A DNA stretch of 64,000 nucleotides from positions 124,001 through 188,000 of the forward strand of contig DUVP01000032.1 in assembly GCA_012840975.1 (NCBI GenBank), read 5' to 3'. This DNA comes from Mogibacterium sp. (lineage in GTDB: Bacteria > Bacillota > Clostridia > Peptostreptococcales > Anaerovoracaceae). A program made the position numbers and the translations under genes. Positions 1 through 64,000 of this stretch are shown one piece after another (the stretch's first letter is position 1; every line of letters begins with the position of its first letter). The notes under the pieces are model-generated. The model had not been told where the DNA came from. It did no database searches and worked only from the letters and a program-made list of their open reading frames with translations.

Positions 1-2
1 CC

Positions 3-389
3 GGAGCAGCTAAAGGCAAAAACGTTGAAATCGTAGTGACAACATTCTATCAGGAAGGCGGAAACCCTGAGTTTGACGAAGGTATCAAAGCCTGGTTCGA
101 TGAGAATCCGGAAGCTGTAACAAATAACGGAGGCAACACTGACCTCGCAGCTGTAACTGCTCTTGGCTATGATGCTTACTTTGTAGCTCTTGAAGCATTC
201 AAAGCAGCAGGTTCAACAGATCCGGCAGATATTCTTAAAGTACTTCCTACACTCGAAGTAACAGGTCTTGTTTGCGGAGACGTTTCATTTAATGAAACCG
301 GTGACGCTAACAAGTCGGAAGCTTTCGTAAAGAAATGCAATACGGAAGACGGTACTTGGGAATTCATCAAGAAACAGACTGCAAATTAG
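3..389 (+). CDS. Branched-chain amino acid ABC transporter substrate-binding protein (C-terminal part)
   Basis: The reading frame is open to the left edge; the GTG at 36 in the ORF track is an internal valine, so the gene starts outside the window. About 128 C-terminal residues remain. The stretch DAYFVALEAFKAAGS followed by an ADIL helix is typical of the last lobe of LivJ/LivK-type periplasmic-binding proteins (family 6), which capture Leu, Ile and Val outside the membrane. It is followed directly by livHMGF, which supports the assignment. A terminator hairpin just after the stop would let the binding protein be made in excess over the permease. Ligand specificity cannot be read from the fragment. 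Confidence 0.9.
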   Translation, partial: GAAKGKNVEIVVTTFYQEGGNPEFDEGIKAWFDENPEAVTNNGGNTDLAAVTALGYDAYFVALEAFKAAGSTDPADILKVLPTLEVTGLVCGDVSFNETGDANKSEAFVKKCNTEDGTWEFIKKQTAN

Positions 390-428
390 AATTTTGATAT
401 CAGTACAATAAGTAAAATCAGATATGAG

Positions 429-459
429 CGGGAAGCCCTCGCGGCTTCCCGTGTTTTTT
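429..459 (+). terminator. Intrinsic terminator/attenuator between binding protein and livH
   Basis: A perfect 9-bp stem CGGGAAGCC/GGCTTCCCG with a 5-nt loop is followed by TGTTTTTT. It sits between the substrate-binding protein gene and the permease genes of the same operon, so partial read-through is likely. Confidence 0.85.
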
Positions 460-475
460 AGAAAAGTGAGATATT

Positions 476-1360
476 ATGAATTTGTTTAACACTTGGTTAC
501 CGTATATACTTGCGGGAATTGCAGTAGGCGGTCAATATGCTTTAATTGCCATCGGCTACACTATGGTCTACGGTATCCTCAGACTTATCAACTTTGCCCA
601 TGGCGATATTTTTATGTGGTCAGGACTTATCATGGTTTATCTGATTACAGTTCTGCCATTATGGCTATCTGTCATTGTGGTAGTTGTTTTTGCCATATTA
701 CTTGGAACGACAATTGAAAGAGTTGCCTATAGGCCTTTAAGGTCGGCACCTCGTATGTCAATTATGATTTCTGCTATAGGCGTTTCTTATCTTCTGCAGA
801 ACTTTGCTCTCTATATCACAGGCGGGCTTACCAAGACATACCCTGCTATCAGATTTCTTCAGAAAACAGTAGCCATCGGTTCGGCAACAACCAAAATGGT
901 TACAATTATTACACCGTTCCTTACCATTCTGCTGGTATTCCTGCTGGTTATGCTTATAAAACATACAAAAATCGGAATGGCAATGCGTGCGGTTTCTCGT
1001 GACTTTGAAACTTCTTCCCTGATGGGAATTGACATTAATAGAGTTATAACAGTTACTTTCGTTATCGGCTGTGCTCTTGCCGCTATCGGCTCTGTACTGT
1101 ATTTCTCCAACTACACAGGAATAAATCCTATGTCCGGAGCAATGCCGGGTCTTAAAGCTTTTGTAGCAGCTGTATTCGGCGGAATCGGGTCTGTGCCGGG
1201 AGCTGTCCTCGGAGCATTCGTTATCGGAATCGCTGAGAACATTATTAAAGGAACCGGATGGACAACTTTCTCCGACGCATTCACTTTTGTACTTCTCATC
1301 ATCATCCTTATGATAAAACCTACAGGACTGTTTGGTGAGAAAGATATTGATAAAGTATAG
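476..1360 (+). CDS. livH: Branched-chain amino acid ABC transporter permease LivH
   Basis: 294 aa, strongly hydrophobic, with about eight predicted membrane segments. The conserved LivH segment LRLINFAHGDIFMWSG lies near residues 35-50, and the EAA-like cytoplasmic loop around GIGSVPGAVLGAFVIG near residue 240 would contact the ATPases. It forms the channel together with LivM for uptake of Leu/Ile/Val or related amino acids. The gene lies 16 nt after the upstream terminator with a weak Shine-Dalgarno (AAAAGTGAG) and 9 nt before livM. Its length is normal for the family. Confidence 0.93.
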   Translation: MNLFNTWLPYILAGIAVGGQYALIAIGYTMVYGILRLINFAHGDIFMWSGLIMVYLITVLPLWLSVIVVVVFAILLGTTIERVAYRPLRSAPRMSIMISAIGVSYLLQNFALYITGGLTKTYPAIRFLQKTVAIGSATTKMVTIITPFLTILLVFLLVMLIKHTKIGMAMRAVSRDFETSSLMGIDINRVITVTFVIGCALAAIGSVLYFSNYTGINPMSGAMPGLKAFVAAVFGGIGSVPGAVLGAFVIGIAENIIKGTGWTTFSDAFTFVLLIIILMIKPTGLFGEKDIDKV

Positions 1361-1369
1361 GAGGGCGAT

Positions 1370-2677
1370 ATGGAAATTAAATTGAAAAACAAAACTAAGG
1401 CCGCCCTGTCCACTATAGCAATTGCGCTTTTCCTGATTCTGATATACGCAGCTGATAATGGTATGTTCTCCGGCTCTTCCTGGAGAATGTTTATCACAGT
1501 AATAGAGAAAGGTGCGATTTTTGCACTCGTTGCCGCATCCATGAACCTTCTTAACGGTTTTACCGGATTATTTTCCCTCGGACAGGCAGGGTTCATGTTG
1601 ATGGGAGCGTACTCATATGCAATTTTCACGATTCCTGCAGCTTCCCATGATACTGTATATCAGTATTTTGATGGCGGTATTATTAAATGGTCAATAGTGG
1701 AAATCCTCGAAAACAAAATGGGTATTGCCGGTCATTATCTGGGAATTTTTCTTCCGATGATTTTCGCAGGTCTGCTGGTTGCCGGTGTTGCTTATCTGAT
1801 TGCCATACCTGTTCTCAGGCTTAAATCGGATTATCTTGCGATTGCAACTCTCGGTTTTGCTGAAATCCTAAGAGCCTTCTTCCAGTGGAATACTCTCGGA
1901 CCTGTTACTAACGGTTCAAACGTTTTGCGTAAATATACAACTTACGAGTCTGCTATATTCCCTGTCATTATCGCCGGAATCTGTATAGCAATCATCTTCC
2001 TTTTGATAAACTCAACATATGGACGTGCATTCAAAGCAATAAGAGATGATGAAATTGCAGCTGAAGCCATGGGAATCAATCTGTTCAAACACAAATCGAT
2101 GTCCTTTGTTATCTCGTCATTCTTTGCCGGAATCAGCGGTGCCCTTCTTGCAATGTTCCAGACAACAATAAGTGCAACCCCTTTTACCACCCAGATGACA
2201 TATGAGATTCTTCTGATTGTTGTTATCGGAGGTATAGGGTCAATATCGGGTTCTGTTATAGGAGCCTTCCTGTTCACCGCTTCCGCTGAATGGTGGCTGA
2301 GAGGACTTGACTCCGGTCGCTGGCTCGGGATATCTTCCGGCATTATGCGTCCGGGATTCCGAAAAGTAGTATTTGCTATTCTCATAATGATGATTGTTCT
2401 TTTCTATGCCAGAGGAATAATGGGTGATAAGGAGTTTAGCTGGGATCGGTTTGTGAACTGGTGGAGATCACGTCCCGGTGCTATCAAAGCCTGGCCTGAC
2501 AAGCTCAAAGCAAATTCCGAGGCACGAAAAAAAGCTCGTACCGCAAAAGCTGTCGCCAAGGCAAAAGCTAAAGAAGACAAAGCAGACTCCGAAAAAAAGA
2601 AATCTTCCGGAATCCCTCTCTTTACTCCGCTCCCGATGTCGGATGAGGTAATAATATTCGATAAGGAGGGTAATTAA
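1370..2677 (+). CDS. livM: Branched-chain amino acid ABC transporter permease LivM with long charged C-terminal tail
   Basis: 435 aa. The core (about residues 15-355) has the LivM hallmarks GLFSLGQAGFMLMGAYS near residue 65 and IRDDEIAAEAMGI near 225, plus a C-terminal coupling loop GGIGSISGSVIGAF. A good ribosome site (GGAGGG) precedes the ATG, and the stop overlaps the livG start (TAATG). Unusual: after the last membrane segment there are about 75 residues rich in Lys and Ala (KARTAKAVAKAKAKEDKAD) and then a short hydrophobic end, which typical LivM proteins lack. This tail is predicted cytoplasmic; its role is unknown. Confidence 0.92.
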   Translation: MEIKLKNKTKAALSTIAIALFLILIYAADNGMFSGSSWRMFITVIEKGAIFALVAASMNLLNGFTGLFSLGQAGFMLMGAYSYAIFTIPAASHDTVYQYFDGGIIKWSIVEILENKMGIAGHYLGIFLPMIFAGLLVAGVAYLIAIPVLRLKSDYLAIATLGFAEILRAFFQWNTLGPVTNGSNVLRKYTTYESAIFPVIIAGICIAIIFLLINSTYGRAFKAIRDDEIAAEAMGINLFKHKSMSFVISSFFAGISGALLAMFQTTISATPFTTQMTYEILLIVVIGGIGSISGSVIGAFLFTASAEWWLRGLDSGRWLGISSGIMRPGFRKVVFAILIMMIVLFYARGIMGDKEFSWDRFVNWWRSRPGAIKAWPDKLKANSEARKKARTAKAVAKAKAKEDKADSEKKKSSGIPLFTPLPMSDEVIIFDKEGN

Positions 2678-3525
2678 TGGACAACAGACAAGTAGTGCTT
2701 AAACTATCCGATTTAACGATGCAATTTGGTGGAGTAGTAGCGGTTGATAATCTAAATCTCGTTCTTCACAAAAATGAAATCCTCGGATTAATCGGTCCTA
2801 ACGGAGCAGGCAAGACAACTGCATTTAACTGCATAACCGGTGTTTATGAACCGACAAACGGCTCCATAGAAATTAACGGAGAAATTGTAATCGAAAACTA
2901 CCCTAAGGGTAAAATGAAAGAAGAGTATAAAGGCCTCAACGCAGGTAAATATACAAAATCTCTGGTCATGTTGCCTGACAAGATAACAAAGCTTGGAGTA
3001 GCGCGTACCTTCCAGAACATCAGGCTGTTTAAAGGTATGACAGTTCTCGAAAATGTTCTTGTTGCAATGCATATGAACCAGGAAGAAAGCGTTTTCGGAG
3101 CAACTTTCAGAAGCAGAAAAGCTCGCCGGGAAGAAAAAGCAATGCGGGCAGAGGCTCTTGAATTACTTGAAAAAGTCGGTCTTTATGAAAACAGAGATGA
3201 CCTCTCCACTTCTCTGCCGTATGGAAAGCAAAGGCATCTGGAAATTGCAAGAGCTTTAGCAACTCATCCTACGATACTTCTGCTCGATGAGCCTGCTGCA
3301 GGCATGAACCCTCAAGAGTCTGACGAGCTTATGAAATTCATAGGTGAGATAAGAGATAAATTCGATCTGTCAATTCTTATGATCGAACATCACATGCAGG
3401 TCATAATGGGAATCTGTGAACATATCTACGTTCTCAATTACGGTGGACAGATTGCAGACGGAACTCCTGCGGAAATTCAATCGAACCCTGCAGTTATTGA
3501 AGCATATCTTGGAGGCGATGAATAA
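2677..3525 (+). CDS. livG: Branched-chain amino acid ABC transporter ATP-binding protein LivG
   Basis: 282 aa ATPase subunit that powers the LivHM channel from the cytoplasmic face. Visible motifs are Walker A GPNGAGKTT near residue 40, the LivG-type signature LPYGKQRHLEIARAL near 185, and Walker B ILLLDEPAAGMNP near 205. An insertion of roughly 30 residues (around ENYPKGKMKEEYKG) sits between the beta-strand after Walker A and the Q-loop, making it longer than the usual 250-260 aa. The start overlaps the livM stop and the end overlaps livF by one base, so the genes are translationally coupled. Confidence 0.94.
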   Translation: MDNRQVVLKLSDLTMQFGGVVAVDNLNLVLHKNEILGLIGPNGAGKTTAFNCITGVYEPTNGSIEINGEIVIENYPKGKMKEEYKGLNAGKYTKSLVMLPDKITKLGVARTFQNIRLFKGMTVLENVLVAMHMNQEESVFGATFRSRKARREEKAMRAEALELLEKVGLYENRDDLSTSLPYGKQRHLEIARALATHPTILLLDEPAAGMNPQESDELMKFIGEIRDKFDLSILMIEHHMQVIMGICEHIYVLNYGGQIADGTPAEIQSNPAVIEAYLGGDE

Positions 3526-4229
3526 TGTTAGCAATAAGAGACTTACACGTACATTACGGAGGAATCCATGCCCTCCGCGGAATAAATATAGATGTGCCGG
3601 ACGGCAAGATAATTTCTCTTATCGGTGCCAACGGTGCCGGTAAATCGACTACCCTTAAGGCAATAATGGGTCTTGTATCAAAATCTGAAGGTCATGTTTA
3701 CTGGGATAATACGGACATATCCGCAATGAAGACAAAAGATATTGTCGGGGGCGGAATAACCCTTTGTCCGGAAGGGAGAAAAATTTTTCCCGACCTGACC
3801 GTCGAAGAGAATCTTGCTGCCGGAGCTTATCTCCGCAAAGATAAAGAAGCCGTTGCAGCGGACAGAAAAAAAGCCTATGAGCTGTTTCCCAGACTTTCCG
3901 AAAGAACCTGGCAGCTGGGAGCAACTCTTTCAGGCGGTGAGCAGCAGATGCTGGCAGTAGCAAGATCTCTTATGTCAGGTCCCAAACTCCTTATGCTCGA
4001 CGAACCGTCCCTCGGACTTGCTCCTCTTGTAATCAAAGATATTTTTGCTGTAATCCGGAAAATAAGGGAAGAAGGCGTTAATGTCCTTCTTATAGAGCAG
4101 AATGCCAAAGCAGCTCTCGAAATTTCAGATTATGCTTATGTTCTGGAATCGGGCGTAATCACGATGGCGGGTTCCGGAAAAGCTCTCCTAAACGACCCGC
4201 GAGTTCAAAAAGCATATCTCGGAGAATAA
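3525..4229 (+). CDS. livF: Branched-chain amino acid ABC transporter ATP-binding protein LivF
   Basis: 234 aa, the second ATPase of the Liv importer. It carries Walker A GANGAGKSTT near residue 36, signature LSGGEQQMLAVARSLM near 135, and Walker B LLMLDEPSLGLAP near 155, all in LivF-specific form. It is the last gene of the operon: a terminator lies 30 nt downstream and the next gene is convergent. Length is normal. Confidence 0.95.
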   Translation: MLAIRDLHVHYGGIHALRGINIDVPDGKIISLIGANGAGKSTTLKAIMGLVSKSEGHVYWDNTDISAMKTKDIVGGGITLCPEGRKIFPDLTVEENLAAGAYLRKDKEAVAADRKKAYELFPRLSERTWQLGATLSGGEQQMLAVARSLMSGPKLLMLDEPSLGLAPLVIKDIFAVIRKIREEGVNVLLIEQNAKAALEISDYAYVLESGVITMAGSGKALLNDPRVQKAYLGE

Positions 4230-4259
4230 TTCTGATGAAAGTGAGTAAATAATACGTTA

Positions 4260-4295
4260 AAAAGGTCTTCTCTTTTTCGAGAAGACCTTTTGTTT
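4260..4295. terminator. Bidirectional terminator between livF and rluB
   Basis: A perfect 13-bp stem AAAAGGTCTTCTC/GAGAAGACCTTTT with a 6-nt loop is flanked by A-rich and T-rich sequence. It can end livF transcription on the plus strand and rluB on the minus strand. Confidence 0.9.
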
Positions 4296-4997
4296 CTATA
4301 CTCTCTTCAGGTATTCCACCTCTGCCGGACTAAGTTTACGATACTGTCCGACAGCCAGTCTTCCTATAACAAGATTTCCCAGTCCCACCCGGCAAAGCTC
4401 CTCTACAGGATGACCGATTGCTTTGAACATACGCCTTACCTGACGATTTTTTCCCTCATGTATAGTGACTTCTGCAATGGTGGAATTTCTGTCGTGTCTG
4501 ATAAGCTTAACCTTTGCCGGTGATGTAATGAAACCTCCTATATCTATTCCCTTTTCAAGTCTTGCCGCTTCTGCCCTGGTTACAATGCCGGTAGCTCTGA
4601 CTACATATTTCTTATCAAACTCATGAGAAGGGTGCATAAGCCTGTTTGAAAGCTCTCCGTCATTAGTTAATATAAGAAGTCCTGAAGAATTATAGTCAAG
4701 CCTCCCTACAGGAAAAACTCTTATTTCATCAGGCACTAACTCTATTACCGTAGGTCTGCCCTCTTTATCAAAAGTCGATGTTACATAGCCTGTAGGCTTG
4801 TTCAGAAGATAATAAACTTTCTTCTTCTGAAGTTCAATCAGTTTACCGTCCACTTCAACACGGTCATCATCCTTTACATGATAACCGAGGGTTTGAAGCA
4901 CAATTCCGTTAACCCGTACCCGGCCCGCCTCAATCATTTCATCTGCTTTTCGTCTGCTTGCTATCCCGGCAGCTGCAATATATTTATTGATTCTCAT
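4296..4997 (-). CDS. rluB: rRNA pseudouridine synthase, RsuA/RluB family
   Basis: 233 aa. An N-terminal S4 RNA-binding domain (MRINKYIAAAGIASRRKADE) is followed by the RsuA/RluB catalytic core, with the catalytic Asp101 in GRLDYNSSGLLILTNDGEL. The family isomerises uridine to pseudouridine in ribosomal RNA. The RluB role (23S rRNA helix 80 region) is inferred because the gene follows scpA-scpB, the standard Firmicutes order. It is the last gene of the long minus-strand operon that starts upstream of nrdG. Confidence 0.9.
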   Translation of the reverse strand: MRINKYIAAAGIASRRKADEMIEAGRVRVNGIVLQTLGYHVKDDDRVEVDGKLIELQKKKVYYLLNKPTGYVTSTFDKEGRPTVIELVPDEIRVFPVGRLDYNSSGLLILTNDGELSNRLMHPSHEFDKKYVVRATGIVTRAEAARLEKGIDIGGFITSPAKVKLIRHDRNSTIAEVTIHEGKNRQVRRMFKAIGHPVEELCRVGLGNLVIGRLAVGQYRKLSPAEVEYLKRV

Positions 4998-5050
4998 TTC
5001 TTTCTCGTTTTCTCAGAAATATATCATTCCACAGGTTCTTTTCTTAAGCT

Positions 5051-5641
5051 TTAGTCTTCGTTATTATCAAAATCTATACTTAATTGCCCGCTCAACTCTT
5101 CTTCATCAGGATTTCTTCTCAATTCATCATATTCTGTAACGTCAGGCAAGTCTTTAAGACTTTCAAAGCCGAACTTTTTCAGAAACTCCTTAGTAGTCGC
5201 ATAAATCAAAGGCCTGCCTATACCGTCCGACCTTCCTGTAACCTCTATCAATCCTTTTTCTAAAAGCCCGTCTATTACCCTTTCACTCCTGATTCCTCTT
5301 ATCGAATCGATTTCCGATCTCGTTACAGGCTGCCTGTACGCAATTATCGCCAGGGTTTCAAGTGCAGCCTGAGAAAGTCTTTTTACTCTTACAGGAGTGC
5401 AAAGCTTCTCGATAAAAATCTCGTTTTCTGAAAATGTCACATATCCGAAGGAGTCCTCTACTCGGCGAATTCTTATCCCACGACCTTCCTGTTCATATTC
5501 ACTCTGCAGTTCCAGGAAAACTTCTTTGACAACATCATTATCGGCTTCCAGAACCTGTGCAGCATCTTTTACTTCAAGCGGTTCCCCCCACATAAACATC
5601 ATAGTTTCAAGAGCTGATTTCATTATTTTCCTACTGTACAT
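5051..5641 (-). CDS. scpB: Segregation and condensation protein B
   Basis: 196 aa with two winged-helix domains; LETMMFMWGEPLEVKDAAQVL and LETLAIIAYRQPVTRSEIDSIRG are characteristic of ScpB. As a dimer it binds ScpA and bridges the SMC ATPase heads for chromosome condensation and segregation. The start at 5641 overlaps the scpA end by 11 nt and has an AAGGAG site 7 nt upstream, so it is preferred over the internal ATG at codon 7. The C-terminus is acidic. Confidence 0.93.
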   Translation of the reverse strand: MYSRKIMKSALETMMFMWGEPLEVKDAAQVLEADNDVVKEVFLELQSEYEQEGRGIRIRRVEDSFGYVTFSENEIFIEKLCTPVRVKRLSQAALETLAIIAYRQPVTRSEIDSIRGIRSERVIDGLLEKGLIEVTGRSDGIGRPLIYATTKEFLKKFGFESLKDLPDVTEYDELRRNPDEEELSGQLSIDFDNNED

Positions 5642-6386
5642 CCTGTATCTCCTTCCTGGTAACGGTTATTGCTCCGAATTTTTCTTCCTGTTCGGCATCA
5701 CAGGCCTGCTGCTGAATCATCGACAGCAGCGACATAAAAGAAATTGTTACATCATATCTGTCCGCATCATCCGGTAAAAGCTCATTGAAAGGTATTTTAC
5801 TTCTTCCTTCCTTGAATTTGGCATCGAGTTTTTGAACCATATATTTTACTCTCGATTCTACAGACTCTCTTTCTGAGCGAACACCCTGATACCTTTTCGT
5901 TACTTCCTCAACTTTCTTCTTCTTGGTGAGGAAAAGAATGAATGCACTGACCATCTGTTCCTCAGTTGCCATGAGGATTTCATCAGGATCGTCTATATAT
6001 TTTGACATATCCTCTGCAGGCTTCTCATAAACAGATAAATTTTCCTCTTCACATTCTTTAAGCATAGAGGCGATATTCTTAATTCTGACATACTCGCTCA
6101 GCCTGCCGGCCAACTCCGTCCTTGGATCCTCCTCGAACATAATCTCTCCTGTATCAGAAACACGAGGAAGAAGCATATAAGATTTAAGACGAATCAAAAC
6201 TGCTGCCAGAACGATAAACTCGCTACTGACTTCTACATTAAGCTCGTCCATTTCATTAAGATATTCTATATACTGTTCGGTAATTTCTCCGACTTTAATA
6301 TCGTATATATCCATCCTGGCGTTCTCCAGGAGATACACCAGCAAATCAAAAGGTCCCTCAAATTTATCAATTCTTACCTTATACAC
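5631..6386 (-). CDS. scpA: Segregation and condensation protein A (kleisin)
   Basis: 251 aa from a GTG start at 6386. The ORF track extends 23 codons further upstream, but that extension lies inside truA in another frame, whereas the GTG gives the conserved ScpA beginning VYKVRIDKFEGPFDLLVYLLE and has a GGAGAGGAAAA ribosome site. ScpA is the kleisin that closes the SMC ring with ScpB. The N-terminal SMC-neck domain and the C-terminal winged helix (KIPFNELLPDDADRYDVTISF) are both present. The start overlaps the truA end by 8 nt and the end overlaps scpB. Confidence 0.92.
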   Translation of the reverse strand: MYKVRIDKFEGPFDLLVYLLENARMDIYDIKVGEITEQYIEYLNEMDELNVEVSSEFIVLAAVLIRLKSYMLLPRVSDTGEIMFEEDPRTELAGRLSEYVRIKNIASMLKECEEENLSVYEKPAEDMSKYIDDPDEILMATEEQMVSAFILFLTKKKKVEEVTKRYQGVRSERESVESRVKYMVQKLDAKFKEGRSKIPFNELLPDDADRYDVTISFMSLLSMIQQQACDAEQEEKFGAITVTRKEIQDVQ

Positions 6387-7170
6387 AGAAATTTTCCTCT
6401 CCGAAAAATATTTTCTTAAGATATAAGCCTTGAGGCGGTGCTGTAAACCCCGCATTGCCTCTGTCCCGACTCTCGATTATTGCTTTAACATCCGAAGACG
6501 ACTTCTTTCCTTCTCCTACTTCAATAAGAGTGCCGACTATAATTCTCACCATATTATACAGAAATCCGTCCCCGGTCACTTCAATCACAATATTGTTGTC
6601 ATCAGACTCTACTGTTAAATTATATATTGTTCTGATTGTTGTTTCTCTCGGTGTCCCGCCGGATGTCTCAAAACACTTGAAATCATGCGTTCCTGTAATT
6701 TCTTCTGCTGCTTTCCTCATGCTGATTATATCAAGACGATCCGCACCGGGATATTGTAAAACTTTATTTCTGATAAAAATATCTCCCGTTTTGTCTATAA
6801 CATATCTGTATGTCTTACCTGTGCAGGAATATCTTGCATGAAAATCTTCAGGTTTTTCTTCAACCGATATTATTCTTATGTCTCCGGGAGCTCCCGACCT
6901 TCCCGTTCCTGCAACCCCAAACCTTCTGTTCATTACTTCAGGGAGCTTTTCAAACGGCATCTTCGAATTCCACTCAAAGGATGCACACTGCCCTAATGCA
7001 TGAACTCCCGCATCCGTCCTGCTTGTGCCGTGTATATTAATTTCCTCACCGGCAATATATTTAAGCACATGCTCAATCTCACCTTGAACTGTTCTCGCAT
7101 TGGACTGTTTCTGCCAGCCGGAGAAGTTCGTGCCATCGTATTCAATTTTAATGAGTATGTTTTTGCCCAT
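6379..7170 (-). CDS. truA: tRNA pseudouridine(38-40) synthase TruA
   Basis: 263 aa from the ATG at 7170, giving MGKNILIKIEYDGTNFSGWQ, the normal TruA N-terminus; longer starts in the ORF track run into the upstream gene. The catalytic aspartate is in GTSRTDAGVHALGQ near residue 55. TruA modifies U38-U40 in the tRNA anticodon stem-loop. The ATG overlaps the stop of the prepilin peptidase gene (TAATG), and the 3' end overlaps scpA. Confidence 0.93.
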   Translation of the reverse strand: MGKNILIKIEYDGTNFSGWQKQSNARTVQGEIEHVLKYIAGEEINIHGTSRTDAGVHALGQCASFEWNSKMPFEKLPEVMNRRFGVAGTGRSGAPGDIRIISVEEKPEDFHARYSCTGKTYRYVIDKTGDIFIRNKVLQYPGADRLDIISMRKAAEEITGTHDFKCFETSGGTPRETTIRTIYNLTVESDDNNIVIEVTGDGFLYNMVRIIVGTLIEVGEGKKSSSDVKAIIESRDRGNAGFTAPPQGLYLKKIFFGEENFCV

Positions 7171-7973
7171 TACAGAAACCATAATTCCCACATGTTCCAG
7201 AGAAATAAAAAGTATATTGTACAGGCTACACATCCGGACGGCAGCATAGCCAGAGAATCTTTGATTGTAGCTCTTCCTGTAGATATCCTGATAACAGAAT
7301 GCATCGCGAAAATTAATGTTGTGAGAACGAAAATTATGACGATTCCGCCCCTACCCCCTATAAGTCCCATGCAGGTAAAAAATTTTATGTCTGCACCGCC
7401 TATAGAGCCTGTTTTGTATACCAGGAGGCCAAGTCCAAGTATTGATAGAGATAATGCCAGACCGATTCCCGCTCCGGCAAGAGGTTCCCACCAGGTCTCA
7501 TGGTATCCTGCAAAAGCGACCGACATCAATGCGAGTGCTATGCTGAACTGATCCGGAACTATCATATACAGAGCATCGGATATAGCCATAAGCAGCAAAA
7601 CAAACAGCACGCACATGACATATATCATATATTCAACACTTCCGCCTCTAATAGCAAGATAAAGCCCTACTATTCCGAAATAGCCGACAAATGCATATTT
7701 CCATGGTGTGCTGGGCAGTCTTTGTCTGCCTTCACTGTCAGCCTCAATCAGTTTTGGAGGAAGAACCTTTTTAGGTTTTTTCGTTTTCTTATTTTCTACA
7801 TTGACTCTGGCATCTTTGTTAATGTCTTCCTGATCCGGATAATCTGCAAACCATTCCGGCTTAATATTATTGAATGCCACAACGCTGCCGTTACCAAAAA
7901 TAACGGTCAGAACTGCGGCAACAATAATTCTTATTATCAAATCAAACGGATATGTCATTTTTATGATATACAC
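7170..7973 (-). CDS. Prepilin peptidase, A24 family
   Basis: 267 aa polytopic membrane aspartyl protease of the type IV prepilin peptidase/CpaA group. The two catalytic aspartates are probably Asp133 (ISDALYMIVPD) and Asp195 (IGGADIKFF). The N-terminal 90 residues hold one membrane helix and a Lys/Pro-rich cytoplasmic loop, and there is no zinc-binding methyltransferase domain. Members cleave leader peptides of pilin-like proteins. No pilin or secretion gene is visible in this window, so the substrate is unknown. The start may be the GTG at 7973 or the ATG five codons later. Confidence 0.8.
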   Translation of the reverse strand: MYIIKMTYPFDLIIRIIVAAVLTVIFGNGSVVAFNNIKPEWFADYPDQEDINKDARVNVENKKTKKPKKVLPPKLIEADSEGRQRLPSTPWKYAFVGYFGIVGLYLAIRGGSVEYMIYVMCVLFVLLLMAISDALYMIVPDQFSIALALMSVAFAGYHETWWEPLAGAGIGLALSLSILGLGLLVYKTGSIGGADIKFFTCMGLIGGRGGIVIIFVLTTLIFAMHSVIRISTGRATIKDSLAMLPSGCVACTIYFLFLWNMWELWFL

Positions 7974-8896
7974 GAGTTAAAGAATTCCAGGTGATCCTTA
8001 TATACTTCCTCCTTATCGAATTCATTTAATATTTCATGCCTGTCATCGATATACAGCTTAATTTCAGTATTACATTCAGTATTCTCCGTATATACCATGT
8101 AAGCTTTGCGGACTCCTTCTCCCCAGGCTCCTACAGGATCCTCGGCACCTGCACTGAACAGCATTGGAAGTCCTTGCGGAAGCTTTTTCATTCTTTCAAT
8201 GTCATGAGCTTTGAGCATACCTGCGAACATATGATAGTAAGCGTTCGGACTGAATTTGAACATACACCACGGCTGATTCATATACCACTCAACAATGGCA
8301 TCATCCCTAGTCAGCCAGTCTTTTTCTGTCTTAGGATTACTGATCCGCTTCAGATAGCCTCCGAAAGCCATTTTATCCAGAATCGGTGCCTCTTTGCCGA
8401 CTTTATTTATTCCAAGTATTTTTGCGACAGTCATGCCCGCTCTGATGACAAAGTCCGGTTGCCATCCGGTTCCCATTATAACAACTCCCGACAATCCTTT
8501 CGCATATTCGGCATCGTTTTCAGTTATATATTGTCTCAACAGGAAAGAACCCATGCTGTGTCCAAGCATTAAATAAGGTTTTTCAGGGAACTCTTTCTGA
8601 ATCATCTTTCTGAGACTATGTATGTCTCCTATAACCCATTCATTGCCTTTCTCTCCAAAGTAACCGTGATAAATATCGGAACGGACGGATTCTCCATGTC
8701 CGAGATGATCCTCGCCTACAACAAGAAATCCGTTTTCCGTAAGGAATCTCGCAAATTTATCATATCTGTCCAGAAATTCGGTCATGCCGTGAATGATCTG
8801 TACTACAGCCTTCGGCTCGTCTTCCGGTTCCCATCTTATTGCATGAATTTGAGTTACTCCATCCTGAGATGGATAATTGAAATCCTTCTTACTCAT
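7961..8896 (-). CDS. Alpha/beta hydrolase (serine aminopeptidase/monoacylglycerol lipase-like)
   Basis: 311 aa. The nucleophile elbow is GHSMGS with Ser114; the likely acid is in GAEDPVGAWGEG and the histidine in DDRHEILNE near the C-terminus. IHGMTEFLDRYDKFARFL and GEDHLGHGES match the Hydrolase_4 group, which includes lysophospholipases and monoacylglycerol lipases. No signal peptide is present, so it is cytoplasmic. It overlaps both neighbours by 8-13 nt. The natural substrate cannot be deduced. Confidence 0.85.
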   Translation of the reverse strand: MSKKDFNYPSQDGVTQIHAIRWEPEDEPKAVVQIIHGMTEFLDRYDKFARFLTENGFLVVGEDHLGHGESVRSDIYHGYFGEKGNEWVIGDIHSLRKMIQKEFPEKPYLMLGHSMGSFLLRQYITENDAEYAKGLSGVVIMGTGWQPDFVIRAGMTVAKILGINKVGKEAPILDKMAFGGYLKRISNPKTEKDWLTRDDAIVEWYMNQPWCMFKFSPNAYYHMFAGMLKAHDIERMKKLPQGLPMLFSAGAEDPVGAWGEGVRKAYMVYTENTECNTEIKLYIDDRHEILNEFDKEEVYKDHLEFFNSCIS

Positions 8897-10037
8897 TTTC
8901 TCTCTCCCTCCCCGGCTTTACACCGTGATACTGATATAGTTGCGTCTCGAGTCTTCCGTTATAAAGTTTACGTCTCCTGTCAGCCTTACGACCGAAAAAC
9001 TTTTTTTCTATATCCCTGTCAGTCGTTATCATAAACATCGACCATGTCGGTTCTTCTACAAGAACCTTTCCAAGTTTCTTGTATATTCTCTCTATAGCTT
9101 TTCTATCGCCTATACGCTCCCCATAAGGAGGATTTGTTATTATAACCCCGTACTCACCTTCCGGCTTCCAACTTGTCATATCCATATGTAAGAATTCGAT
9201 GTCATCAAGCACGCCCGCCTCATCCGCATTTGCTTCAGCGGCTTTAATTGCATCAGTATCGATATCCATAGCCTTAATCCTGAGTTCTTTATCGAAATCT
9301 CCTGCCTCGTATGCAAACTTCTTTTCTTCCTTCCAGATATTCCCGGGAATTATCTGCCAATCCGAGCATGCAAAGCTCCGTCCGAGTCCGGGTGCTATAT
9401 TCCTTGCTATCATAGCGGCTTCTATTGGAATCGTTCCCGAGCCGCAGCATGTGTCGACAAGGATTTTATCCGGTCTGTAGAAACTCAGTTGAACGATTGC
9501 TGCAGCCAAAGTTTCTTTAATCGGTGCTTCCACGTCTTTAATGCGATAGCCTCTCTTATGCAAACCTGCTCCGCTCGTATCTATCATCAGTGTAAATTTA
9601 TTTTTGAGTACCGAGAATCTTATTCTGTACTCCGCTCCGCTTTCCGGCAAAACCTGTTTATTGTAAACTGCTCCGAGTCTTGAAACGACAGCTTTCTTAA
9701 GTATGCTCTGGCAGGCAGGTACACTGTGAAGTTCGGATTTGACCGATGTTCCGACAACAGGGAAACAGCCATCAACAGTTATATATTTTTCCCACGGAAG
9801 AGCTTTTACTTCCTGAAAAAGTTCTTCGAATGTCTTAGTATTAAATTCTCCCATGCGAACGTAAACTCTGTCTGCGGTCCTTAACCACAGATTAGAGCGG
9901 ACTATTGCTCTCTCGTCACCAAGATAAGTAATTCTTCCGTCCTCAGTCTTGAGCACCTTATATCCAAGAGCCTCTATTTCTCTTCTTACGACTGCTTCAA
10001 GTCCGAATGACGCTGTTGCGATAAGTTCTATTTTCAT
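8889..10037 (-). CDS. THUMP-domain class I RNA methyltransferase (RlmL/YpsC-like)
   Basis: 382 aa. The N-terminal part (about 1-160) is a ferredoxin-like plus THUMP RNA-binding module (ATASFGLEAVVRREIEALGYKV). The C-terminal Rossmann domain carries the SAM site VDTCCGSGTIPIEAAM and the N6/N2-methyltransferase motif NPPYGERIGD. Homologues methylate guanine or adenine in 23S rRNA. It lies 4 nt after nrdG and overlaps the hydrolase start, within a housekeeping operon. Confidence 0.9.
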   Translation of the reverse strand: MKIELIATASFGLEAVVRREIEALGYKVLKTEDGRITYLGDERAIVRSNLWLRTADRVYVRMGEFNTKTFEELFQEVKALPWEKYITVDGCFPVVGTSVKSELHSVPACQSILKKAVVSRLGAVYNKQVLPESGAEYRIRFSVLKNKFTLMIDTSGAGLHKRGYRIKDVEAPIKETLAAAIVQLSFYRPDKILVDTCCGSGTIPIEAAMIARNIAPGLGRSFACSDWQIIPGNIWKEEKKFAYEAGDFDKELRIKAMDIDTDAIKAAEANADEAGVLDDIEFLHMDMTSWKPEGEYGVIITNPPYGERIGDRKAIERIYKKLGKVLVEEPTWSMFMITTDRDIEKKFFGRKADRRRKLYNGRLETQLYQYHGVKPGRERENE

Positions 10038-10041
10038 TTTA

Positions 10042-10578
10042 TTAAAGCTCCACTCCGAAACCTGACTTATACAGAACTATATCACCTTCAGCCCTTGTCT
10101 TATTCATATCTATAACTCTTTGATTTTCCGATCCCCTGTATGCCAGTTCAAGGTTCTTGAGAGCCTCAACAAATTTTCCGTCTACAAGAATATCTGTTAA
10201 ATCAAGCAGGGCGTCAGTTGAAGAATCCTTTCTGTCTTTAAGCTCTTCATAAGTATAACCGGAATAGCACATGAGATTAAGTCCCTGTTCTTTTACCCCT
10301 TTGGCAAGCTCAAGCAAAGCTTCAGTCTGCTCAAAAGGCTCTCCTCCGGAGAACGTCACTCCTTTAATATGCGGATTTCGAACTATATCATCAAAGACCT
10401 CGCCCACAGTAACATCGTAACCCCCTTTGAAGTCATGAGTCTGCGGATTATGACATCCGGGGCAATTATGTTTACAACCCTGAACGAATGCAGCATATCT
10501 GAAACCCGGACCGTCAACTATAGATTCCGGCTCTACCCCGCTCATTCTTATAATTTTGCTTCTATCGTAATTTATCAT
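10042..10578 (-). CDS. nrdG: Anaerobic ribonucleoside-triphosphate reductase activating protein
   Basis: 178 aa radical-SAM activase. The cluster motif C-x3-C-x2-C is GCKHNCPGCHNPQ (Cys35, Cys39, Cys42), followed by the SAM-contacting TFSGGEPFEQ. It generates the glycyl radical on NrdD. It is not next to nrdD here: the DUF4143 ATPase and a strong terminator lie between, so nrdG probably has its own promoter (a TACAAT -10-like box lies about 45 nt upstream) and heads the operon running to rluB. Length is normal. Confidence 0.93.
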   Translation of the reverse strand: MINYDRSKIIRMSGVEPESIVDGPGFRYAAFVQGCKHNCPGCHNPQTHDFKGGYDVTVGEVFDDIVRNPHIKGVTFSGGEPFEQTEALLELAKGVKEQGLNLMCYSGYTYEELKDRKDSSTDALLDLTDILVDGKFVEALKNLELAYRGSENQRVIDMNKTRAEGDIVLYKSGFGVEL

Positions 10579-10672
10579 AAATATACATCCTTCGTTTTTT
10601 AATATTTGTGCTGTCTAATTGTACTACAAATTCTTAGATTATCGTCATAGACGACTTGAATTTTTTCCGCCA

Positions 10673-11953
10673 TTAATCTTTTAAACAACCAATAGGAATA
10701 ACCAATACACCATCATCACGCCTATAGCCGTAACGAGTAGCAGTAATAAGTAATTTCAAATCCGGCAGACGAATAGGATTTTGTTTTGCATTTTTGTTAT
10801 ACTCTCTCACTAATCTTTCAATTTCACATAAATGTTTGGCTCCCTCTTCGACTCCGTACTCTCCAAGCTTTATCTCTATGAGCGCATATCTTCCATCATT
10901 CAAATGCAGTACTGCATCTGCTTCTAAGCCTAATCTATCATGGTAATATGACAGATGACCGTCATTATTTGATGAATAAATTTTAAGGTCTCTTATACAC
11001 AATGATTCGAACAAAAAACCGAGAGTTTTATAATCCTTGTCAAAGTATTCCGGAGACACACCAAAGGCTGCAGTTGCAATAGAAGGGTCTATAAAGTTTC
11101 TTTTCTGTGAAGACCGGATTGAGGTTTTTGATCTGATTGCGGGACTCCATGCACCAACATTTTCTATAATCATCAACTTTTCCAGCGCAGATAAATAATC
11201 ATAATAACTCTGCCTGGACATTTCGCAGGTCGCATTGATGTCTGCCAAAATAGTTTTCGTTTCAGCCAAGGTACATAAATTTCGAGCATAAGATTTTAAA
11301 ATTGCTTTCGCCCATTGAGGATTGCGCTTCACACTGTCTATGTTGGAAATATCTACATTGCAAGTCTGGTTAAAAAGATCTTTTGCTATAGCAAGTTGAG
11401 CTCTGGAGGTTTTTCTATTCAAACTTGCCGGCCAGCCTCCTCTGCAAATTGCAAATTTAATTTCATCTATTGTCAAATCGGAATGACATCCGTCAAATAA
11501 ATCCGGTTTATCAAATAAATTTTTAAGCGAGACTTCTCCACTTGATTCTCCGCTTTCAAAAAGACTCATTGGGTACATCTTGAGCCTCGAGATTCTAAGT
11601 GTACCGGTATGAGGTGTCTTTACTGTGTTTGAGGTTGAACCCGTTAAAATATATTGTCCTGCTTCTCCTGTATCGTCAATATCTTTTCTTATCGCACCCC
11701 ATATCTTAGGAGCATCCTGCCACTCGTCAAACAGTCTGGGTTTTTCTCCCTTTAATAAGTCCGAAGGACGTGTGTTGGCAATTATAAGATAGTTCTCACG
11801 CTCATCTTCGTTTTGAAATTCTACTACGCTTTTTGCTTTCTGCTTAGCTGTTGTTGTTTTCCCACATCCCTTTGGACCCTCAATAAGCGTAGCTCCAAAA
11901 GCTTCCAATTTAAAATCAAGTTGCTTGTCAACTATTCTTTTTCTGTATTCCAT
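10673..11953 (-). CDS. AAA family ATPase with DUF4143 domain
   Basis: 426 aa. Walker A EGPKGCGKTTTAKQ lies near residue 25, a Walker B-like RLFDEWQDAPKIW near 75, and sensor-like ILTGSTS near 102, followed by the DUF4143 C-terminal domain (LIEIKLGEYGVEEGAKHL resembles a nuclease-like fold). These AAA_14/DUF4143 proteins are common, often multi-copy in anaerobes, and functionally unclear. It sits as a stand-alone unit between nrdD and nrdG, preceded by tandem repeats, which suggests insertion into an ancestral nrdD-nrdG pair. It is not needed for ribonucleotide reduction as far as is known. Confidence 0.85.
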   Translation of the reverse strand: MEYRKRIVDKQLDFKLEAFGATLIEGPKGCGKTTTAKQKAKSVVEFQNEDERENYLIIANTRPSDLLKGEKPRLFDEWQDAPKIWGAIRKDIDDTGEAGQYILTGSTSNTVKTPHTGTLRISRLKMYPMSLFESGESSGEVSLKNLFDKPDLFDGCHSDLTIDEIKFAICRGGWPASLNRKTSRAQLAIAKDLFNQTCNVDISNIDSVKRNPQWAKAILKSYARNLCTLAETKTILADINATCEMSRQSYYDYLSALEKLMIIENVGAWSPAIRSKTSIRSSQKRNFIDPSIATAAFGVSPEYFDKDYKTLGFLFESLCIRDLKIYSSNNDGHLSYYHDRLGLEADAVLHLNDGRYALIEIKLGEYGVEEGAKHLCEIERLVREYNKNAKQNPIRLPDLKLLITATRYGYRRDDGVLVIPIGCLKD

Positions 11954-12027
11954 TATTCTTCCCCACCTTACTATTACCGTTTATCAAGAAAAGAATAACA
12001 TAACGCAAAAGCTTTAACAAGATTAAC

Positions 12028-12084
12028 TTGACAGATTTGCATAAATTTATTTGACAGATTTGCATAAATTTATTTGACAGATTT
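12028..12084. repeat. Tandem 23-bp direct repeats upstream of the DUF4143 gene
   Basis: Two perfect contiguous copies of a 23-bp unit beginning TTGACAGATTTGCATAAATT, followed by a partial third copy of 11 bp (TTGACAGATTT). They lie 75-131 nt upstream of the ATPase start, followed by an inverted repeat GATCATT...AATGATC at 12088-12115. The helical-turn-sized spacing suggests tandem operator sites or a recombination scar. There are no spacers, so it is not a CRISPR. Confidence 0.85.
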
Positions 12085-12156
12085 GGAGATCATTTAAATC
12101 AATTGTCTAATGATCGAAGACGCAAGAAACGCCACTTTGTATGAACCATTTGCAAC

Positions 12157-12182
12157 AAAATGAGCCCCTGAGGGCTCATTTT
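12157..12182. terminator. Terminator downstream of the nrdD pair
   Basis: A perfect 11-bp stem AAAATGAGCCC/GGGCTCATTTT with loop CTGA. It lies 47 nt after the stop of the 55-aa gene and separates the nrdD transcript from the DUF4143 gene and nrdG. Confidence 0.88.
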
Positions 12183-12228
12183 ACTAAAATCAAGTATCAA
12201 TTTTTTTTGGTTACACTCTCCTCACTGA

Positions 12229-12396
12229 TTATCCTCTCTTGAGGCTGTGCTTTACTCTGTCTTCCACCTCGGATCTCTTTCCGTTGTTGAATCTGTCGAG
12301 TGTTCCTACCAGGTATCCTGTGATTCTTCTGATTCTTTCAAACTCGACTCCTTTTCCTACCTGTCCGTTTATATTCTTTACTCCATTGATGTTCAT
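12229..12396 (-). CDS. Separate glycyl-radical (C-terminal) fragment of anaerobic ribonucleotide reductase
   Basis: A 55-aa gene too short for the ORF track. Translation gives GVEFERIRRITGYLVGTLDR followed by FNNGKRSEVEDRVKH. This matches the last part of class III NrdD proteins, where R-x-x-GYL holds the radical glycine (RRVCGYL in phage T4 NrdD) and the protein ends in a GK-x2-E-x3-RVKH helix. The radical residue would be Gly27. The start has an excellent site (GGAGGTAATATA) and lies 84 nt after the nrdD stop on the same strand. The large NrdD chain lacks this motif, so the two products probably assemble into one enzyme. A sequencing frameshift does not explain it, because a stop, an A/T-rich spacer and a fresh ribosome site intervene. 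Confidence 0.88.
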   Translation of the reverse strand: MNINGVKNINGQVGKGVEFERIRRITGYLVGTLDRFNNGKRSEVEDRVKHSLKRG

Positions 12397-12480
12397 TATA
12401 TTACCTCCGTCTTTCTGTATATATTATATTCTTTTTTTCTTAATTGAAAACTAAAAATTGGTTTATTATATTTTTTGTTA

Positions 12481-14757
12481 TCAGCGATTGCAGTCACATG
12501 GTACCGGCACGCTCGGATATTTCATCCTTAATTCATCAAGTCTTTCTACCGGAACCGGTTCTCCTTCACGTCTGCCGCAGCGAGGACATACATCATCGAT
12601 AATTCCTGTATACCCGCATACCGGATCTCTGTCTACAGGATGATTGACCGATCCGTATCCTATGCCTTTCTCCTTCATGAATCTGATAATCTGTTCGAAC
12701 GCTTCCGGATTTTTTGCCGTATCTCCATCAAGTTCCACATAACTTATATGTCCTGCGTTTGTCATGCTGTGGTAAGGAGCTTCTATTTCCAGTTTTTCAA
12801 ACGCTCCGATTGGAAAGCTTACAGGGATGTGGAAAGAATTCGTGTAATAATCTTTATCCGTCACACCCGGGATTGTACCGTATTTCTCCGCATCTATTTT
12901 GACGAATCTCCCGGATAAACCTTCTGCCGGCGTAGCAAGAAGTGTAAAATTGAGTTTTGATTCCGCACTTCTTCTGTCGCATACATCTCTCATGTGCTGG
13001 ACAATCTCTAGCCCGAGTTTTCTTGCCCTTTCATCCTCTCCGTGGTGTTTTCCGATCAGCGCCTTAAGAGTTTCGGCAAGCCCTATGAATCCTATCGAAA
13101 GCGTCCCGTGTCTGAGAAGGTCAGCTACACTGTCATCAGGACCTATTCTATCCGAATCGATCCATATTCCCTGTCCCATAAGGAAAGGATAGTTACGCCC
13201 TCTCTTGCTGCACTGGATCTTGAATCTGTGCAAGAGCTGCCTGACAACGAGATCCATGACATTATCCAGCTTCTTATAGAAAACATCGATATCCCTGTTT
13301 GCTTCTATACCGAGCCTGGGTAAATTGATCGATGTGAATGAAAGATTTCCTCTACCGCAGGTAACCGCCTTTGAAGGATCATTTACATTGGCTATTACCC
13401 TTGTACGACATCCCATATATGCAACTTCCGTGTTGTAATCACCTTCTTTATAAAAAGCTTTGTTAAACGGTGCATCCAGAAAACTGAAGTTAGGAAAAAG
13501 TCTCTTTGCACTACATGTAATTGCCAGCTTGAATAAATCGTAGTTAGGATCTTCCGGATTATAGTTAATACCTTCTTTAACCTTGAATATCTGTACAGGG
13601 AATATCGGTGTCTCTCCATTACCGAGTCCGGCTTCTGTTGCTAAAAGGAGATTTTTAATTACCATTCTTCCTTCCGGAGATGTGTCCGTTCCGTAGTTGA
13701 CCGAGCTGAACGGCACCTGAGCTCCCGCTCTTGAATTCATGGTATTCAGATTATGGATAAGAGCTTCCATCGCCTGATATGTGGTCTTGTCCGTTCTTGC
13801 CCATGCAGCTTCTATTGCCTGCACATTGCACCTTACAAGAATTTCTCTGTCGATTCCGTATTTATTTTCGGAAGAATCATACCACTTACCAAGTTCTTCT
13901 CCATAAGTTTCAGCCGTGCTGAGAGTTGGCTTAACAGCTTCCGTCCTTATTCTTTCAGCGATTTCCTTTGCCTCCGCATAAGGCATCTCTGTCTTGGCGG
14001 CTATGATTTCTGTCAATGCGGAAAAATACTCTTTGACATATGTTCTTGCAACTCCGGGTGCCATAGCATAATCGAAGTTCGGAACCGACTGCCCGCCGTG
14101 CATTTCATTCTGGTTAGCCTGAATTGCAATACATGCAAGCGATGCATAGCTCATTATAGATTGCGGCTCCCTCAGATATCCGTGGCCTGTGCAGAACCCG
14201 TCTTCAAATAATTTGATGAGATCAATCTGGCAACATGTTTCCGTCAACATGTAGAAATCCTTATCATGGATATGGATATCTCCGTTAATATGGGCCTTTG
14301 CTATATCCTTAGGCAGAACATAATGATCCACGAAATATTTTGCACCCTCGGATCCGTATTTGAGCATAGTTCCCATTGAGGTATCCCCGTCGATGTTGGC
14401 ATTCTCTCTCTTGATGTCGGCATCTTTGGAGTACGAATATGTAAGCTCATTGTATATGTTCATCAGATCCGACTCTGCTTCTCTGATCTTTGCATGCTCT
14501 GCACGATAGAGAATATAAGCCTTGGCAGTTTTCTCATAATCGTATTTTATCAGTATACTCTCGACGATATCCTGTACCTGTTCTACCGTACAAGTCTCTC
14601 CGTCCAGACGCTCAACTACTTTCTTCGTAAGATAAGTAAAATCGATACTGGACATTACCTCGCCTTCAACCGCTTTATTCGCAGCATAAATTGCATTAAA
14701 GATTTTAGACTCATCAAACGGTACTTCTGTTCCGTCTCTCTTAATAATAGTTTTCAT
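12481..14757 (-). CDS. nrdD: Anaerobic (class III) ribonucleoside-triphosphate reductase, large chain without radical loop
   Basis: 758 aa. The N-terminal ATP-cone (MKTIIKRDGTEVPFDESKIFNAIYAANKAV, residues 1-90) is the allosteric site. The body has the NrdD core (INGDIHIHDKDFYMLTETCCQIDL, FSSVNYGTDTSPEGR, YYTNSFHIPV). The C-terminus has part of the zinc motif (DPVCGYTG, CPRCGR) but then diverges into VERLDELRMKYPSVPVPCDCNR and stops, without the RxxGYL glycyl-radical loop or the RVKH end. That segment is encoded by the next gene. The enzyme makes dNTPs without oxygen, activated by NrdG. A NrdR-controlled promoter lies upstream. Confidence 0.94.
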   Translation of the reverse strand: MKTIIKRDGTEVPFDESKIFNAIYAANKAVEGEVMSSIDFTYLTKKVVERLDGETCTVEQVQDIVESILIKYDYEKTAKAYILYRAEHAKIREAESDLMNIYNELTYSYSKDADIKRENANIDGDTSMGTMLKYGSEGAKYFVDHYVLPKDIAKAHINGDIHIHDKDFYMLTETCCQIDLIKLFEDGFCTGHGYLREPQSIMSYASLACIAIQANQNEMHGGQSVPNFDYAMAPGVARTYVKEYFSALTEIIAAKTEMPYAEAKEIAERIRTEAVKPTLSTAETYGEELGKWYDSSENKYGIDREILVRCNVQAIEAAWARTDKTTYQAMEALIHNLNTMNSRAGAQVPFSSVNYGTDTSPEGRMVIKNLLLATEAGLGNGETPIFPVQIFKVKEGINYNPEDPNYDLFKLAITCSAKRLFPNFSFLDAPFNKAFYKEGDYNTEVAYMGCRTRVIANVNDPSKAVTCGRGNLSFTSINLPRLGIEANRDIDVFYKKLDNVMDLVVRQLLHRFKIQCSKRGRNYPFLMGQGIWIDSDRIGPDDSVADLLRHGTLSIGFIGLAETLKALIGKHHGEDERARKLGLEIVQHMRDVCDRRSAESKLNFTLLATPAEGLSGRFVKIDAEKYGTIPGVTDKDYYTNSFHIPVSFPIGAFEKLEIEAPYHSMTNAGHISYVELDGDTAKNPEAFEQIIRFMKEKGIGYGSVNHPVDRDPVCGYTGIIDDVCPRCGRREGEPVPVERLDELRMKYPSVPVPCDCNR

Positions 14758-14840
14758 TACGGGTCTTCCTTCTGTCTTCTGTTTATATTGTTACTGTTAA
14801 TTGTTTTAAATGTGTCCCAAACAAAATAGCGTTCGTGAGA

Positions 14841-14888
14841 ACACTATATATTGTATCTGTGTCGTTATGCCGTGTCAATATATTGTAT
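14841..14888 (-). promoter_or_regulatory. nrdD promoter with two NrdR boxes
   Basis: Read on the minus strand, a -35 TTGACA (14873-14878) and -10 TACAAT (14850-14855) are separated by 17 bp. Each overlaps a NrdR-type box: ATACAATATATTGACA over the -35 and ATACAATATATAGTGT over the -10, with centres 32 bp apart, three helical turns. This is the classic arrangement for repression by the ATP-cone regulator NrdR, whose gene is not in the window. The rest of the 255-bp gap to arginase shows no gene. Confidence 0.85.
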
Positions 14889-15012
14889 GTTGTTTTTTTG
14901 TGTTTTTTTAGACGTTTTTGGTAGAATTAAGTTCTTATATTTGAACAACATATACAAATCATATCTTCTGCAAATACACGCTCAATATTTAAGGGTTTAT
15001 TAAAGCTTGAAA

Positions 15013-15921
15013 TCAATATGTTTTCTTTCCAAGAGCCATCTGGATAAGTTCTGATGCCAAAGCTCCTGTCTTGTTTCTCTCATCCAGTATAGGATTGACC
15101 TCTACCAGATCCATACTTATAAGCTTTCCCGATTGGGCAAGCATCTCAACCGCTAAGAAAGCTTCCCTTGCGGTTATTCCGTTAGGCACCGGTGTTCCAG
15201 TACCTGGTGCATATTCAGGGGTTATCGCATCTACATCAAAGCTGAGATGTATACCTACAGTTCCTTCACTTGCAATCCTGATTGCTTCTTTCATAACATC
15301 GTACATTCCTCTTCTGTCTATATCCGATGTCGTAAATACATTCAGCTTTGCTTCCTTCATTCTCTTAACTTCCGCTTTGTCAAAATCATGTCCGCCAACC
15401 TGAACGCAATGTTTGGTAGGAACAAAATGCGGGGTTTGTCCGAAGTTGACCATACTGTTCGGTCCGTATCCGCAGACGGCGGAAAAAGGCATCCCGTGCA
15501 TATTCCCGCTTATTGTAGATTTATCGTCATTCCAGTCTGCATGAGCATCGATCCATATAATTCCGATCTCACCTTCCGGTTCATAATGCTTTGCAACAGC
15601 CGAAATACTGCCGGCAGCTATACTGTGATCTCCCCCGAGAACAATCGGAAAATGTCCTTTTTCGAGCGTGTCAGCCACTGATTCATACAATCTGCTGTTG
15701 ATATCATTAACCTGCTCAAAATTGATCATGTGTCTTAGGCTCATCCCGTCATCCGGAGGAATAATGTCCCCTTTGTCATGAACGTTATACCCCATGATTC
15801 TGAGAGAAGGGCAAAGTCCGGCATATCTTATGGCAAGAGGCCCCATAGCAACACCCTTGCGAGCTGCTCCGAAGTCTATCTGAACCCCGATTATGTCTAT
15901 ATCCCTTATATGATGCGTCAT
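15013..15921 (-). CDS. rocF: Arginase
   Basis: 302 aa of the ureohydrolase superfamily. The manganese-binding motifs are GGDHS near residue 97, DAHADWN near 125, and SFDVDAITPEYAPGTGTPV near 227, and the last is in arginase rather than agmatinase form. The N-terminus (IIGVQIDFGAARKGVAMGPLAIRYAG) is also arginase-like. It converts arginine to ornithine and urea in the cytoplasm. In an organism with proline reductase, ornithine can become proline, so this gene likely feeds the Stickland pathway. It is a single gene with a ribosome site AGGTGAT before the ATG. Confidence 0.9.
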   Translation of the reverse strand: MTHHIRDIDIIGVQIDFGAARKGVAMGPLAIRYAGLCPSLRIMGYNVHDKGDIIPPDDGMSLRHMINFEQVNDINSRLYESVADTLEKGHFPIVLGGDHSIAAGSISAVAKHYEPEGEIGIIWIDAHADWNDDKSTISGNMHGMPFSAVCGYGPNSMVNFGQTPHFVPTKHCVQVGGHDFDKAEVKRMKEAKLNVFTTSDIDRRGMYDVMKEAIRIASEGTVGIHLSFDVDAITPEYAPGTGTPVPNGITAREAFLAVEMLAQSGKLISMDLVEVNPILDERNKTGALASELIQMALGKKTY

Positions 15922-16070
15922 ATTATCACCTGTAATTTCTTTTTTAATATTTTGATGTTATTCGCATATCGTCCTATATTACAAATGATAACCGAGATAA
16001 AGGCTAAATATCAATAGAGCAAAGAAGCAACTTGTTTTTTTCTATATAAAAATCTGTTCTCCTATAAATT

Positions 16071-16096
16071 AAATGTGCGGCATGAACCGCACATTT
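16071..16096 (-). terminator. Terminator after reverse rubrerythrin
   Basis: A perfect 10-bp stem AAATGTGCGG/CCGCACATTT with a 6-nt loop. On the minus strand it is followed by an AT-rich tail, 31 nt after the rubrerythrin stop. Confidence 0.8.
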
Positions 16097-16127
16097 ATAG
16101 CTTTTTAATTTATTTGTTCTGATTGCT

Positions 16128-16673
16128 TTAACCGAAATATCTCTTCAAAAGACCTTCGAATGCTCTGCCGTGTCTTGCCTCGTCTCTTGCCATCTCATGA
16201 ACAGTGTCGTGAATTGCATCAAGACCCTGCTCCTTAGCAAGCTTAGCGAGCATTGCTTTACCGGCACAGGCACCGTTTTCCGCTTCAACTCTCATTTCGA
16301 GATTCTTCTTTGTGCTGTCGGTCAGAATTTCTCCGAGCAGCTCTGCAAATCTTGAAGCATGATCCGCTTCTTCGTAAGCTGCTTTCTCCCAGTAGAGACC
16401 GATTTCCGGATATCCTTCTCTGTGAGCAACTCTCGCCATTGCAAGGTACATGCCGACCTCTGTGCACTCACCTGTGAAGTTTGCTCTCAATCCTTCAAGA
16501 ATTTCTTCGCTTACACCCTGAGCAACTCCTACGACATGTTCAGCTGCCCAGCCCATCTCTCCTTCTTTCTGCTCGTTGAATTTCTCTGCAGGAGCCATAC
16601 ACTGTGGACACTTTTCAGGTGCCTGTTCTCCTTCGTGTACGTAGCCGCATATTGTGCATACCCATTTAGTCAT
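16128..16673 (-). CDS. Reverse rubrerythrin (N-terminal rubredoxin, C-terminal ferritin-like di-iron domain)
   Basis: 181 aa. A rubredoxin-type iron site, [20 protein letters not shown], occupies residues 6-25. It is followed by a four-helix ferritin-like domain with E-x-x-H pairs ([34 protein letters not shown]). This domain order defines reverse rubrerythrins, which act as NADH-dependent peroxide and oxygen reductases in anaerobes through rubredoxin/flavoprotein partners. It lies 33 nt after the Fur/PerR-type regulator, so the two are probably co-transcribed from the promoter with the Fur-like palindrome. Confidence 0.93.
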
Positions 16674-16706
16674 AACTTTTCCTCCCTTTAAATATTAAAT
16701 TCTTTG

Positions 16707-17093
16707 TTATTGTGATTTTTCCTTCATGCAATTCGAACATATCCCATAGAACTGAGAGCTACAGCTTTCTATCCTGCCCTCAAATTCTTTTTGTACTGTT
16801 ATCAGCATCTCAGTGTTGTTGTCAGGCATATCCAGAACACAACCGCAGGCTTTGCAGAAGAAATGAGAATGCGGTTCCGGGTTGTGATCAAAGCGTGCCG
16901 GTCCGTTTAAGCTGATTCTTGCAATTTCTCCTCTTTCAACCATACGATTGAGATTCCGATAAACAGTTGCGACACTTAAGCTGGGAAACTCTTCTTTGAG
17001 TTCCAAATACAAAGTTTCCGCGGTAGGATGATCATATCTACCATGAAGTTTCTTTCTTATTGCTTCCCTTTGTCTGCTGAATTTTGTTTTCAT
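16707..17093 (-). CDS. Fur family transcriptional regulator, PerR-like
   Basis: 128 aa. The N-terminal winged helix (LYLELKEEFPSLSVATVYRNLNRMVERGEI) is followed by the metal region DHNPEPHSHFFCKACG and a second CxxC (CSNC) that together form the structural zinc site. The coupling with reverse rubrerythrin suggests a peroxide sensor (PerR) rather than an iron regulator, but Fur and PerR cannot be separated by eye with certainty. A 25-bp Fur/PerR-like palindrome 60 nt upstream points to autoregulation. Confidence 0.85.
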   Translation of the reverse strand: MKTKFSRQREAIRKKLHGRYDHPTAETLYLELKEEFPSLSVATVYRNLNRMVERGEIARISLNGPARFDHNPEPHSHFFCKACGCVLDMPDNNTEMLITVQKEFEGRIESCSSQFYGICSNCMKEKSQ

Positions 17094-17152
17094 GTATATA
17101 TCCGTTTGCTTCTTGAAATCATTAATACAATTATAAAATTATCTTCCTCAAT

Positions 17153-17177
17153 AATAATAATGATTATCATTATTATT
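17153..17177. promoter_or_regulatory. Fur/PerR-type operator palindrome
   Basis: A perfect 25-bp inverted repeat centred on 17165: AATAATAATGATTATCATTA and its mirror. The core AATGATTATCATT closely matches the Fur consensus (GATAATGATAATCATTATC). It lies between the divergent Fur/PerR-like gene and the DtxR/MntR-like gene and could control both. Confidence 0.82.
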
Positions 17178-17288
17178 TATTGCTTTTATACTATACTCCA
17201 ACATTAATTGCATGTCAACCCCGAAAATGATATTCTTTTATATAATATTAGCTAGTTTAGATTTATATAAGAGGGGGGGCTCTTATTT

Positions 17289-17660
17289 ATGAAAATCAAC
17301 CAATCCACCGAAGATTATCTGGAAACTATGCTTATTCTTCAAAAAGAAAAAGGCTATATACGTTCTGTCGATATAGCAGAACGCATGGGTGTTACAAAGC
17401 CGAGCGTATCCTATGCCGCAAGAAAGCTCAGAGAAAGCGGATATATTAATATGGAACCTAACGGTCCTATTGTTCTCACACCTCCGGGCTTAGAACTTGC
17501 AACAAGGGTTTATGAAAGACATCAGGCTCTTGAAAAGTTCCTTATTCTTCTCGGAGTAGAAAAACATCAGGCAGCAGAGGATGCCTGTCTGATTGAGCAT
17601 GTAATCTCAAACGATACTTTCCTCGCTGTTAAGCGATATGTAGAGGAGCATTCCGAATAG
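17289..17660 (+). CDS. DtxR/MntR family metal-dependent transcriptional regulator
   Basis: 123 aa. The winged helix (SVDIAERMGVTKPSVSYAARKLRESGYI) is followed by the dimerisation/metal domain. Putative metal ligands are Asp9, Glu12, His78, Cys100, Glu103 and His104. Asp9/Glu12 resemble MntR (Mn), whereas Cys100 in DACLIEHVIS is at the position that is Cys in DtxR/IdeR (Fe) and Glu in MntR. There is no SH3-like third domain. It is divergent from the PerR-like gene across the Fur-like palindrome, with a G-rich ribosome site (GAGGGGGGG). The metal specificity is uncertain. Confidence 0.88.
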   Translation: MKINQSTEDYLETMLILQKEKGYIRSVDIAERMGVTKPSVSYAARKLRESGYINMEPNGPIVLTPPGLELATRVYERHQALEKFLILLGVEKHQAAEDACLIEHVISNDTFLAVKRYVEEHSE

Positions 17661-17690
17661 CTTTATTTTAATAAAATCAGGCAAAATAAA

Positions 17691-17728
17691 AGTTCCGAAT
17701 CGGATATTTATCTGATTCGGAGCTTTTT
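17691..17728. terminator. Terminator between the convergent DtxR-like and ABC permease genes
   Basis: An 11-bp stem AGTTCCGAATC/GATTCGGAGCT (one G-T pair) with a 12-nt loop and a TTTTT tail. It serves the plus-strand regulator and possibly the minus-strand ABC operon. Confidence 0.8.
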
Positions 17729-17761
17729 CATGTATTATACAATTCTAAAAATATTTAAAGT

Positions 17762-18523
17762 CTATCTGAGATTCAGCTTTTTTCTGAGTATTAGATTAGT
17801 GATAAAAAAGTAAATCGCCGAATATATCAGTCCTATAACGATACTCAAAAATAAATCTCCGGTCAAAGCTGCAAATGAATAATCGACAGCCGTGATGTTT
17901 CTAACAGGTAAACTTGCTCGAATAAGCACTGTTCCGATAAAGCTCTCGACACCGGACAATAGCAGAAAAACACCCACTGCTATGAGACCTTGAAGTTTTT
18001 GCGATATGTGACCTATAGATATAGAAGTGTATATCTTGAGAGCCAGCCAGGAAGCCCATGTCAATACTATAAACACCATCTCCAATATTACAATAGTCAG
18101 CATGCCTTTTTCTTTCTTTGTGGCATTCAATGGTGCAAAATCCGTTCCGCCCGCAAATGAACCTAATATTATACCGATTAATATAGCAGTTATAATCCCG
18201 ATTAAAGCCCATCCGGAAGCGGTTATCGTTTTAGACAAAATATGCTGATTTATACTCGCCGGAATTGAAAGTGTGTAATATCCCTCATCCCCAAGCAGGT
18301 TGGAGCTGAATCTTCTTATAAGGATCATAGCCGTTATTACAAGTGCCGCTACTGAACCTGAAACCAGAAGCAGAACGAATATCACGTCCAAGAAGCCTTC
18401 GTTCATTTTACTGAATTTCAATTGAGCTCCGGTTATAACGGAAAGTACGATTAATGCCCCGTATAAAGGAATCAGAACACGCCCGACAGATGCAAATTCG
18501 TATTTTAATAATTTCCTTAACAT
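17762..18523 (-). CDS. ABC-2 type transporter permease
   Basis: 253 aa with six predicted membrane helices (for example LIPLYGALIVLSVITGAQL and VALVITAMILIRRF). It overlaps the ATPase gene by 7 nt and forms an operon with it and a GntR-family regulator, the organisation of YtrA/BcrA-type exporters that answer cell-envelope stress or antimicrobial peptides. The substrate is not identifiable. No protease or binding domain is present. Confidence 0.82.
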   Translation of the reverse strand: MLRKLLKYEFASVGRVLIPLYGALIVLSVITGAQLKFSKMNEGFLDVIFVLLLVSGSVAALVITAMILIRRFSSNLLGDEGYYTLSIPASINQHILSKTITASGWALIGIITAILIGIILGSFAGGTDFAPLNATKKEKGMLTIVILEMVFIVLTWASWLALKIYTSISIGHISQKLQGLIAVGVFLLLSGVESFIGTVLIRASLPVRNITAVDYSFAALTGDLFLSIVIGLIYSAIYFFITNLILRKKLNLR

Positions 18524-19212
18524 TTGAATACCTCCCTGAAAAGCTCATCAACGCTTTTATTATTTTCTTCTCTTATTTCTTCTGCCGACTTGTGTAAAAC
18601 AGTTTCCCCCCGGTTGATAAAGATGACATCATCTATAATTGACTCCACATCCTGAATCAGGTGGGTTGAAATAATAACCGCCGCATCTTCACTATAGTTT
18701 GTAATTATCGTACGCAGAATATAATCCCTTGTTGCAGGATCGACACCGCCTATCGGTTCATCGAGCAGATAAAGTTTCGCCTCACGACTCATAGTCAAAA
18801 TCAGTTGCAGCTTTTCTTTGGTCCCCTTGGACATCTTCTGCATAGTCTGCCCAAAATCCAAATTCAGACTTTTTGCCATCTCTACGGCTTTGCTTTCATT
18901 AAAATCATCGAAGAAATCCGCATTCATTCGGATAAGTTGTTCCGTAGTCATGTATGAAGGAAGTACTATTCTGTCCGGCAGATAAGCGGATATCTTCTTT
19001 GTCTCTACTCCGGGCTCATTTCCCTCTATTCTGATACTTCCCATGTCCGGTTGCAGAAGCCCCATCATCAGCTTTATAAGTGTAGTCTTACCGCTGCCGT
19101 TAGGACCGAGCAGTCCGACGATCTGTCCCGATTCTATCGATAAATTTATGTCTTTCAGGGCAAAATTGCTGCCAAAACTTTTTGTAATATTTTTTGTTTC
19201 CACCAGAGCCAT
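18517..19212 (-). CDS. ABC transporter ATP-binding protein
   Basis: 231 aa. Walker A GPNGSGKTTLIK lies near residue 36, a signature variant MSKGTKEKLQLIL near 128, and Walker B LYLLDEPIGGVDP near 150. It resembles the BcrA/YtrB group that pairs with ABC-2 permeases. It lies 2 nt after the GntR-type regulator and overlaps the permease, so the three genes are one unit. Its role is inferred to be export of, or resistance to, an envelope-active compound. Confidence 0.9.
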   Translation of the reverse strand: MALVETKNITKSFGSNFALKDINLSIESGQIVGLLGPNGSGKTTLIKLMMGLLQPDMGSIRIEGNEPGVETKKISAYLPDRIVLPSYMTTEQLIRMNADFFDDFNESKAVEMAKSLNLDFGQTMQKMSKGTKEKLQLILTMSREAKLYLLDEPIGGVDPATRDYILRTIITNYSEDAAVIISTHLIQDVESIIDDVIFINRGETVLHKSAEEIREENNKSVDELFREVFKC

Positions 19213-19214
19213 TT

Positions 19215-19580
19215 CTAAACCTCCTTAAGCCTTTCCATTACAGCTTCCTTTATTTCTTTCTTATCCATTCCTATGCCTGTAAGTTTCTCAAGAAATTCCT
19301 CAATATATTTCTCGGCAAGATTACTTCGTAATTTTTCCATTATTTTCTTCTCCCTGCTTACAAATCTTCCGCTTGTCCGTTCGGTATATACAAGCCCTGA
19401 TCTCTCCATTTCCGAAAGTGCTTTTTGCACAGTATTCGGATTGACTCCGGCTTCCAGTGCAAGCTCCCGAACAGATGGAAGTTTTTCTCCGAGAGCATAT
19501 TCACCGCGTGCTATTCGCATAGTCAGCTCATCTATTATCTGCGAATATATCGGAATACCCGGTTCAAAGTTCCATTCCAT
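19215..19580 (-). CDS. GntR family transcriptional regulator, YtrA subfamily
   Basis: 121 aa from the ATG at 19580. The track starts at a GTG 2 codons earlier, but the AAGGAG site is correctly spaced (8 nt) only for the ATG. The N-terminal winged helix PIYSQIIDELTMRIARGEYALGEKLPSVRELALEAGVNPNTVQKAL is classic GntR. The effector domain is only a short helical tail, as in YtrA. It is the first gene of the ABC operon, with a very long palindrome immediately upstream, so autorepression is likely. Confidence 0.9.
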   Translation of the reverse strand: MEWNFEPGIPIYSQIIDELTMRIARGEYALGEKLPSVRELALEAGVNPNTVQKALSEMERSGLVYTERTSGRFVSREKKIMEKLRSNLAEKYIEEFLEKLTGIGMDKKEIKEAVMERLKEV

Positions 19581-19618
19581 CTTCACATCTCCTTACTCTT
19601 TTTTTAAATTTATATCTA

Positions 19619-19675
19619 CTTTGTATTACTGTATTAACTAATTAATACAGTAATACAAAGCTTTTCTTTTGTCAA
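19619..19675 (-). promoter_or_regulatory. Promoter and operator of the GntR-ABC operon
   Basis: A perfect inverted repeat with 18-bp arms (CTTTGTATTACTGTATTA and its complement, 6-bp centre) spans 19619-19660. On the minus strand a TTGACA -35 box (19670-19675) lies just upstream, so the palindrome covers the -10 region and would block polymerase when bound. This fits an operator for the YtrA-type regulator encoded 39 nt downstream. Confidence 0.8.
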
Positions 19676-19701
19676 GGGGTATTTTAAAAAATTTAAAAAT
19701 T

Positions 19702-19731
19702 AAAAAAGTGACACAGTATACACTATGTCAC
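19702..19731 (-). terminator. Terminator after the DUF5684-like gene
   Basis: On the minus strand the hairpin GTGACATAGTGTATACTGTGTCAC (here described by its ends GTGACA/TGTCAC, with a bulged stem) is followed by TTTTTT. It lies 64 nt past the stop of the membrane gene and also separates it from the GntR operon promoter. Confidence 0.78.
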
Positions 19732-19794
19732 CCGCATAATTCGTTTTTTTGATTTTAATGTATTGTTACGTCAGTCACAGGTATTGTTTTTCTA

Positions 19795-20307
19795 TTACTC
19801 TGTTTTATCGACATCAATGTCCTCAACTTCTTCAAACGTATCATTGTGATTGTGATTGATTACTTCAAAGTCAACTGTCTTTGCTTCTCTGTCCTCGTCC
19901 GATCTGTTGTCCCCTATTCCCTGGGGACCGTAGTATTCCGCATCCCCAAATCCCAGTATACAATAAAATATAGATGAAAGGAAAAACAAGCCTACTGCCC
20001 AGATTTTTGGCTTTCCAAACGCTGCTGCAGTATTGACTGCAAGAAGGTATAATAATACGGCCAGTGTGATCAAACCCAATATCGGAACCGGAATAAACAG
20101 TGCAAGTAAAACCATCCATCCGTTTCCTATGGATATCTGGCAAAGTTTATAGATATTATAAAATGGAATCAGGGCCGCCCATCCCGGTTCTCCCGCCTTT
20201 TCAAACATCTTCCACATACCTGCCACTCCCAATATCATCATGCCTATAGAGAAAAAGGATGTCGATTCACCCGCTCCGGAATATAATTCTACTATATAAT
20301 CTGTCAT
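19795..20307 (-). CDS. DUF5684-like membrane protein
   Basis: 170 aa. Four hydrophobic segments include the motif EKAGEPGWAALIPFYNIYKL, which recurs in DUF5684 and some signal-peptidase-like small membrane proteins of Firmicutes. A hydrophilic acidic tail (DEDREAKTVDFEVINHNHND) follows from about residue 130. The function is unknown. It overlaps the stop of the preceding 68-aa gene by 4 nt, so the two are co-translated. Confidence 0.7.
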   Translation of the reverse strand: MTDYIVELYSGAGESTSFFSIGMMILGVAGMWKMFEKAGEPGWAALIPFYNIYKLCQISIGNGWMVLLALFIPVPILGLITLAVLLYLLAVNTAAAFGKPKIWAVGLFFLSSIFYCILGFGDAEYYGPQGIGDNRSDEDREAKTVDFEVINHNHNDTFEEVEDIDVDKTE

Positions 20308-20510
20308 TTTTTTCCTCCTTTTGCTTTTGAAGATTTTTCCTGTACATTCTGAATTTCTTCGCCTAACTTCTTTGCTCCCAGAATTGTTGCCAACCCTCCG
20401 ATAAGTCCTACAGCTATTATTTTAAGCAGAGATTCGGCAAATTCCGAATCCGCCCTTTTTCCTGCTTTACTAAGATCTTTATATGCATCAAATTTGCCTT
20501 TGCTTCCCAT
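20304..20510 (-). CDS. Small predicted membrane protein, function unknown
   Basis: 68 aa. A Lys-rich N-terminus (MGSKGKFDAYKDLSKAGK) is followed by one membrane helix (LLKIIAVGLIGGLATILGAKKL) and a Lys-rich end. An AGGAGG ribosome site precedes the ATG, and an extended -10-like sequence (TGATATAAT) lies about 40 nt upstream. It is coupled to the DUF5684-like gene. I do not recognise a family. Confidence 0.7.
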   Translation of the reverse strand: MGSKGKFDAYKDLSKAGKRADSEFAESLLKIIAVGLIGGLATILGAKKLGEEIQNVQEKSSKAKGGKK

Positions 20511-20593
20511 CTTAGAACCTCCTGTCCTCTTTCTGGATATAAATTATATCACGACAGAGTAAATTTAATTAACATAATACCGGTCGATTTTAT

Positions 20594-21439
20594 TTAAAAA
20601 TCCGTTTTCTTGCGAGAAAGCTCATATACGTCTGTCTTTCGTGCGGCAAGCAGTGGAAGTTTCCTTCTTATTTCTTCTACAAAATTCAAATCGATTTCAG
20701 TTATATCGACTCCTTCCTTTTCATCCATCTGCATTACGATATCTCCCCAAGGGTCGGTTATTATTGAATGTCCGTATGAAACATATCCTATTTCCGGATC
20801 CCTCGCCGGTGCTGTTCCTACCATATACACCTGATTTTCCAACGCTCTTTGCCTAAAGCTTGTCTCCCAGTGAGCCGGTCCCGTCGTCATATTAAATGCT
20901 GCCGGATTAAAAATCACCTTGGCCCCGTCAAGAGCGGGTAATCTTGCACTTTCGGGAAAACGAATATCAAAACAGATATTGACAGCCATTTTACACCATT
21001 CCGTTTCAAAAGTTGTAAAATCGTTCCCTGCTGTCAAAGTATCCGACTCCTTGAACACCTGTCTCCCATGTGCGTATATATCGAAAAGGTGAACTTTCCT
21101 GTGTTTTCCTATCTGTTCACCCTGCCTGTTAAACACAAAACAGGTATTGTAAACTTTTCCCTCTTCATCGACTTCAGGAATTGAGCCGCCTACAATATAT
21201 TTACCTGTCTTTCTTGCAAGGGTCGACATGGCAATCCATGTATCCCATTTTTCCGGCTCGGCATACTCAGGGAAAAGCTCAGTCTTGTAAGGACAATTCC
21301 ACATTTCCGGAAGACATATAATATCGGCTCCGTCAAAACAGCCGTCACCTGTCATCTGTGCAAAGTGTTCTATATTTTCATATTTATCTTTATGGACTTT
21401 GAACTGCACACTGGCAATTTTTATTTTACTATCCGACAT
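20594..21439 (-). CDS. Carbon-nitrogen hydrolase (nitrilase superfamily, omega-amidase-like)
   Basis: 281 aa. The catalytic triad is Glu in ICLPEMWNCPY (about residue 45), Lys in GKHRKVHLFDI (about 119) and Cys in NICFDIRFPE (about 155). The whole sequence resembles Nit2/omega-amidase proteins, which hydrolyse 2-oxoglutaramate-type amides; N-carbamoyl amidase activity is the alternative. It is the last gene after the pyrimidine operon (61 nt after the DMT transporter), which makes a carbamoyl-amide substrate conceivable, but that is speculation. Confidence 0.85.
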   Translation of the reverse strand: MSDSKIKIASVQFKVHKDKYENIEHFAQMTGDGCFDGADIICLPEMWNCPYKTELFPEYAEPEKWDTWIAMSTLARKTGKYIVGGSIPEVDEEGKVYNTCFVFNRQGEQIGKHRKVHLFDIYAHGRQVFKESDTLTAGNDFTTFETEWCKMAVNICFDIRFPESARLPALDGAKVIFNPAAFNMTTGPAHWETSFRQRALENQVYMVGTAPARDPEIGYVSYGHSIITDPWGDIVMQMDEKEGVDITEIDLNFVEEIRRKLPLLAARKTDVYELSRKKTDF

Positions 21440-21500
21440 AAGTATCTCCTTTTTCTTTTACATGCTTCATTTTTTCGGTTTCTCTAATGTATATTTTAAG

Positions 21501-22445
21501 TTATAGAAGTGCTATTAGAGCCGCTCCGCCCACTATTACAATCATTCCCAGAACTTCCGGAGCTTTAATCGGCCTTTTCTCAATCCCTAAGAAGCCCATC
21601 GCATCATATACAAGACCGCCACTCATCTGTCCAATCAGATTTGTAACAGTAACCATGCCGGCACCCAGAACAGGAGCAGTAAAGGCATTACTTAACACTA
21701 TAATAATTGCAAATACTCCACCACTTGCCATCCAAGGCTTGAATTTAAAACTTCCTTTGTCGGAGATAATCACTCCCCTTTTTCCTCTAAAAACAAATAA
21801 CGCCAGTGTAATAACCGATACTGCCGAAAGTCCTACTGACATAGATATCAGTGTTGCTACTGTACCTGAGTTTATCAGTGTTCTTAATGTTCCGTTTATT
21901 GCAACCTGAATGGCGGCAGATGTTCCGCATAAAACTGCACCCGCTATATAGATTATATTTGATTTCTGATTGGACTTTTTCTCCCTTTTCTTTCTTGAGA
22001 TATCTCCATCGTATGAGACAAGGATAACCCCGGCTATTACAGCAAGTGCTCCTGCAAACCTGATTCCGGTCATCTCAATAACAGGAACTCTGAACATTCC
22101 AAAATGATCTATTATAAGACTTGTCATTATCTGACCAAATGACAGAAGCATTACTGTCCTCGCACTTCCCAGTTTAGGCAGACAGAGAATATTAAGCATA
22201 ACTATTGCTACTCCGCAAAAACCGCCTGCCCATATCCACAAAGGTGCACCATGTGTATTATGCAGGTTTACATCTTTTGAATCGAAACCCGCTAATACAA
22301 TAATCAGCATTATTAAAGCAGCACCTACAAAGGAAACCACACTGGTAATATAAGGAGAGCCTGTCTTCTCTCTTAACTTACCGTTGACGCTTGTTTGTGT
22401 GGGCGTTGCAAAGCCCGCTATTATTCCAAGTAAGTAATATATCAT
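21501..22445 (-). CDS. DMT family transporter (DUF606/YdcZ type, two fused repeats)
   Basis: 314 aa with about ten membrane helices in two homologous halves. Each half begins with a segment like GFATPTQTSVNGKLREKTGSP or GTSAAIQVAINGTLRTLINSG, diagnostic of DUF606 inner-membrane proteins, which are often encoded as separate half-size genes. It overlaps the pyrB start region by 4 nt, so it is part of the pyrimidine operon. Transport of a pyrimidine-related metabolite is an inference from position only. Confidence 0.82.
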   Translation of the reverse strand: MIYYLLGIIAGFATPTQTSVNGKLREKTGSPYITSVVSFVGAALIMLIIVLAGFDSKDVNLHNTHGAPLWIWAGGFCGVAIVMLNILCLPKLGSARTVMLLSFGQIMTSLIIDHFGMFRVPVIEMTGIRFAGALAVIAGVILVSYDGDISRKKREKKSNQKSNIIYIAGAVLCGTSAAIQVAINGTLRTLINSGTVATLISMSVGLSAVSVITLALFVFRGKRGVIISDKGSFKFKPWMASGGVFAIIIVLSNAFTAPVLGAGMVTVTNLIGQMSGGLVYDAMGFLGIEKRPIKAPEVLGMIVIVGGAALIALL

Positions 22446-23530
22446 TTTGCTTCCTTTGATATTTCATAATCGCAATATATACACCTGTTCACACCGTCAT
22501 TATCTATATAAAACTGTGATTCCAGCTCCTGTTCAATATGAGTTATACATTTATTATTGTGACAATATCCTCCAAAATAAGTCGCTCCTTTAGGCGAGAA
22601 ATCTTTCTGTGTATTAATTATCATTTCATCAAAAAGTTTTAGTATCAACGACATCCTTATAAGTTTACCGTTCATACATTGCTTAAAATAGCAGGCTCTC
22701 GGATCATCGTCAACTTTAACACTTATTTCATTCACCCTCGGAAGCGGATGCATTACTATCATATCAGGTTTTGCGTGAGCGAGGTTATCGACTGTAAGAG
22801 AATACTTGCCCTTGAGACTTTCAAATAATTCAGGTTTTTCAATTCTCTCCTTCTGAATCCTCGTCATATACAGGATATCGAGTTTTGGAAGGGCCTCTTC
22901 AAGATTATCTGTTATTTCAAATTCAGTTCCGGCTTCTTTGAATATATGCTCAGTATATTCCGGTATTGTAAGCTCTTCCGGTGATATGCAGATAAAGCGA
23001 TTCCCTTCATACCTCGTCATTCCGTTTACGAGCGAATGCACTGTCCTTCCATATTTAAGATCTCCGCAAATCCCGATCGTAAGGCCGGATAAAGTTCCTT
23101 TTTCTCTATAAATAGTAAGTATATCAGCTAAAGTCTGAGTAGGATGGTTATGCCCGCCGTCACCCGCATTGATTACCGGTATGGATGCATTTTTCGATGC
23201 AACAAGAGCAGCACCCTCAAAAGAGTGACGAATAGCTATTATATCCGCATAACAGGAGACTGTTTTGACTGTATCTGCTACGGATTCGCCTTTTATAGCG
23301 GATGAACTTTCCGTTCCTGTCAGTCCTAGCACAGTTCCGCCCAGCTCAAGCATGGCCGCCTCATGGCTTAATCTTGTCCTTGTTGAAGGCTCAAAGAAAA
23401 GGGTCGCCATTTTCTTTCCTTCACAGCTCTTCGCATATTTGCTCGGATGTGTGTCAATATCGATTGCTATATCCATCAAAGAATTTATTTCCTCTATACT
23501 GAGATCCAAAATATCTATTACACTTCTCAT
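22442..23530 (-). CDS. pyrB: Aspartate carbamoyltransferase catalytic chain fused to a PyrI-type zinc domain
   Basis: 362 aa. Residues 1-305 are a complete ATCase catalytic chain: the carbamoyl-phosphate loop FEPSTRTRLS near 47, GDGGHNHPTQTLADILT near 123, and MHPLPRVNEI near 262. Residues 320-362 add GYCHNNKCITH and NRCIYCDYEIS, with Cys323, 328, 350 and 353 in the C-x4-C...C-x2-C pattern of the zinc domain of the regulatory chain PyrI. The PyrI nucleotide-binding domain is absent, so the tail probably stabilises the holoenzyme without CTP/ATP control. The enzyme makes carbamoyl-aspartate. Confidence 0.93.
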   Translation of the reverse strand: MRSVIDILDLSIEEINSLMDIAIDIDTHPSKYAKSCEGKKMATLFFEPSTRTRLSHEAAMLELGGTVLGLTGTESSSAIKGESVADTVKTVSCYADIIAIRHSFEGAALVASKNASIPVINAGDGGHNHPTQTLADILTIYREKGTLSGLTIGICGDLKYGRTVHSLVNGMTRYEGNRFICISPEELTIPEYTEHIFKEAGTEFEITDNLEEALPKLDILYMTRIQKERIEKPELFESLKGKYSLTVDNLAHAKPDMIVMHPLPRVNEISVKVDDDPRACYFKQCMNGKLIRMSLILKLFDEMIINTQKDFSPKGATYFGGYCHNNKCITHIEQELESQFYIDNDGVNRCIYCDYEISKEAK

Positions 23531-23544
23531 TTTCGCCTCCCGTA

Positions 23545-24195
23545 TTACTTATTAAACCAGCTTTCATCTGAAGGGTTATCCCTAAATTTCATCAGTCTTT
23601 CGATATCTTTCTCATTGATATATCCATGTTTCGCGGCAATTTCAGCTACTGTATCGAAATCCGTAAGGGAAATACATTTAACATCAGCTTCTTTCATCCT
23701 GTCTTTACCCTTCTTCATGCCGTATGTCATAATTGACACTATTCCCAAAACATCAGCTCCCGCCTCTCTCAAGGCTTCAACCGCGTCTACGCTGCTGCCT
23801 CCTGTAGATACCAGATCCTCAACAACAACAACCTTCTGACCTTTTTCCAGCTTACCTTCTATGCGATTGGTTCTGCCATGGGTCTTTGCTCCTGTTCTGA
23901 CATAGCCCATGGGGAGATTCATAATATGAGCAATAATAGCAGCGTGAGCTATACCCGCCGTTGCTGTTCCCATAATAACCTCTGCATCCGGAAACTCTTC
24001 CCTGATTACCTCTGCTATGTAAAATTCTACATCCTCTCTTATTTCCGGCGCTGTAAGTATCAGCCTATTATCGCAATATACAGGACTTTTAATCCCGCTT
24101 GCCCATATGAAAGGCTCTTCGGGTCTTAAGAAAACCGCTTCTATCCTGAGCAGATTCTCAGCAATCTTTTTTTTGAACTTAGATATTTTAATCAT
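23545..24195 (-). CDS. pyrE: Orotate phosphoribosyltransferase
   Basis: 216 aa. The PRPP-binding motif is KVVVVEDLVSTGGSSVDAV near residue 120, and the N-terminal part (FIWASGIKSPVYCDNRLIL) is typical of PyrE. It converts orotate to OMP. The start overlaps the pyrF stop by 4 nt, and pyrB follows 14 nt later. Confidence 0.95.
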   Translation of the reverse strand: MIKISKFKKKIAENLLRIEAVFLRPEEPFIWASGIKSPVYCDNRLILTAPEIREDVEFYIAEVIREEFPDAEVIMGTATAGIAHAAIIAHIMNLPMGYVRTGAKTHGRTNRIEGKLEKGQKVVVVEDLVSTGGSSVDAVEALREAGADVLGIVSIMTYGMKKGKDRMKEADVKCISLTDFDTVAEIAAKHGYINEKDIERLMKFRDNPSDESWFNK

Positions 24196-24941
24196 TTAAA
24201 ATCCTCACAACTTTTTCTGTAAACTTCTACAGGCTTATCTGAAGCTGTTATAGGTCTTCCCATAACTATGTAATCCGATCCGACTTCTTTAGCAGCAGCC
24301 GGAGTCATTATCCTCTTCTGGTCACCGGCAGCATTTTCCTCAAACCTTATCCCCGGTGTTACAGTAATAAAGTCTTCACCGCAAAGCTCATGTATCCTGA
24401 CCACCTCATGTGCTGAACAGACAACTCCGTCAAGACCTGCTTTTTTCGCATTGAGTGCATATTGAGCAACAACTTCATCCAGAGGCTTATCAATCAAAAG
24501 TTCATTTTTTAGTGTTTCCTCATCTATGGACGTGAGCTGGGTAACCGCTATAAGCTTCGGCTTTTCTGCAAATCTTATGGCACCGAGCATAAGTCCGTGC
24601 TTTGCGGCTTCCATCATTTGAATAGAACCTGCCGCGTGAACATTGACCATGTCTACTCCATAGCCCCCAATTACCTGCATAGCTTTCCCAACTGTATTTG
24701 GAATATCATGCAGCTTAAGATCAAGGAAAACCTTATGTCCTCTCTCCTTAAGAATTCTGATAATCTGAGGTCCCTCTGCATAGAAAAGTTCCATGCCGAT
24801 TTTCACATAAGGTCTGCTTGCACGTACACTTATATCGTCACAAGCAACAACACCTTCTCTTATCTTATTGAATTTATCGAGAAAGCGTATAGTTTCTTCC
24901 GTGCATGCAAAATCACAAGCTATAATAACATCTTTACCCAT
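24192..24941 (-). CDS. pyrF: Orotidine 5'-phosphate decarboxylase
   Basis: 249 aa TIM-barrel enzyme. The catalytic D-x-K-x-x-D motif is FLDLKLHDIPNTVG near residue 75, and phosphate-binding residues lie in TVTPGIRF and YIVMGRPIT. It makes UMP from OMP. It overlaps pyrD upstream by 8 nt and pyrE downstream. Confidence 0.95.
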   Translation of the reverse strand: MGKDVIIACDFACTEETIRFLDKFNKIREGVVACDDISVRASRPYVKIGMELFYAEGPQIIRILKERGHKVFLDLKLHDIPNTVGKAMQVIGGYGVDMVNVHAAGSIQMMEAAKHGLMLGAIRFAEKPKLIAVTQLTSIDEETLKNELLIDKPLDEVVAQYALNAKKAGLDGVVCSAHEVVRIHELCGEDFITVTPGIRFEENAAGDQKRIMTPAAAKEVGSDYIVMGRPITASDKPVEVYRKSCEDFK

Positions 24942-25863
24942 ACTGAATTCCCTCCTGCGACATACCGATAATACTGTTCAAATTCTCTATGCCGTATTTC
25001 TCCATTACGAGAGGCAGATTATTAACTATATCCCTGCTTGCGAAAGGATTTACGAGATTCACAGCTCCTACTCCCACAGCGGTAGCTCCTGCCATCATCA
25101 TCTCAATAACATCTTCCGCCGACGACACTCCGCCCATTCCTATAACAGGTACATTCACTGCTTTCGCCACCTGATAAACCATTCTCAATGCTACAGGAAA
25201 AATTGCCGGACCTGACAATCCTCCCATTATATTTGCAAGAACCGGCTTTCCTGTTTTAATATCTATTCTCATCCCAAGTAAAGTATTGATGAGACTTATG
25301 CCATCGGCTCCCGCTTCCTCGCATGCCAAAGCGATAGAAGTTATATCCGTTACGTTTGGCGTAAGTTTAATAATTACCGGCTTTGTTGTCACCTTCTTAA
25401 CCTCAGTTACAACGCTTGACGCCTGCCTCGGATTTGTACCGAAAGACATACCCCCTCCGTGAACATTCGGACAGCTTATATTGACCTCAAGCCAGCCTAC
25501 CTGATCGACCTTATCCAGGCGTTCACAAACATGTACATATTCATCTATCGAAAAGCCACTGACATTTGCCATAACTTTCTTATCAAATACAGTGGCCAGT
25601 TTAGGTAATTCTTCACTTACTACCTTGTCAACCCCGGGATTCTGGAGTCCTACGGAATTGAGCATTCCCGCCGGACATTCGGCTATCCTCGGAGTTTCAT
25701 TTCCGAATCTTGGATCTTTTGTTGTTCCCTTGAATGAAAATGTCCCCAGGCAGTTAATATCATAGTATTCCGCCATCTCATATCCGTAACCGAAGGTTCC
25801 CGATGCCGGAATAATAGGATTATCTATTTCTATGCCGCAAAGTCTGACTTTTGTATCTGCCAC
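24934..25863 (-). CDS. pyrD: Dihydroorotate dehydrogenase B, catalytic subunit
   Basis: 309 aa class 1B enzyme with FMN. The active-site base is the cysteine in NISCPNVHGGG near residue 131, as in NAD-linked type B enzymes, and the FMN site includes GMGGVSSAEDVIEMMMAGA. It lies 18 nt after pyrK, the iron-sulfur flavoprotein subunit with which it forms a heterotetramer. Electrons go to NAD rather than quinone, as expected for an anaerobe. Confidence 0.95.
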   Translation of the reverse strand: MADTKVRLCGIEIDNPIIPASGTFGYGYEMAEYYDINCLGTFSFKGTTKDPRFGNETPRIAECPAGMLNSVGLQNPGVDKVVSEELPKLATVFDKKVMANVSGFSIDEYVHVCERLDKVDQVGWLEVNISCPNVHGGGMSFGTNPRQASSVVTEVKKVTTKPVIIKLTPNVTDITSIALACEEAGADGISLINTLLGMRIDIKTGKPVLANIMGGLSGPAIFPVALRMVYQVAKAVNVPVIGMGGVSSAEDVIEMMMAGATAVGVGAVNLVNPFASRDIVNNLPLVMEKYGIENLNSIIGMSQEGIQYG

Positions 25864-25881
25864 ACCAACTCTCCTTTGTTC

Positions 25882-26628
25882 CTACCAGAGCAGTTCTTCT
25901 TTTTTGAGAACAGGACCTTCTTTACATATGCGTTTGTAGCCTGATACAGTCTTACAACTGCATCCCATGCAAACTCCGAAACCGCAGCCCATCCTCTCTT
26001 CAAAACTCAGCTGTCCGCTAGTCTTTGTAACATTATATACCGCTTTGAGCATAGGTTCAGGACCGCAGGTATAAAAATATGTATATCCGCAATCTTCACC
26101 TTTAAGCTCCTTAAGAGCATCTGTAACAAAGCCTTTTTTGCCCACACTCCCATCAAGTGTTGCCACTATAACCTCACAGCCGAGATCCTTAAATTCATCC
26201 ACATAATATATCTCATCACTTGCATTGTATCCTAAGACAGCCGTTACTTTTTTGCCATCTGCAATCAGTTTCTTTGCAGCAAGATAAAGCGGAGGTATAC
26301 CGACGCCACCCCCTATAAGCACAGGTCTTTCTCCTGAAAGTGAAAGGTCGTAACCGTTTCCGAGACCGGTAAGAACATCGAGTTTTTTGCCTATAGAAAA
26401 TTGCGTCATTTCCTCGGTTCCCTGCCCAAGAACTTTGTAAATTATTGTCAGAATATCACCTTCGAGATCGCAAACGCTTATAGGTCTTCTCAGAAAATAT
26501 CCGTCAAGTTTGATATTGACGAATTGACCCGCCGATTTTATATCGGAAGTATCTCCGCTCAACTTCATTCTCCATGTAGTGGTCGTGAGCTGTTTATTCT
26601 CTTGTATCGTAAAAATTGTCTGTTTCAT
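25882..26628 (-). CDS. pyrK: Dihydroorotate dehydrogenase electron transfer subunit
   Basis: 248 aa. The N-terminal FAD-binding barrel (FVNIKLDGYFLRRPISVCD) is followed by the NAD-binding fold (GGGVGIPPLYLAAKKL) and a C-terminal 2Fe-2S motif MGCGFGVCMGCSCKT plus RICKEGP. It passes electrons from PyrD to NAD. It lies 2 nt after carB and 18 nt before pyrD. Confidence 0.95.
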   Translation of the reverse strand: MKQTIFTIQENKQLTTTTWRMKLSGDTSDIKSAGQFVNIKLDGYFLRRPISVCDLEGDILTIIYKVLGQGTEEMTQFSIGKKLDVLTGLGNGYDLSLSGERPVLIGGGVGIPPLYLAAKKLIADGKKVTAVLGYNASDEIYYVDEFKDLGCEVIVATLDGSVGKKGFVTDALKELKGEDCGYTYFYTCGPEPMLKAVYNVTKTSGQLSFEERMGCGFGVCMGCSCKTVSGYKRICKEGPVLKKEELLW

Positions 26629-26630
26629 AT

Positions 26631-29600
26631 TTACGCATCTATGGTTGAAATCGTCTGTGTCGTTTCTTCAAGAACAGCAAGCAGAACATTCACTGTATCA
26701 AGTGAAGTGAATAATGTCGCATTATTCTCGCTTGCACACTGTCTTATCCGGTGTCCGTCGGATTCCTGACTGTTATCTCCTATTTCTTTCGTATTAATAA
26801 TGTATGCTATATGTCCGCTTCTTATAGCATCCAGTATCTCATTTGAACCGTCGCTTATTTTCTTCAGAGATCTCGTTCTTATTCCGTTTTCCTTAAGAAA
26901 GCGTGCAGTTCCCGGAGTTCCTTCTATATTAAACCCCAGATTATAGAATCTTCTGATGAGAGGAAGTGCCTCTTTCTTATCATCGCCTGCAAGAGTTGCA
27001 AGGACGGTTCCGTAATTTCTAAGTTTTGTTCCTGAAGCTATCAGAGCTTTATACAAAGCACGATTGAGCTTGTCGTCATAGCCTATTGCTTCACCCGTGG
27101 ACTTCATTTCCGGCGACAGGTATATATCAAGGCCTTTGATCTTGTTGAAACTGAATACAGGCGCTTTGACATAGAATCTTTTTTTCTCATCAGGATAAAT
27201 ATCAAAGATTCCCTGTTCTTTGAGAGTCCTTCCGAGTATTACCTCTGTCGCAATATCGGCCAGGCTGTAACCTGTTGCCTTCGACAGGAAAGGCACTGTT
27301 CTTGATGACCTCGGATTCACTTCTATTATGTACACTTCATCATTATCATCCACTATAAACTGGACATTGTAAAGTCCTACAATTCCTATTCCAAGACCCA
27401 GTTTCTTTGCATATTGAAGGATAATTCCTTTAACCTTGTCGCTTATAGAAAATGCCGGATATACGGATATTGAGTCTCCCGAATGGATACCTGTTCTCTC
27501 AACAAGCTCCATAATTCCCGGTACAAATACATTTATTCCGTCACAGATAGCATCTATCTCAACCTCTTTGCCCTGTATGTACTTGTCGACCAAAACAGGC
27601 TTGTCTTCGTCTATTTCTACAGCAGTTCTAAGATACAGTCTCAGCTGCTCTTCATCTGCGACTATCTGCATTGCTCTGCCGCCAAGGACGAATGAAGGTC
27701 TGACAAGAACAGGATATCCTATCTCCGCAGCTGTCTTGACACCCTCTTCAATATTGGTAACCGCTTTACCTTTCGGTTGAGGAATACCGAGGTCTGAAAG
27801 CAGCTTTTCAAAGCTGTCTCTGTTCTCCGCTCTTTCTATGGCTTCACAATCCGTACCGATAAGATTTACTCCTCTGTCTTTAAGAGGTTGTGCAAGATTG
27901 ATCGCTGTCTGACCGCCCAAAGTTGCAATGACTCCTTCCGGCTTCTCAAAGTCGATAATTTCCATAACATCCTCAACCGTCAACGGATCAAAATACAATT
28001 TGTCCGCAGTTGTATAATCGGTTGAAACCGTCTCAGGATTATTATTGATTATGATAGCTTCATATCCTTCTCTTCTTATTGTCTGAACGGCATGTACAGT
28101 CGAATAATCGAATTCAACACCCTGACCTATCCTGATAGGTCCCGCTCCGAGAACAATGATTTTCTTCTTATCCGTAACTCTTGACTCGTTTTCACCGTTA
28201 TATGTTGAGTAGAGATAAGGTATATATTCTCCTGTATGCAAAGTGTCGACAACCTTGAATGCCGGAACGATATTGTTGGCTTTTCTCTTATCGTAAACTT
28301 CCGTTTCTGAAAGATTCCAGAGTTCTCCGATATACTTATCGGAAAAACCCGTTTTCTTAGCCGCTTTTAATGTCTTGACATCATTGACCCTCTCCTTAAG
28401 GGTTCTTTCCATATCCACAATATCTTTAAATGCCTGAAGGAATATCTCCGTTATTCCGGTAACCTCCTGAATTTCTTTGATAGTCACACGCCTTCTTATA
28501 AGCTCCGCAATGGCATAAATATTGTCATCTCGCGACTCCGATATATACTCCATCAGTTTGTTCCGAGTCAATCCCGTGAATTTGTCAAGAAAAAGATGGT
28601 AAGCTCCGGTCTCCAGAGATCTGATGGATTTGAGAAAACTCTCCGTAAGGGATTCTCCGATGCCCATAACCTCTCCGGTTGCTTTCATCTGAGTTCCTAA
28701 TATATTCGATGCATCCGTGAATTTGTCAAACGGGAATCTCGGGAACTTTGAAACTATATAGTCAAGTCTCGGCTCAGATGCGGCTGTTCCTCCAGCGACC
28801 TCAATTTCTTCAAGTTTCATTCCTACTGCAATTTTTGCGGTAACCCTTGCGATAGGATATCCCGATGCTTTGGATGCCAAAGCTGAAGACCTCGATACCC
28901 TCGGATTTACTTCTATGAGGTAATATTCACTTGTTGTCGGATTAAGTGCAAACTGCACGTTACATCCACCTTCAATCTTAAGCTCTCTGATAATTTTTAT
29001 AGCCGAATCGTTGAGCATTTTATGATCCTGTTCGCTAAGGGAAAGTATAGGTGCAACGACTATCGAGTCTCCCGTATGAACACCTACCGGGTCAACATTC
29101 TCCATTCCGCAGATTGTTATCGCATTATCCGCACTGTCCCTCATAACCTCAAATTCGATTTCTTTATAGCCTTTTACAGACTTCTCTATGAGAACCTGAT
29201 GAACAGGCGAAAGGCTGAACGCTTTTAATGCAATATCTTCAAGTTCTTTATCGTTATTGGCAAAGCCGCCGCCGGTTCCACCAAGGGTGAATGCCGGCCT
29301 CAATACAACCGGATATCCTATTTCATTCGCAGCTTTTTTTGCCTCTTCAATATTGTATGTTATCTCACTTGGAATGACAGGCTCTCCTATGGACTCACAC
29401 ATTTCTTTGAACATTTCTCTGTCTTCCGCTCTTTCTATCGACTCACTTGAAGTTCCGAGAAGTTCCGCACGGCACTCTTTAAGGACACCTTTTTTTTCGA
29501 GTTGCATAGCCAAATTAAGCCCGGTCTGTCCGCCTATTCCCGGCAAAATCGCATCCGGTCTTTCGTATCTTAAAATTTTTGCAACATATTCCAATGTCAA

Positions 29601-29801
29601 AGGTTCCATATAAACCTTATCGGCAATGGTCGTGTCTGTCATTATGGTTGCCGGATTTGAATTACAAAGTATAACCTTGTATCCTTCTTCTTTCAATGCG
29701 AGGCAGGCCTGTGTCCCCGCATAGTCAAATTCAGCAGCCTGTCCGATAACGATCGGGCCCGAGCCAATAATAAGTACTTTCTTTATGTCTTCTCTCTTTG
29801 C
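26631..29801 (-). CDS. carB: Carbamoyl-phosphate synthase large subunit
   Basis: 1056 aa from the ATG at 29801. The track adds 14 upstream codons that overlap pyrC, but the GAGGGAG site and the conserved MAKREDIKKVLIIGSGPIVIG support the shorter start. It contains two homologous ATP-grasp synthetase halves (NPRVSRSSALASKASG and NPRSSRTVPFLSKATG) and a C-terminal MGS-like allosteric domain with KEIGDNSQESDGHRIRQ. It makes carbamoyl phosphate for PyrB. The glutaminase subunit carA is not next to it or anywhere in the window. Confidence 0.95.
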   Translation of the reverse strand, partial: AKREDIKKVLIIGSGPIVIGQAAEFDYAGTQACLALKEEGYKVILCNSNPATIMTDTTIADKVYMEPLTLEYVAKILRYERPDAILPGIGGQTGLNLAMQLEKKGVLKECRAELLGTSSESIERAEDREMFKEMCESIGEPVIPSEITYNIEEAKKAANEIGYPVVLRPAFTLGGTGGGFANNDKELEDIALKAFSLSPVHQVLIEKSVKGYKEIEFEVMRDSADNAITICGMENVDPVGVHTGDSIVVAPILSLSEQDHKMLNDSAIKIIRELKIEGGCNVQFALNPTTSEYYLIEVNPRVSRSSALASKASGYPIARVTAKIAVGMKLEEIEVAGGTAASEPRLDYIVSKFPRFPFDKFTDASNILGTQMKATGEVMGIGESLTESFLKSIRSLETGAYHLFLDKFTGLTRNKLMEYISESRDDNIYAIAELIRRRVTIKEIQEVTGITEIFLQAFKDIVDMERTLKERVNDVKTLKAAKKTGFSDKYIGELWNLSETEVYDKRKANNIVPAFKVVDTLHTGEYIPYLYSTYNGENESRVTDKKKIIVLGAGPIRIGQGVEFDYSTVHAVQTIRREGYEAIIINNNPETVSTDYTTADKLYFDPLTVEDVMEIIDFEKPEGVIATLGGQTAINLAQPLKDRGVNLIGTDCEAIERAENRDSFEKLLSDLGIPQPKGKAVTNIEEGVKTAAEIGYPVLVRPSFVLGGRAMQIVADEEQLRLYLRTAVEIDEDKPVLVDKYIQGKEVEIDAICDGINVFVPGIMELVERTGIHSGDSISVYPAFSISDKVKGIILQYAKKLGLGIGIVGLYNVQFIVDDNDEVYIIEVNPRSSRTVPFLSKATGYSLADIATEVILGRTLKEQGIFDIYPDEKKRFYVKAPVFSFNKIKGLDIYLSPEMKSTGEAIGYDDKLNRALYKALIASGTKLRNYGTVLATLAGDDKKEALPLIRRFYNLGFNIEGTPGTARFLKENGIRTRSLKKISDGSNEILDAIRSGHIAYIINTKEIGDNSQESDGHRIRQCASENNATLFTSLDTVNVLLAVLEETTQTISTIDA

Positions 29802-29817
29802 CATATCTGCTCCCTCT

Positions 29818-31017
29818 TTATCTGTATGCTTCTTTGCCGTCACATACTGTCAAATAGTTCTTGCCATAAACCTTCCATCCTGCAAACGGCGTCGCCTTTC
29901 CCTTGGACAGAAACTCTTCAGGATCAACAGTCCATTCTTCGCTAAGATCCCAAACGGAATAATCGTTTCCGAGAGGAATATTGAATCTTCTTCTCGGATT
30001 ATATACCATGAGTTCCAGAAGTCTTTCCATGGATATGATCCCTGCCTTAACAAGATATGTATATGCGATAGGGAAAGCTGTTTCTATACCTACTATTCCG
30101 AAAGCGGATTTTTCAAGTCCTCTCGATTTCTCCTCTGCTGAATGAGGTGCATGGTCGGTCGCAAGACAGTCTATCGTTCCATCCTTAAGACCTTCTATCA
30201 GTGCCTCCCTGTCCGATGCGTCTCTGATCGGTGGATTCATCTTCCATCTTCCGTCCTCTTCAAGCATGCTGTCATCAAGCAAAAGATAATGCAAAGCTGT
30301 CTCGCAGGTCACATCTATGCCTTCCTGTTTCGCCTTTCTTATTATGTCGACCGTCTCTTTACATGAAATATGACAGACATGATAAGAGCATTTTGTTTCA
30401 GCTACTAACCGCACATCTCTCTCGACCTGTTTCCATTCGGACTCTGAGCATATGCCTTTGTGTCCATGCTCCGCAGCATATTTACCGTCATGAATATATC
30501 CACCTTTAAGCAGGCTGTTGTCTTCGCAGTGAGCAACTATTATCTTATCGAGTGACTTTGCCTTGAGCATCGCCTCTCTCATCATATCTTCAGACTGTAC
30601 ACCGTGACCGTCATCGGAAAAAGCGATACATTTATCAGCCAGTGCCTCAAGGTCTGCAAGCTCTTTACCCGACTGATCTATTGTGATTGCTGCATAAGGA
30701 TATACAAATATATTTGCATCTTTATTTATTATCCTCTGTTGAAGCCGAAGGTTCTCTACCGAGTCTGATACGGGATTAAGATTCGGCATTGTGCATACGG
30801 AAGTAAATCCGCCGCGAGCAGCCGCTTTGGTTCCCGTTGCAATGGTTTCTTTATAAGAAAAACCCGGTTCTCTGAAATGCACATGCACGTCACAAAAACC
30901 GGGAAGAATGGTGTATTTGGAGGTCGAGTCGATGCCCGCCTCTTTCATTAATGAGATATCGATGGTAGGACTGAATCTCATGCAACCCTTATTTCTTTTG
31001 TCGCTTTTGAAGTCCAT
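29818..31017 (-). CDS. pyrC: Dihydroorotase
   Basis: 399 aa class I dihydroorotase. The metal-binding start of the barrel is PGFCDVHVHFREPGFSYKE near residue 40. Further metal and substrate motifs are VAHCEDNSL near 161, CETALHYLLLDDS near 217 and LATDHAPHSAEEK near 285. It cyclises carbamoyl-aspartate to dihydroorotate. It is the first gene of the pyrimidine operon, with promoter and AGGAG site just upstream. It is slightly shorter than the usual 425 aa because the N-terminal sandwich domain is compact. Confidence 0.94.
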   Translation of the reverse strand: MDFKSDKRNKGCMRFSPTIDISLMKEAGIDSTSKYTILPGFCDVHVHFREPGFSYKETIATGTKAAARGGFTSVCTMPNLNPVSDSVENLRLQQRIINKDANIFVYPYAAITIDQSGKELADLEALADKCIAFSDDGHGVQSEDMMREAMLKAKSLDKIIVAHCEDNSLLKGGYIHDGKYAAEHGHKGICSESEWKQVERDVRLVAETKCSYHVCHISCKETVDIIRKAKQEGIDVTCETALHYLLLDDSMLEEDGRWKMNPPIRDASDREALIEGLKDGTIDCLATDHAPHSAEEKSRGLEKSAFGIVGIETAFPIAYTYLVKAGIISMERLLELMVYNPRRRFNIPLGNDYSVWDLSEEWTVDPEEFLSKGKATPFAGWKVYGKNYLTVCDGKEAYR

Positions 31018-31048
31018 ATATCAAATCTCCTTTCAATTCAACCGATTA

Positions 31049-31078
31049 AATCTACCATATTATTTGAGGCAATGTCAA
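31049..31078 (-). promoter_or_regulatory. Promoter of the pyrimidine operon
   Basis: On the minus strand -35 TTGACA and -10 TAGATT are separated by 18 bp, with the start point predicted about 25 nt before the pyrC ATG. The leader is too short for a PyrR antiterminator/attenuator structure, so UTP-dependent attenuation of the Bacillus kind is not visible here. Confidence 0.65.
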
Positions 31079-31118
31079 ATGAGATTTTGGTATTTAACAA
31101 TCCTACTCCGAATATATT

Positions 31119-31598
31119 TTAATTTTTGCTGAGAAGGGTGCGCATAATCAACCTTGTCACTTCATATGCAGCTTCACATTCGCTTTTTCGCGATCCGGCA
31201 ACATTGAGTGTTATTTCCGATGGTAATGATTCAAGCCAATCCTGAATTTTGGTAATTTCATCAGGATCTGAAACAATAAGATATGGTCGTCCGTATTCCT
31301 GTGCCATTCGTTCCGTAAACACTGTTCCCCGGGACGTGTGAATTCCGCAAGGCGCTATTATGATAGTGGCATCGGAATCGCGAACATTCCACTCTGTTCT
31401 TTGCTCGACTTCACTATTAGGGGTCTCTCTTAATTCCGGATAATCAATCAAAAGCCCCGGAGCTTCAGGGTAGTCTTCTGCCCACCCATATTTCGGACAC
31501 CATCCGCAAATTGTAACACTGTTAGCTCTTGCCTCATCAAGTGCGGCTCTGTCCGAGCCTGATTGTCCGCCGCTGCAAATCTTTGCTATTTTGCTCAT
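31119..31598 (-). CDS. Putative molybdenum carrier-like protein (Rossmann/LOG-like)
   Basis: 159 aa. KICSGGQSGSDRAALDEA and TICGWCPKYGWAEDYP match the N-terminal nucleotide-binding signature of the family described as putative molybdenum carrier (MoCo_carrier), and IIAPCGIHTSRGTVFTERMA is a second conserved strand. Structurally these relate to the SLOG/lysine-decarboxylase-like fold. No molybdenum genes are nearby, so the ligand is uncertain; a nucleotide-derived ligand is equally possible. It lies 25 nt after the DNA glycosylase gene. Confidence 0.75.
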   Translation of the reverse strand: MSKIAKICSGGQSGSDRAALDEARANSVTICGWCPKYGWAEDYPEAPGLLIDYPELRETPNSEVEQRTEWNVRDSDATIIIAPCGIHTSRGTVFTERMAQEYGRPYLIVSDPDEITKIQDWLESLPSEITLNVAGSRKSECEAAYEVTRLIMRTLLSKN

Positions 31599-31623
31599 AA
31601 CTTTCCTCTTAAGGTTTTTAGAA

Positions 31624-32118
31624 TCAAAACTTTCTGATTATTTTCCACTGTTCATACAAATCATCAATAGAATATCTTGCATTGGCCGGACTGGTAGAGG
31701 GTAGCTGAACAGCTTTAAATCCTGTTTTCCGCTCCTGATATTTCTGATAATAGCGATAAGAAGTACCGCCGTTACAGAAAACCTGCTTTATATCGGCCTC
31801 TTGAAAAATAGGGCTTAAATCTGAAGGAACTGCATTTTGAATACTCGCATCACTTGAGCCGATGATATCACATTGATAAATGACGTCGTAAACGGCAATA
31901 TAGTGCTGCAAAAGAAAGGCTCTTCTTTCTTCAATATCCGTACTCAGCTTCACACTGAAAATCCTCTCAAGCAAAGGCCAGAAACGATTCTGAGCATGTC
32001 CATAAAAGAAGCCGTATTCTCTGGTTTTGACAGAGGGAAAGGATCCCAAAACCAAAATTCTTGAATCGGCTTGAAAAAGAGGCCTGAGCGGATGAATAAT
32101 AGTTTGATGTCTGGTCAT
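31624..32118 (-). CDS. DNA-deoxyinosine (hypoxanthine) glycosylase, uracil-DNA glycosylase superfamily
   Basis: 164 aa. The N-terminal motif ILVLGSFPSVKTREYGFFYGHAQNRFWP and the C-terminal LPSTSPANARYS are the two active-site motifs of the UDG-superfamily branch acting on deoxyinosine. NGGTSYRYY lies between them. It removes deaminated bases in base-excision repair. It precedes the molybdenum carrier-like gene, with which it may be co-transcribed. Confidence 0.85.
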   Translation of the reverse strand: MTRHQTIIHPLRPLFQADSRILVLGSFPSVKTREYGFFYGHAQNRFWPLLERIFSVKLSTDIEERRAFLLQHYIAVYDVIYQCDIIGSSDASIQNAVPSDLSPIFQEADIKQVFCNGGTSYRYYQKYQERKTGFKAVQLPSTSPANARYSIDDLYEQWKIIRKF

Positions 32119-32158
32119 TTTTCACTCTTATCTGTTCAATTTTATAATTGATAAATAA

Positions 32159-32188
32159 AAATCAGAACTACTGCAAGTGTTCTGATTT
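32159..32188 (-). terminator. Terminator of the tRNA-Ala gene
   Basis: A perfect 10-bp stem AAATCAGAAC/GTTCTGATTT with a 10-nt loop. On the minus strand it lies directly after the tRNA and is followed by TTTATTTAT. Confidence 0.8.
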
Positions 32189-32196
32189 AGCTTGTA

Positions 32197-32272
32197 TGGT
32201 GGAGCATATGGGGCTCGAACCCATGACCTTCTGACTGCCAGTCAAACGCGCTCCCAGCTGCGCCAATGCCCC
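32197..32272 (-). tRNA. tRNA-Ala (anticodon GGC)
   Basis: 76 nt with CCA encoded. Acceptor stem GGGGCAT/ATGCTCC (one G-T pair), D-arm GCGC...GCGC, anticodon arm TTTGA-CTGGCAG-TCAGA giving anticodon GGC, and T-arm with GGTTCGAGCC. It reads GCC and GCU. It is a stand-alone gene followed by its own terminator. Confidence 0.95.
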
Positions 32273-32360
32273 GGAGTTTTCAACGGTTTCACTTGATTTT
32301 CCCTTTTTCAACTCGTTTGACTTTAAATTTAACTCACTTGACTAATAATAACACAGAAAT

Positions 32361-32391
32361 AAAAAAAGAGAAGGTTTTTTACCTCCTCTTT
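32361..32391 (-). terminator. Terminator after thiamine pyrophosphokinase
   Basis: On the minus strand AAAGAGGAGG/CCTTCTCTTT (one G-T pair) with a 7-nt loop is followed by TTTT. It lies 60 nt past the stop of the thiamine gene. Confidence 0.75.
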
Positions 32392-32450
32392 CTATTTATT
32401 CTTTAATTTCCGGTAGTGCAGTATCTGAATTTTCACTTGAGTGTTCGTCT

Positions 32451-33077
32451 CTATACTCTGTCTTTTACTAAGAGTAAACGTCCTTCTCCGACTTCTATTT
32501 CAGCTGTCTTCCCGGGGATCACTTCGTTGCTGACGCCATACTGGTAATCACAATTTATCTCAGCATCATAAAGTTCGAATTTGGCATTTCTGATATTTAT
32601 GCCTTTCGCATGCCCGCTTATATTTAACAGCGAAAAGAAAGGATAACTGTCGTCAACATAGGTTTTATCTTTGGCTATTATTTCAAGCTCGGAATAGTTG
32701 TCTATAATCTTAGCTTTCTTATTTGCTGCATCAAGCATAAGAAGTATTGATATATTGCTTATTGTATGATCGATCCTGCCGCCGATAACTCCTATCAAAA
32801 GGAAGACCTCAAAACCTCTTCTGATTCCTTCTTTTGCCGCAAACACGGTATCCGTATCGTCTTTCGCAATAGGTAAAACTATAGTTTCAATGTCGTCAGA
32901 CGGCTTTTCATAAGAATCAAAATCTCCGACTATGAGATTTGGCTCAACACCAAGCTTTGCTCTGTGTCTAAGACCGCTATCACAAAATATAAAGTAGTCC
33001 TGTTCACAAAGTTCGTTTTTTATAAAATCATAATTTTCTATTTCAGCTCCGCCGACTATTACGCATCTTTTATACAT
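32451..33077 (-). CDS. Thiamine diphosphokinase
   Basis: 208 aa. NLIVGDFDSYEKP near residue 50, KDDTDTVFAAKEGIRRG near 78 and GVIGGRIDHTISNISIL near 97 are the conserved catalytic and substrate-binding motifs of thiamin pyrophosphokinase (first domain). A C-terminal beta domain binds thiamine. It converts thiamine to the cofactor TPP. It is a single gene, divergent from the rubredoxin-like gene. Confidence 0.92.
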   Translation of the reverse strand: MYKRCVIVGGAEIENYDFIKNELCEQDYFIFCDSGLRHRAKLGVEPNLIVGDFDSYEKPSDDIETIVLPIAKDDTDTVFAAKEGIRRGFEVFLLIGVIGGRIDHTISNISILLMLDAANKKAKIIDNYSELEIIAKDKTYVDDSYPFFSLLNISGHAKGINIRNAKFELYDAEINCDYQYGVSNEVIPGKTAEIEVGEGRLLLVKDRV

Positions 33078-33281
33078 ATGTCTTATTAGCCTCTTTCTCG
33101 TTAAATCGGATAATCGGATTCTTTCATAGCATTATATTATAGCTATGCTGTTTTGTGTATACCCAAAAATCACCATCAAGCCAACACTTTTATAACAATC
33201 ATTTTTTCATTTTACTATGGTATAAATTATAAGAGATGTTATCATATTGATATATATATTAATTTTACAAGGAGGTGCACA

Positions 33282-33920
33282 TTGAAATACAGATGTAATA
33301 TTTGCGGATATTTATATGATGACAGCAGACAGGAAGTTCCTTTTAATGAGCTGCCGGACAGCTGGACCTGCCCTCTATGTATGGCCTCAAAGAGTCAATT
33401 TACTCTTCTGGAAGAAAAGAAGGAAGAGAAACCTGCCGAGCCTGTTTCAATAGATGAGGATGCCTTTGAATTGTCGGCAGGTCAGTTATCCGCTCTTTTC
33501 TCCAACTTGGCAAGAGGTGCCGAAAAACAGTACATACCTGCCGCTCAGAAAGAATTTACGGTTCTCAGCGAGTGGTTCTTAAAAGCTGCACAGGATAATT
33601 CTCCTGCAAGCATTGAAGATTTAGCAGAGTATCTGAGTAATGACATTAACAAGGGCTATAAAGATATTGACAGCATTGCTACTGCAGATTCGGATCGCGG
33701 TGCCTTAAGGGTTAATGTCTGGGGCGATAAAGTCACTCGTATGTTAAGTAATCTGCTTGAAAGGTATCAATCCGAAGGCGAAGACTTCCTGCTAAATACG
33801 GAAGTCTGGGTTTGTACAGCTTGCGGTTTTATTTATCCCGGTGATGAACCACCGCAGATTTGTCCGGTCTGCAAGGTTCAGGACTGGAAGTTTGAAAAAC
33901 AGGAAAGGAGGAAAGCTTAA
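33282..33920 (+). CDS. Protein with two rubredoxin-like domains flanking a helical domain
   Basis: 212 aa from a TTG start, chosen because GGAGGTG lies 4 nt upstream and the longer ATG form in the track has a non-conserved, Cys-poor start. Residues 3-27 are a rubredoxin-like site (CNICGYLYDD, CPLC). A long helical region (about 45-165) follows, and residues 175-205 form a second rubredoxin-type site CTACGFIYPGDEPPQICPVC. The helical part resembles a rubrerythrin-like bundle in length, but I do not see paired E-x-x-H ligands. It overlaps the ferredoxin gene by one base. It is likely an electron carrier or peroxide-reducing protein; the exact function is unknown. Confidence 0.82.
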   Translation: MKYRCNICGYLYDDSRQEVPFNELPDSWTCPLCMASKSQFTLLEEKKEEKPAEPVSIDEDAFELSAGQLSALFSNLARGAEKQYIPAAQKEFTVLSEWFLKAAQDNSPASIEDLAEYLSNDINKGYKDIDSIATADSDRGALRVNVWGDKVTRMLSNLLERYQSEGEDFLLNTEVWVCTACGFIYPGDEPPQICPVCKVQDWKFEKQERRKA

Positions 33921-34423
33921 TGAAGAGTTACGCAGTACGTAATTTAAGGCTTTGTACAAAGGATTGCCTTTGCCTCTATGTCTGTCCTACAGGGGCAACC
34001 GATACGGAAGACAGTATCATCGATGTGGATAAGTGCACAGGATGCGGAGTATGTGCTGAATCCTGTCCGAGCGGAGCAATTACTATGATGCCTCTGCAGC
34101 TACCTCCTCAGCAACATAAGACGGAAAAAGTTACGGCAGTTTTGAACCTGATGTCTCAGTCCAAGGCAGAACAGGAAAAAGCAGCTTTGCAAATAGCCAA
34201 AGAAACCGAAAAAGACGGATTGTACAGATTAATGATGGCATTTGCCAGATCCAACAGAATCATGGCTGAAGACCTTCTTAGAGAGGCAGGATATATGTTG
34301 CCTCAAAGCTCAAATGCTCAAGATTTATTAAAATCTCTAATTGACAATCCGCCAAGCCCGGATTTTCCGGTTGAGTCGGCTAAAAAGTTGCTTGAACTGA
34401 TCCCTTGTAACGATTGCAGGTAA
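33920..34423 (+). CDS. 4Fe-4S dicluster ferredoxin-like protein
   Basis: 167 aa. The N-terminal 60 residues hold two cluster motifs: RLCTKDCLCLYVCPTGA, with unusual C-x3-C-x-C-x3-C spacing, and CTGCGVCAESCPSGAI with standard spacing. The rest is a helical domain ending in IPCNDCR, which adds two cysteines. It is translationally coupled (overlap of one base) to the rubredoxin-like gene, so the two probably form an electron-transfer pair. A terminator follows. Confidence 0.85.
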   Translation: MKSYAVRNLRLCTKDCLCLYVCPTGATDTEDSIIDVDKCTGCGVCAESCPSGAITMMPLQLPPQQHKTEKVTAVLNLMSQSKAEQEKAALQIAKETEKDGLYRLMMAFARSNRIMAEDLLREAGYMLPQSSNAQDLLKSLIDNPPSPDFPVESAKKLLELIPCNDCR

Positions 34424-34462
34424 GTCTGCAAACAAGCGAATTTTATACGAAATACGAAAGAA

Positions 34463-34505
34463 AATACGAGGTTTATCCTTTATTGCGGATAAACCCCGTA
34501 TTATT
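34463..34505. terminator. Bidirectional terminator between the ferredoxin gene and tsf
   Basis: A 16-bp stem AATACGAGGTTTATCC/GGATAAACCCCGTATT with one mismatch and an 8-nt loop lies between convergent genes. Confidence 0.85.
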
Positions 34506-34544
34506 TCTTAAATCAACTGAATTTCTGCCTATTTCGAACTTTGA

Positions 34545-35459
34545 TTACTTGTTCATCTGAGCGGCAACTTCTGCTGCAAAGTCCTCTTCTCTCTTCTCGA
34601 GTCCTTCTCCTACCTCGTATCTCTCCATCGATACGATTTCGACATCCTTGCCAAGTTCTTTGGCAGCGTTTGCAACATACTCCTTAACGCTTATGTCGCC
34701 GTCCTTAACAAAAGCCTGCTCTGTAAGACATACTTCTTTGAGTTCTTTTTGAATCTTTCCTTCGACGATTCTGTCTGCTATTTCCGGTTTCTTTCCCTCA
34801 TTGATAACAGCTTCCTTAAGAATTTCTTTTTCTTTTTCTATCCATTCTTTTGCAACATCGGCAGTGCTTACAAACTTAGGTGCCATTGAAGCTATCTGCA
34901 TGGCTACGTCCTTACCGATCTGCTCTACTTCATCCCAGAGAGCTTCTGTCTTAAGGCCTACGATTGCTCCGATTCTTCCGCCACCATGAAGATATCCGAT
35001 ATATTTAACTCCGTCATCTTTCATCTTGGCGAATCTTCTGATATTCATGTTCTCACCGATCTTTGCGATTTTCTCAGTCAGAACATCTTTAACCTTGGTT
35101 CCGTCAAGATCTCCCTCAAGGAAATCATCGATTGTATCCTGAACTTTATCGAGAGCCTGTTTAGCAAGCCTCTCAACGAATTCTACAAACTCCTCGTTCT
35201 TGGATACAAAGTCTGTCTCTGAGTTAACCTCAACCATTGCAGCTTCAGTATGGTCATCATTGAACTCCATTCTTACAAGTCCTTCTGCTGCGATTCTGCT
35301 TGACTTCTTCTGTGCCTTAAGAATTCCGTTCTCTCTCAGCCAGTCAGCTGCTTTATTAATATCGCCACCAACTTCTACGAGAGCCTTCTTACAGTCCATC
35401 ATTCCTGAGCCTGTCATCTCGCGTAGCTCTTTAACCATTTTTGCGGTTACTTCAGCCAT
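34545..35459 (-). CDS. tsf: Translation elongation factor Ts
   Basis: 304 aa. The N-terminal UBA-like domain (MVKELREMTGSGMMDCKKAL) and core EVNSETDFVSKNEEF are diagnostic. It exchanges GDP for GTP on EF-Tu. It lies 41 nt after rpsB in the universal rpsB-tsf order, with an AGGAGG site. Confidence 0.97.
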   Translation of the reverse strand: MAEVTAKMVKELREMTGSGMMDCKKALVEVGGDINKAADWLRENGILKAQKKSSRIAAEGLVRMEFNDDHTEAAMVEVNSETDFVSKNEEFVEFVERLAKQALDKVQDTIDDFLEGDLDGTKVKDVLTEKIAKIGENMNIRRFAKMKDDGVKYIGYLHGGGRIGAIVGLKTEALWDEVEQIGKDVAMQIASMAPKFVSTADVAKEWIEKEKEILKEAVINEGKKPEIADRIVEGKIQKELKEVCLTEQAFVKDGDISVKEYVANAAKELGKDVEIVSMERYEVGEGLEKREEDFAAEVAAQMNK

Positions 35460-35500
35460 AATTTCCTCCTTACTATATTATGCTTAACTCTATACTTAAT

Positions 35501-36307
35501 TTATTCTTCTGTTTCTTCTGTTTCTTCTACATCTTCTACATCGTCGGAATCATCATCTTCTTCGTCCGCTTCTTCTGCAGCGCTTTTCGTTTTAGTCTCC
35601 GATTCAGGAGCTTCCTGGAAGCTCTCTCCCTGCTTAGCTTCAATGACAGCATCGGCCATAGTGCTTGTAATCAGTTTAACTGCTCTGATCGCATCATCGT
35701 TTGCAGGGATTATGTAGTCTACATCATCAGGATCACAATTTGTATCTACAATACCTATAACAGGGATACCGAGGATTCTTGCTTCCTTAACAGCAATTTT
35801 TTCCTTCTTAGGGTCAACTACAAAGAGTGCACCCGGGATTCCCTTCATATCTTTAATTCCGCCAAGATATTTCTCAAGCTTGTCTGCCTCTGCAATAAGC
35901 TTAAGAGCTTCCTTCTTAGCATATTTGTTAATCGTTCCGTCAGCCTGCATTTCTCTGATTTCTGCGAGTCTGTCGATTCTCTTGCTGATAGTTTTGTGGT
36001 TGGTGAGCATTCCTCCCAGCCATCTTTCGTTAACATAATACATTCCGCATCTCTCAGACTCATCCTTAATCGCAGCCTGAGCCTGTTTTTTTGTTCCTAC
36101 GAAAAGAATCGGTTTGCCTGTTTCAGCGATTTTTCTCATAAAATCATAAGCCTTATCAATCAAGCCGAGAGTTTGCTGAAGATCGATGATATATATTCCG
36201 TTTCTCTCTGTGAAGATATACGGAGCCATCTTAGGGTTCCATCTTCTTGTCTGATGTCCGAAATGAACACCTGCTTCTAACAATTGTTTCATTGATACTA
36301 CTGACAT
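35501..36307 (-). CDS. rpsB: 30S ribosomal protein S2
   Basis: 268 aa from the ATG at 36307, 8 codons inside the track's ORF; GGAGGT lies just upstream and [26 protein letters not shown] is the normal beginning. S2 binds the 30S head region. The last 35 residues form a strongly acidic Asp/Glu tail ([21 protein letters not shown]) longer than in many S2 proteins. It is the first gene of rpsB-tsf. Confidence 0.96.
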
Positions 36308-36426
36308 TTTCTTACCTCCGGTTAAATACATCCACTACAGATTCCGACCTTAAACCCATATATCGGGCACCGCAGTCAACTGTAATGTGACTAATATAAA
36401 ATCTCGCGTATTTTGCACGCCCAATT

Positions 36427-36455
36427 ATTATAAAGTTTAGCCGCTGTTAATGCAA
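36427..36455 (-). promoter_or_regulatory. rpsB-tsf promoter with about 110-nt leader
   Basis: On the minus strand -35 TTGCAT and perfect -10 TATAAT are separated by 17 bp. The transcript would have an untranslated leader of about 110 nt (36308-36420), room for S2 autoregulation, though I cannot assign a known leader class. The rest of the 438-bp gap to the purine permease holds a hairpin (separate entry) and no gene. Confidence 0.75.
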
Positions 36456-36669
36456 GGAGTTCTTCGAAATATACACAAATTTTCTGCAAATCATATGACT
36501 ATTCTTCAGTTTTCCTCTTTGCGAACAATCTGCATGATATAACTTCTATCGTTCGGATTCTGCACAAATTAAACACGAAATACTTGTTTTTGAATTGTAT
36601 TTTTTGCGATTCTTAACTTATCGGATTGTTAAAGAATTCATCAGACAATATAATGTAAAAGTAATAGCG

Positions 36670-36700
36670 TTGAGAAGATGCCGTTACAGCATCTTCTCAA
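36670..36700 (+). promoter_or_regulatory. Hairpin upstream of the purine permease gene
   Basis: A perfect 12-bp stem TTGAGAAGATGC/GCATCTTCTCAA with loop CGTTACA is followed by TTATTATTT, 45 nt before the permease ATG. It looks like a terminator or attenuator, but I see no purine-riboswitch aptamer core upstream. Confidence 0.55.
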
Positions 36701-36745
36701 TTATTATTTGTAGCATTATTACTAAGAAAGAAGAGGTTTGTATTT

Positions 36746-38086
36746 ATGGAAAAGTTCTTCAAGCTTCAGGAACATAATACCGACGTCAGAACAGAGGTCA
36801 TCGCCGGTGTAACTACGTTCCTATCTATGGTTTACATTCTTGCCGTAAACCCGAGCATCCTATCTGCATGCGGAATGGATAGTGCTTCCGTTTTCACAGC
36901 AACAGCAATTTCTGCTGCTGCAGCCACTCTTATGATGGCCTTTTACGCAAACTATCCTGTAGCACTTGCTTCAGGAATGGGGCTCAACGCTTATTTTGCA
37001 TTTAATGTATGTCCTATGGTTGGAACCGATAAGCCCTGGCAGGTTGCACTCGTAGCAATTCTGGTTGAAGGTATTCTTTTCATTCTTCTCTCATTTACTA
37101 ACTTCAGGGAATCTCTCGTCAACGACATTCCGAACAACTTAAAGGCAGCTATATCCGTCGGTATAGGTCTCTTTATTGCAATCATAGGTCTTAAGAGTTC
37201 CGGTGCAGTGATAGTAACCACCGAAAACGGTATTCTTCTCGGAGATCTCCTAAGTGCTGCTACTTGTCTCTCAATCATAGGTATTCTGGTTATCGCATAT
37301 CTTGCACACAAAGGTGCCCGCGGTGCTATTTTCTACGGAATACTTGTAACTTGGGGACTCGGAATTCTGGCACAGGCTATCGGCTGGTACCAGCCGGATC
37401 CGGCAGCCGGTGTTTACAGCGTATATCCCAACTTCGCTTTTTCCGGCATAAAGATGGATCACTTTTTTGATTTTGATTTCACATGGATCAAGGACAACGT
37501 ATTGCAATTCATGGTCGTTGTATTTTCATTCCTCTATGTTGATATTTTCGATACCGTAGGAACTCTTATCGGAGTTGCTTCAAAAGGTAACCTTTTGGAT
37601 GAGGAAGGAAATCTGCCTCGCGTAAAGGAAGCTCTTTTGTCCGATGCTGTCGGAACATGCGTAGGTGCCTGTCTTGGTACTTCAACAGTTACTTCTTTCG
37701 TTGAATCATCTGCCGGTGTAGCTGTGGGAGGAAGAACAGGGCTTACATCCGTAGTAACAGGTGTATTGTTCCTCGTATCCCTTATTTTATCACCGTTGTT
37801 CCTGTCAGTACCTGCATTTGCGACAACGCCTGCCTTGGTATATGTCGGCTACCTTATGATGACACAGATTAAGAATGTCGAATTTGAGGATGCTCCGATG
37901 TCTGACATTATTTCGGCATTCCTTGCTATTATAATGATGCCTTTCACGTCATCGATCGCAAACGGTATTATGTTCGGTATCCTTTCCTTTATTATATTGA
38001 AAGTTCTTGAAGGAAGAGGTAAAGATATTAAACCTGTAATGTGGATTTCCGGACTTCTGTTTATTACATATATATTTGTAGGTTAA
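36746..38086 (+). CDS. Hypoxanthine/guanine permease, NCS2 AzgA family
   Basis: 446 aa with about 12-14 membrane helices. TEVIAGVTTFLSMVYILAVNPSIL at the N-terminus, SGMGLNAYFAFNVC near residue 80, DIFDTVGTLIGVASKGNL near 265 and TSTVTSFVESSAGVAVGGRTGLTSV near 315 are AzgA/PbuG-type signatures. It imports hypoxanthine, guanine or adenine with protons for purine salvage. It is a single gene with a terminator after it. Confidence 0.92.
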   Translation: MEKFFKLQEHNTDVRTEVIAGVTTFLSMVYILAVNPSILSACGMDSASVFTATAISAAAATLMMAFYANYPVALASGMGLNAYFAFNVCPMVGTDKPWQVALVAILVEGILFILLSFTNFRESLVNDIPNNLKAAISVGIGLFIAIIGLKSSGAVIVTTENGILLGDLLSAATCLSIIGILVIAYLAHKGARGAIFYGILVTWGLGILAQAIGWYQPDPAAGVYSVYPNFAFSGIKMDHFFDFDFTWIKDNVLQFMVVVFSFLYVDIFDTVGTLIGVASKGNLLDEEGNLPRVKEALLSDAVGTCVGACLGTSTVTSFVESSAGVAVGGRTGLTSVVTGVLFLVSLILSPLFLSVPAFATTPALVYVGYLMMTQIKNVEFEDAPMSDIISAFLAIIMMPFTSSIANGIMFGILSFIILKVLEGRGKDIKPVMWISGLLFITYIFVG

Positions 38087-38110
38087 TTAAACAGATTAAT
38101 TTAAAAACTT

Positions 38111-38149
38111 AAACATCCGGCAGTGATTTGCGCTTGCCGGATGTTTTTT
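38111..38149 (+). terminator. Terminator after the purine permease
   Basis: Stem AAACATCCGGCA/TGCCGGATGTTT (12 bp) with a 12-nt loop and TTTT tail, 25 nt after the stop. Confidence 0.88.
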
Positions 38150-38195
38150 GCCTTTTCTCAATATTCTAAAGTTTTTTCAAATATTTACTTATAAT

Positions 38196-38753
38196 TTATT
38201 TTGCTCCGTTTAGAATTTTCCTTGTATCTTTTAAAATACCGTCTATGTTTTCTCTCTTAACGAGATCAATTCCCCGTTCTATTCTGTCTTGCATCTTCCG
38301 TGCCTGTTCCATAGAGTCTTTCGTGCTTCCCGATATAAGAACCTTTTTCATTATAAACATCAGAAACTTATCCAAACCGGTTACTTTGCCCGGGTCATAT
38401 GTACCTTCCAACAGGTATAAGATTATCTTATGTTCATTTCTCGAATCGATTTTTCCTATGCTGAAGCTCCACACCTGCATATAATTTTCAGCTGACGGAT
38501 TTGCAATACCCACACCGAATACTATCAGTCTTTTAAGTAATTCATCATCGAAACTCTGTGTAAATTTATCGAAATCTACAATCCCGCTGCCTCTTATCCA
38601 ACCACCATAAATTATAAAATCATACTCATACAGGTTTATATTATAACTTTCTTCAAACGAAACAGCCTCGCATGATAATTCCTCTGCTATCCATTCCGCA
38701 TATTGTTTGGTGCTTCCTCTCTTTGATGAATATATCACTATAGGTTTTTTCAT
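38196..38753 (-). CDS. Flavodoxin-like domain protein
   Basis: 185 aa. The N-terminal FMN phosphate loop is IVIYSSKRGSTKQYAEWIAEEL, followed by YDFIIYGGWIRGSG (second FMN loop). It resembles the protoporphyrinogen-oxidase HemG/Flavodoxin_5 group, with a longer helical C-terminus. It is distantly similar to the flavodoxin-like protein encoded at 43626-44222. The role is unknown; it is a cytoplasmic redox protein by fold. It is convergent with the permease gene and lies just downstream of dnaE. Confidence 0.8.
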   Translation of the reverse strand: MKKPIVIYSSKRGSTKQYAEWIAEELSCEAVSFEESYNINLYEYDFIIYGGWIRGSGIVDFDKFTQSFDDELLKRLIVFGVGIANPSAENYMQVWSFSIGKIDSRNEHKIILYLLEGTYDPGKVTGLDKFLMFIMKKVLISGSTKDSMEQARKMQDRIERGIDLVKRENIDGILKDTRKILNGAK

Positions 38754-38809
38754 ATAAAATGTATCCTTATCTTTTTATATTATTATCTTAAGCTTTCTAT
38801 ATTCATTAA

Positions 38810-41800
38810 TCAGCTCTTTACATTTTCTTCTCCAAGCAACCTAATTAGCTTATCTCTAAGCTCGTCTGTAAACTCTACTCTGTTTTTCCTGTCTGTTTTT
38901 ACAACATTTCCTCCGGGAAAATATACGAGCACATCTCTATCACCGGGATAAAGCGAAAACATGTCGGTTAATCTCATAAGAATCCCTCTGCTGTCTCTAT
39001 GAGCTTCAAGAATATCATCCGTAATCCTTAACTTAACAGGCATAGTTTCATCAACGGATCGACTTAAAGATCTTCCTTTTTTCAGGTCTGCAATTTTCTC
39101 TATAGGCAAAATATCGTCAGCAAGCACCTCTGCTTCGCTTTCATCCTTAAAGCTTACCTTGCCCGATACGGCTACTATGGAGTCATTATTTAATAATTGA
39201 CGTCTTCTCTCATAAACTTTAGGGAAAGCGACAACTCCCACAACGCCTTCAAAATCCTCAAGATCGAATCTTGCCATTTCCTGAGATCTTCTCGTAAAGA
39301 TAGTTTTTATTCCGGAAATCAAGCCGGCAATCACAACAGTATCTCCGTCTCTGAATTTTGAAGTGTTCATTGTTAATTTTTCGTCGTCTTCTCTCCCTGT
39401 AGAAAACTCATCAGCCACAGCTACTAAATCAGACGAAGTTGCTGTGATGTTATTCTCTATCTCCTGCTTATAGTCATCAAGAGGATGACCGGACAAATAA
39501 ACTCCGATCATCTCTTTCTCCATAGACAGAAGCTCCGCTTTATTAAAATTCTCTACTCTCGGCAAAGCGGGAGTCATCTGAACAGACTCCTTAAAGCCAT
39601 CCATTTGAAAGAGACTGATCTGATTTGCATTTTGAGATCTCGCCATTTTCTGTGCTCTCTGCACCGCTTCATCGGATATAGCCATCAGAACCGCCCTGTT
39701 TGGATTTATGTCGTCAAAAGCTCCTGCTCTTATTAGTGATTCTATCGCCTTGCGATTAAGCTCTTTGGCATCGACTGCTCCGATAAACTCATAAAAATCC
39801 TGAGTTTCTCCGATCTCTTCTCCGGCTTTGATCAAAGCCTCGATTATACCGACTCCTACATTTTTGACACTGAGAAGTCCGAATCTTATCTTTCCGTCTT
39901 CTACGCTATAGTTCATCTGACTTTTCATTACTGAAGGCGGAAGAAGTTCAACACCCATATCTCTGCAGTTTCTTACATAATCGGCTGTATGTTTTGCATC
40001 TCCTGCAACACTAGTCATAAGTGCAGCCATAAATTCTACAGGATAATGTGATTTCAGATATGCTGTCTCATACGATATGACCGCATATGCAGCCGCATGA
40101 GATTTATTGAAAGCATAAGCAGCAAAAGTGACCATATCCTCAAATATAGCCTCTGCAGCTTTTTCTGAAATCCCGTTTGCTATGCATCCCCTTATTGCAG
40201 GAGTGCCGTCGGAATCATCTTTGCCATGAATGAAATATTTTTTTTCTTCAAGCATGACATCCATCTTCTTCTTACTCATTGCACGGCGAACAAGATCAGA
40301 TCTTCCAAATGAGTATCCGCCCAGCTCTCTGACAATCTGCATTACCTGTTCCTGATATATTAAACATCCATAAGTTACTCCGAGAATAGATTCAAGTTTC
40401 GGGTCTATATAACTGATATTTTCAGGATTTTTCTTGTTCTCTATATACTTCGGTATTGAATCCATAGGTCCCGGTCTGTATAAAGCTATGCCTGCCACAA
40501 TATCCTCGAAGCACGATGGTTTCAGATTCTTCATAAAATCCGTCATTCCGGCACTTTCAAGCTGGAATAATCCCTTTGTATTGCCGTCAGAAATTATTTT
40601 ATATACTTCCGGATCGTCATATCCGAGCTTTGACCAGTCGATCCTCACACCGTGATTTTCTTCAATCATCTTGAGAGCATCTCTGATAACAGTAAGATTT
40701 CTAAGTCCGAGAAAATCCATTTTCAGCAGACCCAGCTCTTCTATTGTCGTCATATTGAACTGAGTAGCTACTCCTTTGTCTGATGAGTACAGAGGCAGAT
40801 ATTCGTCTAAAGGTTCTTTTGAAATAACAATACCGGCCGCATGTGTTGATGCATGCCTCGGCAGACCTTCCAGAGCCATGGCATTATCAAGGATCTGTTT
40901 AACCATAGGCTCTTTCTCATAACGGTCTCTTAAGTCTCTATTGATATTCAAAGCGTTAGATATGGTCATCCCGGGCTCATTAGGTATAGCTTTGGCTATT
41001 TCATCACCTTCCGCATATGTCGCGCCAAGTGCTCTGGCAACATCCCTGACTACAGCTTTTGCCTTGAGTGTTCCGAATGTAATAATTTGCGACACTTTAT
41101 CCTGCCCGTATTTTTCAATTACATAGTCGATAACTTCCTGCCTTCTTTCGATACAGAAATCAATATCTATATCCGGCATACTGATTCTCTCCGGGTTGAG
41201 GAATCTTTCAAAAATAAGATTATATTTAATAGGATCGATTTCCGTAATATCCAGGCTGTAAGCAACTATACTGCCCGCTGCAGATCCTCTTCCCGGACCG
41301 ACTACAATACCGCTTCTCTTTGCAAAGTCTATAAAATCCCAAACAATAAGGAAGTATTCAACATATCCCATGTTTTCGATAACGCTCAGCTCGTTTTCCA
41401 GCCTTTGTCTGTATTCGCTGCCGGAATCCATAGCTGAGTCTCCATATCTTCTAACCAGTCCATCATAACACAGCTTTCTGAGATATCTTTCACAGCTCAT
41501 ACCTTCAGGCGGCTCATATTCTGGTAAATGATATTCACCGAAAGTAAACTCAACATTGCATCTATCGGCAATTTCCTGAGTTCTGTCGATAGCATCCGGA
41601 ATATCGGGAAAAAGTTCTCTCATTTCTCCTTCTGATTTTATGTAGAACTCGTCATTTTCAAATCTCATCCTGTTCTCATCATCTACACAAGTCTGTGTTT
41701 GAACACACATGAGAATGTCCTGGGATTTTGCGTCCTCTCTTCTTATGTAATGAGAATCGTTCGTAGCAACAAGAGGAACTTTTATATCTTTCGAAAGCCT

Positions 41801-42367
41801 CTTCAGTCCCGGAATCACCTTTTCGTCTTCAGTTAGAAGATGATTTTGTATCTCTAAGAAGAAATTATTCTTACCAAATATATCAAGATATTCCAGAGCC
41901 TCCTTCTTTGCAGCATCATAATCGTTGTTGAGCAGAAGTCTTGATACATCCCCTGCAAGGCAGCCTGAAAGGCATATGATTCCTTCACTATGTTGTCTCA
42001 TTAAATCCTTATCGACTCTTGGTCTGAAATAAAACCCGTCGGTATAGCTTTTGGATACCATTTTGACCAGATTCTTATATCCCGTCTGATTCTCAGCAAG
42101 CAAAATCAAATGTCCCGAATTTCTGTCCTTGCCGATTTCCTTGTCATACAGAGTACGTGCGGCTACATAAACCTCACATCCTATGATAGGCTTGACCCCG
42201 GCTTTTTTACATGACTTATAGAAATCAATTACTCCGAACATCTGTCCATGATCTGTAATAGCAACTGAATTCATCCCGAGACTTTTGACATATTCAGGCA
42301 GCTCCGATATTCTCGACATTCCGTCAAGCAAACTGTATTCTGTATGTAAATGAAGATGTACAAACAT
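38810..42367 (-). CDS. dnaE: DNA polymerase III subunit alpha
   Basis: 1185 aa. The N-terminal PHP domain (FVHLHLHTEYSLLDGMSRI, AITDHGQMFGVIDFY) is followed by the polymerase core with catalytic aspartates in RISMPDIDIDFCIERR near residue 405, FNKSHAAAYAVISYETAYLK near 755, and a C-terminal OB fold region (VVIAGLISGIKTIFTRR). It is the DnaE replicative polymerase of the non-PolC class. It is monocistronic or followed by the flavodoxin gene. Confidence 0.96.
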   Translation of the reverse strand: MFVHLHLHTEYSLLDGMSRISELPEYVKSLGMNSVAITDHGQMFGVIDFYKSCKKAGVKPIIGCEVYVAARTLYDKEIGKDRNSGHLILLAENQTGYKNLVKMVSKSYTDGFYFRPRVDKDLMRQHSEGIICLSGCLAGDVSRLLLNNDYDAAKKEALEYLDIFGKNNFFLEIQNHLLTEDEKVIPGLKRLSKDIKVPLVATNDSHYIRREDAKSQDILMCVQTQTCVDDENRMRFENDEFYIKSEGEMRELFPDIPDAIDRTQEIADRCNVEFTFGEYHLPEYEPPEGMSCERYLRKLCYDGLVRRYGDSAMDSGSEYRQRLENELSVIENMGYVEYFLIVWDFIDFAKRSGIVVGPGRGSAAGSIVAYSLDITEIDPIKYNLIFERFLNPERISMPDIDIDFCIERRQEVIDYVIEKYGQDKVSQIITFGTLKAKAVVRDVARALGATYAEGDEIAKAIPNEPGMTISNALNINRDLRDRYEKEPMVKQILDNAMALEGLPRHASTHAAGIVISKEPLDEYLPLYSSDKGVATQFNMTTIEELGLLKMDFLGLRNLTVIRDALKMIEENHGVRIDWSKLGYDDPEVYKIISDGNTKGLFQLESAGMTDFMKNLKPSCFEDIVAGIALYRPGPMDSIPKYIENKKNPENISYIDPKLESILGVTYGCLIYQEQVMQIVRELGGYSFGRSDLVRRAMSKKKMDVMLEEKKYFIHGKDDSDGTPAIRGCIANGISEKAAEAIFEDMVTFAAYAFNKSHAAAYAVISYETAYLKSHYPVEFMAALMTSVAGDAKHTADYVRNCRDMGVELLPPSVMKSQMNYSVEDGKIRFGLLSVKNVGVGIIEALIKAGEEIGETQDFYEFIGAVDAKELNRKAIESLIRAGAFDDINPNRAVLMAISDEAVQRAQKMARSQNANQISLFQMDGFKESVQMTPALPRVENFNKAELLSMEKEMIGVYLSGHPLDDYKQEIENNITATSSDLVAVADEFSTGREDDEKLTMNTSKFRDGDTVVIAGLISGIKTIFTRRSQEMARFDLEDFEGVVGVVAFPKVYERRRQLLNNDSIVAVSGKVSFKDESEAEVLADDILPIEKIADLKKGRSLSRSVDETMPVKLRITDDILEAHRDSRGILMRLTDMFSLYPGDRDVLVYFPGGNVVKTDRKNRVEFTDELRDKLIRLLGEENVKS

Positions 42368-42510
42368 TTTTCAATATTCTCCGTTATTATATTCTTACTT
42401 TTGTTTTTGCTGTTTCCTGATATTTAATACGTCATAATTCGTTATTAATTTAAAGGAATTATACCACAAAAACATCAATAGCTTTTCTTCACGAAATTGT
42501 CACATTTGTC

Positions 42511-42611
42511 TTGACTAAATCTTGACAATATCTTAGAATATGGATGTATTTGCCAGGACGCCTAGTCGGGGAAGGCTCCTGTAACTATCACACAACATTA
42601 GTAATTTTTTT
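42511..42611 (+). promoter_or_regulatory. Promoter and structured leader of the TauE/SafE permease gene
   Basis: -35 TTGACT (42511-42516) and -10 TAGAAT (42534-42539) are 17 bp apart. The roughly 65-nt leader contains a compact hairpin at 42554-42581: CAGGA-C-GCC pairing with GGC-TCCTG around an 11-nt loop TAGTCGGGGAA. A ribosome site TGGAGGT follows. I cannot match the hairpin to a known riboswitch. Confidence 0.6.
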
Positions 42612-43523
42612 ATGGAGGTTATTATTATGATGTATGCACTTAAAGGACTTTGCGTTATCGGCATGATCCTGAACGTTGTTCTCGTTCTCTCACAGAACAA
42701 GAAAAACCTACAAACAGAAGAAGGTAAAGAAAACTGGGAGTATGGTAGGAAGTACTGGATATACAACTCTGTAGTTGGTTTCGTAGCTAACTTCCTTGAT
42801 ACTCTCGGAATCGGCTCATTCGCAACTTCATCAGCAGCTTTCAAGTTTGCTAAGTCCGTTCGCGACGTACACATTCCTGGAACTCTGAACGTAGGTGATA
42901 CTTTCCCTGTTTGTCTCGAAGCATTCCTTTTCTTCGGATTCGTAGAGGTTGAAACTGTAACTCTACTTCTCATGCTGGCAGCTGCAATCGTTGGCTCCAT
43001 CATAGGTGCAAGATTTGTAAACAACTTGAATGCACAGGGAGTAAGACTGGCAATGGGTATCGGACTTTTCCTGCTCGGTATTGTTATGGCTCTCAGACAG
43101 CTTGGAGTCGGACCTTTCGGAGTTTCAGGTGATGCTCTTGCTCTCACAGGTGCTAAACTGGTAATCGGTGTTGTTGTTAACTTTATCCTGGGCGGTCTCA
43201 TGTGTATCGGAGTAGGTCTCTATGCACCATGTATCGCTCTCGTATCCGTGCTCGGCATGAATATCGGTGCTGCGTTCCCTATCATGATGGGTTCCTGTGC
43301 TTTCTTAATGGCATTCGGAAACGGTCCTCAGTTTGTTAAAGCTAACAGATATGACATGGTTGCTACTCTTTGTCAGATGGGTGCAGGAGCAATCGGAGTA
43401 CTCGTAGCTTACTTCCTTGTTAAGTCAATGCCTCTCAACGTACTCTTCTGGGTAGTACTCGTAGTAGTATTCATTACATCAATCATGTTCTTCCGTGACT
43501 ACGCAAAGGGAAAGAATGCATAA
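42612..43523 (+). CDS. TauE/SafE family membrane transporter
   Basis: 303 aa (starting MMYALKG; the second ATG is 12 nt into the frame region after TGGAGGT). About eight membrane helices in two halves, with the TauE-like motif VGFVANFLDTLGIGSFATSSAAFKF near residue 55 and ILGGLMCIGVGLYAPCIAL near 195. The family exports sulfite, sulfoacetate and other small organic anions. The gene is convergent with the proline reductase cluster and has its own good promoter, so transport of a fermentation product or substrate is conceivable; this is inference. Confidence 0.82.
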   Translation: MEVIIMMYALKGLCVIGMILNVVLVLSQNKKNLQTEEGKENWEYGRKYWIYNSVVGFVANFLDTLGIGSFATSSAAFKFAKSVRDVHIPGTLNVGDTFPVCLEAFLFFGFVEVETVTLLLMLAAAIVGSIIGARFVNNLNAQGVRLAMGIGLFLLGIVMALRQLGVGPFGVSGDALALTGAKLVIGVVVNFILGGLMCIGVGLYAPCIALVSVLGMNIGAAFPIMMGSCAFLMAFGNGPQFVKANRYDMVATLCQMGAGAIGVLVAYFLVKSMPLNVLFWVVLVVVFITSIMFFRDYAKGKNA

Positions 43524-43575
43524 CCACAATCGTTACGATTGGATTCAAGTTGTATAGACATATTTGAATAATATG

Positions 43576-43608
43576 AACAGGAGGCTCCCGAGCCTCCTGT
43601 TTTAATTA
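43576..43608. terminator. Terminator between the TauE/SafE gene and the prd cluster
   Basis: A perfect 11-bp stem AACAGGAGGCT/AGCCTCCTGTT with loop CCCG and T-rich tail lies between convergent genes and probably serves both. Confidence 0.9.
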
Positions 43609-43625
43609 TTTGTCTTCGTCTTATT

Positions 43626-44222
43626 TTATTTAGTTTCTGCTAAAAAGATTGCCTCTACTAACGATCTCAGATTGTCCGGATCCAATCCATCATAACCCTT
43701 ATCAAATCTCTCTTTCATTGTTAGCATATCTTCCTCAGACAATCCCTCATACATAGTTCCGGACATTGCATATACTGAGGCTTTATCCACAGATTTCACT
43801 TTGTCAGGATCATATTTTCCCGGCAAATAGAAGAATTTTAAGTTTTTATCTTCGCATGAATTCCGGTATTTAAGCCTTTTCAAATATGCTTCCGATTCCG
43901 CCGGCCCTATTCCCACTCCAACTATAAATAGATTTTTTTCCTTCATATTGAAGTTATCATAATTCTGTCTAAGCATCATAAGACGTGTTATTTCACCGGC
44001 TCTTACCCAGCTCATAAATATGACCGTTTTATAAAGTGATACATAAGCAAGGTGCTTACGGTTATAGTTGACAACATCACACTCAAGCACCTCACTGAGC
44101 CATGCTGCATATTGCATAGTCGCTCCGTTGCTTGAATTATAAACGATAATTGTATCCGATTCGCCTCTTTCCGCCATAGCAGCTGCTCTGCGAATAGCCG
44201 CCGTTCTGTTAGGATTTTTCAA
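43626..44222 (-). CDS. Flavodoxin-like protein at the end of the prd cluster
   Basis: 198 aa from a TTG start with a GAGAGGA site. After a 22-residue charged N-terminal extension comes TIIVYNSSNGATMQYAAWLSEVL, a degenerate flavodoxin phosphate loop, and VIFMSWVRAGEI, the second FMN-loop region; VGVGIGPAESEAYLKRLKYRN follows. The same order of segments occurs in the flavodoxin-like protein at 38196-38753. It lies 21 nt after prdE, so it is likely co-transcribed and may carry electrons to proline reductase. FMN binding is not certain because the loop is altered. Confidence 0.75.
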   Translation of the reverse strand: MKNPNRTAAIRRAAAMAERGESDTIIVYNSSNGATMQYAAWLSEVLECDVVNYNRKHLAYVSLYKTVIFMSWVRAGEITRLMMLRQNYDNFNMKEKNLFIVGVGIGPAESEAYLKRLKYRNSCEDKNLKFFYLPGKYDPDKVKSVDKASVYAMSGTMYEGLSEEDMLTMKERFDKGYDGLDPDNLRSLVEAIFLAETK

Positions 44223-44243
44223 AGATAAGTCCTCTCTTTATTG

Positions 44244-44720
44244 TTAAAGCCCTCTCTCTTTCTTAAGCATAGAAATTTTAAGCCTTTTAATACATTCTCT
44301 TACATCATCATCAGTGTAATTATTCTCACCTACTATATTAGACTCTATACCCTCCGGATTCTTATTGAAATCCACAACATCCTTAAGATAAGGACTGTCT
44401 ACTACAAATGTTCCGGCTGTACCGCTCCAGTTCAGACCTGCCACCGGAATACCTCTCTTACCGAGTTCGTTAACGCAGTTAACGTAATCCACGTCAAGAT
44501 TGCCCCATCCGTCTGATGAGACGATTACTCCGTCCGGTCTGGCACATTCTGCTACTACAGCTGCCGTTCTGGAACATCTTATCTTCTGTTCATTTCCTTC
44601 AGGGGATCCGAAAATCAGAACACCCATGAGATCTATACCTTTATCTTCACCTAGAATCCTGATCAGAGGATCTCTGAAATGATGTAAGCTTGTTTCCTTG
44701 GTTGAAGGTCCTACTCCCAT
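44244..44720 (-). CDS. prdE: Proline reductase cluster protein PrdE
   Basis: 158 aa, homologous to the C-terminal (pyruvoyl) part of PrdA: GPSTKETSLHHFRDPLI corresponds to GPASKEMSRHYWREPLV of PrdA, and IFGSPEGNEQKIRCSRTAAVV to VGSPQANTEKFYVSRRLGQMV. The residue aligned with the PrdA pyruvoyl-precursor cysteine is glycine, so no pyruvoyl group is expected. It lies 12 nt after prdD with an AAGGAGG site. It is a known accessory gene of prd clusters; its biochemical role is unsettled. Confidence 0.9.
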   Translation of the reverse strand: MGVGPSTKETSLHHFRDPLIRILGEDKGIDLMGVLIFGSPEGNEQKIRCSRTAAVVAECARPDGVIVSSDGWGNLDVDYVNCVNELGKRGIPVAGLNWSGTAGTFVVDSPYLKDVVDFNKNPEGIESNIVGENNYTDDDVRECIKRLKISMLKKERGL

Positions 44721-44732
44721 AATATATCCTCC

Positions 44733-45500
44733 TTAATTCATAGAATGTATAGCGCCGTCTCTAAACTCGTTAGGAGTCAGCATTATCGGCATACATCCAT
44801 AGTCTATAAGCGATCTTCCGCCTTCTACTCCGCTTGGCTCATCCGGAAATATCCAGGTATCAAGCATTGCCCCGTGAGCAATCATTTCTTTGATAACAAG
44901 GACTTTCTTCTGACCTTTCCTTATTCTGTCGTAGTACTCATGGCTCTCTGTGCATTTCATTCCGTCAAACTTCTTTAACTGCAGACGGAATGTTGTCATC
45001 CATTCTTCTACAGCTCTATACGCTTCAATTATTGCCTGTCTTTCCTGGCCCATTCCTTCCTTGAAGGTAATATCAAATGAGATAATAAAATCATCATCTC
45101 CCGGAGTACCGGCTCTGTTCAGATATAACATATCTTTAAGGTTTCCTTCTGATGAGCCGAACTCATGAGCCTGCTTGCCTGCCGTATCAACTCCTGTAGG
45201 CATTACATAGACACCGGTTATGGTATGTGTTATTCCTTCACCGCATTTCCCCAAAACCTTGGTTGATATCGGAATTATATCCATGATGGTATTAGTATAT
45301 CTGTCATGGTCGCCCGGATTGATAATCTGAATGTCTATTTTCTCTATAACTTCCTTGTACTTCTCTGTTAAAGCATCCAGACCGTCGTTGTTGAGAGTCA
45401 TCTTGCCGTCTATAGTAACCTTGTTTTCCTCTCCGAAACTTACTTCGGTCATATGAAATGCTTTAATAACTAATCTCCTTAGTTCAATATCATTTGGCAT
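44733..45500 (-). CDS. prdD: Proline reductase cluster protein PrdD
   Basis: 255 aa, homologous to the central part of PrdA: HEFGSSEGNLKDMLYLNRAGTPGDDDFIISF corresponds to GEFGSSEGFIDENMQWGRPGAVDKGEIIIKY of PrdA, and VLVIKEMIAHGAMLDTWIFPDEPSG to VVIVKEIMGQGAMHDNYLFPIEPVG. It ends in DGAIHSMN, exactly where PrdA has its processing site. With PrdE it forms a two-gene PrdA paralogue. A terminator lies between prdB and prdD, and a TATAAT-like box before prdD may start an extra transcript. Confidence 0.9.
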   Translation of the reverse strand: MPNDIELRRLVIKAFHMTEVSFGEENKVTIDGKMTLNNDGLDALTEKYKEVIEKIDIQIINPGDHDRYTNTIMDIIPISTKVLGKCGEGITHTITGVYVMPTGVDTAGKQAHEFGSSEGNLKDMLYLNRAGTPGDDDFIISFDITFKEGMGQERQAIIEAYRAVEEWMTTFRLQLKKFDGMKCTESHEYYDRIRKGQKKVLVIKEMIAHGAMLDTWIFPDEPSGVEGGRSLIDYGCMPIMLTPNEFRDGAIHSMN

Positions 45501-45585
45501 TGTGTTTTCACCTCACGTTTCATTGATATTGGAATACTTGCATTTACGATTATACATTATAGTCTAAACTTTAGTTAGTATTATT

Positions 45586-45619
45586 ATAAAAAATTATGGG
45601 GGCATTTACATGCCCCCAT
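45586..45619 (-). terminator. Terminator between prdB and prdD
   Basis: On the minus strand ATGGGGGCA/TGCCCCCAT (9 bp, 6-nt loop) is followed by AATTTTTT, 46 nt after the prdB stop. A second small hairpin (ACGGC/GCCGT, 45623-45636) precedes it. It would lower expression of prdD-prdE relative to prdA-prdB. Confidence 0.82.
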
Positions 45620-45664
45620 CTACGGCACGAGCCGTTGTCCTATTATATTAATTTAGGTTCGCTA

Positions 45665-46390
45665 TTAAATTGCTGCATGATACTCATATGGTAGCGGAAC
45701 AATCTTGCCCGGGCTCTCAAGTATCTCAAGCTGCTTTAGACTGTCTCTACAAATAGCTGTCTGCATCTCGATATCATGAGGTGCTCCCGCGTTAGCTCCC
45801 ATAGGTACCAGCGGTGCAACTGCACGAGGTGTACCGGCCTGTCTTACTACAGGCGGAAGTGCCGCGACGATAACTGTAGGAATTCCCACAGCTTCGATTG
45901 CTCTCTGCACGATTGTTGCAGAGCGGTGGCAAGTTCCTCAGCCTGCAGTCATTAACACTGCATCGACTCCCTGTTCTTTGAAGAACTCGGCAATCTCAGG
46001 ACCTGTTTCATCGGTAAACTTCTGAATGTTTCCGCCGCCGCCCATGAATCCTACGTTATGCTCGGCAACGCCTTTGATGAATCCTTCTTCTGCAAGTTCT
46101 TTCAGTCTTTCATATGGGAACATGCAGTTGATGTCCTTGTTTACGTCAGAGTTGTCATATCCGCCGTGGCTTACCATAAGCTCTTCCGGCTTGGAATCGC
46201 TGTCTACCTGTCTCCAGCCGAAGTCTCCGGCAAGGTTAAATCTCTTGTCGTCTTTTCTATGTACACCTGCAGCTGTTGCAAGCCCTACGATCATTTCGCT
46301 CAGCGGCTTAGTAACAGGAGCCCAAACCGGTGGTGGTGTTATAGGTACAAAGATTTCAGATTGTAAACCTTTTATAACTGTTAAACTCAT
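45665..46390 (-). CDS. prdB: D-proline reductase selenoprotein subunit PrdB (in-frame UGA = selenocysteine)
   Basis: 241 aa with a selenocysteine. The ORF track splits it in two at a TGA (45938-45940), but the frame continues: VLMTAG-U-GTCHRSATIVQRAIEAVG, the established active-site context of PrdB, and downstream PMGANAGAPHDIEMQ is also conserved. A SECIS hairpin follows the UGA. The start is the ATG at 46390 (MSLTVIKGLQSEIF), preceded by GAGGAGG; the ATG 6 codons earlier overlaps the ribosome site. PrdB attacks D-proline bound to the PrdA pyruvoyl group and opens the ring to 5-aminovalerate. It lies 4 nt after the small gene following prdA. Confidence 0.96.
45903..45923 (-). promoter_or_regulatory. 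Bacterial SECIS hairpin in prdB
   Basis: On the minus strand a perfect 7-bp stem CTCTGCA/TGCAGAG encloses a 7-nt loop ACAATCG, starting 14 nt after the UGA codon. Position and size fit a bacterial SECIS element that recruits SelB with selenocysteyl-tRNA. Confidence 0.82.
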
Positions 46391-46394
46391 TTGT

Positions 46395-46670
46395 TTATTC
46401 CTCCTCATTTTTTTTTGAAATTTCTATACGACGCTGTTCTCGGATTGTAATATTATTGAAATATTTGTCGTTGACTTCAGGTCCTTCCTGTTCTACGAAG
46501 CTCATATTAAAAGCAACCTTCTGTCCTATCTCGAGCGGATATTCAGATATCACCATTCGTTTAGGTACGCTCAAAAATCCGATACGACCCATAAGATCCA
46601 TATCTACAGAACCGTCCTTCAATCCCACGATGACTCCTTCCATTCTGATTATCCTGTCTCCGTATTTCAT
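46395..46670 (-). CDS. Small conserved prd-cluster protein (CBO2463/CBO2479-type)
   Basis: 91 aa. A beta-rich small domain (MKYGDRIIRMEGVIVGLKDG, DLMGRIGFLSVPKRMVIS) is followed by a charged tail. A gene of this size and kind is regularly found between prdA and prdB in proline reductase operons and resembles what databases name the CBO2463/CBO2479 domain. Its function is unknown; with PrdA 24 nt upstream and PrdB directly downstream, an assembly or structural role is likely. Confidence 0.8.
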   Translation of the reverse strand: MKYGDRIIRMEGVIVGLKDGSVDMDLMGRIGFLSVPKRMVISEYPLEIGQKVAFNMSFVEQEGPEVNDKYFNNITIREQRRIEISKKNEEE

Positions 46671-46694
46671 AAATTTTTCTCCATTAAACTTAAA

Positions 46695-48545
46695 TTAGTC
46701 GTATTTTTCTCTTCTCTTGTCTGACATTGGCAGAGACTGTTCATTTTCAACTCTCTCGACTGTACGGCCGGTAGCCTTTTCAATAATCTCGAGGTTGTTG
46801 TTCTTAACGTTTACATTGTACTTTCTCTCTGCTTCTAAAATAGGTTCGCCTGCCATCTTAGCCTTGAGCATTGCAATACCTCTTATAGCATCTTCTTCGC
46901 AGAGACAGTTACACTCAAGAACTTCGTTCTCAATACCGGACATTGACTTATTAAGGTCAACCATTGCGTCACAGTACTTATTACCGACTACGAGAGCTCC
47001 CTGAACTGCGCAGAATGAGAATCCGACAACCGGAATTCCTCTCTTACCGATGTTCTCAATATGTGTTACAAAGTCAACGTGGTTGTTTCCGAATCCTTCA
47101 GTTGTTACAAATGCACCGTCTACGTCGAGCATTTCTACCATCTGACCAAGTCTTCTGGATACATAGAACTTCTCTGTGTTTGCCTGAGGGGATCCTACGA
47201 AAATAACTCCGCAAAGGTCAATTTCTTCATCATGAAGAGCTTCGAGTACGAGCGGTTCTCTCCAGTAATGTCTTGACATCTCTTTTGAAGCAGGTCCGAT
47301 GCAAGTCAGAGCGTGGATACATCCGTCAAGTACTTCAAGTGGGGATGCAGCTACAGGAACGTTACCAAGGTCTACGTTAGGCTTAGCCCCAAGTGTTCCT
47401 ACCGGTTCGATCGGGAACAGGTAGTTGTCGTGCATAGCTCCCTGACCCATGATTTCCTTAACGATAACGACTTTCTTCTTTCCAGGTCTTCTAACCTGCT
47501 GAAGAACCTGAACTTCTCTAGGCTCATCTTCAAGTTTCTTCATAGCATTTCTGATTTCCTGAGTTACGAAATCAACAGTACAGTGAGCATCCATCGGACC
47601 AGGTCTTTCCATGTTCTTTCCGTTCAGGATAGTAACCTGGTATTTGATAATGATTTCGCCCTTGTCTACAGCACCCGGACGACCCCACTGCATGTTCTCA
47701 TCAATAAATCCTTCTGAAGAACCGAACTCACCAATCTGAACTCCTTCTTCTGTAGTTCCTGTAACCATTGTAACTACACCGTCAAGAACTCTTGTAACAC
47801 CTTCGCCGAGATCATCATCATCGCTTTCTTTTGTAGCGATTGGCTGTACGTCCATAACTGCTTCTGAGTATGTATGGTAGTTATCAGGTGTTATGACTTC
47901 AATCTTCAGATCTGTTGTGATTGAGTGATGAGCAAGTGCTTCCGCTTCAATGCCTTCTCTGATATAGAGAGTTGTTCCTTCGATCTTTGTCTCAGGTCCT
48001 CTCTTAACTTCTTCGATTAGATAGTGTTTTCTGGTAAGTTCTCTTACAACCTTCTCCTCTTCAACAACTGCCGGAGCTGCTGCCGGAGCTGCGCCTGCCG
48101 ATACAACAGGAGCTGCACCTGCTACTGCAGGAACGCCAACACCTGTAGGGATCTGGATGTCGATATTCTTACCTTCGCCGATGTGCAAACTGATATATCC
48201 GCCTGCCACAGGTGCTGCTGCTACAGGTGCTGCCTCTACAGGTGCTTCTTCTGCTGCTACAACTTCTTCTGCAGGGGAATCTGTTTCAATTGCGTCAAAT
48301 TTGTCAACGATATCAGCAGTGATTGCTGTGAGGGAATCAACGGTCTTAGTAATCTTTGTTCCGTTCAATACCTGTCCAATTTTCAGTGCTCCATCAAGGT
48401 TAAGCAATCCGGAATCCACCAGATCCGGGAAAATAGCCGGGTCCTCAAGGTTTGCAGGTGTCAGTTCTGTACCTGCTTCTACTCTGCAGCAGAGTACTGC
48501 TGGATCGTTAGCATGTTGTTTAGCTGTTTCAGCCGTAATTGACAT
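46695..48545 (-). CDS. prdA: D-proline reductase proprotein PrdA
   Basis: 616 aa proprotein. The N-terminal domain (1-75) is followed by an Ala/Pro/Val-rich linker, a biotinyl/lipoyl-like GGYISLHIGEGKNIDIQIP stretch and another Ala/Pro linker. The central domain (GEFGSSEGF, VVIVKEIMGQGAMHDNYLFPIEP) leads to the self-cleavage site DGCIHALT-CIGPASKEM near residue 415, where Cys becomes the pyruvoyl group. The C-terminal part binds substrate. Together with PrdB it reduces D-proline to 5-aminovalerate. AAGGAGG precedes the ATG. It is the second gene of the prdC-prdA operon. Confidence 0.95.
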   Translation of the reverse strand: MSITAETAKQHANDPAVLCCRVEAGTELTPANLEDPAIFPDLVDSGLLNLDGALKIGQVLNGTKITKTVDSLTAITADIVDKFDAIETDSPAEEVVAAEEAPVEAAPVAAAPVAGGYISLHIGEGKNIDIQIPTGVGVPAVAGAAPVVSAGAAPAAAPAVVEEEKVVRELTRKHYLIEEVKRGPETKIEGTTLYIREGIEAEALAHHSITTDLKIEVITPDNYHTYSEAVMDVQPIATKESDDDDLGEGVTRVLDGVVTMVTGTTEEGVQIGEFGSSEGFIDENMQWGRPGAVDKGEIIIKYQVTILNGKNMERPGPMDAHCTVDFVTQEIRNAMKKLEDEPREVQVLQQVRRPGKKKVVIVKEIMGQGAMHDNYLFPIEPVGTLGAKPNVDLGNVPVAASPLEVLDGCIHALTCIGPASKEMSRHYWREPLVLEALHDEEIDLCGVIFVGSPQANTEKFYVSRRLGQMVEMLDVDGAFVTTEGFGNNHVDFVTHIENIGKRGIPVVGFSFCAVQGALVVGNKYCDAMVDLNKSMSGIENEVLECNCLCEEDAIRGIAMLKAKMAGEPILEAERKYNVNVKNNNLEIIEKATGRTVERVENEQSLPMSDKRREKYD

Positions 48546-48575
48546 ATCGATCTTCCTCCTTAAATAATTGATGCT

Positions 48576-48602
48576 TACTTATACATCCTCCTCGTATAAG
48601 TA
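48576..48602 (-). promoter_or_regulatory. Inverted repeat with ribosome-site loop upstream of prdA
   Basis: A perfect 9-bp inverted repeat TACTTATAC/GTATAAGTA encloses GAGGAGGAT, 31 nt before the prdA ATG on the minus strand. The loop plus right arm also spells a ribosome site and a three-codon frame ATG-TAT-AAG-TAA. It could be a protein operator or an RNA hairpin affecting prdA translation; the sequence alone cannot decide. Confidence 0.55.
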
Positions 48603-48701
48603 CCTATATGTATTAATAACTCGTCACATCCCTCGATCGGGGGTCAAGAGAAAGACAGAGATTAACACCTTAAATAAAGTTTATAAATTTATATCTGTAT
48701 A

Positions 48702-50048
48702 TTAGTCATTCTCAACGTTATCGACTACATTGAGATCCTGGTCTGCTTGTTTTGATACTCTTAGTGTTCTGTATAATGCGTGTCCGACAGCTCTCATGGC
48801 ATGGTCTGTCATGTGGATGACCTTTAGTCCCATCTTCGGTCCCGATGCCATAACTGTATTTGAGCAGTCTGAGCAGTTACCCATAATAACATATTCGCAA
48901 CCTGCTTTCTTGAAGTCAAGGTTGTTCTGAACCTGTCCCGGACAATTTCCCGGACGTTCGCACTTACGTGTACCGTTCTTCTGTTCCTGTGCCTGCTTGC
49001 AGTAGCAAACTTTTGTCTCTGTACCATTATATTTGCTCAGAAGATCCTGCATTCTCTCGAGGTTTCCTCCGCACGCACACACCAGGAGTCCTGTTTTTGC
49101 TCCATGGAGATCCAGGAACGGAACTGTTACAAGTATAGCACCTGTTGTCTTTGTTATAGGTTCATCCAGTGTACCGGCTCTTCCTGTAAAAGAACCTCCA
49201 AATATGATTTCACCGTATTCGCCCTCAATTCCGCCTGCTCTTTCAATTAAAGAAGCAACGCTTGTTCCTACAGGGACATTCTCAAATACATGTGCTTCGT
49301 TACCGCCGGCGATTCTTCCTCTTACTGTAATATTCTTGTCGATCAGAGGCTTCTGATTCTCAATAGCCTCAAGACATGAATAAACTGTTTCGCTGTTAAC
49401 AACTACAGCATTTGCTGCTGACGGAAGCTTGTCCGGTTCAAGTTCAATACCGAGACATTCTCTGACTACAGCTCTTTCTTCGCCCATTGGATAGATATCC
49501 GGAAGAAGATGTCTTTCAACTGAAGGTTCATCTTTGAGAATAGCATCAAGAGCCTCTATTGCGGTTCTGTTCTTCTTCTTGATAGCAATAATTCCCTTAT
49601 CTGCTCCTGCAATCTCCATCAGATACTTAAGGCCTCTAACCAATCCTTCAGGGTCTCCGATAATCTGACGGATATTGTGTTCGAGTCCCGGCTCACATTC
49701 GGCAGCGTTAACGAGAACATATCCTTTATCAAGATTTGCATTCAATTTGATTGCTGTAGGGAAACCCGCACCGCCCTGGCCGATGACACCTGCTTCAGCT
49801 ATCATCTCAAGATTGGTTCCCTTTTTGATCTTGACAAATTTTTCCGGTTGCTCATCATCCGGTTTGATGATTATCCTATCATCAGTGATTTCTTCTACAA
49901 CGCCGTATACGCTTGAGTGAACGTTGGCACCGAGACCTGTAGGAGTCGCAATAAGAGTACCTTTCTTAACCTTATCGCCTACCTTTACAATCGGTTCACA
50001 TGGCTTGCCAATCGCACCTTGTTTAAGCAGCATCTGAATGTTTTCCAT
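48702..50048 (-). CDS. prdC: Proline reductase-associated electron transfer protein PrdC
   Basis: 448 aa from the ATG at 50048, 22 codons inside the track's ORF, supported by GGAGAGAAGGAAC and the conserved start MENIQMLLKQGAIGKPCEPIVKVGDKV. It is RnfC-like: N-terminal lipoyl-like barrel, GVIGQGGAGFPTAIKL (NADH/FMN-type glycine loop) near residue 110, SLBB region, and a Cys-rich C-terminus (LLVCACGG, KVCYCKQ, CERPGNCPG, GNCSDCSN). No in-frame UGA is present. It probably passes electrons from NADH or Rnf-linked carriers to PrdAB. It is the first gene of the operon. Confidence 0.92.
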   Translation of the reverse strand: MENIQMLLKQGAIGKPCEPIVKVGDKVKKGTLIATPTGLGANVHSSVYGVVEEITDDRIIIKPDDEQPEKFVKIKKGTNLEMIAEAGVIGQGGAGFPTAIKLNANLDKGYVLVNAAECEPGLEHNIRQIIGDPEGLVRGLKYLMEIAGADKGIIAIKKKNRTAIEALDAILKDEPSVERHLLPDIYPMGEERAVVRECLGIELEPDKLPSAANAVVVNSETVYSCLEAIENQKPLIDKNITVRGRIAGGNEAHVFENVPVGTSVASLIERAGGIEGEYGEIIFGGSFTGRAGTLDEPITKTTGAILVTVPFLDLHGAKTGLLVCACGGNLERMQDLLSKYNGTETKVCYCKQAQEQKNGTRKCERPGNCPGQVQNNLDFKKAGCEYVIMGNCSDCSNTVMASGPKMGLKVIHMTDHAMRAVGHALYRTLRVSKQADQDLNVVDNVEND

Positions 50049-50130
50049 GTTCCTTCTCTCCTTAATTCTACACTTTTTTTCTTTTACAAATAATTTACGC
50101 ACAAAAAAATTCACTTCCGTGCCAGTTACA

Positions 50131-50159
50131 ACTATAACATTTTACATTATTTATATCAA
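50131..50159 (-). promoter_or_regulatory. Promoter of the prdC-prdA operon
   Basis: On the minus strand -35 TTGATA and -10 TATAGT are separated by 17 bp, each one base off consensus. The start point falls about 75 nt before the prdC ATG. The 445-bp gap between prdC and prdF (50049-50493) holds only this and the opposing prdF promoter; no gene or prdR is present. Confidence 0.7.
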
Positions 50160-50390
50160 TGATAGTTTGTGAACTTCTATTCATAAAAGCTATAGATTTT
50201 TGCCCTGAGAAAAGACTGTTTTTTTATAGAACTTTATGTATTTTTTTTAATGCAACTTGATTGCAGCACCGCTTTTTATATTTAGAATCATATATTGTGA
50301 AATTTCATAAAATCAAAAAATCTACTTGTTTGTAAATCCCAAATTATGCAATTTTAAGCTAAATATAATGCTTTAATCGACCCTCTTTTA

Positions 50391-50438
50391 TTGACATTCT
50401 TTCTTCCTTTACGTTATCATTGTAACGGTGAGATCACC
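50391..50438 (+). promoter_or_regulatory. prdF promoter with downstream palindrome
   Basis: -35 TTGACA (50391-50396) and -10 TATCAT (50415-50420) are 18 bp apart. A short palindrome GGTGAGATCACC (50427-50438) lies right at the predicted start point and may be an operator. prdF starts 55 nt further on, with AAGGAGGT. Confidence 0.7.
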
Positions 50439-50493
50439 CTTTCACCTTTTAATTATAATAAATTTCTATTTACTTTTAAGGAGGTAATCATCA

Positions 50494-51537
50494 ATGGCAA
50501 TGAAGCTAGAAGCTAAGATTAACTATGATCTCTATGATAAGCAGGTTCTCAGAACTATTGAAGCACATACAGAAGGCGAATACTGTAGAGTATCCCTCGA
50601 CTGTCCTGATGTTCCGGGAAATACCATGATTGAGAAGAAGCATTATCTCGAGGATCATTATGATCATCTAAGAACCATGCTAATGTACGAGCCTCGCGGA
50701 CACCACGATATGTTCGGTGCTTTCATTTGCGAGCCTGTTAACCCTGAAGCAGATTTCGGAGTATTCTTCCTTGATGGCGGCGGTTATCTGAATATGTGCG
50801 GACACTGCACAATCGGTACCGTTACCGCTATCCTTGAAGGCGGACTTATGGAAATGAAAGAGCCTGAAACTGAAGTAGTTCTTGAAGCTCCTGCAGGTCT
50901 GATCAGAACAGTTGCACAGTGCAAAGACGGAAAGGTTACCGGAGTAACTATGACCAACGTTCCTGCTTTCGTTTATTTGAGAGATCAACGCGTTGAATAC
51001 CAGGGCAAAGATGTCGTATTTGACATTTGCTTTGGCGGATCATTCTTCGCTCTTGTTGATACCGAGAAGAACTTCGGACTTAAAGTCGGTGTTGATACAG
51101 CTAAGTTCCTTACCGAATGGTCAAGCTTTGCACTTAAGGCAATCGCAGAACAAATTAAGGTACAGCACCCGACTCTGGACATCACATCAGTTGACCTGAT
51201 TGAAAACTACTCAACAACAGATACTCCGGATGCTGATCTCAGGAACCTTGTAATCTTCGGTAACGCTGACAGCCCACAGCTCGACAGATCTCCATGCGGA
51301 ACAGGTACTTCTGCCAAGCTTTCTCTTCTCTATGCAAACGGAGAAATTCAGGTTGGTGAAAAATTCGTTTATGAATCATTCATAGGCACAAAATTCATCG
51401 GCGAAATCAAAGAACTTACCAAGGTTGGCGACATAGACGCAGTTGTTCCGATGGTAACAGGAGCTGCTTATCTCTGCGGAGAAGCTAAGTGGTTCATGGA
51501 TCCGGACGACAAGATGACAAAGGGATTCCAGGTTTAA
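50494..51537 (+). CDS. prdF: Proline racemase
   Basis: 347 aa. The two catalytic cysteines lie in the conserved motifs NMCGHCTIGTVTA (near residue 100) and DRSPCGTGTSAKLSLL (near 270), and RTIEAHTEGEYCRV is the usual N-terminal motif. Both cysteines identify a racemase; in 4-hydroxyproline-related dehydratases one is a threonine. It interconverts L- and D-proline, supplying the D-isomer for PrdAB. It is divergent from prdC rather than at the end of the operon. Confidence 0.95.
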   Translation: MAMKLEAKINYDLYDKQVLRTIEAHTEGEYCRVSLDCPDVPGNTMIEKKHYLEDHYDHLRTMLMYEPRGHHDMFGAFICEPVNPEADFGVFFLDGGGYLNMCGHCTIGTVTAILEGGLMEMKEPETEVVLEAPAGLIRTVAQCKDGKVTGVTMTNVPAFVYLRDQRVEYQGKDVVFDICFGGSFFALVDTEKNFGLKVGVDTAKFLTEWSSFALKAIAEQIKVQHPTLDITSVDLIENYSTTDTPDADLRNLVIFGNADSPQLDRSPCGTGTSAKLSLLYANGEIQVGEKFVYESFIGTKFIGEIKELTKVGDIDAVVPMVTGAAYLCGEAKWFMDPDDKMTKGFQV

Positions 51538-51565
51538 TCTTAAAGTATAATCTAGCAATTAAAAG

Positions 51566-51600
51566 AAGGCCGACCCTCGTAACAGTCGGCCTTTATTTTT
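51566..51600 (+). terminator. Terminator of prdF
   Basis: A perfect 9-bp stem AAGGCCGAC/GTCGGCCTT with a 10-nt loop and TATTTTT tail, 28 nt after the stop. A further inverted repeat TCGGTTTA/TAAACCGA lies at 51610-51632 without an obvious role. Confidence 0.88.
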
Positions 51601-51674
51601 AAAACCAACTCGGTTTATAAACGGTAAACCGACAGCTTTCGATGATACCCGGTTCATTTTTTGAACTGCTTTCA

Positions 51675-51703
51675 TTGACTTTAATATAGATTTATTGTAG
51701 TAT
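51675..51703 (+). promoter_or_regulatory. Promoter of tRNA-Arg
   Basis: -35 TTGACT and -10 TAGTAT separated by 17 bp; the tRNA begins 16 nt after the -10 box. Confidence 0.7.
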
Positions 51704-51718
51704 GTTCGAGTAGTTTAT

Positions 51719-51795
51719 GTACCCGTAGCTCAATCGGATAGAGTGTCTGACTACGAATCAGAAGGTTCGGGGTTCGAGCCCCTGCGGGTACACCA
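51719..51795 (+). tRNA. tRNA-Arg (anticodon ACG)
   Basis: 77 nt including the encoded CCA. Acceptor stem GTACCCG/CGGGTAC, anticodon arm TCTGA-CTACGAA-TCAGA with anticodon ACG (A34 expected to become inosine), and T-arm GGGGTTCGAGCCCC. It reads CGU/CGC/CGA. It is a single gene with its own promoter and terminator. Confidence 0.96.
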
Positions 51796-51824
51796 AAGAC
51801 CGCTTTAAACAGCGGTCTTTTTTA
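51796..51824. terminator. Terminator of tRNA-Arg
   Basis: Stem AAAGACCGCT/AGCGGTCTTT (10 bp, 6-nt loop) followed by TTTATTTT directly after the tRNA. It may also serve the convergent CCA-enzyme gene. Confidence 0.88.
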
Positions 51825-51851
51825 TTTTCAGGCTTTAAGAACACAACTTGC

Positions 51852-53201
51852 TCAGCGTTTTTTATTTTCCATTTTCTTTGCGTATGCCAATACTTGTTTG
51901 AGTGCCGGGTCTTTCTCCACTCCTGCCAGCCTGAGTTTGTGTGCATATTCAAGCAATTCACCGAAATGTTCTCCGGGTTCAAGACCGGCTTCAATAAGAT
52001 CTCTTCCCATTACATACGGTTTTGACATCGTTTCATTGAATACTCTTAAGCGTTCTGTTATAAAATCCGAATCTCCCTCGAATTTGACCGTTCCCGCAAC
52101 TACAGGTTTATCGGATTTTGCGAACCATATTAAATCCTCAGGAGCAACTGCCTCGTCGAACATTCTGTTTGTCGACTTGATTTTCGGTTTGGAAAAAGAC
52201 ACTACATTAGGCTTCATATGTAAAGGCACCATATTGAGAACGTAATCTATTACTTCTTTCTCGTTTGTGATTCTTCTCAGGAAAGTTTCTACTATCGGAA
52301 TTCCCAATATCTCATGCTTATATGCGTGTATTCTTCCATCGATTTCTTCAGTAGCAACTATCTTGCCGAGATCGTGCGTCAAAGAAAGCAACATGAAAGC
52401 GTAAGGATTTGATGTTTTGTTTCTGAAAGCTGCCGCCCTGTCGATAACCTCCATCGTGTGTACCCATACATCTCCCTCAGGATGATAAATCGGATCCTGT
52501 TCCAGACCGATCAAATCTTCAAGTTCGCGGAACCATATTCCGAGCTGCTCCATATTCCGCAGCGACTCAAAGAAAATGGACGGTTTATCAGCTTTGAGCA
52601 ATGCCTTTTTGAGCTCTTCCTCAACGCGTTCACGCGATAATGTCGAAATATCAATACCCTTACAGAGCTCTATTGTCTCATCCGCTATTTCAAACTCAAA
52701 TCTGGCCGCAAACTGTGCCGCTCTAAGGACTCGCAAAGGATCTTCAACAAAAGTAAAATCATCTATATGCCTGATAATTCCTCTGTTTATATCGTCCAAT
52801 CCGGAAAAGTGATCAACAACTTCTCCTGTGAGGACATCCTCCATTAAAGAATTGATTGTAAAATCACGTCTTCGTGCAGCCTCATATGTCCCGATAAACG
52901 GCTCAACATCGACATCAAAATCCCTATGCCCTTTTCCGGTCGCACGTTCTTTTCTCGGTAAAGCGATGTCGATATCTTCTCCTTTGACGGAGTATATTCC
53001 GAAGCTTGAACCGTACTCCAGAGGCTCACCCGCTTCACATAGAATCTCATATAGCAAACCGGGTTCTATACCGTGAACCTCTATATCTAAATCTTTGTTC
53101 TCAATACCAAGTAATTTGTCGCGAACAAAACCTCCGACATAAAAGGTCCTACCGCCCTGTGTATCAACTATATATGCAATTTTCTCTGCGATGCTTTTCA
53201 T
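51852..53201 (-). CDS. CCA tRNA nucleotidyltransferase family protein with HD domain
   Basis: 449 aa. The N-terminal nucleotidyltransferase head has TFYVGGFVRDKLLG and the metal aspartates in KDLDIEVHG, then RRRDFTINSLMEDVLTG and EDPLRVLRAAQFAARF (template motif). The C-terminal half has an HD phosphohydrolase motif LTHDLGKI near residue 280. This matches the E. coli-type CCA-adding enzyme with HD domain. Both tRNAs in the window already encode CCA, so repair of tRNA ends is the likely task. Confidence 0.88.
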   Translation of the reverse strand: MKSIAEKIAYIVDTQGGRTFYVGGFVRDKLLGIENKDLDIEVHGIEPGLLYEILCEAGEPLEYGSSFGIYSVKGEDIDIALPRKERATGKGHRDFDVDVEPFIGTYEAARRRDFTINSLMEDVLTGEVVDHFSGLDDINRGIIRHIDDFTFVEDPLRVLRAAQFAARFEFEIADETIELCKGIDISTLSRERVEEELKKALLKADKPSIFFESLRNMEQLGIWFRELEDLIGLEQDPIYHPEGDVWVHTMEVIDRAAAFRNKTSNPYAFMLLSLTHDLGKIVATEEIDGRIHAYKHEILGIPIVETFLRRITNEKEVIDYVLNMVPLHMKPNVVSFSKPKIKSTNRMFDEAVAPEDLIWFAKSDKPVVAGTVKFEGDSDFITERLRVFNETMSKPYVMGRDLIEAGLEPGEHFGELLEYAHKLRLAGVEKDPALKQVLAYAKKMENKKR

Positions 53202-53278
53202 AATATATATTTTAACAGTTTTCTCGTCAGTTCGTCGTGCTTTAAGCGACAGCAGTTATAAAAATCGGTTGCTTTTTA

Positions 53279-53307
53279 TTGAAAGCACGAGTTGATTCAG
53301 GTATCAT
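53279..53307 (+). promoter_or_regulatory. Promoter of the LtaS/MdoB-like gene
   Basis: -35 TTGAAA and -10 TATCAT separated by 17 bp; start point about 28 nt before the ATG at 53342. Confidence 0.65.
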
Positions 53308-53341
53308 TCTGTCTGGACAATGTAAAAAAAAGGAGTTTCGA

Positions 53342-55141
53342 ATGGCGGATTTTGTATTCAAATGGCTTGTGTTGCTGCTGCCTATTATCATTTCAACCAG
53401 AGCCTTTAATAAAAAAAGTAAAATAAGCTTCATATACAGGCTGTCTTTCGTATTTCTTATAACCTTGTTGGTACTTGTTCTCGTGCTTCATTTTTTCAAT
53501 TACGCACTTTTTTCGATTTTTATTATTGACTTTACTGCGCTATTCTCGCTGAAAGTTTTTTTACTCGAAATATCCGTATCTTTTTTTGTATCGTACCTTC
53601 TAACATCAATTGATATAACAACCATTAAAGAAACTTCCGACAAGAAGAAATTCAAGAAGATTCTTTCTTCTTCATTCTATGCTCTGCTGCTTACACTACC
53701 ATTTATTATCATCATCAGCAAGCACTGGGCACTTGTTAACTTCGGAAAGGTGCAGTGGGATTCCATAATCTTCTCAATAACCACACCGCAGGCAGGAGCC
53801 AATCCAAGTTTCATCATTTCTTTTCTGATACAGGTTGTATTTCCCGGAGCTGTAATATTCACCGCACTGTTCTTTTGCCTGCGCCTCTTTATTTATTCAA
53901 AAGAAATACATTTTTCAAATCGTTTTACAATATCACTGCCTAAGGTTTTGAAGATTGTTTTATTTATATTTTTATTGCTTTTTTCATATTTTCTGGCACT
54001 CCATCAATTCAACAAAAGTTATCCTCTGCACTCTTTAAAAGAATATCTTTTTGAAGATTCAACTTTTATAGATAAACATTATGTGGATCCGATGATGGTC
54101 AATCTGACTTTCCCTGAAAAGAAAAGAAACCTTATATATATCTACCTCGAATCAATGGAAGTCACATACATGTCCAAGGATAAAGGTGGTGCCATGGATC
54201 ACAACATAATACCTAACCTGACAAAGCTTGCAGAGGAAAATCACTATTTCTCCCAAAGCGATAATTTCAAAGGAGCTTATCCGACCAGAGCCTCATGGAC
54301 TATCGGTGCCATGGTCGCTCATACAGGCGGAGTTCCTCTAAAGCTGCCTTCTATTTCCGATGCAGCGTATGCCGACTTTGAAGCTTTTATGCCCGGTCTA
54401 TGCAATTTAGGAGATATTCTGAATCAACACGGTTACAACCAGACTCTTATGGTAGGATCCGACGGCAGTTACGGCGGCAGAAAAAAATTGTATGAACAAC
54501 ACGGCAATGCAGAGGTTCTCGACCTTTTTTCCGCATATGATGATGAAATAGTTCCACGAAAATATCATAACGGATGGTGGGGTTTTGAAGACCTTTATCT
54601 TTTCGAATATGCAAAAAAAGAACTTCTGGAGCTTTCAAAGGAAGATAAGCCTTTTGCTTTTACAATGTTAACAGTTGATACCCACCACATCGGAGGATAT
54701 GTATGCGAAAAATGTCCTAATCAATACGACGAACAGTATTCCAATGTGATTTCCTGCTCCGACAGACAGGTGTATGAGTTTATCCAATGGATTATGCAGC
54801 AGGATTTTTATGATAATACAACAATTATTCTGACCGGTGACCATAACAGCATGGATCCCGATTATTTCAAAAAAATTGAAAGAAGCGGTTACGAAAGAAC
54901 TGTATATAACTGCTTCATCAATGATAAAGGAAAATGGACAGGGAAAAAAAGAGGTTTTTCAACCATGGATATGTTCCCTACTACCTTAGCCGCCATGGGA
55001 GTGCAAATCGAAGGAGATCGCCTCGGATTAGGTGTTAATTTGTACTCGGACAAGAAAACCTTGATTGAAAAATACGGAAACACCGATCTTGAAGAGAGAC
55101 TGATGAAGCGCTCCAAATACTACGACAGTAAATTCCTGTAA
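53342..55141 (+). CDS. Phosphoglycerol transferase, LtaS/MdoB sulfatase family
   Basis: 599 aa from the ATG at 53342 (AAGGAG 6 nt upstream); the track's extra 21 codons overlap the promoter. Five membrane helices (residues 1-220) precede an extracellular alkaline-phosphatase/sulfatase domain: NLIYIYLESMEVTYM (metal site), AYPTRASWTIGAMVAHTGGVPL with a probable nucleophile Thr in SWT, LTVDTHHIGGYVC and ILTGDHNSMD. The RASWTIGAMVAHTGG motif is nearer to the MdoB/OpgB type than to classical LtaS. It likely transfers phosphoglycerol to a surface glycan or lipid anchor. Confidence 0.85.
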   Translation: MADFVFKWLVLLLPIIISTRAFNKKSKISFIYRLSFVFLITLLVLVLVLHFFNYALFSIFIIDFTALFSLKVFLLEISVSFFVSYLLTSIDITTIKETSDKKKFKKILSSSFYALLLTLPFIIIISKHWALVNFGKVQWDSIIFSITTPQAGANPSFIISFLIQVVFPGAVIFTALFFCLRLFIYSKEIHFSNRFTISLPKVLKIVLFIFLLLFSYFLALHQFNKSYPLHSLKEYLFEDSTFIDKHYVDPMMVNLTFPEKKRNLIYIYLESMEVTYMSKDKGGAMDHNIIPNLTKLAEENHYFSQSDNFKGAYPTRASWTIGAMVAHTGGVPLKLPSISDAAYADFEAFMPGLCNLGDILNQHGYNQTLMVGSDGSYGGRKKLYEQHGNAEVLDLFSAYDDEIVPRKYHNGWWGFEDLYLFEYAKKELLELSKEDKPFAFTMLTVDTHHIGGYVCEKCPNQYDEQYSNVISCSDRQVYEFIQWIMQQDFYDNTTIILTGDHNSMDPDYFKKIERSGYERTVYNCFINDKGKWTGKKRGFSTMDMFPTTLAAMGVQIEGDRLGLGVNLYSDKKTLIEKYGNTDLEERLMKRSKYYDSKFL

Positions 55142-55169
55142 AATATTTCTTACTTCTTATGTATCTATA

Positions 55170-55895
55170 TTAAAGATTTATTCCGGAATTCGGATAGAAA
55201 CCCTCTTTGTGATCCGCTTTGGATAAGTTTCTAATCGTTTTGATTGCAATTACATACATAATCGCAACAAAAACTAAAAGTGCGTATGCTGCTGCATTTG
55301 ACCTCAAAAATGCGAAGGTATTATATACTCCATGAATCATCATCGGTACTACGAGTGCTAAGAGGGTATATTGATTTGTTTTTGCTCTGTTACCAAGTAT
55401 TGCATTCTTTTTGGAATATGAATAGAAGGTGCCCATTGCCAGTCCGCAAAATGCATGCAGAGGAACTGCAGTGAAAGCTCTCACTATTGCCGTACTCATT
55501 CCGTACTGAGCCACATACAAAATATTTTCAAGGACAGCAAATCCTATAGCTGCCGATACTCCATACACTACTCCGTCAAACCTGTAATTGAAATGTTTGC
55601 AATTCCAGGTAGCGATTCTAAGTGCAAGGTATTTAAGAATCTCCTCCCAGAATGCTGCCAGAAGAAATGCATTCACAAGAGCATATTCCAGTGAGCCCTC
55701 CGGATACCATGGTAAAAATTGAGCCACAAAGGTTTCAACAAATCCGGCGATAATACACGAAATGGCTCCGAAAATAACGACTTTTATTATCATGCTTATG
55801 GGCTCTTTCTCAACTTTGTCTTTTGTATAGACATATGTAAGTATCATAAGACCCGGAATAATTGCAAGGGCTGTAAGTTGATTGTTCAAATACAT
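55170..55895 (-). CDS. PrsW family intramembrane metalloprotease
   Basis: 241 aa with about seven membrane helices. The PrsW motifs are FWEEILKYLAL (EE-x-x-K, near residue 82), RFDGVVYGVSAAIGFAVLENI near 105, LHAFCGLAMG near 145 and MIHGVYNTFAF near 190; the glutamates and histidines form the metal site. In Bacillus PrsW cleaves an anti-sigma factor, but no sigma/anti-sigma pair is near here, so the substrate is unknown. It is convergent with the LtaS/MdoB-like gene. Confidence 0.9.
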   Translation of the reverse strand: MYLNNQLTALAIIPGLMILTYVYTKDKVEKEPISMIIKVVIFGAISCIIAGFVETFVAQFLPWYPEGSLEYALVNAFLLAAFWEEILKYLALRIATWNCKHFNYRFDGVVYGVSAAIGFAVLENILYVAQYGMSTAIVRAFTAVPLHAFCGLAMGTFYSYSKKNAILGNRAKTNQYTLLALVVPMMIHGVYNTFAFLRSNAAAYALLVFVAIMYVIAIKTIRNLSKADHKEGFYPNSGINL

Positions 55896-56066
55896 AGCTG
55901 TTACCTCATATTTGTATTATAATGTTCAAATAAAATATCGGTTAGATTTTACCACATATAAAGCCTATTTACCTACCTATTAATTTGATAGATTATTTCA
56001 TATGTGTATAGTGTATAATATTTACGATTAGGTTCTGCTTTTATACTGAAACAAAAGAGGTGTTTT

Positions 56067-57032
56067 ATGAAAAAGATTGCTGTATTAACAAGCGGAGGAG
56101 ATGCTCCGGGTATGAATGCTGTCATACGTGCGGTTGCGCGTGCAGGTATATTCTCCGGAATGGAAGTATATGGCATTCTCCACGGTTATGAAGGTCTGAT
56201 CGACAATGAGATTTTTCAGTTGAAATGGTCAGATCTCGGAAACATCATGCATACAGGAGGTACAATGCTCGGCTCTGCCCGATCGGAAAGATTCTTTGAA
56301 GATAAATGGATCGACAAAGCCGCTGATAATCTTCTTAAACTTGGAATTAACAGCCTTGTTGTAATCGGGGGGGACGGAACCTTCAGGGGCAGTACTCAAC
56401 TTTCGAAACGGGGAATTTCCATAGTTTGTGTACCTGCTACTATAGATAATGACCTGGGATATACAGACTATACAATCGGCTTTGACACTGCTGTCAACAC
56501 GGTTTTATCAATCATTTCTCACATACGGGATACCTCTTCCGCACATAGCAGGACTACAATTGTAGAAGTTATGGGAAGAGATTGCGGGGATCTGGCTCTA
56601 TTTTCCGGTCTCGGTGGAGGAGCGGATCTGCTTCTTGTTCCGGAGATTCCTGTCGATATTCAACAGATAATTGAGAGAGTCAGGGAAGGTCAGGTTTCAG
56701 GTAAACTTCATAATATAATTGTCAAATCGGAAGGTGTTGATATCCCGACTGATGAGCTTGAGGAGCTTATAGAAGGTGTCACCGGTCAGGAAACCCGGTC
56801 CGTAGTATTAAGCTATATCCAGAGGGGAGGAAGTCCTTCAGGAAGGGACAGGACTCTTGCCAGCCTTATGGGAGCCAAAGCCGTAAAGCTTTTAGAGGGA
56901 AATGAAGAAATAATTTCTGTAGCTATCGGAATAAGAGGAGAAGATATAATTTCCATGCCTCTTGAAACCGCTATACAAACAAAACCTGTGTTTGATAAAA
57001 ATCTTTATGAGCTTGCATTGGTACTTAGCTAG
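56067..57032 (+). CDS. pfkA: ATP-dependent 6-phosphofructokinase
   Basis: 321 aa. The ATP site is LTSGGDAPGMNAVIRAV and GGDGTFRGS, the catalytic aspartate lies in PATIDNDLGYTDYTIGFDTA, and the substrate site is VEVMGRDCGDLAL. GGDGT (not GGDDT) indicates ATP rather than pyrophosphate as phosphate donor. It commits fructose-6-phosphate to glycolysis. It is a single gene, convergent with fbp, the opposing enzyme. Confidence 0.95.
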   Translation: MKKIAVLTSGGDAPGMNAVIRAVARAGIFSGMEVYGILHGYEGLIDNEIFQLKWSDLGNIMHTGGTMLGSARSERFFEDKWIDKAADNLLKLGINSLVVIGGDGTFRGSTQLSKRGISIVCVPATIDNDLGYTDYTIGFDTAVNTVLSIISHIRDTSSAHSRTTIVEVMGRDCGDLALFSGLGGGADLLLVPEIPVDIQQIIERVREGQVSGKLHNIIVKSEGVDIPTDELEELIEGVTGQETRSVVLSYIQRGGSPSGRDRTLASLMGAKAVKLLEGNEEIISVAIGIRGEDIISMPLETAIQTKPVFDKNLYELALVLS

Positions 57033-57069
57033 CCCTATCATCCGGCTCGATTAGAACTTTAACAAAACG

Positions 57070-57110
57070 AAGAATGGCAATCTTCTCAATACAGACAGCC
57101 ATTCTTTTTT
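57070..57110. terminator. Terminator between pfkA and the fbp operon
   Basis: Stem AAGAATGGC/GCCATTCTT (9 bp) with a long 19-nt loop and TTTT tail, 38 nt after pfkA. It lies downstream of the small gene at 57144 on the other strand too. Confidence 0.75.
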
Positions 57111-57143
57111 ATTTGAAATAATTTATCGAAACTTCTTTTTTCT

Positions 57144-57239
57144 CTATAATTTGTTTCTGTTGTTTTTCATAAGCAGAAGCAGGTACCACAAACAAAGTGC
57201 AACCAATACTCCTCCCATAATCTTAGCAAGCATTTGCAT
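57144..57239 (-). CDS. Small single-helix membrane protein downstream of fbp
   Basis: 31 aa, absent from the ORF track: MQMLAKIMGGVLVALCLWYL and a basic end KNNRNKL. It is one hydrophobic helix with positive residues at the C-terminus. An AAGGCGGTGAG ribosome-like site precedes the ATG, which lies 19 nt after the fbp stop, so it would be co-transcribed with fbp. I do not recognise a family; chance occurrence is possible for so short a frame. Confidence 0.5.
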   Translation of the reverse strand: MQMLAKIMGGVLVALCLWYLLLLMKNNRNKL

Positions 57240-57258
57240 ATTCTCACCGCCTTTCCAG

Positions 57259-59208
57259 TCAGTAAATCTCCTTAATTCCTCCGCTTTTGAATTCATCATC
57301 CAGAGCTTCTAAATTTGCTATTTGCCTGCGGAGCTCCTCTCCGTTATCCGTATCTCTTATCCTTAACCTCTCTCCGAGTTTATCTACCAGATGCATCACA
57401 GGTCTGTGGAAGACTTGCGTTCCATCTTCCTGAAGAGGCTCGTAAGGCTTATGTTCAGCTAAATATGTGTGCTTCGATGTACAGATAGCCGTATATCCGG
57501 CAATGCCCGTAGTTTCCTGATAGGCTTTAGAGATTCCGCCATCTATAATAAATATCTTACCTCCGCCTTTAACAGGTGAATCGCCGTCCTTAAACTTAAC
57601 CGGAACATGTCCGTTAAGGATCTTACCTATTTCCGGCTTCAGTCCAAAATCTAACAGGATTTTATCGGCAAGTTTTTCATCATCGATATATCTATAGTAA
57701 GGAACTGTACGCTCTTTATGTGTGGCCTTGTCTTCTATGAAATATCTTTCAAATGTTGTCATTTTGTCCTTGCCGAATAACGGTGAATTTTCCGACAGCC
57801 ACAGAAACCAAAGGATTACAGCCGCCTCGCCTTTTGTCTTTCCTACAGGTACATTATATCGTGCAGCCCTTATCATTTCATCGAGCTTCTGCATATACCT
57901 GGCTCCCTTATAAGTGTATCCTTCTATTTCAACTTCCTTGAATTCCCCCTCTTCATCGAGGATCATACATCCGTGATAGAAGAGATTTCCGTTGCTTATT
58001 TTGTAAAGGGCTCCGCATGTATACATGTAATCGATATGTCTTTGCAGCTTTTCCGAATTAATTATTGATGACTCTAATGCCACCATGACTTCCTCTTCTT
58101 CTTCGGTTAATTCATAAGGATTTTCCGGATCTAATGTAGGGAAATTAAGATCTCTCATAGGGTGTTCGACTCCCTCTATCATTACAGTCCCCTTTTCAAA
58201 ATCTATTGCCTCAAGAAGATTTCTCTTTTGCAGATTATATTCCGGATGAGCTATTATCTCCTGACCTTCCAATTTGAACTGTATTATCGAAATCATTTTG
58301 TGCATCTTCGAAGCCAGCTCTGTAGGTACCGGATTATATATATTTTTTTCCAGCAAATTCGGCTTAAAATATTCGCAAGGATCGTCCTTATAAATTTTCT
58401 CTGCCAAAGTCGCAAGCGGTCTCAGGTTAATTCCATACCCGACTTCAAGCATATCGAAGTTGTTATATCGAATGTTGATCCTTATCATGGTTGCGATGCA
58501 GGCTCTATTTCCGCAAGCTGCTCCCATCCAAAGAATGTCGTGATTGCCCCATTGAATATCTACACCTTTATTTGCCATAAGATAGTCCAGGATTTTATCC
58601 GACTTGGATCCTCTGTCAAATATATCTCCGATGATATGAAGTCTGTCGACAGTCATATTGCTTATAGCATCCGTCATATCTATTATGAAATCTTCAGCCG
58701 ATTCATATGCGATAATCGACTCGATGATTTCATCATAGTATCTTTCTCTATCCTCGGCATCGTCCGCAAACAAAAGCTCGTCCATAATATAAGCGGATTC
58801 TTTCGGAAAACTCTTTTTTACTTTTGAACGAGTGTATTTGCTTGACACTATACGACATATCAGAACAAGTCTCTGAATCGAAAGTCTGCACCACTCATCA
58901 AAGTCCTTTTCACTTTTTTTCCTTCGTGCAATTTCGGCTTCCGGATCATAAATAAGAGAAGCCAGATCGTCGCACTCCTTCTCGCTGAGAATGTCCCCAA
59001 AAGCCTGATCTATCCTCATGCGAATCATTCCTGAACCGCTTCTTACAAAATAGTGGAAAGCGTCATATTCTCCATGAATATCGCTGAGGAAAAACTCTGT
59101 TGCCTTCGGCAAAGCGAGTATTGCCCTCAAGTTGATAATTTCCGTCTTTACGGCCCTTCTGTTCGGATATTTTTCTGCCAGAAGGCGAAGAAATTGTATG
59201 TCCGGCAT
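57259..59208 (-). CDS. fbp: Fructose-1,6-bisphosphatase, class III
   Basis: 649 aa, the large Firmicutes-type enzyme of the metallophosphoesterase superfamily, unrelated to the usual FBPase. Metal-binding motifs are FLSDIHGEYDAFHYF near residue 40, IIGDIFDRGSKSDKIL near 192, QWGNHDILWMGAACGN near 219 and ILNGHVPVKFKDGDSP near 535. It performs the gluconeogenic step opposite to PfkA, encoded next door. It lies 13 nt after murA. Confidence 0.94.
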   Translation of the reverse strand: MPDIQFLRLLAEKYPNRRAVKTEIINLRAILALPKATEFFLSDIHGEYDAFHYFVRSGSGMIRMRIDQAFGDILSEKECDDLASLIYDPEAEIARRKKSEKDFDEWCRLSIQRLVLICRIVSSKYTRSKVKKSFPKESAYIMDELLFADDAEDRERYYDEIIESIIAYESAEDFIIDMTDAISNMTVDRLHIIGDIFDRGSKSDKILDYLMANKGVDIQWGNHDILWMGAACGNRACIATMIRINIRYNNFDMLEVGYGINLRPLATLAEKIYKDDPCEYFKPNLLEKNIYNPVPTELASKMHKMISIIQFKLEGQEIIAHPEYNLQKRNLLEAIDFEKGTVMIEGVEHPMRDLNFPTLDPENPYELTEEEEEVMVALESSIINSEKLQRHIDYMYTCGALYKISNGNLFYHGCMILDEEGEFKEVEIEGYTYKGARYMQKLDEMIRAARYNVPVGKTKGEAAVILWFLWLSENSPLFGKDKMTTFERYFIEDKATHKERTVPYYRYIDDEKLADKILLDFGLKPEIGKILNGHVPVKFKDGDSPVKGGGKIFIIDGGISKAYQETTGIAGYTAICTSKHTYLAEHKPYEPLQEDGTQVFHRPVMHLVDKLGERLRIRDTDNGEELRRQIANLEALDDEFKSGGIKEIY

Positions 59209-59221
59209 GGTTTACCTCCGC

Positions 59222-60496
59222 TTAATCGTGATCTACCTTCATGATATCTGCACCTAGCGATTTGAATTTTTCTACAAAGTTCTCATAACCTCTTTCAATA
59301 TGGTAGATTTCACTCACTTCTGTTGTTCCCGTTGCGACAAGTCCGGCAAGAACCATGGCTGCTCCTGCTCTTAAATCTGTCGCCCTTACTTTCGCTCCAT
59401 AGAGCTTCTTCCCTCCGGGTATGATTGCCTCTCTGTTTTCTGTCGATATCTCCGCACCCATCCTGTTGAGTTCTACGACGTGCATGAATCTGTTTTCAAA
59501 AACGGTTTCTCTTACCACGCTCTCTCCTTCGACTGTAGTAAGAAATGCCATGAACGGGGACTGGATATCTGTCGGAAAGCCCGGATACGGAAGAGTTTTT
59601 ATATCAGTAGCAATCAAATTTTTATTTCTCGCATCAACATATATTCCGTCAGGTGTAAGATCTATGTTTACATTACACTCCTTAAGCTTTGCGATTACCG
59701 GTCTTACGTGACCGGGAAGAGCGTTCTTGATGAATATGTCTCCTCTTGTTATTGCTGCTGCAAGCATAAATGTACCTGTTTCTATTCTGTCAGGAATCAC
59801 TTCATGTACACTTCCCGAGAGTTTTTCCACACCCTCGATCCTTATCATATCCGTACCTGCACTCTTTATCTTAGCACCCATCTTGTTGAGAAGATTTGCG
59901 AGATCGATTATTTCCGGCTCCTTGGCAGCATTTTCGATTATTGTTGTGCCTTTTGCCAGAGTCGCAGCCATAAGAATGTTTTCTGTTGCACCTACACTTG
60001 GAAAGTCAAGATATATAACATCTCCCTTAAGTCCGGTTTCCGGTACTGTAACGATAATTTTTCCATTCTCATAGTCTTCCTCAACCTCTGCCCCTAAAGC
60101 TCTAAAGCCTTTAAGATGGAGATCTATAGGCCTTTTTCCTATGGTACAACCTCCCGGAAGAGGCATGATTGCTTTGCCTTTTCTGGCAATAAGAGGACCC
60201 ATAGTGAATATGGATGCCCTCATAATGCCGACAAGCTCAGGATTTCCCTCTACCGATATAATTTCTTCGGTAGAAACCCTAAGCTCATCTTTATTGCTGT
60301 CATCCACTGTTGCCCCGTAACCGCGAAGTATATCTTTCATAACTTTAACATCTACAAGATCCGGAGCTCCTTCGATTACACAGGTCTCCTTTGTAAGAAG
60401 TGTCGCCGCAAGCAGTGGGAGAACCGAATTCTTCGCACCGCTGATAGTAACTTCTCCATGAAGTGGTCCATTATTATTGACAAGAATTTTTGCCAT
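59222..60496 (-). CDS. murA: UDP-N-acetylglucosamine 1-carboxyvinyltransferase
   Basis: 424 aa. NNGPLHGEVTISGAKNSVLPLLAATLL at the N-terminus and the catalytic loop LPGGCTIGKRPIDLHLKG with Cys near residue 117. Having Cys rather than Asp at this position predicts fosfomycin sensitivity. It catalyses the first committed step of peptidoglycan synthesis in the cytoplasm. It is followed by fbp; the upstream gene encodes the DUF948-like protein. Confidence 0.96.
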   Translation of the reverse strand: MAKILVNNNGPLHGEVTISGAKNSVLPLLAATLLTKETCVIEGAPDLVDVKVMKDILRGYGATVDDSNKDELRVSTEEIISVEGNPELVGIMRASIFTMGPLIARKGKAIMPLPGGCTIGKRPIDLHLKGFRALGAEVEEDYENGKIIVTVPETGLKGDVIYLDFPSVGATENILMAATLAKGTTIIENAAKEPEIIDLANLLNKMGAKIKSAGTDMIRIEGVEKLSGSVHEVIPDRIETGTFMLAAAITRGDIFIKNALPGHVRPVIAKLKECNVNIDLTPDGIYVDARNKNLIATDIKTLPYPGFPTDIQSPFMAFLTTVEGESVVRETVFENRFMHVVELNRMGAEISTENREAIIPGGKKLYGAKVRATDLRAGAAMVLAGLVATGTTEVSEIYHIERGYENFVEKFKSLGADIMKVDHD

Positions 60497-60518
60497 TGGT
60501 TACTCTCCTAAAGTTTAT

Positions 60519-61034
60519 TTATACAGCCTGTGCTGCTTTTCTTTCTTCTCTTTTCTCTTGCCTTTTGGCCTTTCTTTCCAGCTTCTTAAGTTTATGCTCA
60601 GCTTTTTTTCTCAGTTTAGTCTGTTTGTTGACCCTCCTGATTGCCTTCCTGGTCCTTTTAACTTGTTTTTTTGCTTTAGCTCTTTCAATATTTGTAGCAA
60701 TAAAAGCAAGAGTTCCGCCTCTGCTTATAATGAAATTGTGAACCAGACTTCCGAAATTCAATACCAAAAGTCCGGCAACCACTACCCCCAGAACTTTTGT
60801 TAAAGGTGAAGTATCCTCTACTACAGAGTTGACAGCATTCAATGCTGTTTTTTCTATTCTGTCCGCTTTGCCTTTAATCTCCTTAACAGCATTCTCACTC
60901 TCTTTTGTAAGAACCTTGATTTTCTTCATCAGGTCAATTGCATGTACAGCCATAATAGCCAGAACCACTACTAGAGCCGCCAGCACCAGAATAAGTAAAA
61001 ACACCAGTATTTGATTAATCGAAATAGTAATCAT
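60519..61034 (-). CDS. Membrane protein with Lys/Arg-rich coiled tail (DUF948-like)
   Basis: 171 aa. An N-terminal membrane helix (ILVFLLILVLAALVVVLAIMAV), a helical stretch with heptad character (KESENAVKEIKGKADRIEK), a second hydrophobic segment (VLGVVVAGLLVLNFGSLVHNF) and a strongly basic 60-residue C-terminus (KKAEHKLKKLERKAKRQEKR) likely to bind nucleic acid or acidic lipid. The first half resembles DUF948 proteins and the neighbouring small gene. The function is unknown. Confidence 0.7.
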   Translation of the reverse strand: MITISINQILVFLLILVLAALVVVLAIMAVHAIDLMKKIKVLTKESENAVKEIKGKADRIEKTALNAVNSVVEDTSPLTKVLGVVVAGLLVLNFGSLVHNFIISRGGTLAFIATNIERAKAKKQVKRTRKAIRRVNKQTKLRKKAEHKLKKLERKAKRQEKREERKAAQAV

Positions 61035-61052
61035 ATATTTCCCTCGTTCTTT

Positions 61053-61328
61053 CTACCTGGTATACTTTTCAAATATCTTCTGTATCATACCGAGACCTAT
61101 GTCAGCAAATCCGCTTATTTTCTTGGCACCGTCTTTGACTTTGTTTTCGATGCTGTCCAGTTTTGCTTTGGCTCCTGCGACTGCCGAAGTACCGCCGTCA
61201 AGGATTGCGTTTGTTTTCTTAATCGTATCTGTCAGATTTGATATCAAAACTATCAGAAAGACAACAAGCACTATAAGTGCGATAAGCAGTGTTCCGATCA
61301 AAACACCCTTTATACTAACTGTAATCAT
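61053..61328 (-). CDS. Small DUF948-like membrane protein
   Basis: 91 aa from the ATG at 61328 (GAAGGAG upstream; the ATG five codons earlier overlaps that site). One membrane helix (VLIGTLLIALIVLVVFLIVLI) is followed by an amphipathic helix with KKTNAILDGGTSAVAGAKAKLDSIENKVKDG. It is a likely paralogue of the first half of the next gene, 18 nt away. The function is unknown. Confidence 0.7.
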   Translation of the reverse strand: MITVSIKGVLIGTLLIALIVLVVFLIVLISNLTDTIKKTNAILDGGTSAVAGAKAKLDSIENKVKDGAKKISGFADIGLGMIQKIFEKYTR

Positions 61329-61433
61329 AAATTTCTCCTTCATTTTTGCCTCTTTATAAAGGCCTTAGTATGGTAATAATTATATCGGTAATATCCTTCT
61401 CATTCAAGATTAAGAGTATTCTATCGGAAGTCC

Positions 61434-62186
61434 TTATCTTTCATACAGTCCGGTAATTTCCTCTGTATATTCTCCGTTTTCTTTGCGTACAATGATATCA
61501 GGCAGAATCCTGAGTTCAGGACCTCCGCCTTTTATTGCATGTATAAGGACTATATTCGCGGCTTTTCCTGCATACGGTAGAACCATCTGCATTTCTTTCG
61601 GTTCAAGATCAGCTTTTCTAAGAGCGTCGAATATATCTACCAGTCTTTCCGGCCTGTGCACAAGATACATGCTGCCCTTATTATCAAGCATTCCTGATGC
61701 TGCAGCTGCAAAATCGTGTACTCCCGCCGTCGTCTCATGCCTGGCTATGTGTCTGGATTCCGGTTTTGAAGGTATTGAAGCGTCTTTTCTGAAATACGGC
61801 GGATTCGATACCACAGCATCAAAGCTTCGTTCCATAAGTTCGTTAAATTCGTTAATATCTTTAGCAATAAATCTGACTCTGCTATCAAGGTTATTCATTA
61901 TGCCCGACCTTGTGGCTCTGTCTATTTCATCTTCTCTGATATCGATTCCCATCAGCACGCTTTCTGAAACTTTATGAGAAATTATGAAGGCTACAACTCC
62001 GCTTCCCGTCCCCAGATCCGCTATAAAGCTTCCCTTTTGTATACCTCTTGCTCCGGTTTCACCGGCGGCAAACGATGCCAGAAGAACGGAGTCAATACCG
62101 TAGCCGAATTCTTTATGCTGTATCAGCTTTATTCCTCCAAAGCCTATGTTATCTATTCTTTCTCCGTCTTTAAGTTCCCGGGTCAT
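61434..62186 (-). CDS. tRNA1(Val) adenine-N6 methyltransferase-like (TrmN6/YabB)
   Basis: 250 aa class I methyltransferase. The SAM site is IADLGTGSGVVAFIISHK near residue 49 and the catalytic motif VVSNPPYFRKDAS near 128. The position after ricT and holB matches the Firmicutes yabB order, which supports the tRNA m6A methyltransferase role. The start overlaps the ricT stop by one base. Confidence 0.9.
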   Translation of the reverse strand: MTRELKDGERIDNIGFGGIKLIQHKEFGYGIDSVLLASFAAGETGARGIQKGSFIADLGTGSGVVAFIISHKVSESVLMGIDIREDEIDRATRSGIMNNLDSRVRFIAKDINEFNELMERSFDAVVSNPPYFRKDASIPSKPESRHIARHETTAGVHDFAAAASGMLDNKGSMYLVHRPERLVDIFDALRKADLEPKEMQMVLPYAGKAANIVLIHAIKGGGPELRILPDIIVRKENGEYTEEITGLYER

Positions 62187-63106
62187 CAGAAATCTCTCAT
62201 CATGGCCTCAAGTTCACGAATATCTTCTTCTATTGTTTCATTAGCATCGCTGCTTTCATCCTTATCACCTTTTGTCCTGTGTCTTTTTATCTCTTCCCTG
62301 GTGAAAGTCCTGATCTTATGATCGAAAACCTCTTCTCCGGTTTCCGGATCGATTTCTAATGCTCTGGTATGGATTTTTCCATTGAAATAGTCGACACTTA
62401 TTACTTTGGCCGGACCATCCGGTGTGTCTACTCTCTCATTATCGTTAGGCATTCCCTTTCGAAGCTCTTTGTATATCTCATCTTCAAAATTCAGGCAGCA
62501 CATAAGCCTGCCACAGGTCCCTGATATTTTGCTTGGATTAAGAGACAGGTTCTGCTGTTTCGCCATTTTAATTGAAACAGGCTGAAAATCGTGCAGCCAT
62601 TTACTGCAGCAAAGCGGTCTTCCGCATATGCCTATGCCGCCCAGCATTTTGGCTTCATCTCTGACACCTATCTGTCTTAACTCAATTCTGTTACGAAAAC
62701 ACCCTGCGAGGTCTTTGGCCAGCTCTCTGAAGTCCACACGTCCGTCAGATGAGAAGTAAAAGACTATTTTGGCTCCGTCTATCATAAACTCAACATCTAT
62801 CAGCTTCATATCGAGCTTATGTTTCGCAATCTTCTCACAACAAATCTTAAAAGCTTCATCTCTCCGCTCCAGATTTTTTTGATATGTCGCCAGATCTTTT
62901 TCCGTAGCTCTTCTCTCAATCGGCTTAAGTTCTGCAACAAGGCTTTCTTTTTCTACCATTCTGTTTTCAATGAGAATATGTCCCAGTTCCATACCCCTTA
63001 CTGTTTCAACTACGACATTTTCTCCACAAGTATATTTCTCTCCCTCAGGATCGAAGTAGTAGGTCTTCCTCGATTTACGGAAACCTACTCCTACTATCTC
63101 AATCAT
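62186..63106 (-). CDS. ricT: PSP1 domain protein RicT (YaaT)
   Basis: 306 aa. The PSP1 domain has the cysteine motifs GICGRPLCCSKWLHDF (near 155) and GTCGRLMCCLNFEDEIY (near 195), the cluster-binding signatures of RicT/YaaT. In Bacillus RicT acts with RicA and RicF on mRNA processing by RNase Y and on phosphorelay control. The C-terminus has a charged tail. It lies 11 nt after holB. Confidence 0.93.
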   Translation of the reverse strand: MIEIVGVGFRKSRKTYYFDPEGEKYTCGENVVVETVRGMELGHILIENRMVEKESLVAELKPIERRATEKDLATYQKNLERRDEAFKICCEKIAKHKLDMKLIDVEFMIDGAKIVFYFSSDGRVDFRELAKDLAGCFRNRIELRQIGVRDEAKMLGGIGICGRPLCCSKWLHDFQPVSIKMAKQQNLSLNPSKISGTCGRLMCCLNFEDEIYKELRKGMPNDNERVDTPDGPAKVISVDYFNGKIHTRALEIDPETGEEVFDHKIRTFTREEIKRHRTKGDKDESSDANETIEEDIRELEAMMRDF

Positions 63107-63117
63107 ATATTTCCTCC

Positions 63118-63915
63118 TTATTGAACTTCCAAAACCAACCTTTTCAGGGCTTTGTTGTAGTCCATTCCTGACTTTATATCTTTAAGAGCGGATTCAGCAG
63201 TATTAATAGCATCTGCCATATCCTCTCTCGATGTACCGTATATCATTCTGTGTCTGTATTCATCTTCCAGAAGCCCGATCAGCTCTTCGGCATCTTGTCG
63301 CGTATTGATATTCTTTGCTATTTTTTCCCTTAATTCATAAAAGAAAATTTCCCCACCTGTAATCATTTCCACTATTTCATGGAGATTTTCTTTTTTTAAT
63401 ATTTCTTTTTCCTGATGTATCGTGTAGTCACTTACCCTTATAACAGTGCATCTTGATCTGACTGTTTTCAGCAATCTGTCCTTGTTCGATGATCCCAGTA
63501 TTATAATCGCTCCGGCTTCAGGCTCTTCCAAAGTTTTGAGAAGTTTGTTCTGTATGATTTCACTGAGCGAATCCGCATCATCAATAATACCGATAACATA
63601 TCTTCCGTATGATCCCATCCGCAGCCTGTCCAGCATTGCAACAGCGTCTTCTGTTTTATAAGAGTTCTTACCGCTCATATTCATATGATATACATCCATG
63701 CTCGTTCCTGCAGCTATCTGCCTGCAGGATCCGCATTTGCCGCAAGGTCTCTTTTCAGGATATTCGGATTCACATTCAATACCTGAAACTAACTTCTCTA
63801 TGAAGTCTGTCCTTATTTCGTCTTCTCCTTCTTCAATAATATATGAACGCGAGAAGCTGTCTTTTGCAGTTATATTCGAGATTATATTGTTCAATCTGTC
63901 TGTATCGAATTTCAT
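63118..63915 (-). CDS. holB: DNA polymerase III subunit delta' (HolB)
   Basis: 265 aa. It has the zinc-binding motif RPCGKCGSCRQIAAGTSMDVYHM near residue 60, the sensor-like IIDDADSLSEIIQNKLLKTLEEP near 110, and SRCTVIRV. It lacks a full Walker A, as is usual for delta'. It is part of the sliding-clamp loader. It is short compared with the usual 320 aa, with a brief C-terminal domain. Gene order holB-ricT-trmN6 supports the call. Confidence 0.88.
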   Translation of the reverse strand: MKFDTDRLNNIISNITAKDSFSRSYIIEEGEDEIRTDFIEKLVSGIECESEYPEKRPCGKCGSCRQIAAGTSMDVYHMNMSGKNSYKTEDAVAMLDRLRMGSYGRYVIGIIDDADSLSEIIQNKLLKTLEEPEAGAIIILGSSNKDRLLKTVRSRCTVIRVSDYTIHQEKEILKKENLHEIVEMITGGEIFFYELREKIAKNINTRQDAEELIGLLEDEYRHRMIYGTSREDMADAINTAESALKDIKSGMDYNKALKRLVLEVQ

Positions 63916-63935
63916 AGAATACTTTCTTTCCGGCT

Positions 63936-64000
63936 TTACATAAGTTCTTCCAGGTATGCCCGGATTTCATTTTTAATATCTTCTATCGAAGCCGTTGCAT
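63936..64000 (-). CDS. C-terminal end of an upstream gene, probably dTMP kinase
   Basis: The frame ends in SIEDIKNEIRAYLEELM followed by TAA and is open to the right edge, so about 20 residues are visible. A Firmicutes order tmk-(darA)-holB-ricT suggests thymidylate kinase, and the helical ending fits, but identity cannot be proved from this fragment. Confidence 0.55.
   Translation of the reverse strand, partial: ATASIEDIKNEIRAYLEELM

Follow-up and report, generated by a model that had tools for sequence, protein, structure and literature searches.

Many strict anaerobes rely on class III (anaerobic) ribonucleotide reductase (RNR) as their essential source of dNTPs, and oxygen destroys this enzyme at its glycyl radical. 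In NrdD of Prevotella copri this radical resides on Gly711 (PMC11226230). Spare-part proteins that supply a new radical domain have been shown only for pyruvate formate-lyase (PFL) and are considered possible for other glycyl radical enzymes (Andorfer 2021, PMC8683613). A search of open-access papers yielded none that describes an NrdD radical subunit as a protein of its own.

The nrdD locus analyzed here lies in a 64,000-nucleotide stretch of Mogibacterium sp. DNA (hereafter the window). It resembles class III NrdD of the PRK07111/TIGR02487 type (P. copri, PDB 8p23) in its ATP-cone, NRDD barrel, zinc site, MGCR finger loop, FERIRRITGYL...RVKH radical loop and NrdG partner, and differs from it in that the radical loop and the tail are encoded by a separate gene (Table 1). 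A sequence-only reading of the window had already placed the loop in a 55-aa gene of its own, 84 nt downstream of nrdD, and both open reading frames were recovered on the minus strand. Judged from sequence, the two genes very probably encode a functional two-chain class III RNR.

Table 1. Features of the nrdD locus and its surroundings, in window coordinates.
Feature	Position	Strand	Remarks
nrdG, radical-SAM activase	10042..10578	-	TIGR02491, E 2.8e-45, above cut-off
AAA_14/DUF4143 gene	10673-11953	-	between small radical gene and downstream nrdG
Separate glycyl-radical chain, 55 aa (MNINGVKNINGQVGKGVEFERIRRITGYLVGTLDRFNNGKRSEVEDRVKHSLKRG)	12229..12396	-	PF13597 532-562/562
Intergenic stretch, 84 nt, AT-rich	12397..12480	-	several in-frame stops
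GGAGGT ribosome site of small gene	12403-12408	-	few nt before ATG
nrdD core	12481..14757	-	758-aa class III RNR large chain
NrdR-box-like palindrome ACACTATATATTGTAT	14841..14856	.	one mismatch to ACACWATATNTWGTGT
Promoter-like site TTGACA-17-TACAAT upstream of nrdD	14850..14878	-	11/12 consensus matches, consensus only

Profile searches matched the large chain to positions 1-531 of the 562 positions of PF13597 (E 8.9e-189) and its front to the ATP-cone model PF03477 (E 2.6e-20), in agreement with the ATP-cone and catalytic core read earlier from the letters; the NCBIfam model PRK07111 was covered from 2 to 711 of 746 (score 1065, above the cut-off). The core features comprise a 10-stranded barrel, C175/C176 (CCQ), the finger loop MGCR at 448-451 and a zinc site formed by C714/C724/C727, and in a 37-row alignment the core cysteines (CCQ 175-176, MGCR) and the zinc motif were invariant. 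The zinc motif (CGY..CPRC) had been described as only partial; since intact PRK07111-type NrdDs show the same three-Cys form, it is not truncated by the split. The 758-aa protein ends in “...ERLDELRMKYPSVPVPCDCNR”, before the glycyl-radical loop, and the RxxGYL loop absent from its C-terminus is located in the 55-aa gene. This tail is not the unrelated sequence it had been taken for: because split NrdDs throughout the main clade share the motif E(R/K)L.ELR..(Y/F)P..P, the tail is a feature of that clade rather than random sequence. In a separately split clade (family f58: L119, L148, L152-L156, L160) another large-chain tail, S/NTT(I/L)GYHGD..EE.DR..N, is conserved and resembles a degenerate radical loop.

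A comparison of the 55-aa sequence with PF13597 had been proposed as a check and returned the exact remainder of the model (532-562 of 562, E 3.2e-8); PRK07111 was covered from 706 to 744 of 746. The small chain carries only the loop, RITGYL...RVKH, and was matched by PF13597 and not by PF01228 (Gly_radical, the C-terminal domain of PFL). Its Gly27 is the predicted radical glycine. The large chain aligned to P. copri NrdD (8p23) up to chain residue 705 and the small-chain profile to chain residues 707-739 (E 2.4e-12). When an apparent four-residue offset in the 8p23 chain numbering was allowed for, Gly27 fell on Gly711 in the alignment and the break on about native residues 701-703. This alignment therefore places the cut after the zinc site and ahead of the radical loop.

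Both genes share one frame in the window, with several stops between them. The small gene was confirmed to have its own ribosome site, and the candidate for a separate promoter of the small gene was no better than chance. Upstream of nrdD the promoter-like site and the NrdR-box-like palindrome overlap; the expected number of such palindromes in the window is 0.02. Within a few kb of nrdD the window also contains genes resembling those for rubrerythrin (16128-16673) and Fur/PerR (16707-17093); at another locus (L132, G013:C10) an extra radical-chain gene adjoins a rubrerythrin gene.

Among the same-genus genomes the 1-531 plus 532-562 pattern was found in every full-length NrdD of the window type. 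Fused NrdDs in the same-genus genomes G031 and G034 were rejected as fused versions of this type, as they belong to other NrdD subclasses; NrdDs of other subclasses with a fused C-terminal thioredoxin/glutaredoxin-like domain were observed at L281 (G031) and L282 (G047). The 80 nearest NrdDs in GTDB genomes, which came from Mogibacterium-like, Lachnospiraceae and Oscillospiraceae genomes, were nearly all split, with the small gene just downstream, and cultured carriers included Coprococcus catus, Intestinimonas butyriciproducens, Anaerostipes, Catenibacillus and Marasmitruncus. The split arrangement is genus-wide and extends to many Lachnospirales and Oscillospirales, where the short NRDD-like fragments suspected in other Firmicutes are indeed present. 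The small gene, whose lack of conservation had been named as a ground for rejecting the two-chain reading, is conserved across the genus and beyond. Its dN/dS against relatives was approximately 0.04-0.18, and it is under purifying selection. An SD-like motif preceded 61 of 79 small genes, compared with 15-24% at random positions. Split NrdD arose repeatedly (at least 3-4 changes): about four changes between the intact and the split state were placed on the core tree, at least three of them on well-supported branches.

These data bear on the explanation that the locus is a decayed or mis-assembled nrdD, interrupted by a nonsense change or an assembly error, while another RNR does the work. The common frame of the two window ORFs and the origin of the window genome from a MAG assembly are compatible with it; the recurrence of this organization in dozens of genomes that different studies obtained independently, the dN/dS of the small gene well below 1, the ribosome sites of the small genes and the lack of any other RNR match in 14 genomes (see below) render it very improbable. 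The assembly error considered in the sequence-only reading is excluded because dozens of independent genomes show the split.

It is also highly improbable that the two reading frames yield a single polypeptide through recoding or through intron or intein splicing, as in the split phage RNR genes, although introns, inteins and homing endonucleases are known to interrupt nrdD in phages (PMC3653736; PMC12363816). The relative frame of core and small gene was random in 75 related downstream pairs (23/29/23), and the distances between the genes were mostly 16-230 nt, far under intron or intein size, with one pair overlapping. Where relatives had both genes in frame, the gap sequence was unconserved and both flanking genes were conserved. 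The two genes are moreover unlinked in Marasmitruncus and in genus g244, and phages carry the loop alone.

The window genome is a MAG of 1.44 Mb in 37 contigs and is 80.7% complete. Within it no further NRDD match and no class I/II RNR match was found, hence no second intact nrdD of the kind that would speak against a two-chain enzyme; at 80.7% completeness a second RNR could sit in the missing part. In a sample of 108 genomes from one order, 53 bore a loop, in stand-alone form only (31), in fused form only (11) or in both forms (11). The core lacked the loop in 30 of the 31 stand-alone-only genomes, the remaining one (G348) being a contig-end fragment. In 14 genomes (G005, G024, G329, G355, G362, G364, G371, G389, G395, G407, G418, G419, G420, and G438; completeness 97-100%, no figure being given for G438) neither a PF02867 (class I/II) match nor another NRDD core was detected. 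Since the only RNR detected in these genomes consists of a core lacking the loop and a separate loop protein, the loop must, on this evidence, act in trans. In Marasmitruncus massiliensis the small gene lies 35 kb from nrdD, immediately before nrdG. The genomes with this sole RNR, the conservation and the unlinked genes strongly support the earlier proposal that the loop is a separate subunit which would act on NrdD.

A longer stand-alone loop protein of approximately 90-105 aa occurs alongside intact NrdD in G155, where its gene lies between nrdD and nrdG, and in G191, G142, G378, G383, G402, and others. The loci of this form (L113, L114, L116, L135, L225, L228, L263-L270, L275, and L276) often also have an intact NrdD. 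AlphaFold2 predicted an N-terminal beta-alpha-beta-beta domain (pLDDT ~80), for which no significant PDB match was obtained, and the conserved N-terminal motif reads VNV.GG.LS.KEI.AY...P...I..L.I.LDGDYVD..Y. The longer-form proteins tested against NCBIfam hit full-length NrdD models only and no dedicated model. In genus g244, G383 has an intact NrdD plus a stand-alone loop protein of ~100 aa; its sister species G407, G419, G395, and G364 have an NrdD cut just before TGYL and only an unlinked loop protein. The PF13597 match of the truncated g244 NrdDs ends at 539-540, and the residual ends differ in the three that were read (...RHERIKRIISESCSCND; ...RCERIPRIKV; ...SSERVARIKA). In our reading, the cis loop was here lost independently, after a trans loop had become available. 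In a separate lineage (G224, G260) a loop-less nrdD, a 102-aa loop protein and nrdG form a single run, which in G224 follows an nrdR-like gene.

Extra copies of the small gene in the same genus (L120-L130) adjoin TrbL-like, PrgI, T4SS coupling-protein and lipoprotein genes, i.e., conjugative modules, and elsewhere extra copies lie in prophage-like loci (G370). In IMG/VR 290 viral contigs were matched by the small protein of the window; a viral scan with intact NrdD as query gave no matches. The loop ORFs in the viral loci kept were stand-alone in 80 of 81 cases and fused in one. PF13597 was present in 40 whole IMG/VR records, which may be fragments, as loop only (35), split pair (4) or fused form (1); some of these phages may thus have a core outside the recorded sequence. 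The radical genes of these phages of anaerobes (IMG/VR loci L166-L252) encode 41-66 aa, sometimes ~100 aa, and often adjoin genes for terminase (L219, L220, L196, L197), endolysin (L173, L206) and structural or tail proteins (L169, L228, L179, L180, L190). On one viral-labelled IMG/VR contig of 54 kb (L242) a split NrdD has the reverse gene order, the small gene coming first, and is preceded by a DNA polymerase III alpha-like gene.

The core-less copies on phages and conjugative elements are best read as putative supplies of fresh radical chain for the NrdD core of the host. They might alternatively be poison subunits, taking the place of the host's radical chain and thereby stopping host dNTP synthesis, as some element copies are divergent (RVTGYLSGDLSRFNN..RLEHG in L126-L128, RVQHG in L120). 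This is unlikely, as the RxxGYL glycine and the RVKH end are retained in almost every phage copy, and phages themselves require dNTPs.

In the two-chain enzyme that we propose, the large chain would provide the ATP-cone for allosteric control, the cysteine-bearing catalytic barrel and the zinc site, and the 55-aa chain would contribute the glycyl-radical loop and the C-terminal tail, entering the barrel in trans. NrdG would take hydrogen from Gly27 of the small chain, either free or bound, and the loop would hand the radical on to the active-site cysteine. We infer that the small chain binds the core and that the radical forms on it. An AlphaFold2 model of the read-through chain (core, 28 junk residues and small chain, all in frame), built from 37 rows, had a mean pLDDT of 67 and approximately 30 in the loop, too low to show docking. 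A radical chain cleaved by oxygen could be replaced cheaply without remaking the 85-kDa core, and phages or elements would bring a fresh small chain for the host core. Exchange of the oxygen-cleaved chain would be the most attractive benefit, and we hold this exchange and the delivery by phages and elements to be slightly favored.

The small chain may instead be an obligate structural subunit with no repair role, the split being neutral or regulatory through radical-chain dosage or dissociation as an off-switch. We regard this as the less probable but still a considerable possibility. The large chain in the window has no cis loop to replace and several lineages split independently; furthermore, dATP renders the radical domain of P. 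copri NrdD mobile (PMC11226230), so that a loosely held loop would be tolerated. Against a purely structural role, the extra unlinked copies, the mobile-element copies, the core-less phage copies and the loop proteins beside intact NrdD all point to a use for surplus chains. The earlier suggestion of a replaceable part resembling GrcA has indirect support from these extra chromosomal, element and phage copies and from the takeover by an unlinked loop in g244; it does not fit the chain in the window, which is obligate and not a spare because the core lacks a cis loop.

In many gut anaerobes this essential enzyme is encoded as two proteins, and phages and mobile elements carry its oxygen-sensitive, radical-bearing tip of ~55 residues by itself, so that the tip has the look of a subunit that can be exchanged. 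A separate radical subunit would permit cheap replacement and offer a handle for activity control, and a radical residue on a 6-kDa protein would be easy to study by EPR or NMR. The idea of spare parts beyond PFL thereby becomes open to test in cultured gut species, among them Coprococcus catus and Intestinimonas butyriciproducens, and the copies on phages hint at a short, widespread metabolic gene whose product could act only with a host enzyme. With moderate confidence we favor the broader reading in which a dissociable, exchangeable radical chain evolved several times in much of the Clostridia and is carried by phages and elements to activate or reactivate a loop-less or oxygen-cleaved host core at infection or transfer; it would be the NrdD counterpart of YfiD and Y06I, but as a normal subunit and not only an emergency spare.

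Several described systems share part of this arrangement. Split class II RNR (NrdJa/NrdJb; PMC4520616, PMC9669993) likewise has its catalytic chain in two genes, the class of enzyme being different. Phages, too, have nrdD in several pieces where introns, inteins or homing endonucleases divide their RNR genes (PMC3653736; Jug phages, PMC12363816); however, these genes are interrupted at varied places, are often spliced and yield no stand-alone radical chain, whereas the gap in the window comprises 84 unconserved nt without a splicing element. GrcA/YfiD of E. coli and Y06I of phage T4, the PFL spare parts, are similar as small stand-alone glycyl-radical proteins that should serve, in trans, a barrel lacking its loop, and Y06I also as a phage-carried radical chain. 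In contrast to GrcA/YfiD, the small chain described here shares homology with NRDD rather than with the radical domain of PFL, its partner core in the window has no radical domain of its own (intact NrdD accompanies a loop protein in G155, G191, and G383), and the NrdD loop proteins have in most cases 41-66 aa, compared with the ~14 kDa of YfiD.
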